32,987 nt of DNA, taken from a virus. The position numbers and the translations under genes were made by a program. This document shows positions 1 to 32,987 of this stretch, piece after piece. Below the pieces are notes generated by a model. It was not told where the DNA came from. It saw only the letters and a program-made list of their open reading frames with translations, and did no database searches. Position 1 is the stretch's first letter. Every line of letters starts with the position of its first letter. The stretch lies in the IMG/VR virus record IMGVR_UViG_3300025082_000038, positions 1 through 32,987 of that record; one strand, given 5' to 3'.

Positions 1-68
1 CCACTCCCTGCATCAATAAAAGGAAGTCCGTAAATTGATCGGGCATCTTTTGAATCGTAAAAACTCAT
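1..68 (-). CDS. 5' end of 276-aa head-region protein (partial, cut by window edge)
   Basis: The start codon and first 22 residues (MSFYDSKDARSIYGLPFIDA and onward) are identical to the beginning of the complete gene at 31493-32323. The rest lies beyond the left edge. It is the same gene seen at the other end of the circularly permuted contig, not an independent truncated gene. Confidence 0.85.
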   Translation of the reverse strand, partial: MSFYDSKDARSIYGLPFIDAGS

Positions 69-78
69 AATTTTAAAG

Positions 79-360
79 TTACCAAACAGTTATATGAAGT
101 CCTGCTGCGCCAGATCCACCAGAACTATATCGTGCGCGAACATTAGCGTTGATTTCTACTTCATCTAATTGCAATGTTGCTCCAGCGATCAGCACAATTC
201 TTGTATCATTTTGATTATCAAATGTAATATCTACTGACTCCCCAGTGTCATTTACCAATAATAAATGTGTCGTAGTTTCTCGCACTGTTAATGCAGTGAC
301 ATAGCTTGCAGTAGTCGTATAATTTGTATATCTCCATGGTCTAGTTGCTCTAGTTGACAT
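79..360 (-). CDS. Small beta-rich structural-type protein, 93 aa (copy 1)
   Basis: No family recognised. The protein is rich in Thr and Val with alternating hydrophobic/polar stretches that suggest a small beta-sandwich, and it ends in a Gly/Ala-rich segment and a hydrophobic tip. It lies directly downstream of the major capsid gene, where siphophages often place capsid decoration or stabilisation proteins, so a virion-surface role is a reasonable inference. The ATG follows an A/T-rich leader with no Shine-Dalgarno. A second version at 32334-32615 differs at 14 bases and 8 residues, the most divergent part of the terminal repeat. Confidence 0.75.
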   Translation of the reverse strand: MSTRATRPWRYTNYTTTASYVTALTVRETTTHLLLVNDTGESVDITFDNQNDTRIVLIAGATLQLDEVEINANVRARYSSGGSGAAGLHITVW

Positions 361-372
361 ATATTTTAATTA

Positions 373-489
373 CTATTTTTTATGACAGATACAAGCAGCT
401 TGAGAAATTAACATTTTATTCTCGTAGTCTTTCTTCCTCTTCTTCTTACGAGGCTTCTTTTTAAATTTCTTATATCCAGTCTTAAACAT
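373..489 (-). CDS. Very basic 38-aa protein
   Basis: A short ORF between the capsid gene and the 93-aa gene. It begins MFKTGYKKFKKKPRKKKRKK and ends with two cysteines close together, and nearly half of its residues are Lys or Arg. It is preserved as an ORF in the second repeat copy (32628-32744) with only two residue changes (G5V, K12Q), which argues that it is translated. A nucleic-acid-binding or head-interior role is possible but not shown. Confidence 0.5.
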   Translation of the reverse strand: MFKTGYKKFKKKPRKKKRKKDYENKMLISQAACICHKK

Positions 490-500
490 ACTCAGGTACT

Positions 501-531
501 TATCCCTGGCCCCAAATGGAGGGCCAGGATA
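501..531 (-). promoter_or_regulatory. Hairpin downstream of the capsid gene
   Basis: An imperfect inverted repeat: the left arm TATCC-c-TGGCCC pairs with GGGCCAGGATA after one bulged base, with an 8-base loop. It lies 27 bases past the capsid stop codon and is unchanged in the second repeat copy. No T-tract follows on either strand, so it is not a textbook intrinsic terminator. An RNA-processing, stability or attenuation element that raises capsid expression relative to downstream genes is plausible. Confidence 0.5.
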
Positions 532-557
532 AATATCTGAATTACTTTAGCCGTGGC

Positions 558-1997
558 TTAAGAAATTCCAGTATTCGTCATTTCAACGAATGCGCGAGAG
601 TCAAGAAGTTCGCCATCAACGCGTTCTTCAACTCGTACAAACGTGAGATTATTTTCCCATGCACTTGTGCTCGCAACCGTAGCTTCTGTCGTTGTATCAA
701 CAGTCATCTTCATCTTATCACCGATGTAGTATGCACTAAGGTCTCCAAAGAAAATCTTACTTGACGCAAGATTATTCTGCTCAAGAACAGGAGCACCAAG
801 GATCCGTTGAACAGGCTTGTTCGTAACTACATCATTAGCACCATTAGAATCAAAGATCGGTCGATTATTACTATCTAGGATACCAAGAGATGCACTAATT
901 GTTCGTCCGTTCATGATCCATACTGCTCGTCCACTCTCTCGATATGATTGTGGGAGTCTGTAATAGACATCTAAGAAATCTCCATAATCCAGTGAGAAAT
1001 TTGCATCTACCGTTGGAACATTAGCTGCAGTATCAATACCTGTTGGCTGTGCTGCACCCGTTCCAACCATGAATGCGCGATCCTCTTCACGAGCAATTGC
1101 CTCAGCAAACTGTCGCGTGAGTAGAGGGATAACTGCCGTTGCACTGTCTTGCAATAGTTCGAGTGAAACACCCTGAATTGCAGAAAGTTTATATGGCGTA
1201 AGAGATCCCTGGTTCAATGTTAGAGAAGTCGTAGACTTCGAAACATTCTCACCAGTCCAACTCACTTGTGGACGTCCAACTACCTGGTTGAACGCAAACG
1301 TTGCACCTGGTCCTGAAAGATCAATGATCGTTGCACGCGGTCGAATGACAGCTGCATCATTAGCAATATCAATCAAAATGTCGGTGAGAATTGTAGGTAC
1401 TAAGAATCCACCGTCTGCATTTGTACCAACAACCATTGGCTCCAACTTTGTCTCTAGCTGATCGTAAAACTTCTCAGCATTTGAATGATGCTTGGTAGCG
1501 ATTGCACCAAACCATTTAGCAAGAGTTTCTACATTACTCTTCTCCATTTCGATGGTTTCACCTTTAGAATTGTGGTGAATTTTGACCATCTTTTCTACAT
1601 GTTTAATGTCACCTGACATTTTCTCTTTTTTTACCTTATTAGCTTTTGTTGCCTGTTTCTTTTTAGAAATCTTACTAGCAACTGATTTTGTAATGGAAGC
1701 TGTTACTGATTTTGTAACCTCATCAGAAATCTCTTTTACAATTTCTGAGCGAAGTTGCTTTTCTTCAGCTTCATCTTCCTTTTCTGAAGTTTCCTCTTCA
1801 GGTTTCTCTTCAGCCTCTTCGGCTTCGTCCTCACCTTCTGATTCTTCTTCTGCTTCCTCTTCAGAAGCAGCTTCTTCTTCAGCAGCCTCTTCTTCGACTG
1901 CTTCTTCGGATACTTCTTCTTCAGAAGTTTCCTCTTCAAGGACTTCCTCTTCCTTTTTGTCCTCTTCTTTTAGTTCTTCTTTCTTAGCTTTAGCCAT
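558..1997 (-). CDS. HK97-fold major capsid protein with long acidic N-terminal scaffold region
   Basis: This is the phage major capsid protein, 479 aa. Residues 1 to about 80 are an extreme Glu-rich coiled segment, followed by a Lys-rich stretch (about 85-125). The HK97-type capsid domain starts around residue 150, with features such as NADGGFLVP, the ISxSL-like central region and a conserved C-terminal segment with RVEERVDGELLDSRAFV. The N-terminal part corresponds in position to the HK97 delta (scaffolding) domain, normally removed by the prohead protease encoded just upstream at 1999. The ATG is preceded by an A/T-rich leader (AAATAAT) without a Shine-Dalgarno. The acidic run leaves a long serine-rich shadow ORF on the other strand. 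Confidence 0.93.
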   Translation of the reverse strand: MAKAKKEELKEEDKKEEEVLEEETSEEEVSEEAVEEEAAEEEAASEEEAEEESEGEDEAEEAEEKPEEETSEKEDEAEEKQLRSEIVKEISDEVTKSVTASITKSVASKISKKKQATKANKVKKEKMSGDIKHVEKMVKIHHNSKGETIEMEKSNVETLAKWFGAIATKHHSNAEKFYDQLETKLEPMVVGTNADGGFLVPTILTDILIDIANDAAVIRPRATIIDLSGPGATFAFNQVVGRPQVSWTGENVSKSTTSLTLNQGSLTPYKLSAIQGVSLELLQDSATAVIPLLTRQFAEAIAREEDRAFMVGTGAAQPTGIDTAANVPTVDANFSLDYGDFLDVYYRLPQSYRESGRAVWIMNGRTISASLGILDSNNRPIFDSNGANDVVTNKPVQRILGAPVLEQNNLASSKIFFGDLSAYYIGDKMKMTVDTTTEATVASTSAWENNLTFVRVEERVDGELLDSRAFVEMTNTGIS

Positions 1998-1998
1998 A

Positions 1999-2511
1999 TT
2001 ATTTGTATAGACTATTTAGTATCTTAATTTTCTTTTGTGTTCTACTTAATTGCTTCTTACTAATTTCCTTTTGGAATGATTTATATTCCCTTGAAAGCAA
2101 TGCTTGAGGATTAGCAGGTACATTTACTACAGAAATCTCAATCAATTCTGACTCTGTAATGGTCTCATTCTCTCTTTCCCGTGGGATAAAGCCAATAGAG
2201 AATGAATTCAAAAATCCACCCTTCATTAAATCCCTTACTTTCTTTGCAAATGGATTCTCATCTACTGCAAATTCAGCATCAAACTCTAAACCTTTCTCAC
2301 TCACTCTGACATCTGTGACCTTCCCAATAGGGAGACCATGAATATCATGCGACCACAATAGCTGTGGGTTCTTCAAAAAGTTCATTAATTTAATACCCAT
2401 TGGAGAAACAATATCTCCATCTCGATCAACATCTGGTGTCGATCCTAATCCTCCAGTCAACTTATTTCCGTCTATGCTTTTCGTATAAGCTGATTGATAT
2501 TTTGTATTCAT
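1999..2511 (-). CDS. HK97-type prohead protease (peptidase U35)
   Basis: Serine protease that matures the capsid during head assembly. Visible family features, numbered from the ATG at 2511, are an early TGGLGSTPDVDRDGD strand region, His55 in LLWSHD, Ser105 in FSIGF and the LIEISVVNVPANP segment with Glu125, matching the His-Ser-Glu arrangement of HK97 gp4. The gene sits between portal and capsid, the standard order. An in-frame TTG at 2526 would add five residues; the ATG is preferred only because it is the commoner start codon, since neither has a clear ribosome-binding site. The Lys-rich C-terminus may be a self-cleaved tail. Confidence 0.9.
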   Translation of the reverse strand: MNTKYQSAYTKSIDGNKLTGGLGSTPDVDRDGDIVSPMGIKLMNFLKNPQLLWSHDIHGLPIGKVTDVRVSEKGLEFDAEFAVDENPFAKKVRDLMKGGFLNSFSIGFIPRERENETITESELIEISVVNVPANPQALLSREYKSFQKEISKKQLSRTQKKIKILNSLYK

Positions 2512-2596
2512 AACAAAAATAGGCAATCAATTAACTTGCTCGCCTACTCAAGTATGGTCAAACTACTTTAAATATAGATTGTATACCTTTTATCTG

Positions 2597-5500
2597 TCAA
2601 GAGAAGCCAGGCACTACAGGCAACAGATCACATCTACAATTACTAGACACTATGCTATTGGCGATGTAAGATGTACTTAAAGATTCAATATCATACACAT
2701 AATTATGAAATGGCAGGACCTCGATACTAACCAACTTTGCACTCTCTATAATTCTGGACATTCCTTGCAAAGCCTCGCTAATCGCTTTGGTGTTGATCGA
2801 GGAACTATTCGACGTCGCCTTACTAAAGCGGGTATTATAATTCGCAGTATCTCTGAGGCGAATAGATTGATGATGCGCAATCGCACTGTCATTGATCACC
2901 GACAAAATACTGCTGCCGCTCATGATGCCATCCGCGGCAAGATTCAAAGCGACGAGCACAGAGAAAAGATCGCTCGGACCAGAGAAATTAAGGGACTTGG
3001 TATTTCTCCTATTGAGATTAAAGTTAGAAAACTTTTTGAGAAAAGAGGATTCCAGGTTATCCCTCAAAAGGCCATCGGAAGATATAACGTCGATCTCGCC
3101 TTGCCCAAATTCTCCATCGCCGTGGAAATTTTCGGTGGTCACTGGCATACTACGAGCCGTCACGCCCTCAGACACCAAAAGCGCACTAAATATCTCCTCA
3201 ATGCTGGCTGGACTGTTGTAATCGTCTGGGTTACCCGTGACTATCCCTTTGATGTTGCTGCTCTTAAGTATATTATCACCCTTACGCAATCTATTAGCAG
3301 TTCTCCATCCGTTAGATGTAAGGAGCATATGATTAGGGGTGACGGACAACTCAGTTCCATCGGCAAAAAGAAGTTTAAAGATGTCGCCTGAATATTTAAA
3401 TCGAGTTATTTTCGTTGCATCTGGCGATACAAATTTAGTATCTCCTGTAACACAATTTGGATGTAGAGGTGGTCTTTCAATAGTTGTATAGCTCACAGGC
3501 AATAATCCACCTTCATTTCCTACTACTTCATCCCCTAAACTCCAATACTTTCCACTAATTGGAATCACTTTCCCTTGCATTGGGATACACCACTGACATG
3601 CACCAGGATTAGTGAACCATTCTTTAAACTCAATCCCAGCATCTTTATATATTCTTTCGTTTGCCCATGTCGTAACCCGTGTTAGCTCTGATCTAGCAAT
3701 CCTTTCTGCCCGTACCTTATCCGCATGTGTAAAGATTTCTGATACTCTCTCTCTTAACTTCGGGAGAGAATCTCCTTCTTTAATCCCTTCTCCCAAGGAT
3801 TTTGCTACTGCACTATTAGTATCCTTTGTCGTTTCCTTAGCAAATTTATTGATTGATCGTGTTAAGAACCCTACAGGATCTGTCTCATCTAGAGTTACGG
3901 GTAGGTTAAATAACTGAGCAGTTTGATTACCATTTCTAACAGCAACACCAATAAAACTAAGCAAAAGAATACTAGTGAAAATCTCAGACTCCTCATCAGG
4001 ATCCAATTGAATATCTTCAATATCCGTTCTAGCAAACTTCTTTCCTTCGAACCCTGCCAATGCTCTTTTTTCTTGGTCATTGAAGAGTTTCTTTAGTTTC
4101 TTTGTGAATGTAGGGGTTTCTCGTCTTATTTGTTTCTCCCTAATTTCCCAAATCTTTAACTTGGACTCATCGGAGAAGCTACCCTTTTTTTTTTGATCCT
4201 TGCTCTCACAAGGTTTCTTACACGTACTGATTGCTATTGCTGCTGCCTGACTCTGTTCTAATGTCGGGTCTTCTTTCATTATCTCTGGTATCTTTCGATT
4301 CACACACGCACCTTGCGTCTCATCGGACATTCTACAGGCAGGGGATTTCTTCTTTGGCGCCTTCTCTTCTACAACCTTTTTAATCTTCTTTTCTGTCTTC
4401 TTCTTTCTTTTCTGCAATGTCTTTACAACCTCTTCTTCAATCAAATCATACTCAGTTCTATACTTCTTCTGCATATTGAATTCTCTCTTTCGTATCATCT
4501 TCTCTCCTTCTTCTGTTTCAGGTACAGTTGATGATCCAACCTCTACAAGATTAAATGGAACTAATAGAGAATCAGCACCAGCTACTTCAGTAAATCCTTC
4601 CGTTAATCTAACTTCATTTCGCGTCAACCAACCATCTTTTAACCCCTCACTATATAGTGCTAATTTCTGATCTTGATCTTCAGGTGTTAGATCATCAAAA
4701 TCAAAGAAAAGATTATCCTGGAAATCAACTGCTATTAATTGTTCATTAATAGTTCCTACAATCTTCTTCATAAAGGGTGTGATTGTTTCCTCAAGGAAGA
4801 TACGTTTTGATGCATCTGCATTTGCTCTATTCACATCCTCAACTAATCCCAACACTGCTTTTGGAACTCCGTACATTGCTAGAATTGAATCACGAGAGAA
4901 TGTTCTCTGATTCATAAAGTCCATATCCATGTGTGTAGAACCAATAGGATTGAGCTTTGTTCCTTGTGGAAGAATAGCTAGTTTATATGCATTTACCTCA
5001 CCACGATGGTTATTCTCAAACTGTACCTTCAAACGATCGAATGCATCCTGATCAATCTTATGTTCTGTCTCTAATGCCATGTGAGGCTGCGCACTATTCT
5101 GAAAGAATCTCCAGTTCCACTTCCTTGCCTTCTCTTCTGTTGCAATATCAAGAGATGCAGCTCTAACTGGGGATGCTCCTCTAAACTTCTTCATTGGGTC
5201 TGGAAAGCGGAAATAGACAATATCTTCTGCATCAAATGGTACTTCTAACCCTGTCTCTGGTATTTGATAGACATATCCTGCAATAAACTTCTCCTTCCCT
5301 GGAATGATCTTCATTCTATCTGGGGATAACCAGGGGAAAAGTTCTACAACTTGTCCTCTCTCATCTCGTACTTTCCACCAATATGCCTCTCCAACTAACT
5401 CCATAAATGTTGCAGTTAGTTCAATGAGATCATAATAAGTCATGAAATCATTAGCTCTTTGAAGTAAATCAATGACATCGTGCTGCATTACTTCTTCTAC

Positions 5501-5788
5501 ACCAGATGAGCGTTTCTCAAACAGCTTTAAATCTACCCCTGCTGAGGTAGTTGCAATCTTACGCACACAGGCATATACCCAACCCTCATATGCAGCTAAT
5601 TGTTCCCGTGCATTAGGATCACCCATCTGCTCAGATGAAAACATACTCGGTGTACCAAGTGCCTCCAAGGATGGTTCTGTGATCTTCTTTTCTTCTATTT
5701 GTACTTTTTCTACGGGTTTTTCCGTTTTTTCCTCTTTTGGAAGATATTTTTGCAAAAAGTTTGCAATATAATCGTCTACGCGGCCCAT
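2597..5788 (-). CDS. Portal-MuF fusion protein interrupted by an intein
   Basis: A 1063-aa precursor. Residues about 50-430 form an HK97-type portal (for example the segments around EGWVYACVRKIA, FQNSAQPHMAL and MYGVPKAVLGLVEDVNRANAD). Next come a Lys-rich linker and a short Cys-containing motif (about 485-530, ACVNRKIPEIM and AAAIAISTCKKPC) of the kind often seen in phage head proteins. From about 550 it is a MuF-type head morphogenesis domain ending in PPLHPN. Residues 779-1050 are the intein (2639-3454) and the final 13 residues (CRCDLLPVVPGFS) are the C-extein. Splicing would give a 791-residue protein with the conserved MuF motif HPNCRC restored. Portal forms the DNA-entry dodecamer; MuF is a minor head component. 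Fusion of the two in one gene is uncommon. Confidence 0.92.
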   Translation of the reverse strand: MGRVDDYIANFLQKYLPKEEKTEKPVEKVQIEEKKITEPSLEALGTPSMFSSEQMGDPNAREQLAAYEGWVYACVRKIATTSAGVDLKLFEKRSSGVEEVMQHDVIDLLQRANDFMTYYDLIELTATFMELVGEAYWWKVRDERGQVVELFPWLSPDRMKIIPGKEKFIAGYVYQIPETGLEVPFDAEDIVYFRFPDPMKKFRGASPVRAASLDIATEEKARKWNWRFFQNSAQPHMALETEHKIDQDAFDRLKVQFENNHRGEVNAYKLAILPQGTKLNPIGSTHMDMDFMNQRTFSRDSILAMYGVPKAVLGLVEDVNRANADASKRIFLEETITPFMKKIVGTINEQLIAVDFQDNLFFDFDDLTPEDQDQKLALYSEGLKDGWLTRNEVRLTEGFTEVAGADSLLVPFNLVEVGSSTVPETEEGEKMIRKREFNMQKKYRTEYDLIEEEVVKTLQKRKKKTEKKIKKVVEEKAPKKKSPACRMSDETQGACVNRKIPEIMKEDPTLEQSQAAAIAISTCKKPCESKDQKKKGSFSDESKLKIWEIREKQIRRETPTFTKKLKKLFNDQEKRALAGFEGKKFARTDIEDIQLDPDEESEIFTSILLLSFIGVAVRNGNQTAQLFNLPVTLDETDPVGFLTRSINKFAKETTKDTNSAVAKSLGEGIKEGDSLPKLRERVSEIFTHADKVRAERIARSELTRVTTWANERIYKDAGIEFKEWFTNPGACQWCIPMQGKVIPISGKYWSLGDEVVGNEGGLLPVSYTTIERPPLHPNCVTGDTKFVSPDATKITRFKYSGDIFKLLFADGTELSVTPNHMLLTSNGWRTANRLRKGDNILKSSNIKGIVTGNPDDYNSPASIEEIFSALLVSEGVTARSMPVTTENFHGDGEFGQGEIDVISSDGLLRDNLESSFLKKFSNFNLNRRNTKSLNFSGPSDLFSVLVALNLAADGIMSGSSILSVINDSAIAHHQSIRLRDTANYNTRFSKATSNSSSINTKAISEALQGMSRIIESAKLVSIEVLPFHNYVYDIESLSTSYIANSIVSSNCRCDLLPVVPGFS
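2639..3454 (-). mobile_element. Intein in the MuF domain (272 aa), antisense to a homing endonuclease gene
   Basis: A self-splicing protein element. Block A is CVTGDTKF with Cys1, block B is GTELSVTPNHMLL with the TxxH His42, block F is YVYDIESLSTSYIAN and block G is IVSSN followed by Cys+1. The terminal Asn is at 2639-2641 and Cys1 at 3452-3454. The usual penultimate His is replaced by Ser, a variation tolerated in some inteins. No LAGLIDADG or HNH endonuclease is encoded in this frame. The middle (about residues 60-245) looks unlike any intein domain and instead mirrors the plus-strand endonuclease gene. The insertion point, between Asn and Cys of HPN|CRC, is a conserved site, typical of intein homing. 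Confidence 0.88.
2705..3391 (+). CDS. Vsr-like homing endonuclease encoded antisense within the intein
   Basis: 228-aa DNA-binding nuclease. An HTH lies at about residues 8-45 (SLQSLANRFGVDRGTIRRRL), a NUMOD3-like segment at about 78-95 (SDEHREKIARTRE), and a Vsr/DUF559-type PD-(D/E)XK fold at about 100-185, with Asp130 in YNVDLALP, Glu141 in AVEIFGGHWH, His146/148, and the GW...VW strands. Related Vsr-like endonucleases are known as homing enzymes near split inteins. The gene lies wholly inside the intein on the opposite strand with codons exactly in register. Its start codon is opposite the His that opens block F and its stop codon is opposite intein Ser22. Two 60-base lines inside it are 50-53% GC against 33% in a neighbouring line, consistent with transfer. 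No Shine-Dalgarno or clear promoter is visible. Confidence 0.88.
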   Translation: MKWQDLDTNQLCTLYNSGHSLQSLANRFGVDRGTIRRRLTKAGIIIRSISEANRLMMRNRTVIDHRQNTAAAHDAIRGKIQSDEHREKIARTREIKGLGISPIEIKVRKLFEKRGFQVIPQKAIGRYNVDLALPKFSIAVEIFGGHWHTTSRHALRHQKRTKYLLNAGWTVVIVWVTRDYPFDVAALKYIITLTQSISSSPSVRCKEHMIRGDGQLSSIGKKKFKDVA

Positions 5789-5845
5789 TTCTATCTAAAA
5801 AAATTCTAAACTCACCCTAATTGTACGCCTTTTGAAAAAGAAGTG

Positions 5846-6025
5846 TCAACTTTTTTTCTTCTTTCTATCCTGGAATATGTGACTTTTATGAATTTCAACA
5901 GCATGTACAGGTTCACTATCCACAATTGTTATCTTTGCATCCCCATATTTTAACTCTCTATAGAACTGAATAAACTTTGCCTCTGTTGCTGAAATCTCTA
6001 TTTTGATTGTTTTTTCATTTGGCAT
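5846..6025 (-). CDS. Small YezD/DUF2292-like protein, 59 aa
   Basis: The ORF begins MPNEKTIKIEIS and contains FYRELKYGDAKITIVDSEPVHAVEI, which resembles the small YezD (DUF2292) fold pattern of a helix, then YG and two beta strands. The biochemical role of that family is unknown. It overlaps the end of the upstream glycosyltransferase gene by 28 bases and is followed by the portal gene, so it is the last gene of the surface-modification block. It ends in a Lys-rich tail. Confidence 0.6.
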   Translation of the reverse strand: MPNEKTIKIEISATEAKFIQFYRELKYGDAKITIVDSEPVHAVEIHKSHIFQDRKKKKS

Positions 6026-6861
6026 ATCCGATCGATTAATTCTTTATACTCTTCCACCGATTGCTTCACGTCATATTTCTCTCTTACTAACTTATACACT
6101 CTTTCACCCTCTTTCTTCCTATTATCTTCAGATAGATACTTTTGCATCTCTTCTGCTGTATGGGCAACTGGAAGACCAAATGCCCAAGCTAGATAAGTCT
6201 TATTTTGTGATTTAAACTTTGCCCTTGCATTTATGATAGGTGGATTGATAACAAAATCCACAGCTAATACATCAAAAGGCAATGTCGCCCATGCGTGTTC
6301 CTTATTAGAAATCATGTCATCATAATCAGGAAACTCAATTGGATTCTCTGCAATACAAAGCAAATCTAAGCCATATCTCCTTAGTGTATACAACGTGGGC
6401 TGTAGAGAGTCTGATCCATTCTTTGAATAGCCATACCATCCTACTTTAGATGCATGCCCTTCATGTTTCTTCTTGTGCTTACCAACATAATCTAAATCAA
6501 TACGATCATCTATCCATACTACTACACAATCCTTTGGATCGATTATCTTCTTCAATGAATCATGTAGACCCTTCGATGAAACAACGATTGCATCTACCAT
6601 CTTTGATATTTCCACAATAGGCCATCCGTCTGTTATCCATTCAGGATCACACAGATCAAGAATCTTAATCGCATCAATATTCTCATACAATTCCCTATAC
6701 CAAACCTTTTGAAAGATAACTACATCATACTTCTTTCCTTCGTTATAGAACTCTGCTTCTGGCCAATGATTCAATAACCATTGTCCTCTAATCATTGACG
6801 ATCCACATTTCTCAATGGGCCTATGATGTCTCTTGCTAAACGTGAAGATTCCTACTTCCAT
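5998..6861 (-). CDS. Glycosyltransferase-like protein (GT-B type)
   Basis: 287 aa from the ATG at 6861, which has a good AAGGA ribosome-binding site 9 bases upstream; an earlier in-frame ATG at 6891 lacks one. The N-terminal half contains the pattern of a GT-B donor-independent Rossmann lobe (KYDVVIFQK, KILDLCDPEW, DAIVVSSKGL). The C-terminal half has KVGWYGYSKNGSDSL, FPDYDDM and a final KYDVKQSVEEYKELI helix typical of GT4-like proteins. Substrate cannot be inferred. It overlaps the preceding glycosyltransferase gene by 10 bases, indicating coupled translation. Motifs are weaker than in the other glycosyltransferases here, so the call is moderate. Confidence 0.7.
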   Translation of the reverse strand: MEVGIFTFSKRHHRPIEKCGSSMIRGQWLLNHWPEAEFYNEGKKYDVVIFQKVWYRELYENIDAIKILDLCDPEWITDGWPIVEISKMVDAIVVSSKGLHDSLKKIIDPKDCVVVWIDDRIDLDYVGKHKKKHEGHASKVGWYGYSKNGSDSLQPTLYTLRRYGLDLLCIAENPIEFPDYDDMISNKEHAWATLPFDVLAVDFVINPPIINARAKFKSQNKTYLAWAFGLPVAHTAEEMQKYLSEDNRKKEGERVYKLVREKYDVKQSVEEYKELIDRICQMKKQSK

Positions 6862-7883
6862 ATTTTTAATTCCTTTAATAATTCTACCCACTGGTCACGA
6901 AGATTCTTATGATTGAAATGCTTCACTGCATTCTCTCTTGCATTCCTACCAATCTCTAATGCCTTGCTTCTATCATCTTCAAGTAATTCGTATATGGTAT
7001 CAGCCATTAACTTTGGTTTCTCATTAGGAATTAATACAATGTTCTCTCCATCCTTAAAGAACTTATCTAGATCATGTGCTCCCTTTACCTGTACAACACA
7101 ACATCCAGATAACATAGCTTCAGTTCTAGCTCTATTCATTGGTGTTCTATACGAAACATCTACATAGATTAATGCAGTTCCTAACCAATCCCTATACTTA
7201 TCTAATTCATATTCATTAAACCGCGCCTCTTTACTAATTCTTGCCCATTGCAATACATATCCATACTTACGTTTAAGCATGTTACTTATCTCTGTCATCA
7301 TTGCCCGATTATAATACTCATCACAACCAGCAGGAGATAAGGCAGTAATAACTTTTGATTCCTTCCAATCAGCAGGTCTCCAATATTCTGTATCCATGCC
7401 ATGAATAATTGGCCGCCCAAAACCCCACTCTTTATCTGTCGCCGCTCTATGTGAGTTCACAACCATTGGATTATCTCCAATAAGTTTCTTAATCTCTTGC
7501 TTAATTAAAAGCTCCGCTGAGTCTTTTGTAATGCCATTTTTTGCATACTTCTCTGGCCATACTGGGGAACCATGTTGAATTACTATCTTTGGAATATCTG
7601 TAATAATTGAATTTAACTGTGGGTATATCTGACTCTTATAAAGATTTTCATCAATACATTGCTGATCGAGATTCAATATCGCAAAGTCATATTTCCCAGG
7701 TTCATAATGTGTCACCATTTCAGCATTATCAGGAAAGGGACGTCCTAACCACTTCTTGTTTGTATTCTCTATGACTCCAAACTCTACATCATCTTTAAGA
7801 GCCATCATCAAATCATATTGATGAGGTGTATGCCACGTTGTTATGACTGCTCGAAGTTTTTTCCTATCCATATAATTATTCAT
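6852..7883 (-). CDS. Glycosyltransferase, GT4-like
   Basis: 343 aa. The N-terminal lobe (RAVITTWHTPHQYDLMMAL, IVIQHGSPVWP) and the C-terminal lobe with VITALSPAG, LIYVDVSYRTPMNRARTEAMLSGCCVV and GENIVLIPNEKP match a retaining GT-B enzyme. The Arg-Glu of RARTEAMLSG sits where GT4 enzymes place the donor-binding EX7E region. The protein ends in a helix (NHKNLRDQWVELLKEL) characteristic of the fold. Its start overlaps the end of the HNH-AP2 gene by 8 bases. The enzyme probably acts in the host cytoplasm on a surface glycan or on a phage protein; acceptor and sugar are unknown. Confidence 0.82.
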   Translation of the reverse strand: MNNYMDRKKLRAVITTWHTPHQYDLMMALKDDVEFGVIENTNKKWLGRPFPDNAEMVTHYEPGKYDFAILNLDQQCIDENLYKSQIYPQLNSIITDIPKIVIQHGSPVWPEKYAKNGITKDSAELLIKQEIKKLIGDNPMVVNSHRAATDKEWGFGRPIIHGMDTEYWRPADWKESKVITALSPAGCDEYYNRAMMTEISNMLKRKYGYVLQWARISKEARFNEYELDKYRDWLGTALIYVDVSYRTPMNRARTEAMLSGCCVVQVKGAHDLDKFFKDGENIVLIPNEKPKLMADTIYELLEDDRSKALEIGRNARENAVKHFNHKNLRDQWVELLKELKIWK

Positions 7884-8376
7884 TTTTAAAATTTAAATAC
7901 GCGTACTCACCAAAATGAGATATTGCTGCATTATTATACGCTCTTGCTGCATTGTGTTCATCTTTAAAATATCCTAGCGACAATAATTTTTTATTCACAG
8001 TAATATGCGCTACCCATTTTTTAGTTTTTTTATGCCAACTTACGCCTTTATATTTTGAACTCGTATTTTTATATGATTTTCGATTTTGTCCATTTTCACT
8101 AGCAGTACAAATTCTTATATTTTGCCGCCGATTATCAAGCCCATTATGATTTCTATGATCTACTTGTTTTTGCTTACTAGAAATATTTAAAATCACCCGA
8201 TGCATCACTTCATATGTAGATTTAGGATTTTGTGAACCTCCCCCTAAATAAATATTCCTTTTAGCATAAAATGTATTACGATTTTTAGATGCATACCATT
8301 TAAATTGATTTAGATATTCAAAATCTTCGTCATCTACAATTGCATATTTTCCCTGTGTTAATTTAATATATTTCAT
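7876..8376 (-). CDS. HNH endonuclease with AP2-type DNA-binding domain
   Basis: 166 aa. Residues about 1-50 form a YxxxDDEDFEYLNQFKW module common in this family, residues about 55-100 carry an HNH nuclease (VMHRVIL, QVDHRNHNGLDNRRQNIR), and residues about 100-160 an AP2-like domain (SSKYKGVSWHKKTKKWVAHI, LGYFKDEHNAARAYN). This domain pair is the classic free-standing phage homing endonuclease. It lies 4 bases after the bifunctional glycosyltransferase gene and overlaps the next glycosyltransferase, so it is neatly wedged into the operon. It is more A/T-rich than its neighbours, consistent with independent acquisition. Confidence 0.92.
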   Translation of the reverse strand: MKYIKLTQGKYAIVDDEDFEYLNQFKWYASKNRNTFYAKRNIYLGGGSQNPKSTYEVMHRVILNISSKQKQVDHRNHNGLDNRRQNIRICTASENGQNRKSYKNTSSKYKGVSWHKKTKKWVAHITVNKKLLSLGYFKDEHNAARAYNNAAISHFGEYAYLNFKNE

Positions 8377-8380
8377 ACTA

Positions 8381-9979
8381 TTAAGTATAAAGTTTCCAAA
8401 GCAGAAGTTTTGATTTCCATATATCTTCAGGCTTTTTCATTTTTGGTGCATGGCGAATCGCATGCGCTATTGCCTCCTCTACATACTTATGATTGATTCC
8501 AACCTCCCCACATTTAACTCGTATATCTTGACTCATTCCTCCATACCATTCGATCCTCTCATTAAACATTCCAATTGATGCAACATCCTCCTTATGTACA
8601 GCACTAAAGTTTTCTATGAATGTTCTCTTATTAGAAGGCTTTCCCTTCACTTGTTTCTGACCAAAATTCCATTGTTTACTATCTGTATTTTCTACAAACT
8701 GCATTACTGCATTCTCATCTATCTTTAACCGATCATCTACAAATACTAATAACTTTCCACGTGCCTCTATTATTCCTCTATTTCTAGCTTCTGCAAGCCC
8801 ATATTTAGGATTCTCCTGCTTTATATATTTAATTGATAAAGAAGATTGATTCCTAAATTCTTTCACTACATGCTCTGTATTATCATCTCCGTCATCAATT
8901 ATAATTAGTTCAATATTTTTGTATGTCTGATTCTCTATAGATTGTAATATTTCTCCCAATGTATCAGCACGATTGCATGTTGGAAGGATTACGGATATAC
9001 GTTTTTGTAATCCATGCCTTATGTTTGAATAAGCATAGTCATAAAGAATTGCCATCTTTTCTTCTGAATATTGCGTCATTGTCTTCCTTGCTTTGCGTCT
9101 CATTGCTTCTTGTAAGTCTTTATCCTCCATCACCATTTTCAACTTCTGCTCAAAATTATCATCATTAAATAAAACTCCATTATCCCCATCCTTAATTAAA
9201 TCTCTCGCCATTCCTTGTTCAGTTGCAAGAACTGGCACACCTCGTGCCATTGCTTCTAATAACGGAAGGGTCCCTGTTTCATATTCACTAGATGAATACA
9301 TGACAAATACAGACATCCGTTCATATAACCTATTTTTTGCCTCCCAGCTATTCATTTGCCCTCGTCCCACACCACCTTGGAAATCTAATGTTTCATCTTT
9401 AAGATATTGCTGGACTTCATCCTGAAAATACTTTGGTTTATCAATATACCCTGATCCAATTACTTTATATCCAAGATTCTTTGCTCCAGCACAAACCTTA
9501 TGAATATTTTTATGCGGTAAGATTCTTCCTACATATCCAACACTCTTTTCATCATCATCACGTTTCTCAATATAAGAGAATTCATCAAGATCCAATCCAT
9601 GAGGAATCTTATAAACAGGGATTTCACTAGGAGTTAATTGTTGAGCGCCATAATTAGTTGGAACTATACTAGCAGCAAAGTATTCACTCCAATCTTTCTT
9701 TTTTAAATGCTTATGATTATGATGTGTGACAATTCCTGGTATTTCTCTCAGTTCTTTACATAATTCTGCTAATTGCCATCCACTATTCCAATATTGAGCA
9801 TGCCAAACATCTATCGTATGTTCCCTTAAAATATTTTGTACTTCCTGCACTGCTGGCGCCACATTACGTGGATGTGCATATACAATAAAGAACTTATGCC
9901 GATCATTATATTTGACAATGCTGCCAACTAAATTATTTATTGCCCAATCAGGACAATCAACGACAATTAAGATTTTCAT
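8381..9979 (-). CDS. Bifunctional glycosyltransferase: GT4 fused to GT2
   Basis: 532 aa. Residues about 1-320 form a GT4 enzyme (AQYWNSGWQLAELC, VGYVGRILPHKNIHKV, and the donor site SSSEYETGTLPLLEAMARGVPVL). Residues about 330-532 form a GT2 (GT-A) enzyme (ISVILPTCNRADTLGEIL, IELIIIDDGDDN, LVFVDDRLKID with an acidic pair replacing the usual DXD). Such fusions usually add two successive sugars to one acceptor. It is the largest enzyme of the block. Its ATG follows the 57-aa gene by a single base. In the GT2 half, the region after the acidic pair is short compared with free-standing enzymes. Confidence 0.9.
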   Translation of the reverse strand: MKILIVVDCPDWAINNLVGSIVKYNDRHKFFIVYAHPRNVAPAVQEVQNILREHTIDVWHAQYWNSGWQLAELCKELREIPGIVTHHNHKHLKKKDWSEYFAASIVPTNYGAQQLTPSEIPVYKIPHGLDLDEFSYIEKRDDDEKSVGYVGRILPHKNIHKVCAGAKNLGYKVIGSGYIDKPKYFQDEVQQYLKDETLDFQGGVGRGQMNSWEAKNRLYERMSVFVMYSSSEYETGTLPLLEAMARGVPVLATEQGMARDLIKDGDNGVLFNDDNFEQKLKMVMEDKDLQEAMRRKARKTMTQYSEEKMAILYDYAYSNIRHGLQKRISVILPTCNRADTLGEILQSIENQTYKNIELIIIDDGDDNTEHVVKEFRNQSSLSIKYIKQENPKYGLAEARNRGIIEARGKLLVFVDDRLKIDENAVMQFVENTDSKQWNFGQKQVKGKPSNKRTFIENFSAVHKEDVASIGMFNERIEWYGGMSQDIRVKCGEVGINHKYVEEAIAHAIRHAPKMKKPEDIWKSKLLLWKLYT

Positions 9980-9980
9980 C

Positions 9981-10154
9981 TTATTTCTTTTCTTCTTTTT
10001 CCTTTTTCTTATCTTCTTTAGCTATTTTATCAAGAAGATTAAGTGATTCAGATACCATTAACATAGCTTGATCTATCATTTGACGTTCAGGCTTTGTCGC
10101 TCTAAAGTCAGTTGTAATTTGTTCAATAATATCTAACGCTTTTTGTGTAGTCAT
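9981..10154 (-). CDS. Small helical protein, 57 aa
   Basis: MTTQKALDIIEQITTDFRAT and onward, an amphipathic helical protein ending in a Lys/Glu-rich tail (DKKKEKEEKK). Its ATG overlaps the sulfotransferase stop codon as ATGA, and it ends one base before the next ATG, so it is clearly part of the operon. No family recognised. A coiled-coil partner of one of the transferases is conceivable. Confidence 0.6.
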   Translation of the reverse strand: MTTQKALDIIEQITTDFRATKPERQMIDQAMLMVSESLNLLDKIAKEDKKKEKEEKK

Positions 10155-10762
10155 AATTTCTTTTTCTTACTTAATTTATAATATTCAATTTGTCCTTCAT
10201 CCCAATGCTTATCAAAGATTTTTTGATCCCATATAATATCAAACATTTTAACAATGCCTTTTAAATAATTAATCATTTGTTCTTTATTTCGTGAAAAATA
10301 AATATAATTATTCCCACTAACAGAATTATCTGCAAACCAATCATGCTTTTTCTCTGCATCTTCTCTCTTCATCTTCTTATGATATTCCCATGACTCAATA
10401 ACTGATTCTCTATCGCGTCTAATAAGCACTCTCCAAAATGCATGCCTAAACTTCATATTATTTAAGGATACTGTTAGTAATGGATCTTTGATAATACATG
10501 GTTTATCTTTATAGGCCCAAAAGAAGTTAGATAGATCCTTTATCAATTCCAAATCTTGTACTGCATTTGGAAAATAGAATTTTTCTTTATATGGATAGTT
10601 AAATCTTGCTAACCATCGTTCATGTATAGTTATTAATTCCTCTGGTTCTGCATAACGATTTATTTTAAAAGGAAATTCTCCAATATGTCCTTGTATTATT
10701 CTAGTACAAATTGACGTTCCACTCCTCGGAAGTCCTACAATTAATATCGGTTTTTTATTCAT
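10151..10762 (-). CDS. Sulfotransferase-family protein
   Basis: 203 aa. It opens with IVGLPRSGTS (residues 9-17), the PAPS 5'-phosphosulfate-binding loop of sulfotransferases. A later RRDRESVIESWEYHKK segment matches the 3'-phosphate-binding region (Arg and Ser). It is shorter than typical cytosolic sulfotransferases and close to the compact bacterial and phage forms. The likely role is transfer of sulfate from PAPS to a sugar made by neighbouring glycosyltransferases, though the acceptor is unknown. It is coupled by ATGA overlaps on both sides. A related P-loop kinase role is an alternative, but the RSGTS loop favours sulfotransferase. Confidence 0.82.
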   Translation of the reverse strand: MNKKPILIVGLPRSGTSICTRIIQGHIGEFPFKINRYAEPEELITIHERWLARFNYPYKEKFYFPNAVQDLELIKDLSNFFWAYKDKPCIIKDPLLTVSLNNMKFRHAFWRVLIRRDRESVIESWEYHKKMKREDAEKKHDWFADNSVSGNNYIYFSRNKEQMINYLKGIVKMFDIIWDQKIFDKHWDEGQIEYYKLSKKKKL

Positions 10763-11760
10763 CTAGTACAATGATAAATTGGTTTAAATCCATGGTCACT
10801 TCCTGTACCCAACTCTTCTACATTACTAAAGTGTTTCTCAAGATTCTTAACAACTTCTTCTTCAGGTATCTCATGACCAGATGCCATTTTGTTACGTTCA
10901 AATACTAACATCTTTGGCATATGTGTAATCTTTTCCCAAGGCCAGCCGATATGACGATTCATAGAAAGATAGAAACAAACATCTATTTTAGAGAAATCCC
11001 AGTCAATCTTGTCTTTATACTCAATGTCGCTATAACCCAAATAGATTGATGCTATTGAAGCACCTAGTAAGTCTTTTCTGAAATCAAACCCTGTAACAGA
11101 GTTAGCTCCCTGGTCTTTTGCATATCGTGTAAACTCTCCACCACTACATCCTATGTCAATAACTGTCTTACCTTTGAAATCAATATCTTCTAGTTTCTGT
11201 TCTTTAATACGAGTCTCCATGTGTCTAGGGCCATCATTTACCTTTAGGGCTTTAATCCCTTGGTATTGAATCTTTCCCCATTTAGTTGCTTCTTTATAGA
11301 ACTTAGCAATTATTTCTTTGGGATCTTCTGTGAATCTAAACTGTTGAAAGTCTATGAGCATTCCATCCATTATGTCTTGTGGAGAACAATCGTAAGTTAT
11401 TAATTCAAACCCATATTGTTTACCAAGCTCAATAACTTTATCAAACACTTCCTTAACTTCTTCTGTTGATGTTGGAAACTTGTGTGTCTTTTCAATTATC
11501 TGAGTAGCGTAATACTTACGTCCAAGATCTCCTAGAGCTACTGCTTTAACCATTGGAGCTAATCCGTGATATGCACAGATGTTTTGAATAATACTAGCTT
11601 CTCCCACTGTAGGAGCATCTTCATGTCGTCCCCATTTAAGATCTAATGGGTTGTCTGATTTCTTTAGCTTCTTATAAAAGAATACTTTATAGACATCATC
11701 ATCATTACGAGAGACCGTAAGTGCTTGCTTTCCTCTTGGTGTTGTCGGATATATCATCAT
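10759..11760 (-). CDS. Kinase-like domain fused to SAM-dependent methyltransferase
   Basis: 333 aa. The C-terminal part (from about residue 185) is a Rossmann methyltransferase with motif I TVIDIGCSGGEFTRYA and a following acidic residue in VTGFDFRKDLL. The N-terminal part (about 1-160) resembles a minimal sugar- or lipopolysaccharide-kinase fold: EASIIQNICAYHGLAPMV recalls the alpha-C/hinge region, and YDCSPQDIMDGMLIDFQQF recalls a catalytic loop followed by a DF-type metal motif. The kinase assignment rests on these patterns only. One polypeptide could phosphorylate and methylate the same glycan terminus, as in O-antigen capping. It overlaps both neighbours by ATGA. Confidence 0.72.
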   Translation of the reverse strand: MMIYPTTPRGKQALTVSRNDDDVYKVFFYKKLKKSDNPLDLKWGRHEDAPTVGEASIIQNICAYHGLAPMVKAVALGDLGRKYYATQIIEKTHKFPTSTEEVKEVFDKVIELGKQYGFELITYDCSPQDIMDGMLIDFQQFRFTEDPKEIIAKFYKEATKWGKIQYQGIKALKVNDGPRHMETRIKEQKLEDIDFKGKTVIDIGCSGGEFTRYAKDQGANSVTGFDFRKDLLGASIASIYLGYSDIEYKDKIDWDFSKIDVCFYLSMNRHIGWPWEKITHMPKMLVFERNKMASGHEIPEEEVVKNLEKHFSNVEELGTGSDHGFKPIYHCTR

Positions 11761-12251
11761 TCTTTTATCGGTGTTAAATTAACATGAATCTCATTTCTTT
11801 TATTTACAACCATATTATTAATCTTCCAGGGTTTTACTCCATAACGCGGTAGTTTCTTTAGACGGTTGAGATATTTGAATGTTTCTTCTGTAAAGAACTT
11901 AGTATGTGTGAACTCGTAGGCCCCGTAATGAGTAATATGCGGTACAACGATCAATGCTTTTGCGGCAGGCTTCATGACTCTATGAAGTTCGTTTAAAAGA
12001 AATGTAGGTTCGTTTAAATGTTCTAGGACGTGTTTAGATACTACTTGATCTACTGAATCATCTGGGAAAGGTAATCCTTCTTCAATGTCCCATACAATGT
12101 CTTGTCCGAAATCTTCTATGTCTATTCCTATAAATCCTTGTTTAATAGATCCGTCATCATCTCCACAGCCTATCTCTAGTTTGATCTCTTCACGGGTAAA
12201 GACTTCTTGTGGTACTCGTCTGTTAATTCTTTTAAGTCTTGATATATTCAT
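11757..12251 (-). CDS. SAM-dependent methyltransferase, class I
   Basis: 164 aa from the ATG at 12251, which overlaps the stop codon of the preceding 36-aa gene (ATGA). A longer reading from 12326 is rejected because those bases encode that small protein in another frame. Motif I is IKLEIGCGDDDGSIKQGFIGIDIED. The later segment SVDQVVSKHVLEHLNEPTFLLNELHRVMKPAAKALIVVPH is typical of Methyltransf_11 enzymes. The substrate is probably a small molecule or sugar rather than DNA. Confidence 0.85.
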   Translation of the reverse strand: MNISRLKRINRRVPQEVFTREEIKLEIGCGDDDGSIKQGFIGIDIEDFGQDIVWDIEEGLPFPDDSVDQVVSKHVLEHLNEPTFLLNELHRVMKPAAKALIVVPHITHYGAYEFTHTKFFTEETFKYLNRLKKLPRYGVKPWKINNMVVNKRNEIHVNLTPIKE

Positions 12252-12358
12252 CGTTTCCATTTCATTACTAAATAAATTACTGCTATAGGCCAGAATAATA
12301 TAAGCCATACTGCAAAGATTAACCATGACCCTTGGAACGCCCTGTTTTCTTTCTTCAT
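12248..12358 (-). CDS. 36-aa single-span membrane peptide
   Basis: It begins MKKENRAFQGSW, followed by an uninterrupted hydrophobic stretch of about 20 residues (LIFAVWLILFWPIAVIYLV) and a basic end (KWKR). It overlaps the upstream and downstream methyltransferase genes by ATGA on both sides, which strongly supports translation. The function is unknown; it may anchor or recruit the modification enzymes to the membrane. Confidence 0.65.
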   Translation of the reverse strand: MKKENRAFQGSWLIFAVWLILFWPIAVIYLVMKWKR

Positions 12359-12951
12359 AACTTCTTTGATTTAATCATAAATGCCGTAAACTCATGCTCA
12401 TAATTAGGTATCTTTTTAGTTGGTCTCATATATTCTCCTGCACAAAAAGCTATAAATGAAGAGCTAGTAGTTATTCTTGGTGTAACCTTATCTACTTGAA
12501 AGCCTGTCTCTTCTAGTATCTTCCTTGCTCCTGCCTCTGTGTAACGAACATAATCACCTTCTGGTGGATTGTGCCGTGGGTATATGAAAGGAAACGTAGC
12601 GTATAAGACTCCTCCCTTTCTTAGGAAGGCATTACTATTCTCTAATGCTTGTACAGGATTCCAACAATGTTCATATACTTCTATTGCAAATGCCACATCA
12701 AAGTGTTCTATCCATTTCTGTTCGGGCAACATATGCTCACTGAGATCAAAGATAATGTCTGATGTATATCCTTCTTGAGCACCGAAAGGATCTTCAATAT
12801 CTAGCTTTATATATTCATCTGCTTCAAAGCTCTTAATACGATCCTTCATTGGCTTAACAGCTGCGCCAATATCAATAACCTTCTTTCCTTTCTCAACAGT
12901 AATCTGTTTTAGCCACGCTTCTGTTTGTATCCTCGTTGATGATGCTGGCAT
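12355..12951 (-). CDS. SAM-dependent methyltransferase, class I
   Basis: 198 aa with motif I KVIDIGAAVKPMKDRI (residues about 19-34), an acidic second strand YIKLDIEDPFG, and the Methyltransf_11/23-type segment DVAFAIEVYEHCWNPVQALENSNAFLRKGGVLYATFPF. The C-terminal half carries YVRYTEAGARKILEETGF, common in sugar-modifying methyltransferases of polysaccharide clusters. The start codon overlaps the preceding glycosyltransferase stop as TAATG. Role inferred: methylation, possibly capping, of a glycan. Confidence 0.85.
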   Translation of the reverse strand: MPASSTRIQTEAWLKQITVEKGKKVIDIGAAVKPMKDRIKSFEADEYIKLDIEDPFGAQEGYTSDIIFDLSEHMLPEQKWIEHFDVAFAIEVYEHCWNPVQALENSNAFLRKGGVLYATFPFIYPRHNPPEGDYVRYTEAGARKILEETGFQVDKVTPRITTSSSFIAFCAGEYMRPTKKIPNYEHEFTAFMIKSKKL

Positions 12952-13793
12952 TATAGTTTCTTTAATTCTTCTATATAATCCCCACCCATTCTGTCTAGAG
13001 AAAAGAATCCCTTCTCAAACACTAACAACTCTCTAGTTCCACCTATCTCATTAACAAACTGCACTTCCATACCACAACTAATTGCCTCTACTACAGTATT
13101 GGGGCATGCATCTGCAAATGATGGGAATAAGAGAACTTGATGACTCCTCATCACATCCGCTAATTCTTCTCTTTCTTGCATTACGCCTAAGAATTTTACC
13201 TTCTCATTATTACAAAGATCAAAGTTATATTTCACTAGATCATCATTGAATCTACCTACCATTGATAATCGCCTTTCTGGATCTGATCTTGATAATCGCG
13301 CAAAGTGATACATAGCTTCAGGCACACGCTTATTCTCATCCTTTCTATAACCTACATAGAGATAAGTCAGATTAAACTTCGGCTTTGCAGCAGTAGAGGG
13401 ATAAAAAATGGATTGATCACAGCCATTATAAATAACAGGACCTTTTGCTTCGATTGTATATCCCACTTCATCTTTTGACCATTCTGATTGAAAAATTACG
13501 AGGTCTGCATTATCTGCACAGTTCCTTAATCGTGATACTCCACATCCTCTATTTCTAGAATCCTTTGGAATACCATCTACGCGTAATACAATTTTCTTTC
13601 CTTGTTCTTTCCATTGTTTTAACTTCTCTCCCTTAATCATTGTTGCTCCACAGATAAAGATAATATCTGCCTCTCTATCTGTCTTTACAACTTGTACATC
13701 ATCAATAGTAGAGATGTATTTTGTTATGTTGGTGAGGAATGTCCATCCACCTCCAATGGGAGTTCTGGAATCATTCGGGAAGTATATCTTCAT
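12951..13793 (-). CDS. Glycosyltransferase family 4
   Basis: 280 aa, first enzyme of the modification block. PIGGGWTFLTN near the N-terminus is the usual Gly-rich acceptor loop of GT4. ADLVIFQSEWSKDEV and PVIYNGCDQSIFYP mark the inter-domain region. VKFLGVMQEREELADVMRSHQVLLFPSFADACPNTVVEAISCGMEV contains the donor-binding motif with the final Glu. The ATG overlaps the stop codon of the 44-aa gene. Sugar and acceptor are unknown. Confidence 0.9.
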   Translation of the reverse strand: MKIYFPNDSRTPIGGGWTFLTNITKYISTIDDVQVVKTDREADIIFICGATMIKGEKLKQWKEQGKKIVLRVDGIPKDSRNRGCGVSRLRNCADNADLVIFQSEWSKDEVGYTIEAKGPVIYNGCDQSIFYPSTAAKPKFNLTYLYVGYRKDENKRVPEAMYHFARLSRSDPERRLSMVGRFNDDLVKYNFDLCNNEKVKFLGVMQEREELADVMRSHQVLLFPSFADACPNTVVEAISCGMEVQFVNEIGGTRELLVFEKGFFSLDRMGGDYIEELKKL

Positions 13794-13924
13794 AGGTCTT
13801 CTAATGTTTGAATATATTCTTCTGCCTCCTCCTCATCTAACATTGCAATAAGTGCAATGACCATATCTTTAATGGATTTCTTTTTGGCAATCTTTCTTAG
13901 AAGTTTAATTTGATCTTCATTCAT
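13790..13924 (-). CDS. 44-aa acidic helical protein
   Basis: It begins MNEDQIKLLRKIAKKKSIKD and ends DEEEAEEYIQTLEDL. The second helix is strongly acidic. It overlaps the following glycosyltransferase by ATGA and lies just downstream of a strong leftward terminator, so it would be the first gene of the glycan-modification transcript or be reached by read-through. Function unknown. Confidence 0.55.
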   Translation of the reverse strand: MNEDQIKLLRKIAKKKSIKDMVIALIAMLDEEEAEEYIQTLEDL

Positions 13925-13930
13925 ATATTC

Positions 13931-13960
13931 ACAATTAAAAATGCCGCGTCTGCGGCTCTT
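13931..13960 (-). terminator. Intrinsic terminator after the terminase genes
   Basis: On the minus strand GCCGC-AGAC-GCGGC forms a five-base-pair GC hairpin followed by ATTTTTAATT. It lies downstream of the terminase and 32-aa genes and upstream of the 44-aa gene, so it should separate packaging-gene expression from the glycan block, perhaps partially. Confidence 0.75.
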
Positions 13961-14038
13961 AATTAAATTGCTATCCTCCTGGATTCGCCATTGTCGTAAG
14001 TTAATTCCCCCTTATTATATTCCTCTTTTTTTTGCAGG

Positions 14039-14137
14039 TCAAATTCCTATGATCCACATGATCGTAAAGAAGGATCCGAGGATTCCTGCTGCAATGAATG
14101 CAATAACTAGATCATCTCTCTCTTTTTTCTTTTTCAT
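14039..14137 (-). CDS. 32-aa single-span membrane peptide
   Basis: It begins MKKKKERDD, followed by LVIAFIAAGILGSFFTIMWIIGI, one continuous membrane-spanning stretch running to the end. Its ATG overlaps the large-terminase stop codon (ATGA), so it would be translated by coupling. The gene-poor 110 bases after it hold only short A/T-rich sequence and the terminator. Function unknown. Confidence 0.55.
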   Translation of the reverse strand: MKKKKERDDLVIAFIAAGILGSFFTIMWIIGI

Positions 14138-15492
14138 ATAAATTGAAAATCAAGTTCGACTACTGGCATAAAGGTGAGCATAAGTGCATCTGCATGATCT
14201 GGAGACTTTCCTGTCCTCTTTTTCAGGTCTTGCTTTGCTTCCATCTTGATCTGCCGATCAGATTGAATCTTATATTTATACCAACTCAGCTGTTGGATAA
14301 TGTCATTATTAACAACTTTCCCACTATTTTTCAACCAATCTCTCATATTCCACGATAATTCAGCCTTTCTATTCATAAACTTCTCACTATCCTCAGCCTT
14401 TGATCCTACTATGACAGGTGTAACATTTAGCTTCTTTTCCTTCAATCTATCAGACACTCCCTTGCCTATTCCTGTGTCATCAATGAATACATTTTCAGGC
14501 TTTATCTTATATTTCTCTACCAATGATTCCACCTCAGTAACATTCGTCATAATGTCAGATGATTGGTGTTCCATAACCACTTCTGCAAACGTATCTGACC
14601 GTAATACACCTACTGAATAATCACCTCCACCACCTACATCTATCCCCAATCTATATGGCCCTGAGTGTTCTATTTTGCCCTTCTGGATCATTTTCTCTGT
14701 TATTAGCTGTCTATACCCATCTTGATCAATATCATCCTCTGTAGGGAATTTGCACTCATAGAATACTTCGAACAATGGTTGTGATCTCATCTCCTCAATA
14801 AAGTCTTGAGTAAACCTTTCTTCCTTGATCGCTTGATGATAATCAATGAATATCTTGTTATATTTTTCCTCATACTCCCATGTATTATAGAAGTGATTCC
14901 TATAGAATGGATTACCAATCTCAAGCATAAAGTTCTCCTTATGCCCACCTAACATTCTCTTTACCGTTGCATATAGAACATCTCCAATTAAGGAACTCTC
15001 ATCTAGAATTACATTGGGACTACCAAAACCCATTGCTGCTTCTATGTTCTTCTTTGAGTTTCTTGCATCTACTGTAAGGATTGATACTTCTCCACCATTC
15101 TTAAAGGTTATTCTTTTTTTAGATGCTTCTTTCTTCAGACGTTCTTTTGATGCTGCAACATCAAGTTGCGTATAAAATACAGGATCATCAAAAATATGTT
15201 CTGTAATATAATTCATAACAATCCTAGCCTTTTTCTCACTAGGAGCTACTATAACCCATTTCTCATTGTTCAATCCCACGCAACACAATACTGCAAGAGC
15301 TACTGTTAAACTCTTCCCATACTGAGTGGGACAAATTATGATATTACGCTTATACTCCTTTGTTACTATCGCCTGGAATATCTGTAGTTGGCTCTTGCTC
15401 AATACCAATCTCTCCTTCTCCAATTCGAAGAGGGAAGCCAATCCCTCCACGTATTTGCTCGATAATTTCTTTATGTCGGTCGATTGCTTCAT
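14134..15492 (-). CDS. terL: Terminase large subunit
   Basis: ATPase and nuclease of the DNA-packaging motor, 452 aa as given. The Walker A-like motif is CPTQYGKS (residues 54-61) and Walker B is NVILDESSL. The nuclease domain shows LGIDVGGGGDYSV, NVFIDDTGIGKGVSDRL and SPDHADALM, supplying the acidic metal-binding residues. The ATG at 15492 would make it overlap the small-subunit gene by 143 bases and lacks a ribosome-binding site. A TTG at 15402 (residue 31) has AAGGAG at good spacing and would cut the overlap to 53 bases while keeping the whole ATPase domain, so the true start is uncertain. Confidence 0.93.
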   Translation of the reverse strand: MKQSTDIKKLSSKYVEGLASLFELEKERLVLSKSQLQIFQAIVTKEYKRNIIICPTQYGKSLTVALAVLCCVGLNNEKWVIVAPSEKKARIVMNYITEHIFDDPVFYTQLDVAASKERLKKEASKKRITFKNGGEVSILTVDARNSKKNIEAAMGFGSPNVILDESSLIGDVLYATVKRMLGGHKENFMLEIGNPFYRNHFYNTWEYEEKYNKIFIDYHQAIKEERFTQDFIEEMRSQPLFEVFYECKFPTEDDIDQDGYRQLITEKMIQKGKIEHSGPYRLGIDVGGGGDYSVGVLRSDTFAEVVMEHQSSDIMTNVTEVESLVEKYKIKPENVFIDDTGIGKGVSDRLKEKKLNVTPVIVGSKAEDSEKFMNRKAELSWNMRDWLKNSGKVVNNDIIQQLSWYKYKIQSDRQIKMEAKQDLKKRTGKSPDHADALMLTFMPVVELDFQFI

Positions 15493-15805
15493 CTACTTCA
15501 TCTGTCTTATAAAAACCAATCTCTTGCTTTGGCATTCCATCAACATAATTCATTATTAATTTTAATGCTTGACTATCTCCTTCACCGATTGCTTTTTGTA
15601 GCAATCGTCTAATAAATAAAAGTTTCCATTCCTCTTTTTGCCCCTCTGGTTTGTTTTCTAGCTCTTCTCTAAGCAATTCTGATAAAACTAAATTCTTTGG
15701 TCTACCCTTTGGATTTCCACTTATTCCAGGCATATATCTTCCTTTTTCATCCCTTCCTGTTTGTTCCTGATTATCACGTTCTATGTTTTTCTTCTCTTCA
15801 CTCAT
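15350..15805 (-). CDS. terS: Putative terminase small subunit (DUF5681-like)
   Basis: 151 aa. The N-terminal part contains GRYMPGISGNPKGRPKN, the signature of DUF5681 proteins found next to large terminases. The centre is helical (LSELLREELEN, LLQKAIGEGDSQALKLIMNYVDG). Position immediately upstream of the large subunit supports a DNA-recognition role in packaging. It is coupled to the methyltransferase gene by an ATGA overlap, and its 3' end overlaps the large-subunit gene in another frame. Confidence 0.8.
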   Translation of the reverse strand: MSEEKKNIERDNQEQTGRDEKGRYMPGISGNPKGRPKNLVLSELLREELENKPEGQKEEWKLLFIRRLLQKAIGEGDSQALKLIMNYVDGMPKQEIGFYKTDEVDEAIDRHKEIIEQIRGGIGFPLRIGEGEIGIEQEPTTDIPGDSNKGV

Positions 15806-16989
15806 ATTTTTTCTGCCTTACTCCCCGTATAATCTTCCCATCTTTTCACAATAACATCTATATATTTAGGGTCTAATTCCATCATATAACATTTTCGTCC
15901 TAACTTCTCTGCTGCTATGAGAGTTGTGCCAGTACCCCCGAACACATCTATTATTGACATTTTCAACTGCGTAAAATTCTTTATCACCCAGTCACATAAC
16001 GCTACAGGCATAGTAGCGTTATGTATCTTTGTATTTTTATTATCTTTCATTGCAGATGATGTTTCAATAAAATTTGCTACAGTGCCTCTAAACTCACTTG
16101 TATTTATTGATCTTTTGTTTTCTTTACCCAAAATCCATATCATCTCAATCTGACTATTCATTACGTTTGCAGCCATTGCAGGTGCAACCTGCGACTTTTT
16201 CCAAAATGCAACATCACACACATAGTTATTTACTTCTGCAAGATGCCGAATTATATCGTGCTTATTGTTTGCCAGCATCTGAATATTATTGAATACATAA
16301 CGACTATATTTAAGAGCGAGTAATACCCAATCCGTAAGAAACTGATCATAGTTTTCTATATTATCTCCAGACCCATCGTATTTGTCGTTTTTGTTTTTAT
16401 ATCCTAAATTATGACCCACGTTATACGGCGGACTTGTAAATGTTATATCAGCCTTCTGTCCATCCATTAACCGCTCAACATCCTCAACCTTTGTAGCATC
16501 ACCACAAAGCAATCTATGTTCTCCTAGCTTATATAAATCCCCTAACTTTGCTATTGGCTCTTTTGGTACTTCTGGCACTTCATCATCCTTTTCTTCTGCT
16601 GTAACCAATAAATCAAATTGTTTTGATAACTCATCTAAATCAAATCCCCAATCTGTTAATTCATCTAACTCAAAATTATCTGATAATGCTGCAAAATCCC
16701 ACTCTCCTATGTTCTGATTAAACCGTACGTTTAACTCCTTCTCCTCTTCCTTTGTTAAAGGTCTATCTGGAATCGATACCCGTACTGTCTCATATCCTAA
16801 CTCCTTCAATATCTTTATTCGTTGATGACCACCTATTATTGTCCCATCTGTATTAATTGCTATTTCCTGGGCCTGTCCAAATCTATCTAGGCTTGCTTGT
16901 AGAGCTTCCTTTTGTTTTTCCATCAATTGTCGTGGATTATATTCAGCAGGTACTAAATCATTAATACTGCGTGTTTCTGTCATCCACAT
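15802..16989 (-). CDS. ParB-like domain fused to DNA methyltransferase
   Basis: 395 aa from the ATG at 16989, which has GGTGAGG 8 bases upstream; an ATG at 17007 would add six residues. The first 90 residues are a ParB/Srx-like domain (LVPAEYNPRQ, IGGHQRIKIL). A middle linker follows, and then an amino-methyltransferase with catalytic TSPPYN before the SAM-binding DVFGGTGTTLIAAEKLGR. That motif order is the beta class, and SPPY occurs in N4-cytosine and N6-adenine enzymes. Such fusions are frequent beside phage terminases. Likely roles are protection of phage DNA from restriction or marking of packaging sites. Confidence 0.9.
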   Translation of the reverse strand: MWMTETRSINDLVPAEYNPRQLMEKQKEALQASLDRFGQAQEIAINTDGTIIGGHQRIKILKELGYETVRVSIPDRPLTKEEEKELNVRFNQNIGEWDFAALSDNFELDELTDWGFDLDELSKQFDLLVTAEEKDDEVPEVPKEPIAKLGDLYKLGEHRLLCGDATKVEDVERLMDGQKADITFTSPPYNVGHNLGYKNKNDKYDGSGDNIENYDQFLTDWVLLALKYSRYVFNNIQMLANNKHDIIRHLAEVNNYVCDVAFWKKSQVAPAMAANVMNSQIEMIWILGKENKRSINTSEFRGTVANFIETSSAMKDNKNTKIHNATMPVALCDWVIKNFTQLKMSIIDVFGGTGTTLIAAEKLGRKCYMMELDPKYIDVIVKRWEDYTGSKAEKI

Positions 16990-17008
16990 GATCTTTTCCT
17001 CACCCATC

Positions 17009-17113
17009 TTATTTGTTCGCCCACATAAAAAATAATAGTGCTAGAGCGATGCCTATTATAACTAAAAACCCTGCAAAAGAGTCCCATCCGCTTATAAATC
17101 CTTGACTTTCCAT
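17009..17113 (-). CDS. 34-aa single-span membrane peptide
   Basis: It begins MESQGFISGWDSF, followed by AGFLVIIGIALALLFFMW and a short polar end. It terminates close before the methyltransferase start on the same strand and reads divergently from the plus-strand gene at 17135, so its start codon lies within that gene's promoter region. Function unknown. Confidence 0.5.
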   Translation of the reverse strand: MESQGFISGWDSFAGFLVIIGIALALLFFMWANK

Positions 17114-17128
17114 ATTTTGCGCTATACT
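17102..17128 (+). promoter_or_regulatory. Sigma70-like promoter for a leaderless plus-strand gene
   Basis: TTGACT at 17102-17107 and TATACT at 17123-17128 are good -35 and -10 elements with a 15-base spacer, shorter than the usual 17. The ATG of the downstream gene begins 7 bases after the -10 box, where transcription would normally start, so the transcript would be leaderless. Confidence 0.5.
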
Positions 17129-17134
17129 AACAGT

Positions 17135-17422
17135 ATGGCAGATAAAGAACTAGAAAACCAGGTACAGAAAAATACAATTAGCCAAGTTAAGACAAATGAG
17201 TGCTTGCGTTCTATTGAACGATCTTTAAAAACTCTGCACGATATGCAAAAGGAACAACTAAAAAGATCAGATAAGCAATACGATAAGTTAGAAACTGAGG
17301 TTATCAAGAACACGAAGAACAGAATTGCTACCAAACCCATGACAGATATTGTCTACCGCGTTGTTGTCATTATTGTTTCCCTATTCCTTGGTGCTATCGC
17401 TGCTATGCTTTTGAAGGGTTAG
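17135..17422 (+). CDS. XhlA-like coiled-coil protein with C-terminal membrane anchor
   Basis: 95 aa. Residues 1-65 are charged and helical with heptad character (KELENQVQKNTISQVKTNECLRSIERSL, then KLETEVIKN). Residues about 75-93 are one membrane span (VYRVVVIIVSLFLGAIAAMLL). This layout matches XhlA-type phage proteins that accompany holins, although sequence identity cannot be checked. It is the only plus-strand gene in this part of the map and has its own promoter-like sequence. It overlaps the convergent 105-aa gene by 20 bases. An alternative start at 17102 lies inside the promoter and is rejected. Confidence 0.6.
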   Translation: MADKELENQVQKNTISQVKTNECLRSIERSLKTLHDMQKEQLKRSDKQYDKLETEVIKNTKNRIATKPMTDIVYRVVVIIVSLFLGAIAAMLLKG

Positions 17423-17720
17423 CAAACTCAGCATATCTATCTTCTTGTAACTCTTTTCTATATTCAGGGGTAGAGTCTAACTCAGGTCTTTCTTCTTTTA
17501 GCTTCCTAATCCTTCTGTCCAAGTTCCAAGGCTTAATTGGAAGGCTCTCCCAATGCTGTATGTCTGGGATACCATCCTCTCCCAAACAACCTAACTCTCT
17601 GTATACATACCAAACAAGCCGCATGTTGCTTTTCACATCACGTGCCTCTGGATACCGTTCAAGGTAGTCGGTGATTATTTGGCCAGCCCTCTTGTTTATG
17701 TTCATTCTATTTAGTTTCAT
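17403..17720 (-). CDS. Hypothetical protein, 105 aa
   Basis: No family recognised. It is a charged protein with helical segments (KRAGQIITDYLERYPEARDV, RLVWYVYREL, RRIRKLKEERPELDS) and a middle section GEDGIPDIQHWESLPIKPW. The last part recalls small phage proteins with helix-turn-helix-like ends, but no motif is decisive. A second ATG five codons in (17705) is an alternative start. Its 3' end overlaps the convergent plus-strand gene. Confidence 0.65.
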   Translation of the reverse strand: MKLNRMNINKRAGQIITDYLERYPEARDVKSNMRLVWYVYRELGCLGEDGIPDIQHWESLPIKPWNLDRRIRKLKEERPELDSTPEYRKELQEDRYAEFANPSKA

Positions 17721-17744
17721 AATGATTATTTTTTACCAGTTGTT

Positions 17745-17825
17745 CTAGTCTTGTTTGTATGTCCATGTAGCGTTTTTTATTTCAGCAATGAGTTCATTTT
17801 TTGTCATCTCGTCAGGTTTTTTCAT
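17745..17825 (-). CDS. Possible 26-aa peptide
   Basis: MKKPDEMTKNELIAEIKNAT and a few more residues, in the gap between the 105-aa and zinc-finger genes. It resembles the start of small helical phage proteins. There is no ribosome-binding site, and nothing else supports it beyond an open frame and position. Confidence 0.25.
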   Translation of the reverse strand: MKKPDEMTKNELIAEIKNATWTYKQD

Positions 17826-17846
17826 ACTACTGTGTTTTTGCTTTTT

Positions 17847-18071
17847 TCATAAACCTTTTATACATTTTTCTGAGCAATACCATATATCTGTTTCTGTATC
17901 TTGAATAATTGCTGTATCACAAGTACGCGTTGTATATGCTAATTGTTCTGCATCATCCCAATATGCAAGAGTTTCACCACAATTCTCACAATCAAGAGTA
18001 TTGTCACAATCATGCCTATCATAATCAGAGTCGTACTTCATTTCACAATTTGTGCATCGGTTCATACTCAT
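17847..18071 (-). CDS. Small zinc-binding protein, 74 aa
   Basis: Three Cys pairs or near pairs are visible: RCTNCEMKYDSDYDRHDC, LDCENCGETLAYW and WYCSEKC, suggesting two small zinc knuckles. Proteins of this kind are common in phage early regions and usually bind nucleic acid or host proteins. An ATG two codons downstream is an alternative start. It overlaps the preceding gene by 4 bases (ATGA). No specific function can be assigned. Confidence 0.65.
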   Translation of the reverse strand: MSMNRCTNCEMKYDSDYDRHDCDNTLDCENCGETLAYWDDAEQLAYTTRTCDTAIIQDTETDIWYCSEKCIKGL

Positions 18072-18253
18072 ATCTCCTTAGTTAAATTATAAATCTGTCT
18101 TAAATACCCTTTGAACGCCATTGCATTAATACTTCCTCTCTTACTTAATTCCATCGCTACAGGAGCCCAGAATAAATTAAACTCATCTTGTGCATCATCA
18201 AATACTCTTATCTTTTCTTCCCGTTCTAATTCTTCCCAGTTAATATCTTTCAT
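18068..18253 (-). CDS. Hypothetical protein, 61 aa
   Basis: An acidic N-terminal helix (MKDINWEELEREEKIRVFDDA) is followed by a short helical C-terminal part. No family recognised. It follows the 31-aa gene after three bases and overlaps the zinc-binding gene, so it belongs to the leftward early operon. Confidence 0.55.
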   Translation of the reverse strand: MKDINWEELEREEKIRVFDDAQDEFNLFWAPVAMELSKRGSINAMAFKGYLRQIYNLTKEI

Positions 18254-18256
18254 CGT

Positions 18257-18352
18257 CTAATACTCTTCAGTAATCCTTTTGTTTATACTTCGATGATTTT
18301 TAAGTCTCTTTTTTAATAAGCGCCTATCCCAATACCGTTCAAATATTCTCAT
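18257..18352 (-). CDS. Very basic 31-aa peptide
   Basis: MRIFERYWDRRLLKKRLKNH and a further eleven residues, rich in Arg and Lys. Its stop codon lies three bases before the start of the 61-aa gene, and a purine-rich AAAGAG precedes the ATG closely. It could be an RNA-binding peptide, but composition alone is weak evidence. Confidence 0.4.
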   Translation of the reverse strand: MRIFERYWDRRLLKKRLKNHRSINKRITEEY

Positions 18353-18404
18353 ATCTCTTTGGTTAGTGTCCTTACTTGTAATATTTTACGACTCTTATAC
18401 CCCC

Positions 18405-18617
18405 ACCCCTATTGAGCTAGCTTCTCACAGGCAGAGGCTTTAAAAAAGAAAAGCCTTCTGTGAGCCCTCACTGTTACGGTCCTTATCTTGGCGTCCGTAG
18501 GCAGAGGTGTGCCTGAGCTACCTTATCAATTACCTAGTAGTCTCTTATTTAATCTCCATTAGACTAGTGTTCGGAGCGCATGATTATACTGATGACGGGT
18601 CAGTTCAGCTTGATAGC
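18405..18617. other. Gene-free, hairpin-rich segment next to the candidate RNA
   Basis: No ORF is credible here. The strongest element is a two-part hairpin at 18424-18464: CTCACAG pairs with CTGTGAG, and inside it AGGCTTT pairs with AAAGCCT around an A-rich loop. Others are AGGCA/TGCCT (18499-18514), ACGG/CCGT (18476-18498), AGTCT/AGACT (18540-18565) and ACTGA/TCAGT (18588-18604). The 9-base sequence AGGCAGAGG occurs twice in direct orientation, 70 bases apart. The GC content of sampled lines is near 50%, above the surrounding genes. It may be part of a longer structured RNA or a replication or packaging site. Confidence 0.45.
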
Positions 18618-18767
18618 TGGAAAGACAAATAGAGCGTATTGATTCGAACAAATACTTTAAGCAGGCCTGCGGAATAGTGTCGCCACTTATGAGGTCCAAT
18701 CCGCTACGAGAGCGGCGTTACTTAGCTTTTCGCTCAAAGTCCTCTGCTTACTCAATTTGTCTTTTCA
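18618..18767 (+). ncRNA. Candidate structured RNA with closing helix
   Basis: Bases 18618-18634 pair with 18751-18767 (a core of AAAGACAAAT with ATTTGTCTTT plus GAG with CTC across one mismatch), closing a 150-base domain. Inside, 18658-18665 pairs with 18743-18750 (TAAGCAG with CTGCTTA), and hairpins sit at 18636-18655 (GTATT/AATAC), 18674-18690 (AGTG-UCGC-CACT core) and 18701-18715 (CCGCT/AGCGG). Both long helices contain a G-U pair only if the plus strand is the RNA, which favours that orientation. There is no ORF. It matches no RNA family I recognise; a tRNA or tmRNA reading fails. The 3' arm overlaps the stop codon of the convergent minus-strand gene. Confidence 0.5.
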
Positions 18768-19013
18768 ACGATCAAGATTACTTAATTGATCTGTAAAATA
18801 AATCAGACTCTTTTTGAATTGCCGTTTAATATACCCACTACCCCTTTTAGGCTCGCCTTTCGTATAGGCTTCTACTACATACTTAAATAATATGTCTGCA
18901 TCAGTAAGTGCAACATCATCTTCTAGGGCTTTAACAAAACCAAGTCCCGCACGGCATACAAAATCAGGATGTGATTTAATTTCCTTGATCTTTTCTTGCT
19001 GTTGTTTGTTCAT
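18765..19013 (-). CDS. Hypothetical early protein, 82 aa
   Basis: Starting at the ATG at 19013 (MNKQQQEKIKEIKSHPDFVC); a TTG five codons upstream is less likely. No family recognised. It is helical and charged, with segments ALEDDVALTDADILFKYVVEAYTKGEPKRG and a basic C-terminal RQFKKSL. It is the first gene of the leftward early region and lies directly behind a terminator-like switch, so its expression is probably controlled by premature termination. Confidence 0.6.
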   Translation of the reverse strand: MNKQQQEKIKEIKSHPDFVCRAGLGFVKALEDDVALTDADILFKYVVEAYTKGEPKRGSGYIKRQFKKSLIYFTDQLSNLDR

Positions 19014-19030
19014 AGTTGTTTCAAACAAAA

Positions 19031-19091
19031 AGTGCTACAGGCCTCAGGAAGGTGTAGCACTCTGTGTTCATTCCCATTGGTTCCTGAGGCC
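19031..19091 (-). promoter_or_regulatory. Attenuator-like terminator/antiterminator pair
   Basis: In minus-strand RNA the order is A (GGCCTCAGGAA), 19 bases, B (AGTGCTACA), 2 bases, A' (TTCCTGAGGCC), B' (TGTAGCACT), then TTTTGTTTG. B with B' is a nine-pair terminator stem followed by a U-run. A with A' is an eleven-pair stem, and A' forms the terminator loop. No bases separate A' from B', so both stems cannot easily coexist and the two are probably alternative folds. The element sits immediately before the ATG at 19013. Confidence 0.65.
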
Positions 19092-19208
19092 AAATGATTA
19101 TGTATAGAAGATAACACAGTCTTTGAATAGGGACAAGAGGAGGTGTGGAGAACTCTGAAAACCCTTGTGGAACAGCACCCCTTTTGATGAAATCCATGTC
19201 ACACTTAG

Positions 19209-19233
19209 CACACTGGTACTCCAAACCAGTGTG
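19209..19233. promoter_or_regulatory. Operator-like inverted repeat
   Basis: CACACTGGT and ACCAGTGTG form a perfect nine-base inverted repeat around a seven-base centre, 25 bases overall. The size and symmetry suit a dimeric repressor or activator, and its position between divergent early genes fits. It could also be a hairpin in the leftward leader transcript. Confidence 0.45.
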
Positions 19234-19367
19234 TCTATGCGAATTGTTGTAAGTAACTAACTAACTTAGTAACGTATTTGAACGAGTCCACAAGGGATTT
19301 CAAAGTTCTTATAATTATAAAAACATTCTTTATAATTACTTTATATTTATTATACGCCTATAAAGAA

Positions 19368-19403
19368 AAACCCCGCAAGCGTCGGAGGACTCTCACGGGG
19401 TTT
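19368..19403 (-). terminator. Leftward intrinsic terminator in the divergent region
   Basis: AAACCCCG pairs with CGGGGTTT around a 20-base loop. On the minus strand the GGGG arm is followed by TTTTTCTTTA, a good U-run; on the plus strand only TTTCTC follows, so any rightward termination should be weak. It would block leftward transcription arising to its right and insulate the two divergent early units. Confidence 0.75.
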
Positions 19404-19431
19404 CTCAGAGGGATTCTAGTATACTATGCTT

Positions 19432-19498
19432 GGGAGGAATAAGTCAATGTAACCTTCAAAGGCTTTTGCAAGGTTGAGCCTTCCCTAAATCAACCTTG
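19432..19498 (+). promoter_or_regulatory. Leader with AUG-UAA start-stop and three-arm RNA switch
   Basis: GGGAGG at 19432-19437 is a strong ribosome-binding site, 9 bases before an ATG (19447) that is followed at once by TAA (19450). Immediately after come three arms: AACCTT (19451-19456), AAGGTT (19470-19475) and AACCTT (19492-19497). The middle arm can pair with the first (extended by CAAA/TTTG) or with the third (nine pairs, CAAGGTTGA with TCAACCTTG). A ribosome parked on the start-stop would cover the first arm and favour the second fold. A TATACT hexamer at 19420 could be a -10 box but has no matching -35. Confidence 0.45.
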
Positions 19499-19636
19499 TC
19501 CACTTTACATAACTACTACTAGATACCCCCCTATTTATAGGGTATATATAGTTTATCCCCGCCCCCCTACTTTACAAGAATACAATATTCATGTATGCTT
19601 ACTACAAGAAGAATAATAAATTAATTCTCAGAGGGT

Positions 19637-19960
19637 ATGGGACTAAACAAAAGGACAGTAAAAAAGTTCGACAACGAGGTTCACAAATTAAAAAAAAGTT
19701 GTGCCAAACTTCGTCAAATGAACCTTGCTTTATCCACAGCACAAATACAGCGGATAAAAGACTGCGAGCACGACATGGTATACAGAGAAATCCCCTATCA
19801 CCCGACAGACGAAATGATTGGTATCAATCTTTGCACTGCGTGTAAGGCAGACGAACATAGAATTATGCAGATAGATATAGAAGGGTGGGAAGAAGAACTT
19901 AAACAATGGCCGTCACTTGATTCCTACTTTGGTGCTGATACAGAAGCAGAGATGATATGA
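19637..19960 (+). CDS. Hypothetical early protein, 107 aa
   Basis: First sizeable gene of the rightward operon. Residues 1-45 are basic and helical (KRTVKKFDNEVHKLKKSCAKLRQ). The middle has CEHDMVY and LCTACKADEH, suggesting a small metal site with His and Cys ligands, and the end is acidic (EGWEEELKQWPSLDSYFGADTEAEM). No family recognised. A purine-rich AGAGGG lies directly before the ATG but too close to be an ideal ribosome-binding site. An overlapping ORF starting at 19591 in another frame is judged a shadow. Confidence 0.65.
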   Translation: MGLNKRTVKKFDNEVHKLKKSCAKLRQMNLALSTAQIQRIKDCEHDMVYREIPYHPTDEMIGINLCTACKADEHRIMQIDIEGWEEELKQWPSLDSYFGADTEAEMI

Positions 19961-20028
19961 AATATATACTATTCACAATCACAATTCTAATCATTGGTAA
20001 TTATTTATTTCCAATAGCAACCATTTAA
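19957..20028 (+). CDS. 23-aa hydrophobic peptide
   Basis: MKYILFTITILIIGNYLFPI and three more residues, nearly all hydrophobic. The ATG overlaps the preceding stop codon (ATGA) and the next gene starts 4 bases later. The tight coupling is the main evidence for translation. Confidence 0.4.
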   Translation: MKYILFTITILIIGNYLFPIATI

Positions 20029-20032
20029 AGAT

Positions 20033-20593
20033 ATGAAACAAGAATACGTAGTTAATCTCAAAGGTAAGAACTATCCTACATATCCAGGAGTCCTTGATGC
20101 AGCACATGAGAAAGGATTAACCAGCATTGAAACACAGTTGATCCAAGCTCCCACCAAAGAGAACGAAGCAGTTGCAATCGTAAAGGCTACAGTTACTATG
20201 GGGGATAAAACATTTGTAGATTATGGTGACGCGTCTCCTCGTAATGTAAACAGCTTTATTGCTACAGCATTGATCCGTATGGCGTCTACTAGAGCCAAAG
20301 GCAGAGCACTTAGAGACGCAATCAATGTTGGTGAAACAATGCTTGAAGAACTACCAAACACTGCACAGACTTCCCCCCAACAAACAGCTCCCCCACCACA
20401 GCCAGAAGAAGAGTTCATCGAATCACTTGAAGAAGATCAGCCGACCCTAGACAAAAATCATCTATGCCCCACTTGTAAAGGTCCTATGTGGGACAATAGA
20501 AAAGATAAGCGTAATCCAAAAGCACCTGACTATAAGTGTAAAGACAATGACTGCAAAGATGATAAAGGTTATGTCACAGGTTTATGGCGATGA
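20033..20593 (+). CDS. Putative recombination/annealing protein with C-terminal zinc ribbon
   Basis: 186 aa. The N-terminal 110 residues carry VAIVKATVTMGDKTFVDYGDASPRNVNSFIATALIRMASTRAKGRALRDAINVG, a pattern I associate with phage Rad52-like or single-strand-annealing proteins (GDASPxN then MAxTRAxxRALRDA). A Pro/Gln linker follows, then a zinc ribbon (LCPTCKGPMW and YKCKDNDC). Likely role is DNA annealing or recombination-dependent replication, important because no polymerase or helicase is encoded. The family assignment is from motif memory, not a search. Confidence 0.65.
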   Translation: MKQEYVVNLKGKNYPTYPGVLDAAHEKGLTSIETQLIQAPTKENEAVAIVKATVTMGDKTFVDYGDASPRNVNSFIATALIRMASTRAKGRALRDAINVGETMLEELPNTAQTSPQQTAPPPQPEEEFIESLEEDQPTLDKNHLCPTCKGPMWDNRKDKRNPKAPDYKCKDNDCKDDKGYVTGLWR

Positions 20594-20796
20594 AACAAGC
20601 AAAAGGATTCTGTCCTACACATAATCAAGTGTTAGGGGTTAAGCAAACACCCAACCATATTCTGCATCTACTAATCTCGCTTTTTACCTTCGGTGGTTGG
20701 GTATTCGTCTGGGCCATTATAACTATTGCATATACTATGGATGCATATAATTGTCCTCAATGTGGTAGCACTATTAAACAACAATCAGTAAACTAA
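20590..20796 (+). CDS. Small zinc-ribbon membrane protein, 68 aa
   Basis: From the ATG at 20590, which overlaps the preceding stop codon. One Cys-His pair (GFCPTHNQVLG) at the N-terminus and CPQCG at the C-terminus flank a hydrophobic stretch (LHLLISLFTFGGWVFVWAIITIAY). The layout resembles small bacterial zinc-ribbon membrane proteins of unknown function. An ATG two codons upstream is the alternative start. Confidence 0.65.
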   Translation: MKQAKGFCPTHNQVLGVKQTPNHILHLLISLFTFGGWVFVWAIITIAYTMDAYNCPQCGSTIKQQSVN

Positions 20797-20815
20797 TAAG
20801 TAATCTCGGGCGTTC

Positions 20816-20895
20816 GTGTAAGACCGACCATATAAAGGGTTCACGCAAAAAAGGCATTTTATATGGAAGCTACGATGGCAAGTGTTGTCTTACAC
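20816..20895 (+). promoter_or_regulatory. Nested long hairpin in the early operon leader
   Basis: GTGTAAGAC (20816-20824) pairs with GTCTTACAC (20887-20895), and inside it CCATATAAA (20828-20836) pairs with TTTATATGG (20858-20866). The 21-base apical loop is A-rich. The element fills most of the 120-base gap between the zinc-ribbon gene and the GGAGG site of the 45-aa gene, so it may control translation or transcript processing, or be a small RNA. No convincing ORF covers it. Confidence 0.55.
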
Positions 20896-20918
20896 GGCGT
20901 CGCTGGAGGAAGAAGATT

Positions 20919-21056
20919 ATGATAGAACTATTAAAACCAAATAGAAACGGGAAGCTCACTATGCTATCCGTTATGAAAAAGATTAACGAAATCATTAGCG
21001 CATTCAATGGCCTTGAGATGCGGTTAATGAACGACGAAGAAGATAGAGAAGAATGA
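20919..21056 (+). CDS. Small helical protein, 45 aa
   Basis: MIELLKPNRNGKLTMLSVMK and onward to an acidic end (NDEEDREE). It has the best ribosome-binding site in the operon, GGAGG 9 bases before the ATG. It overlaps the next gene as ATGA. No family recognised. Confidence 0.6.
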   Translation: MIELLKPNRNGKLTMLSVMKKINEIISAFNGLEMRLMNDEEDREE

Positions 21057-21253
21057 TTACTAAAGAAACAGTTGAAAAGATTTTTCGACTCACAAACCAA
21101 CTAAGTCCCAAACAACGGTGGATATTTTATTGGAGGCTTGTCAATGGAGATACTTATGAATCTATTGGACAAAGACTTAGTATGACGCGTCAAGGTGTAA
21201 AAGATCATTACGATAAATCACTCGACAAAATAACGAGTGAATCTAATAAGTAA
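21053..21253 (+). CDS. Sigma-region-4-like HTH regulator, 66 aa
   Basis: The whole protein matches the C-terminal HTH of sigma factors: LSPKQRWIFYWRLVNGDTYESIGQRLSMTRQGVKDHYDKSLDKI, a helix, then the TYESIGQRL turn and the TRQGVKDH recognition helix. No region-2 domain is present, so on its own it cannot be a complete sigma factor. Small proteins of this kind activate phage late transcription or act as anti-sigma or co-activators. Its place at the centre of the early operon makes it the best candidate for the early-to-late switch. Confidence 0.75.
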   Translation: MITKETVEKIFRLTNQLSPKQRWIFYWRLVNGDTYESIGQRLSMTRQGVKDHYDKSLDKITSESNK

Positions 21254-21262
21254 AAAAGGCAT

Positions 21263-21826
21263 ATGCCAAAAAAGAAAAAAACAAAACGACAATTAGCTAA
21301 GATTCGAAAGGTACGCATCGAATTAACCATTTTTACCCTCTTACTGTGCATTACAGCACTATTGGGCATAGTAGTGGGTCAACGCATGCAAACGACTGTA
21401 GAGCCCATTTTAGAGCCTGTAGGGTGTCCCTACCCAGAAGATCTAATTGATATAATAGTCATTCCACAAAAAGAACGGGAACCTATTATAATTGAGCCAG
21501 AAATAGAATATGTTGAACAGGCTCCAGAGCCTATCTCTCAAGTAGAACAGCTTATTGAGACTAAGGCCCTTGCTGCTGGAATGTCACAATCTGAAACAAA
21601 TCGATTCATAAATATTGCATATTGTGAAAGTAAACTTGATCCAGCTGCACAAAATGGTGTCTCATCTGCAGCAGGAGTATTTCAAATTATTCGTGGGACA
21701 TGGAATGGCAACTCTAATCTTGACTTTGATTCCTATAAATACGATGCTAATGCTAACATTGATACAGCAATAGACATCTATCAGCACAGAGGGTTTCAAC
21801 CATGGGCATGCAATAACTTAGTATGA
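21263..21826 (+). CDS. Membrane-anchored lytic transglycosylase (SLT-type)
   Basis: 187 aa. A basic N-terminus is followed by one membrane span (residues about 20-40) and a Pro/Glu linker (45-92). Then comes a lysozyme-like domain with catalytic Glu122 in YCESKLDPAAQNG, SAAGVFQIIRGTW and a final QHRGFQPWACN segment. It would cleave peptidoglycan from the outer face of the membrane. It is encoded in the early operon, apart from the M23 peptidase, so it might act during lysis together with it or in cell-wall remodelling. Confidence 0.85.
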   Translation: MPKKKKTKRQLAKIRKVRIELTIFTLLLCITALLGIVVGQRMQTTVEPILEPVGCPYPEDLIDIIVIPQKEREPIIIEPEIEYVEQAPEPISQVEQLIETKALAAGMSQSETNRFINIAYCESKLDPAAQNGVSSAAGVFQIIRGTWNGNSNLDFDSYKYDANANIDTAIDIYQHRGFQPWACNNLV

Positions 21827-21981
21827 TCGAGTATACAACACCAGAGACTGTTGATGATTACTTCAACTGTAACTGTACTTACTACACTCTACGAGAATTA
21901 GGTTATCCTCCTAGATCAATTAGACATGCCCAAGAGTGTAAGGATAAAAAAAGATTAGACACTAAGGATTATGATATCTGA
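21823..21981 (+). CDS. Small Cys-containing protein, 52 aa
   Basis: MIEYTTPETVDDYFNCNCTY and onward through ELGYPPRSIRHAQECKDKKR. Three cysteines are present. The ATG overlaps the transglycosylase stop codon and its end overlaps the nuclease gene. The middle looks like a short HTH-like turn, but no family is recognised. Confidence 0.5.
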   Translation: MIEYTTPETVDDYFNCNCTYYTLRELGYPPRSIRHAQECKDKKRLDTKDYDI

Positions 21982-22381
21982 TAATCTAGTTCCATATTTT
22001 CCTGAAGATTTTAATACTAATTATAATAAAAAACCTATGGCGACACGAGGAGCGAGTGCTCGAAGAAAGGGACATCAATTTGAAAGAGATATAGCAGCAG
22101 AATTCAGAGACATGGGATGGCATGATGCTAGGCGACATTTAGAATACCAATCAATTGAAGCAGAACTAGGGCAAGATTTAGATGGAACTTATCCTTTCCT
22201 TATTCAATGTAAAGCTCGACAGAAATATGTATCTCTTAACCGTATTGAAGAAGTTAAAGATAAAAAAGGGGAATATCCATTACTAATAGCTAAAGCAGAT
22301 CATCAAGATGTTTTAGCAGTAATGAAATGGGAAGATTTGAAAGAATTAATTCTTACAATGAAAATAGAAAAGATATTGTGA
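21971..22381 (+). CDS. PD-(D/E)XK-like nuclease, possible Holliday junction resolvase
   Basis: 136 aa. ARRKGHQFERDIAAEFRDMGW is the N-terminal signature of Hjc-type and related restriction-like nucleases (Glu in FER). It is followed by EAELGQDLDGTYPFLIQCKARQKY, which supplies the Asp and the QxK version of the catalytic motif. The C-terminal half (EYPLLIAKADHQDVLAVMKWEDL) fits the final strands. Expected to resolve branched DNA before packaging or to act in recombination with the annealing protein. An ATG at 22037 is an alternative start that keeps the whole domain. Confidence 0.75.
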   Translation: MISDNLVPYFPEDFNTNYNKKPMATRGASARRKGHQFERDIAAEFRDMGWHDARRHLEYQSIEAELGQDLDGTYPFLIQCKARQKYVSLNRIEEVKDKKGEYPLLIAKADHQDVLAVMKWEDLKELILTMKIEKIL

Positions 22382-22387
22382 GGTACC

Positions 22388-22413
22388 AAAAAACAGGGAT
22401 GAGCCCTGTTTTT
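22388..22413. terminator. Bidirectional terminator between convergent operons
   Basis: AAAACAGGG and CCCTGTTTT form a nine-pair hairpin with loop ATGAG, flanked by A and T runs so that each strand has a U-run after the stem. It stands exactly between the 3' ends of the rightward early operon and the leftward late operon. Confidence 0.9.
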
Positions 22414-22425
22414 AAGCCACACACA

Positions 22426-22638
22426 CTAAGCTTTATTCGCTCCCAACTTTTCTGAGAAACGATCAATCGTGCGAACACCAGTTGCTCCTCCAGCAACGAG
22501 TTCAAGTCCATCCAATATAGAACCAATAACTCCGTCATCGAGAACTCCCTCTACTTGCAGTGCTTCTACGACTGCAATAAACACCAAGCACCAAAAGCGC
22601 CATGATGTAAATACTTCTTTTGCTCTTTTCATTTTCAT
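22426..22638 (-). CDS. Small membrane protein, possible holin
   Basis: 70 aa. A basic start (MKMKRAKEVFTSW) is followed by a hydrophobic segment (RFWCLVFIAVVEALQ) and a weaker second one (DGVIGSILDGLELVAGG), with a charged C-terminus. Position right after the M23 peptidase at the end of the late operon suggests a holin-like role, but the protein has no decisive signature. Confidence 0.55.
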   Translation of the reverse strand: MKMKRAKEVFTSWRFWCLVFIAVVEALQVEGVLDDGVIGSILDGLELVAGGATGVRTIDRFSEKLGANKA

Positions 22639-22640
22639 AG

Positions 22641-23342
22641 TTATTTTTTCTTATTCTTCTTATTTTTCTTCTTAGCTTTGCGAGCTATTTTTTTCTCTTT
22701 CCTCCAATAGATTTTATACGCATCCTTACTGATTGCTTTAATTGCTTTTCGTAATCGTTTTGGACGAATACGTCCTTTGATACGTTTCACAATCTCAGAT
22801 GACATATTATCTGATAATTGCTTCAATTGTTTTTTAGATGCTTTTCCAGAAACAATAGAACTTAGTGCAAGAATCATTTCTTCTTGCTCCTCTACTTTAG
22901 TTTTTAGTTCCTTTACGTCCTGATAGAACTTATCAAGTTCCATATAATCTTCTCTACTTATAAAGTCGAAAGATGATGGATTAACCTTTCGATTATTTTT
23001 CCTCATTTCAAAGTGCAAGTGAGGGCCACTGGATAATCCTGTGGAGCCTACTCTTCCTATTTGATCCTTCGTATGAACTTTATCTCCATAGTTGAAAAAG
23101 CTCCTATTTTGCATGTGGGCATATAATGACGTTAAACCATCTCCATGTCCAATCTCTGCAAAATAACCATAATCTTTTCTATATCCTTCCCGTATTACAT
23201 TACCATCAGCTACTGGAGAGATACTTCTTCCTGCTGCAACTGCATAATCAATTCCTCTATGAAAAACAGTACTATTGAAAAACCAAGGCGTCCAGAATGT
23301 TTGAGTTACTCTATACCCTGCCTTTAGAGGAAGAATATACAT
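22641..23342 (-). CDS. M23-family peptidase (endolysin or tail-associated)
   Basis: 233 aa. Zinc-metalloendopeptidase of the lysostaphin/LytM type: His28 and Asp32 in FHRGIDYAV, His76 in YAHM, and H108-L-H110 in SGPHLHFEM are the ligands and catalytic residues. The remainder is a coiled segment (about 130-160, VKELKTKVEEQEEMILAL) and a very Lys/Arg-rich tail (about 175-233), unlike typical cell-wall-binding domains. The protein has no signal peptide, so release would need a holin, and the next gene is a candidate. Delivery as a virion part is also possible, given that it follows the fibre genes. Confidence 0.88.
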   Translation of the reverse strand: MYILPLKAGYRVTQTFWTPWFFNSTVFHRGIDYAVAAGRSISPVADGNVIREGYRKDYGYFAEIGHGDGLTSLYAHMQNRSFFNYGDKVHTKDQIGRVGSTGLSSGPHLHFEMRKNNRKVNPSSFDFISREDYMELDKFYQDVKELKTKVEEQEEMILALSSIVSGKASKKQLKQLSDNMSSEIVKRIKGRIRPKRLRKAIKAISKDAYKIYWRKEKKIARKAKKKNKKNKKK

Positions 23343-23344
23343 AT

Positions 23345-23551
23345 CTAAAGTTGTTTAAATATCTCTGGCGATCCTTCAACAAAAGCGGGAGCAAAATTAA
23401 CTAATTCACCATTATCATCCTCTGCTTGGTATTGTACTTTTGATGATGTATCAGTTTCAATTTTAACTCTTTTTAAAACTGTTCCTTCAAAAACTATTCT
23501 TTCTGATGAAGAGCCATCAACATTGTAATCTTTAAGTAATTTATATGACAT
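23345..23551 (-). CDS. Small hypothetical protein, 68 aa
   Basis: From the ATG at 23551, with TTGGAT 6-8 bases upstream; a TTG at 23563 would overlap the fibre gene. It is beta-rich (YKLLKDYNVDGSSSERIVFEGTVLKRVKI) with a C-terminal half VQYQAEDDNGELVNFAPAF. No family recognised. It lies between the fibre-like and peptidase genes. Confidence 0.6.
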   Translation of the reverse strand: MSYKLLKDYNVDGSSSERIVFEGTVLKRVKIETDTSSKVQYQAEDDNGELVNFAPAFVEGSPEIFKQL

Positions 23552-23555
23552 ATAT

Positions 23556-24122
23556 TTATCCAATTAATTTTTGTGCATACATATATAAATCATTAACTCC
23601 TGCTGTTGGTGTTAAACTGCTTCCACTATTTTGATATACATACCATTCAATATAATCACCTGAATTTCTATTTGTAAGAAAATGGCCTGAATGACGGCAT
23701 AAATCTCCATTAGGTGGCATAGTAGTTGATTCCCATATTTGTGTAGCACCATTTAACAATACACGCATATAACGAAATCCATTAGCATCGGAGGGCCATT
23801 CAATTCGCATACCAACAATATATCGACCATCATTTGGGAATGTAATTCGTGTTGCATTCCCAACATCCCACATATCTCCTATATCAAAAGTTTCTATATC
23901 AAATGTCACAGCTGTTACTACACCTGATGTAACACTGCCCGTGGATGATTTAGATAAAGATACACGCGGTTGAACAGAATTAGCCACTATTTCTTTCTTT
24001 AAGTCGCCCAGCGTAGAATCCACAGAATCATCATCAATAAGATCAGTCAGATGTGTAAAATTAGCATTTACATCTGCACTCTTAATTACTGTATTTCCTG
24101 AGAATGTATTTGGTACTGCCAT
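23556..24122 (-). CDS. Fibre-like tail protein with C1q/TNF-type jelly-roll end
   Basis: 188 aa. The N-terminus NTFSGNTVIKSADVNANFTHL is a motif common to phage tail-tip and fibre proteins. The C-terminal 120 residues (RITFPNDGRYIVGMRIEWPS, FRYMRVLLNGATQIWES, YIEWYVYQNSGSSLTP) look like a C1q/TNF-type trimeric beta jelly roll, as used in receptor binding. It is the best candidate for host recognition. The gene follows the tail-tip protein after a 35-base gap. Confidence 0.75.
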   Translation of the reverse strand: MAVPNTFSGNTVIKSADVNANFTHLTDLIDDDSVDSTLGDLKKEIVANSVQPRVSLSKSSTGSVTSGVVTAVTFDIETFDIGDMWDVGNATRITFPNDGRYIVGMRIEWPSDANGFRYMRVLLNGATQIWESTTMPPNGDLCRHSGHFLTNRNSGDYIEWYVYQNSGSSLTPTAGVNDLYMYAQKLIG

Positions 24123-24157
24123 AAATTATTATGTGAATAGTTAAAGAAATTTGTCAA

Positions 24158-25378
24158 TTATGTTGGGGTGTCAGGTATTGCTTCTGTTGCTGTCGTTTCT
24201 GCATTACGTTCTATATCTTCAATACGTTTGGATATATCTGGTAGACGTGTAGATAAAGTTAAATCCGCCGTATTAAATGCGTATGTAATTGACTGAATCT
24301 GCATCGGAATCCCAATACTATATGCAATGTTAAAATCCCAGAAATCTACATCCCATTGTGCGACATCCCATAAAGTGTGGCGAACTTCCGATTGGGGATG
24401 TTTTATAACTACTACATCTCCTGGCCTTAATGATTCAATATCATATCCTTTTACTCCGCCAATCTGACCTTTTGAACCATTATTATCTATAACTGTGCAA
24501 GTCAATCTCTGTTCGAAATGATCATTTTCATCAAGAAATTTATTTGAAATTGTTTCTGCGGTTGCCTCTACTGTTACCCGACCATCTTGTTCTTTAATTT
24601 CTCTTATCCCATGTTCTGTTTGAGATGATGTTCGTTCATATTTCTTATACAGATTTGGATCTCCCCCCCCAGCAAAATATACTGTGTTATATAGATTTTC
24701 GACTGTTTTAAAGAAATCTAAATTCTGTATTTCCTTTCCTAAAAATAACGTGTGAGACACAGTATCAAAATCTGTATCACTTAAATACAATAAGTTATTT
24801 GCGTCTATATACCAATACCAATATGCTGGACATAATTCTATAGCTTTATTTAACGCCTCCCATGCAGTTGCATATGTAAAATCATAAGAAACTGTTGTAG
24901 CGGTTTCTTTAATCGTACTTGCGTTATAGGTAATTGTTTTTGCTGCTTTTGTAAGAACATCTTTAAAAATATTAGCAGGCTCTACACTTGCATAAGATAC
25001 AGCTGTATCCGATCCATCTTTCAGCATTGTAACCTCTAATTCATTCGTCAATGAATATATATGGACATCGATTTCTTGCTTCCCATCTGCTGTTACTCGA
25101 ATATCATAGCCTGTAATATAACCTGAATGAATTCTTATCCCATTTAACGCATCTCCATCTTGTATCCAGGTTTCAACTTTATTAAACATCGCAACATCAT
25201 CTGTTTCTCCAAATGATGTAACACTCCTTGCTAATGTAACAATCTCTTCTCCCATTGACCCATTAATAGACCAAGTAAAACTTGGAGTGGAAACTACTTC
25301 ATCAGCCCATGTCTGTAAGTAAGTACCAGAACTATTGAAAATTTTGTAAAAGTGTCTTTTATTAACAGCAACAGCCAT
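24158..25378 (-). CDS. Tail-tip protein (baseplate hub/Gp37-like)
   Basis: 406 aa. An N-terminal hub-type beta region (residues 1-130) contains LQTWADEVVSTPSFTWSINGSMGEEIV and KVETWIQDGDALNG. The middle ATAWEALNKAIELCPAYWYWYIDANNLLYLSD is the signature of siphovirus Gp37-like tail proteins. The C-terminus is a helix (DISKRIEDIERNAETTATEA). It probably forms the distal tip together with the preceding distal tail protein. No endopeptidase domain is visible. Confidence 0.8.
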   Translation of the reverse strand: MAVAVNKRHFYKIFNSSGTYLQTWADEVVSTPSFTWSINGSMGEEIVTLARSVTSFGETDDVAMFNKVETWIQDGDALNGIRIHSGYITGYDIRVTADGKQEIDVHIYSLTNELEVTMLKDGSDTAVSYASVEPANIFKDVLTKAAKTITYNASTIKETATTVSYDFTYATAWEALNKAIELCPAYWYWYIDANNLLYLSDTDFDTVSHTLFLGKEIQNLDFFKTVENLYNTVYFAGGGDPNLYKKYERTSSQTEHGIREIKEQDGRVTVEATAETISNKFLDENDHFEQRLTCTVIDNNGSKGQIGGVKGYDIESLRPGDVVVIKHPQSEVRHTLWDVAQWDVDFWDFNIAYSIGIPMQIQSITYAFNTADLTLSTRLPDISKRIEDIERNAETTATEAIPDTPT

Positions 25379-25380
25379 AA

Positions 25381-26154
25381 TCAGATATACAATGGATAAT
25401 AGATGAGCTTCATTGTTATATTATGGTTCGTTGAGATAAAGGATACTTTTAAGTCATTCGCTCCCTGAACAAACTCAGGTAAAACACCTTCATAGTCCAC
25501 AGCAGTTCCATCTACATCTACTGTAAATGCTTGTGTATCAACTGTTAAGACCTCCCCATCCGCATAGGTCCTTGGAACTTTAATCTGCTGATTTGTATTA
25601 GTATTTGTAAAGTTTGCCTGCGTCATTGCAGTCTGTGAATTGATTGTTATCTGAATGATAGGTAATGGTCTATATGTACCTGAAAATACTGCGCTTGGTT
25701 GCCACGTTCCTATAGTGAAATTAATTGCTGGATATTCAATTGTAAGCGTATCTAAAGCTGTTCCAAATGGTGGGTCAGATACGGTAAATTCTGCTTCCCA
25801 TGGCGCAAATGTCACATTAAAATAATCTCTTGTTATTATTACTCGACTCGATGTTGCGGTATAGCGACGTGTTCCACTTTCATAGCCAACATCCAATTTC
25901 TTTTCTTTTGCATTTAATGCTTGCTTTAAGCTATCAATACGTGATTCAAGATCAGATTGTGTTGATCCAATAATAATTCCGCTTAACCGAATAACTCGCG
26001 GTGCAAAGGTATCTTCTACAAATTTCCCACCATCTCTATTTCCGAGACGCTGAATATTAAGTTCACGATGATCCACTGACTCATGTTGAATTTCACGAGT
26101 ATGGATATTATCTGTTTGAAGACTTGTACTATCAAATGAAATTGCGGTTGCCAT
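25381..26154 (-). CDS. Distal tail protein (Dit-like)
   Basis: 257 aa. The start segment (IQRLGNRDGGKFVEDTFAPRVIRLSGIIIGSTQSDLESRIDSLKQAL) is the N-terminal belt of Dit-type proteins, followed by a galectin-like region (DPPFGTALDTLTIEYPAIN and GTYRPLPIIQITINS). It lies directly downstream of the tape measure, the usual Dit position. The ATG has a clear AAAGGA ribosome-binding site, unlike most late genes here. Confidence 0.85.
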   Translation of the reverse strand: MATAISFDSTSLQTDNIHTREIQHESVDHRELNIQRLGNRDGGKFVEDTFAPRVIRLSGIIIGSTQSDLESRIDSLKQALNAKEKKLDVGYESGTRRYTATSSRVIITRDYFNVTFAPWEAEFTVSDPPFGTALDTLTIEYPAINFTIGTWQPSAVFSGTYRPLPIIQITINSQTAMTQANFTNTNTNQQIKVPRTYADGEVLTVDTQAFTVDVDGTAVDYEGVLPEFVQGANDLKVSFISTNHNITMKLIYYPLYI

Positions 26155-26156
26155 AT

Positions 26157-27710
26157 CTATGTTCCTTTATTTCGTAATTGCAAGTTCCTATCAATTGTAT
26201 CTTCTACAACTTTTACAAGAGCTGCAAGATCATCTTCGGATCGAACTTGTGGATTATTAAAATTCACTTCTACATTCATTCCCTGACCACGTGCAGGATT
26301 AATTACTATCTCTCCAGGGGTAAGCATTGCTGGGACTGAATCACGATTTACACTTGGCCCTGGAACTACCCCACCATTCGCAAATGCCATTATTCCATTT
26401 GCTGTAACTACACCTCCTGTATTTCCTCCCGTTACACTATCTACAATACTTTGCCCTACTCCTGCTGAAAAATTAAATGATTGATTTACAATATCACCAA
26501 GTCCCGCGAATGCATCTCGTACTTTTTCAGGGATTGAAAGAAAAGCAGCAATAATAGAATTTACTTTATCTTGAACAACAGAACGCGCAATTTCCAAGTC
26601 AAATTTAATTGCATCTCCAATTCCATTAAATGATGCAACTGTATTATCTACTGCAGTATTTATTGATATTAATCCCCCAACAATAGTAACAAATATGTCA
26701 GCTGCAATAACTAATGCATCTACTAAAATCCCAATTTTAACTGCCCATTCTGATGCTCCTTCTACGGCATCCTCCCAATCAATATTAGCAATTAATTCTA
26801 TAATCTTATCTACAGCAGGTGATAGAGATTCAGCAATTGCTTTCCCCAAATTCTCTAATGCTGCTTGCCCTTCTTCCGTATTTGAAAATTCTTGGAATGC
26901 TTTTACTCCTTCAATCATCCCTTCGATTAATGGAGCAAGGGCATCTAAAAATAATGATCCAAAAGCAACCTCAAGGTCACGACTTAATTCCTTCAATGAC
27001 TTTAATTTCTTTCCTGCAGTTTCTTGTGCTTCGCTATATGCTCCTGTAAATCCTTCAGCTTGTTCAAATATTATATTGAGCAGTTCTTGCTGTTGCAATA
27101 ATGCTTTTTCTTTACCAGTTACTCCATCCAATTCATCTCCTAAACGAGAATTTACTTCTGTCATACTCGTAAAGATCTGGACATCTTTTAATAAAGCAGG
27201 ATTTAAAGTATTGATTGCTTCTAATAAAGTTCTTAATGCATCCGCTGAACTTTTATTCGATACAATACCGACATCACGAGATGAATTTACTAAATCAATA
27301 GCATCTTGCTCATCTAATTGTGTAACAATAAGAGTTTTTAAGATTTCATTAACATCGACCATTGATTTGCCACTTTCAATCAATGTATCTGTAACAGATT
27401 GAAGAAATTCATCAGTCACGCCAAAATTCTCCGCTAATACTTCTACTGCAACAGATGTAATTTCTGCTTCTGCCGCAGCCTCAAATGAACTCTTTGTGAA
27501 ATCAGCTAATGACGTTGCTGCAGTTTTAATTGCAGTTTTAGCTGTATCCCAAATAGCATTACCAAGAGCAACTGCCGTTGTTAATTGCCCAACTCCCATT
27601 GCAGACTCTTCTGCAGCAGATTTTGTATCTTCTAAAGTAGAATTAAAACTATTTAAAACTTTTGATGCTTCATCTTTTGCTATTAAACGTATTTCTACTT
27701 CAGAGGCCAT
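26157..27710 (-). CDS. Tape measure protein
   Basis: 517 aa, helical throughout (VEIRLIAKDEASKVLNSFNSTLEDTKSAAEE at the start), with a hydrophobic section at about 325-355 and a C-terminal GG-rich segment MAFANGGVVPGPSVNRDSVPAMLTPGEIVINPARG that is characteristic of tape measures. The length implies a short tail, roughly 75-80 nm at 0.15 nm per residue. It begins directly after the frameshifted chaperone gene, completing the standard order. The ATG has no Shine-Dalgarno. Confidence 0.92.
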   Translation of the reverse strand: MASEVEIRLIAKDEASKVLNSFNSTLEDTKSAAEESAMGVGQLTTAVALGNAIWDTAKTAIKTAATSLADFTKSSFEAAAEAEITSVAVEVLAENFGVTDEFLQSVTDTLIESGKSMVDVNEILKTLIVTQLDEQDAIDLVNSSRDVGIVSNKSSADALRTLLEAINTLNPALLKDVQIFTSMTEVNSRLGDELDGVTGKEKALLQQQELLNIIFEQAEGFTGAYSEAQETAGKKLKSLKELSRDLEVAFGSLFLDALAPLIEGMIEGVKAFQEFSNTEEGQAALENLGKAIAESLSPAVDKIIELIANIDWEDAVEGASEWAVKIGILVDALVIAADIFVTIVGGLISINTAVDNTVASFNGIGDAIKFDLEIARSVVQDKVNSIIAAFLSIPEKVRDAFAGLGDIVNQSFNFSAGVGQSIVDSVTGGNTGGVVTANGIMAFANGGVVPGPSVNRDSVPAMLTPGEIVINPARGQGMNVEVNFNNPQVRSEDDLAALVKVVEDTIDRNLQLRNKGT

Positions 27711-27711
27711 A

Positions 27712-28274
27712 TTATTTATGTTTAGTTTGTTTTGCTCTCAATCTATTATAATCAGATTCAACACTTAATTTTATTATTATTGTTTGAATGAACCAATCTG
27801 GTTGAGATATATAGTCTTGATATGTCCATCCCATATACTTACATATTTCTACAATACCAAACTCTTCTGGAAGGGGCTGTGCTTTTATTCCTTTAGGAGC
27901 AGAAAGTATTACCCAATACTTTTCTTCTAACTGCTCCTTTTTTCTAAAAAATCTTCTTCTTTAAAGATTTCTCCAACTACTTCATAGATTTCATCTGCAT
28001 CTTGTATCCGTAATTCCATAATTACATCAAATATATTTTCTTTCTTTCCATTAACTGCTACAACAATTTGTCTCACCATCTCATCTTGATAATCTTTCAT
28101 ACTACTCAATGATAAATCTTTCACTTGCATTTGCCCTTCATCATTTGGACTTGCACTCATTTCTTTATAGATAATATCATTGATCTTTCTTTTTTCCCCA
28201 GCGTTTATATAGGTTTTCAATTCTACTTCAATTTGTGATTGACTTGTTTTGAATGTACGAGTTTCTCGTTCCAT
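27712..28274 (-). CDS. Tail assembly chaperone, -1 frameshift product (gpGT type)
   Basis: Codons 1-110 of the short form are read, then a -1 slip at T_TTT_TTA (27945-27951) continues at AGA (27945) through 77 further codons to TAA at 27712-27714. The product is 187 aa. The extension (RKKEQLEEKYWVILSAPKGI, later WTYQDYISQPDWFIQ) is open with no stop until just before the tape-measure ATG. This is the conserved G/GT arrangement of long-tailed phages, in which the ratio of the two forms is needed for tail assembly on the tape measure. The coding sequence is discontinuous; base 27945 is read twice. Confidence 0.88.
27927..28274 (-). CDS. Tail assembly chaperone, short form (gpG type)
   Basis: 115 aa ending EKRSS. 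It is helical and acidic (SLSSMKDYQDEMVRQIVVAVNG, VIMELRIQDADEIYEVVGEIF). It lies between the major tail protein and tape measure, where the chaperone pair is always found. Its last codons contain the slippery site for the long form. Confidence 0.88.
   Translation of the reverse strand: MERETRTFKTSQSQIEVELKTYINAGEKRKINDIIYKEMSASPNDEGQMQVKDLSLSSMKDYQDEMVRQIVVAVNGKKENIFDVIMELRIQDADEIYEVVGEIFKEEDFLEKRSS
27945..27951 (-). promoter_or_regulatory. Slippery heptamer T_TTT_TTA for -1 frameshifting
   Basis: On the minus strand the codons are GAT TTT TTA (108-110), so T_TTT_TTA is in the correct phase for tandem slippage to TTT TTT. A run of A and G follows (AGAAAAAAGGAG), and the zero frame ends 16 bases after the heptamer. 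Confidence 0.85.
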
Positions 28275-28289
28275 GTTTTTATCGGTTAT

Positions 28290-28326
28290 GCTGGGTAAAA
28301 CCGACCGATGAGCGATTCTACCCAGC
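28290..28326 (-). promoter_or_regulatory. Hairpin between major tail and chaperone genes
   Basis: GCTGGGTA and TACCCAGC form an eight-pair stem with a 21-base loop. On the minus strand the loop contains ATCGGT, which could instead pair with ACCGAT just before the chaperone start, giving two alternative folds. There is no U-run. It may limit read-through or translation so that the chaperone is made at lower level than the tail tube protein. Confidence 0.45.
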
Positions 28327-28340
28327 TTAAATAAATTTAT

Positions 28341-29309
28341 TTAGTATGAATTAGTTTCATTTCGAAGAACTACACTACTGACAATATCAACAGAATTAGC
28401 AATGTCTGCCATTCCCTTGAAGTTAATAGTTTCAGTAGAAATTGTATCCAGTGATTGATCTACATCCCAATCAGAGAAATTTACACGACCTAATTGAGTT
28501 GTAAGTTCTGGATTGGTGGACCCAATTGTCACATCTGAATTTATTGCAGCAAGTTCTAATGCTTGATATGTATTATCAAGAACTAAGGCTCGTTGTGTAT
28601 TATTCTCAAAGTTCAATGAGAATGATCCTTCTACACCAAATTGCTGATTAAGAATATCTGATACAACAACAGTTCCAGTTTCATGGTCACGCACAATATT
28701 CTTACTGAATGTTATATCAAATGATTTCAATGGAATCGCACTTGCACCACTTAATCCTGCAATAGTAGCTGCAACTTTCATTGCTACATGCTTTCCAATG
28801 AAACGATCTTCAGAAGTGTATGTTGCAGTTTGTGTAGTAGTTACAGAATTACGGCTCATCCAATCTGCTGAATAAGTTACAATTTCTCCAGGTACTACAC
28901 TAATAGTTAAACTATTCAACATGCACAGTTCAAACATTTTATCTGAAACTGGATCATCAATAACAAATGATAATGATTGATGCTGATTAGTATTTGCTTC
29001 TGTAAATGTATGCTCTTGTGCGCCAGATACAGTTGCTGTTGATAGTGATCCAAGCATTGCATAAAGCAATAAACCGAATGAATCAGTTCTTACTTCTCCA
29101 CCGATTGATCCATCAGCGAATTTTTCTGTCACGAATGCATCAGTAGAATCATCAATGTGTCCATGAGATTCTCCTGAGACTACTTTTCCTGCACGATCGT
29201 TGAACGTAAGTTCTGTTCGTGGCATCCAAAATGTAGGAGCCACACCAACACCGCGTGATGATTCTCTTGCGATGCCGAGATTGACGCGTCGTCCTATGTG
29301 TTCAGCCAT
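28341..29309 (-). CDS. Major tail protein
   Basis: 322 aa. The beta-rich sequence (RRVNLGIARESSRGVGVAPTFWMPRTELTF at the start, then GEVRTDSFGLLLYAMLG, FELCMLNSLTISVVPGE) has the pattern of siphovirus tail-tube proteins. It lies in the conserved position between tail terminator and chaperone. It is preceded by a hairpin with U-run and followed by another hairpin, so it may form its own expression unit, as expected for the most abundant tail protein. Confidence 0.85.
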   Translation of the reverse strand: MAEHIGRRVNLGIARESSRGVGVAPTFWMPRTELTFNDRAGKVVSGESHGHIDDSTDAFVTEKFADGSIGGEVRTDSFGLLLYAMLGSLSTATVSGAQEHTFTEANTNQHQSLSFVIDDPVSDKMFELCMLNSLTISVVPGEIVTYSADWMSRNSVTTTQTATYTSEDRFIGKHVAMKVAATIAGLSGASAIPLKSFDITFSKNIVRDHETGTVVVSDILNQQFGVEGSFSLNFENNTQRALVLDNTYQALELAAINSDVTIGSTNPELTTQLGRVNFSDWDVDQSLDTISTETINFKGMADIANSVDIVSSVVLRNETNSY

Positions 29310-29324
29310 ATATTAGTTATTTAT

Positions 29325-29360
29325 TAATAAAACAGGCGAATTATACGCAGTCCGCCTGTT
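29325..29360 (-). terminator. Terminator-like hairpin upstream of the major tail gene
   Basis: AACAGGCG and CGCCTGTT form an eight-pair stem around a 14-base loop, and on the minus strand the stem is followed by TTTATTAATA. The loop contains TATAAT, so a promoter may overlap it, but I see no matching -35. It would end part of the head-connector transcription before the major tail gene. Confidence 0.6.
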
Positions 29361-29408
29361 CATACATGGTCGATCTCTCTTAAATATACTCGTCGTAAAT
29401 TGCTCTTG

Positions 29409-29849
29409 TCAACTCAAATCTGCTGTAATTCTTACTTGTAAAACCACATTCGTCATAATCATCTCTCTATCTTCTACTTGTCCCCACTCAGATGGTACAG
29501 GCTCTACATTGATTATCTGCTTTCCTGCTGGCAAATCTGTTTGAATCCCTGTCAATGTTTGATCTTGATCAAATGTATCAAGTATCTGATCAACTAAGTC
29601 ATACATAGCAATAAGTGCAGTAGCTATTCCAGTTCGTTTTGTCTCATAAAAAACAGCACAAATAAATGCATATGTCCTTTCATTCTGATTCGTCATTTGA
29701 TAATCAGATTCCTGATTAGATGGATATACGGCAACTGCGGGAAATCCAGCAAAGTTCATTGTTGGATCTGTATTCACTTCCTCAATATCAGAAAGGCCCT
29801 GTAATTTCGTAACAATCTTATCTCTTATTGTTTCAAATGTACGTGCCAT
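29409..29849 (-). CDS. Tail terminator/completion protein
   Basis: 146 aa. The fold pattern (TFETIRDKIVTKLQGLSDIEEVNTDPTMNFAGFPAVAVYPSNQESDYQ, ERTYAFICAVFYETKRT, REMIMTNVVLQVRI) agrees with the small alpha/beta tail-terminator family. It lies between the gp10-like protein and major tail protein, the usual position. It would cap the tail tube and join it to the head connector. Confidence 0.75.
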   Translation of the reverse strand: MARTFETIRDKIVTKLQGLSDIEEVNTDPTMNFAGFPAVAVYPSNQESDYQMTNQNERTYAFICAVFYETKRTGIATALIAMYDLVDQILDTFDQDQTLTGIQTDLPAGKQIINVEPVPSEWGQVEDREMIMTNVVLQVRITADLS

Positions 29850-29850
29850 A

Positions 29851-30252
29851 TTATGTTTCTAATTGTTTAGCTATCCTATCTGCTGCATCTTTAAATTGTT
29901 GTTCAATTCCACTAACAGCACTTTCCGCAGCATTCCTCATAAATGGTTTTGGCCCACCATGAGGTCCTGTCCCGACAGGGGTTCCAAATTCCACAAATGG
30001 TGCATATTTTGCTGTTGCCGCAACTGCCGCAGATAGCCTTTCAAATGATGGCACAATATCAATACTTTTCTGCAATCTACCTGTATCTACAGGCACTTCT
30101 TTTTTAGCTAATCTTTGTATACCTAAAGCAGAATTATCAACTGCTTTTTGTATTTCTTTATCTATAACTGTTTTTGCCTTTCCTGTTGCAGATAATAATT
30201 CTTTTATTCCTGAAATTTCTATTGTGAGTGCTGCTTGTGCCATATCAATCAT
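29851..30252 (-). CDS. HK97 gp10-like head-tail connector protein
   Basis: 133 aa. VPVDTGRLQKSIDIVPS, AAVAATAKYAPFVEFGT and the Gly/Pro-rich PHGGPKPFMRNAAES are hallmark segments of the HK97 gp10 family, a neck/tail component. The ATG at 30252 overlaps the preceding gene by 8 bases. A second ATG at 30243 is nearly as good. Confidence 0.88.
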   Translation of the reverse strand: MIDMAQAALTIEISGIKELLSATGKAKTVIDKEIQKAVDNSALGIQRLAKKEVPVDTGRLQKSIDIVPSFERLSAAVAATAKYAPFVEFGTPVGTGPHGGPKPFMRNAAESAVSGIEQQFKDAADRIAKQLET

Positions 30253-30565
30253 TTAACAATTTAAGCCACAATTCCTGATGCGTATTCATTGCAAATCCAT
30301 ACTCTTTCTTATTGATATTCACAACTTCATAGTTCAATCCATCTGCATCTACAATTCTATCTCCTTCTCTAACAACTGACGCTGCATCTACCCATCCTTT
30401 ATGCGTTGCATCATATGCGCCAAAGTATTCTAGTTCTTCGTTGTCTGTAACATTTTGAACATGTATATCAATAGTTGCTGTAGAAATCCAAGAACGTCGA
30501 TTACCTGATACGACTTGTAACCGTTGAATTGTAACCGATTTATCGAAGAAATGAGTTATTGACAT
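30245..30565 (-). CDS. Head-tail joining/head closure protein
   Basis: 106 aa. SVTIQRLQVVSGNRRSWISTATIDIHVQNV and EGDRIVDADGLNYEVVNINKKE match the small beta-barrel adaptor family (SPP1 gp16-like). It shares a base with the connector upstream and overlaps the gp10-like gene downstream. Confidence 0.8.
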   Translation of the reverse strand: MSITHFFDKSVTIQRLQVVSGNRRSWISTATIDIHVQNVTDNEELEYFGAYDATHKGWVDAASVVREGDRIVDADGLNYEVVNINKKEYGFAMNTHQELWLKLLND

Positions 30566-31203
30566 TATCCTGGATGGCGTCGATACCGACTTAGTATTTC
30601 TTGTAATTCATCATCCATCATCGTCTCTTTCGTGAATGTCACTGAATAATCTCCTATCTTTTCTGATGCAATATTTCCTGATGTCTTTCTCTGTGAGAAC
30701 GCTGCTCCTACTAATTTCCAACATGCATACTCAAGATCGGCGGCTCCCACAGTTGAAAGAAATGACGCTGCATTATCAAAATTAAATCCTGCTGTATATG
30801 TAACTCTATAATGATTTGGAACTGATATAAATGTATCTGACCGATGAAATCTTGATCTATCTGATGTAATAAGTCTTATAATTCCAGGAGTAAAATCCAC
30901 AAAATATGTTTCTGATTCAATTGTTGACCAATTATTTTCATTTGTTACAGTATCGCGTCTTTCTAATAAAAAAGTCTCACTGGAACTAATAGGAAAATTT
31001 CTTAATACAAGTTCCCCTGTATCTCTTCCTGTTAATAATTCTTGTGTATACGCAGTCTCTTGGAATCGTCTATCACAATAATTCTCAATCCAATCTGTTG
31101 CTGAATCTATTAACCGATCTAATACCGTATCAAAACTTGCCCCTGTAATACTTAAAAATTCTTTTTGCCTTGCTACTATTGTTAATGCATAAGAGAGAGC
31201 CAT
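30565..31203 (-). CDS. Head-tail connector protein (gp6-like)
   Basis: 212 aa. The helical N-terminus (FDTVLDRLIDSATDWIENYCDRRFQE) and middle YRVTYTAGFNFDNAASFLSTVGAADLEYACWKLVGAAFSQRK are typical of gp6/gp15-type head connectors that bind the portal ring. The C-terminal part (ITKETMMDDELQEILSRYRR-like) is helical. It starts the connector block. Confidence 0.85.
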   Translation of the reverse strand: MALSYALTIVARQKEFLSITGASFDTVLDRLIDSATDWIENYCDRRFQETAYTQELLTGRDTGELVLRNFPISSSETFLLERRDTVTNENNWSTIESETYFVDFTPGIIRLITSDRSRFHRSDTFISVPNHYRVTYTAGFNFDNAASFLSTVGAADLEYACWKLVGAAFSQRKTSGNIASEKIGDYSVTFTKETMMDDELQEILSRYRRHPG

Positions 31204-31212
31204 ATAATTATG

Positions 31213-31290
31213 CTAATGATTATCTTGGCGTACTAAAAAAGCCCATGTTCTATCTGTAATCTGAAAATTTCTTGTATCATAAAAGCTCAT
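31213..31290 (-). CDS. Possible 25-aa peptide resembling the start of the 276-aa protein
   Basis: MSFYDTRNFQITDRTWAFLV and five more residues. The first five residues and 17 of the first 20 bases match the start of the gene at 31493-32323 (MSFYDSKDAR). It may be a short functional peptide or the remnant of a duplicated gene. Confidence 0.35.
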   Translation of the reverse strand: MSFYDTRNFQITDRTWAFLVRQDNH

Positions 31291-31311
31291 GACTTTATTC
31301 TATATCTCCTA

Positions 31312-31503
31312 CTATTGTTCGTATTCAATCATTTCTTGTTCTGGATCCCAAGGACTAATTCCTTCTTTATATTTACCCTGTTCAATTCCAATCATTACTA
31401 TTGTATAATCCCGATCATTTAGTGCTAATTTCTTATAATTTTCAATCGTAGGTTCAAAATCAATAATTGAACCAGTTGTGGGACATTTCCATCTAGTTGA
31501 CAT
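31312..31503 (-). CDS. Small hypothetical protein, 63 aa
   Basis: Starting at the ATG at 31503 (MSTRWKCPTTGSIIDFEPTI), which overlaps the end of the 276-aa gene by 11 bases; a longer reading to 31563 lies inside that gene and is rejected. The first 12 bases are identical to the start of the 93-aa gene. It is acidic towards the end (WDPEQEMIEYEQ). No family recognised. Confidence 0.6.
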   Translation of the reverse strand: MSTRWKCPTTGSIIDFEPTIENYKKLALNDRDYTIVMIGIEQGKYKEGISPWDPEQEMIEYEQ

Positions 31504-32323
31504 AATGTGATAGATTATTGATTTTAAATTGTCGATCCTCATCATCTCCAGAATTATTTGCAATTACACAAATGAAACGAAAATTATTACTCATAGTTCC
31601 AGTTGGTAAATTTGTTGTATGCGTTGCTACAGGGGTTGTAGCTCCACCTCGAATATAAGCAATAGAAGTTTCACCAATAACTTTAAATGTTCCACGCCGA
31701 GATGCTGCAAGTATTGGGCCGCCTCCTGGTGTAATATCTGTTGCAGTTACGGCAGAGCCATTTGCTGTAACAAAATATAGTGTCCATGTTCCACCAACAG
31801 ATGCACCATATAACCAAAATCCAGCAGTAGTAGCAGTATTATCTCGAATTATATATCCTACTTGATCAACTACGCCAATCATTATTTCAAAATCACCAGT
31901 CCCTGTCTTTAACTCCGATCCATCAAAAGTTAGAACCATTGAGCTAGTTCTTCTAAATAATCGAATCTCACTGTTATCCTTCCAAGATGCTACTCGTATA
32001 CCAGCGTCACTATTTGCGGTAGTTCCTGTTGCAAGCTCTACGCCATCAATTCCAAATGTTGCTGTACCAGAACCATTAGTATCAGGTGTATCAGTTTCGT
32101 CAGAAGCAGTAAAATTATTAGTAATTGTTGTAGTTGTGGGACGAACAAATGTCTGTCCCATCATATCCACATACGCATGAACACCCCCAAATAGTGGGCT
32201 CATTACAACTGCATAAAATACAGAACCACTTTCGGGATTTGTTACTGGAGGAAGGCCACTCCCTGCATCAATAAAAGGAAGTCCGTAAATTGATCGGGCA
32301 TCTTTTGAATCGTAAAAACTCAT
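31493..32323 (-). CDS. Beta-sandwich (lectin/laminin-G-like) head-region protein, 276 aa
   Basis: The first 65 residues are a short variable arm. From about 68 the sequence is a repeated beta pattern (DSKDAR start, later GIRVASWKDNSEIRLFRRTSS, FEIMIGVVDQVGYIIRD, WLYGASVGGTWTLYFVTANG, RRGTFKVIGETSIAYIRGG) resembling a jelly-roll or LamG-like domain. Position between the capsid and connector genes suggests a capsid decoration protein or head fibre rather than a tail fibre. The ATG follows an A/T-rich leader without a Shine-Dalgarno. Its beginning also appears at 1-68. Confidence 0.7.
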   Translation of the reverse strand: MSFYDSKDARSIYGLPFIDAGSGLPPVTNPESGSVFYAVVMSPLFGGVHAYVDMMGQTFVRPTTTTITNNFTASDETDTPDTNGSGTATFGIDGVELATGTTANSDAGIRVASWKDNSEIRLFRRTSSMVLTFDGSELKTGTGDFEIMIGVVDQVGYIIRDNTATTAGFWLYGASVGGTWTLYFVTANGSAVTATDITPGGGPILAASRRGTFKVIGETSIAYIRGGATTPVATHTTNLPTGTMSNNFRFICVIANNSGDDEDRQFKINNLSHYVN

Positions 32324-32333
32324 AATTTTAAAG

Positions 32334-32615
32334 TTACCAAACAGTTATATGAAGTCCTGCTGCGCCAGATCCACCAGCACTATATCGTGCTCGAACATTA
32401 GCATTGATTTCTACTTCATCTAATTCCAAAGTTGCTCCAGTGATCAGCACCATTCTTGTATCATTTTGATTGTCAAATGAAATATCTACTGACTCCCCAG
32501 TTTCATTTACCAATAATAAATGCGTCGTAGTTTCTCGCACTGTTAATGCATTGGCATAGCTTGCAGTAGTCGTATAATTTGTATATCTCCATGGTCTGGT
32601 TGCTCTAGTTGACAT
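32334..32615 (-). CDS. Small beta-rich structural-type protein, 93 aa (copy 2)
   Basis: Second version of the gene at 79-360, same length and no frame change. The eight residue changes are V21A, T22N, D38E, T46S, I55M, A59T, Q64E and S80A, mostly conservative. Probably a strain variant of the same gene rather than a paralogue. Confidence 0.75.
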   Translation of the reverse strand: MSTRATRPWRYTNYTTTASYANALTVRETTTHLLLVNETGESVDISFDNQNDTRMVLITGATLELDEVEINANVRARYSAGGSGAAGLHITVW

Positions 32616-32627
32616 ATATTTTAATTA

Positions 32628-32744
32628 CTATTTTTTATGACAGATACAAGCAGCTTGAGAAATTAACATTTTATTCTCGTAATCTTTCTTCCTCTTCTTC
32701 TTACGAGGCTGCTTTTTAAATTTCTTATATACAGTCTTAAACAT
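32628..32744 (-). CDS. Very basic 38-aa protein (copy 2)
   Basis: Counterpart of 373-489 with G5V and K12Q and otherwise the same residues. The frame and its basic composition are preserved. Confidence 0.5.
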   Translation of the reverse strand: MFKTVYKKFKKQPRKKKRKKDYENKMLISQAACICHKK

Positions 32745-32812
32745 ACTCAGGTACTTATCCCTGGCCCCAAATGGAGGGCCAGGATAAATATCTGAATTAC
32801 TTTAGCCGTGGC

Positions 32813-32987
32813 TTAAGCAATTCCAGTATTCGTCATTTCAACGAATGCGCGAGAGTCAAGAAGTTCGCCATCAACGCGTTCTTCAACTCGTACAAACGTG
32901 AGGTTATTTTCCCATGCACTTGTGCTGGCAACCGTAGCTTCTGTCGTTGTATCAACAGTCATCTTCATCTTATCACCGATGTAGTAT
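32813..32987 (-). CDS. 3' end of major capsid gene (partial, cut by window edge)
   Basis: Counterpart of 558-732, the last 58 codons and stop. Three substitutions are present, one changing the final residue from Ser to Ala. It is the same gene as 558-1997 seen from the other end of the contig. Confidence 0.85.
   Translation of the reverse strand, partial: YYIGDKMKMTVDTTTEATVASTSAWENNLTFVRVEERVDGELLDSRAFVEMTNTGIA

Follow-up and report, generated by a model that had tools for sequence, protein, structure and literature searches.

A phage head gene in the window, by which we mean the whole stretch of 32,987 nucleotides of viral DNA that was analysed, contains an intein whose opposite strand encodes a nuclease, and this antisense dual coding of intein and nuclease is real and conserved. 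The interpretation that we regard as likely is that the insert is a mobile intein with its homing endonuclease written antisense to it, codon against codon; within this interpretation, splicing, cutting, antisense transcription and expression in the window copy are inferred. While an earlier note, made from the sequence alone, treated the arrangement as one odd locus, the antisense nesting has been conserved in phages and prophages of great diversity and represents a widespread class. The features of the window locus are as follows.

2597 to 5788, minus strand: fused portal and MuF head-morphogenesis gene, 1063 aa with the intein counted in (Pfam).
2639 to 3454, minus strand: intein of 272 aa, Cys1 to Asn272, in the MuF domain, with HPN on one side and CRC on the other.
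3257 to 3454, minus strand: N-terminal splicing subdomain of the intein, residues 1-66, HINT fold (model pLDDT mostly 88-97).
3329 to 3340, minus strand: block B, T39-P-N-H42, the antisense of nuclease residues 209-212.
2750 to 3256, minus strand: intein linker, residues about 67-235, mostly poorly ordered in the model and with weak intein-frame constraint.
Within the linker, minus strand: FHGDG motif, intein residues 110-114; read antisense, it encodes the catalytic stretch of the nuclease around E141.
2639 to 2749, minus strand: C-terminal splicing subdomain, residues about 236-272, which holds blocks F and G, a penultimate Ser and the terminal Asn.
2705 to 3391, plus strand: ORF of the homing endonuclease, 228 aa, antisense to the intein and in exact codon register with it.
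2705 to 2845, plus strand: N-terminal helix-turn-helix of the nuclease, residues 1-47 (profiles, model).
2846 to 2995, plus strand: conserved helical linker of the nuclease, residues 48-97, probably DNA-binding (alignment, model).
2996 to 3304, plus strand: Vsr/DUF559/EDxHD-like catalytic domain, residues 98-200 (profiles, fold, conserved residues).
2681 to 2710, plus strand: antisense of block F, where most relatives have the Shine-Dalgarno sequence and ATG of the nuclease.

The 1063-aa host protein matches Pfam Phage_portal (7.9e-73) and Phage_Mu_F (4.9e-05), and a lysine-rich, cysteine-containing spacer separates the portal from the MuF domain. Elsewhere, the minus strand of the window carries a gene with two glycosyltransferase domains, of families 1 and 2 (8381-9979), and an N6/N4 DNA methylase gene (15802-17007). 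The insert in the MuF domain is a complete class 1 intein, as established from sequence, profile and model; protein splicing itself is inferred. Intein_splicing is the only Pfam family matched by the window intein (4.6e-10), and 43 of 44 members of the intein family match it as well. Cys1 of the window, encoded at 3454-3452 on the minus strand, is shared by 107 of 108 aligned loci, and in block B of the aligned loci H42 is invariant and T39 nearly so; block F reads FHNYVYDIES, and the terminal Asn272 is followed by Cys+1. The claim of the earlier note that the minus strand encodes a complete intein at 2639-3454 within a portal-MuF gene thus held (motifs, Pfam, model), with one detail corrected: the penultimate residue is Ser and not His. 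The usual His, which is common but not essential, is absent here, and by automatic boundary calls Ser (46) and His (45) are found in this position among the 108 loci. In the structural model the splicing parts mostly reach pLDDT 88-98 and the linker is largely of low confidence, with residues 80-125 modelled with fair confidence; structural matches of the model are known inteins, the RecA and TliVMA inteins among them.

The product of the plus strand consists of a helix-turn-helix and a Vsr-type nuclease, as profiles and fold show; site-specific cutting by this protein is inferred. Pfam matches on the ORF are MTES_1575 (2.2e-09) and DUF559 (2.1e-04), with helix-turn-helix profiles at the N terminus, and MTES_1575 is matched by 37 of the 42 members of the nuclease family. 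A family profile searched against the PDB retrieved 3hrl (2.1e-05), I-Bth0305I (3r3p; 0.013) and also Vsr, and the AlphaFold model (pLDDT 89) aligned best with Vsr (Z 11.4), 3hrl (10.1) and I-Bth0305I (9.8). Conserved or nearly so in the family alignment are E104, N128, D130, E141, H146, H148 and R160; no residue-by-residue mapping onto 3r3p lies behind the listing of E104, D130, E141, H146 and H148 as conserved. Profile searches of both translations, proposed in the earlier note as a check, thus gave matches on both strands (Intein_splicing; MTES_1575/DUF559), and its description of an intact 228-aa Vsr-like endonuclease with a helix-turn-helix is supported by profiles, AlphaFold model and structural matches. 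By contrast, the NUMOD3-like part that it proposed did not hold, as profile searches found no NUMOD3 match in the window nuclease or in family members; the region in question is helical and conserved.

As the earlier note had also claimed, the nuclease covers most of the intein, including block B: the overlap takes in 229 of 272 intein codons, among them codons 185-228 of the nuclease opposite the N-terminal splicing subdomain (from 3391 downwards), and ends where block F begins. Residue r of the nuclease faces residue 251-r of the intein, with T39-P-N-H42 of block B opposite nuclease residues 212-209; because of this exact codon register, third positions of the intein are first positions of the nuclease, and vice versa. 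The conserved FHGDG-like motif of the intein is accounted for in this way, since the opposite strand of the same DNA encodes the nuclease active site. The antisense frame in the window is open beyond chance; given the gene's own use of Leu and Ser codons, the probability of such an open frame is 3.9e-14. For 88 non-redundant loci, Leu and Ser codon use predicts 692 antisense stops, and not one was found. Elsewhere in the window, a 235-aa antisense ORF (26695-27402, plus strand) lies opposite a 517-aa gene (26157-27710, minus strand), serine- and alanine-rich; the ORF has no Pfam match and is probably due to chance.

Purifying selection keeps both frames, as comparative data show, with the intein frame weakly constrained in the linker. 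Selection was assessed with a four-class substitution test on 16 pairs of relatives, in which every single-base codon difference was classified by its effect, synonymous or nonsynonymous, in either frame, with all possible changes as the reference; the test is limited to codons with a single difference, and the pairs are partly saturated. Where the nuclease overlaps the splicing domain, constraint was 9.1x for the intein and 6.2x for the nuclease; in the core it was 6.2x for the nuclease and 1.98x for the intein linker; and upstream of the nuclease start it was 6.8x for the intein and 2.1x for the nuclease frame. In the single-coding MuF flank, used as a control, the real frame showed 5.3x and the fake antisense frame 0.98x. 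These results were stable at kappa values of 1, 2 and 4 and under bootstrap over pairs.

The weak constraint on the linker leaves room for a rival explanation, namely that only the splicing ends and the nuclease are functional and that the linker is a passive, stop-free readout, such that only the splicing-domain overlap would be truly dual-coding. This explanation is supported by the poor order of the linker in the model and by an intein-frame constraint of just 2.0x, as well as by two loci (L104 and L179) that lose much of the linker and yet keep an open intein frame. Against it, the linker value of 2.0x lies above that of the fake frame in the MuF control, 0.98x (confidence intervals of 1.64-2.41 and 0.81-1.17, respectively, at kappa 2), and therefore the linker does not look neutral; residues 80-125 are, in addition, modelled with fair confidence. 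On balance we lean slightly away from the passive-linker explanation, without being able to dismiss it.

In most relatives, signals for starting translation of the nuclease are written in the antisense of block F. The block F motif HVY[D/N]L[Q/E], or more fully GHVY[D/N]L[Q/E], yields on the opposite strand a Shine-Dalgarno sequence and an ATG (e.g., TTGGAGGTCATAAACATG): Asp/Asn-Leu, encoded as GAC/AAC-CTC, reads GAGG, and His, encoded as CAT, reads ATG. The block-F Leu is encoded by CTC in 81 of 99 His-type loci, against a background of 23.5% (p 2.4e-34), and a Shine-Dalgarno sequence was found in 94 of 108 His-type loci as compared to 16 of 35 non-His loci (p 2.3e-6). A weaker preference for CTC at this Leu is also seen where no start codon is present (15 of 26 loci), and part of the preference may thus not concern the start signal. 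The window copy, with an ATG at 2705 and no Shine-Dalgarno sequence before the nuclease, belongs to the minority without this signal, and expression of its own nuclease is therefore uncertain; a promoter scan of window positions 1900-3700 gave nothing decisive, with six sites versus 5.0 expected by chance. Nuclease expression in the window copy, itself inferred, is the weakest point of the case.

A second rival explanation treats the plus-strand ORF as spurious, a mere shadow cast by a conserved intein, from which no protein is ever made. In-register antisense frames of conserved genes can indeed seem conserved, the window ORF lacks a Shine-Dalgarno sequence, and the ORF is missing from nearly all public annotations examined; in the annotated regions that we examined, the full-length antisense ORF is listed in the PK1 phage record alone, as a hypothetical protein. 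Opposing this explanation are the independent nuclease profile and fold, the 6x enrichment of nuclease-synonymous changes, the start and Shine-Dalgarno signals in relatives, and the PK1 annotation itself, and we consider it very unlikely.

Searches with the nuclease turned up 26 loci in bacterial genomes, 58 in viral contigs and, at E <= 1e-5, 128 phage records; Jersey-type and Gordonia-type nucleases scanned against viral contigs yielded only 1 and 2 loci, respectively. In a set of 110 nuclease loci, which takes in the window's own copies, 108 have an open antisense intein/head-gene frame that is stop-free across the nuclease match, and an automatic boundary rule recovered a complete intein in 104. 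The remaining two, which serve as a control, are Acinetobacter phages with a free-standing nuclease beside an uninterrupted MuF gene and seven antisense stops. In these Obolenskvirus phages (L083, 2327-3220; L073, 455-1348) the nuclease homologue is convergent with the MuF gene, and no intein remnant is visible in its antisense. A MuF match was found in 8 of 10 N-exteins checked. In Escherichia phage BEU35 (L081, 665-1558), an intein of the same type occupies another MuF site about 22 residues upstream (STT/C...N/CRARDG, slashes marking the intein ends).

Approached from the intein side, all 80 loci found with an N-terminal-block consensus carried a nuclease signal; as this consensus was built from nuclease-carrying loci, the 80 do not represent an unbiased sample of MuF inteins. 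The earlier note had proposed that homologues in which one frame is kept and the other is broken would refute the arrangement, and only rare exceptions of this kind were found: in L173 and L175, both among the 80, the intein is open and the nuclease broken, and in L104 (first set) and L179 (intein-side set) the nuclease is shortened and the intein open. A further intein-side locus, L129, has the nuclease in part only. These broken or shortened nucleases beside an open intein are consistent with ordinary nuclease decay. Apparent premature stops in nuclease matches of the second sample were rejected, as they sit at the C-terminal end (model positions 221-238).

The intein is likely mobile and horizontally transferred, a conclusion that rests on exact empty sites and on incongruence between intein and exteins; homing itself is inferred. 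Matches to the MuF gene that lack the insert occur in many Jersey- and Kagunaviruses (505 records, 70 with >= 80% coverage), and comparison of MuF genes with and without the insert, another check put forward in the earlier note, revealed exact empty sites (PPAHPN/CRS) in the three intein-free relatives examined, in a comparison limited to Jersey-/Kagunavirus relatives. Between Snoke (Kagunavirus) and vB_StyS-sam (Jerseyvirus), the intein is 95.7% identical, compared to 62.4% for the N-extein and 79.4% for the C-extein, and the insert is less diverged than the host gene in other pairs also. In Salmonella phage S134 (L196), two unnamed minus-strand ORFs (702-1355 and 1737-2387) lie just upstream of an intein-free head gene.

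A third rival explanation accepts that the nuclease is translated and assigns it a main role other than homing, e.g., attack on competing phages at the same gene or antisense regulation of the head gene. In its favour, a homologue stands free next to the uninterrupted MuF gene of the Acinetobacter phages, and transcription of the antisense strand would work against the head gene. Against it, the nuclease is co-located with the intein at almost every locus, and exact empty sites carry signatures of transfer. We judge a main role of this kind unlikely, while noting that such roles are compatible with homing and do not exclude it.

Under the homing interpretation that we prefer, the head gene would be transcribed and translated straight through the insert, and the HINT domain (intein residues 1-66 and about 236-272) is predicted to excise itself and restore the MuF protein. 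A putative transcript of the opposite strand would serve as a separate gene for the helix-turn-helix and Vsr-fold nuclease, with ribosome-binding site and start codon, in most relatives, written in the antisense of block F. The nuclease would then probably cut the intein-free MuF gene of a co-infecting phage or prophage near the HPNC/RC codons, and repair of the cut may copy the element across, as we infer from the exact empty sites and from inteins that have diverged less than the exteins around them. Points that count against this interpretation are the missing Shine-Dalgarno sequence of the window copy, its Ser in place of the penultimate His, a promoter scan that did not rise above chance expectation, and the weak constraint on the linker. 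The proposal in the earlier note of a mobile, spliced-out invader with a separately expressed enzyme is well supported, by inference, with splicing, cutting and expression all inferred.

A bolder reading, to which we give a modest edge over its alternatives, is that the locus exemplifies a widespread, previously undescribed two-strand (ambigrammatic) mobile element, in which both frames are under selection and block F holds the ribosome-binding site and start of the nuclease. Homing endonucleases in inteins often decay after fixation of the insert. When the nuclease is encoded opposite the splicing domain, the fates of the two are tied together and the nuclease is no longer spliced out within the intein; if the bolder reading is true, selection would act against any loss of the nuclease that upsets the splicing frame, and the nuclease could thereby be protected from its usual decay. 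Many of these loci are hidden under "hypothetical" or "head morphogenesis" annotations, and since several are in cultured Escherichia, Salmonella, Pseudomonas and Gordonia phages, the idea is open to laboratory testing.

In the literature searched we found no account of an antisense endonuclease in an intein, in keeping with the impression of novelty in the earlier note, while prior description is not excluded. Canonical maxi-inteins (LAGLIDADG/HNH) resemble the window element in having a HINT domain, a conserved host gene, a nuclease tied to the loop between the splicing halves, and mobility; in these, however, the nuclease domain is in frame inside the intein polypeptide, and structural work places the endonuclease at a single conserved position inside the intein (PMC6801210), whereas the window nuclease is a separate opposite-strand protein that has its own start and stop and is encoded in part by the codons of block B. 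EDxHD/Vsr-like homing endonucleases such as I-Bth0305I share the Vsr-type catalytic fold with an added DNA-binding module, as well as an association with inteins in phages; these nucleases are discussed in PMC12350094, which cites the "fractured genes" of Dassa et al. 2009. In fractured genes the nuclease gene reportedly sits between two separate split-intein genes, while in the window the whole intein lies in one contiguous 1063-aa ORF that the nuclease overlaps on the opposite strand. MTES_1575/DUF559 nucleases (PF18741, PF04480) have the same catalytic profile and fold, to which the window adds a helix-turn-helix, a helical module and the antisense position relative to an intein. Among published cases, the closest parallel that we found is ShiLan, an insertion that hides an HNH nuclease out of frame and in which no splicing domain was detected (PMC11855218); it likewise places an insert in a phage gene, leaves the host frame open and encodes a nuclease in another frame, but that frame belongs to the same transcript, whereas the window combines a nuclease of the Vsr family, on the opposite strand and in register, with a clear intein. 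Finally, ambigrammatic or antisense overlapping genes (e.g., those of narnaviruses; PMC6884476) also have two long frames on opposite strands. The window differs in that both products come from recognised families and are proposed to work together as a single mobile element; long antisense dual coding with both proteins in known families is rare, and it is this membership that makes the constraint on each protein measurable.
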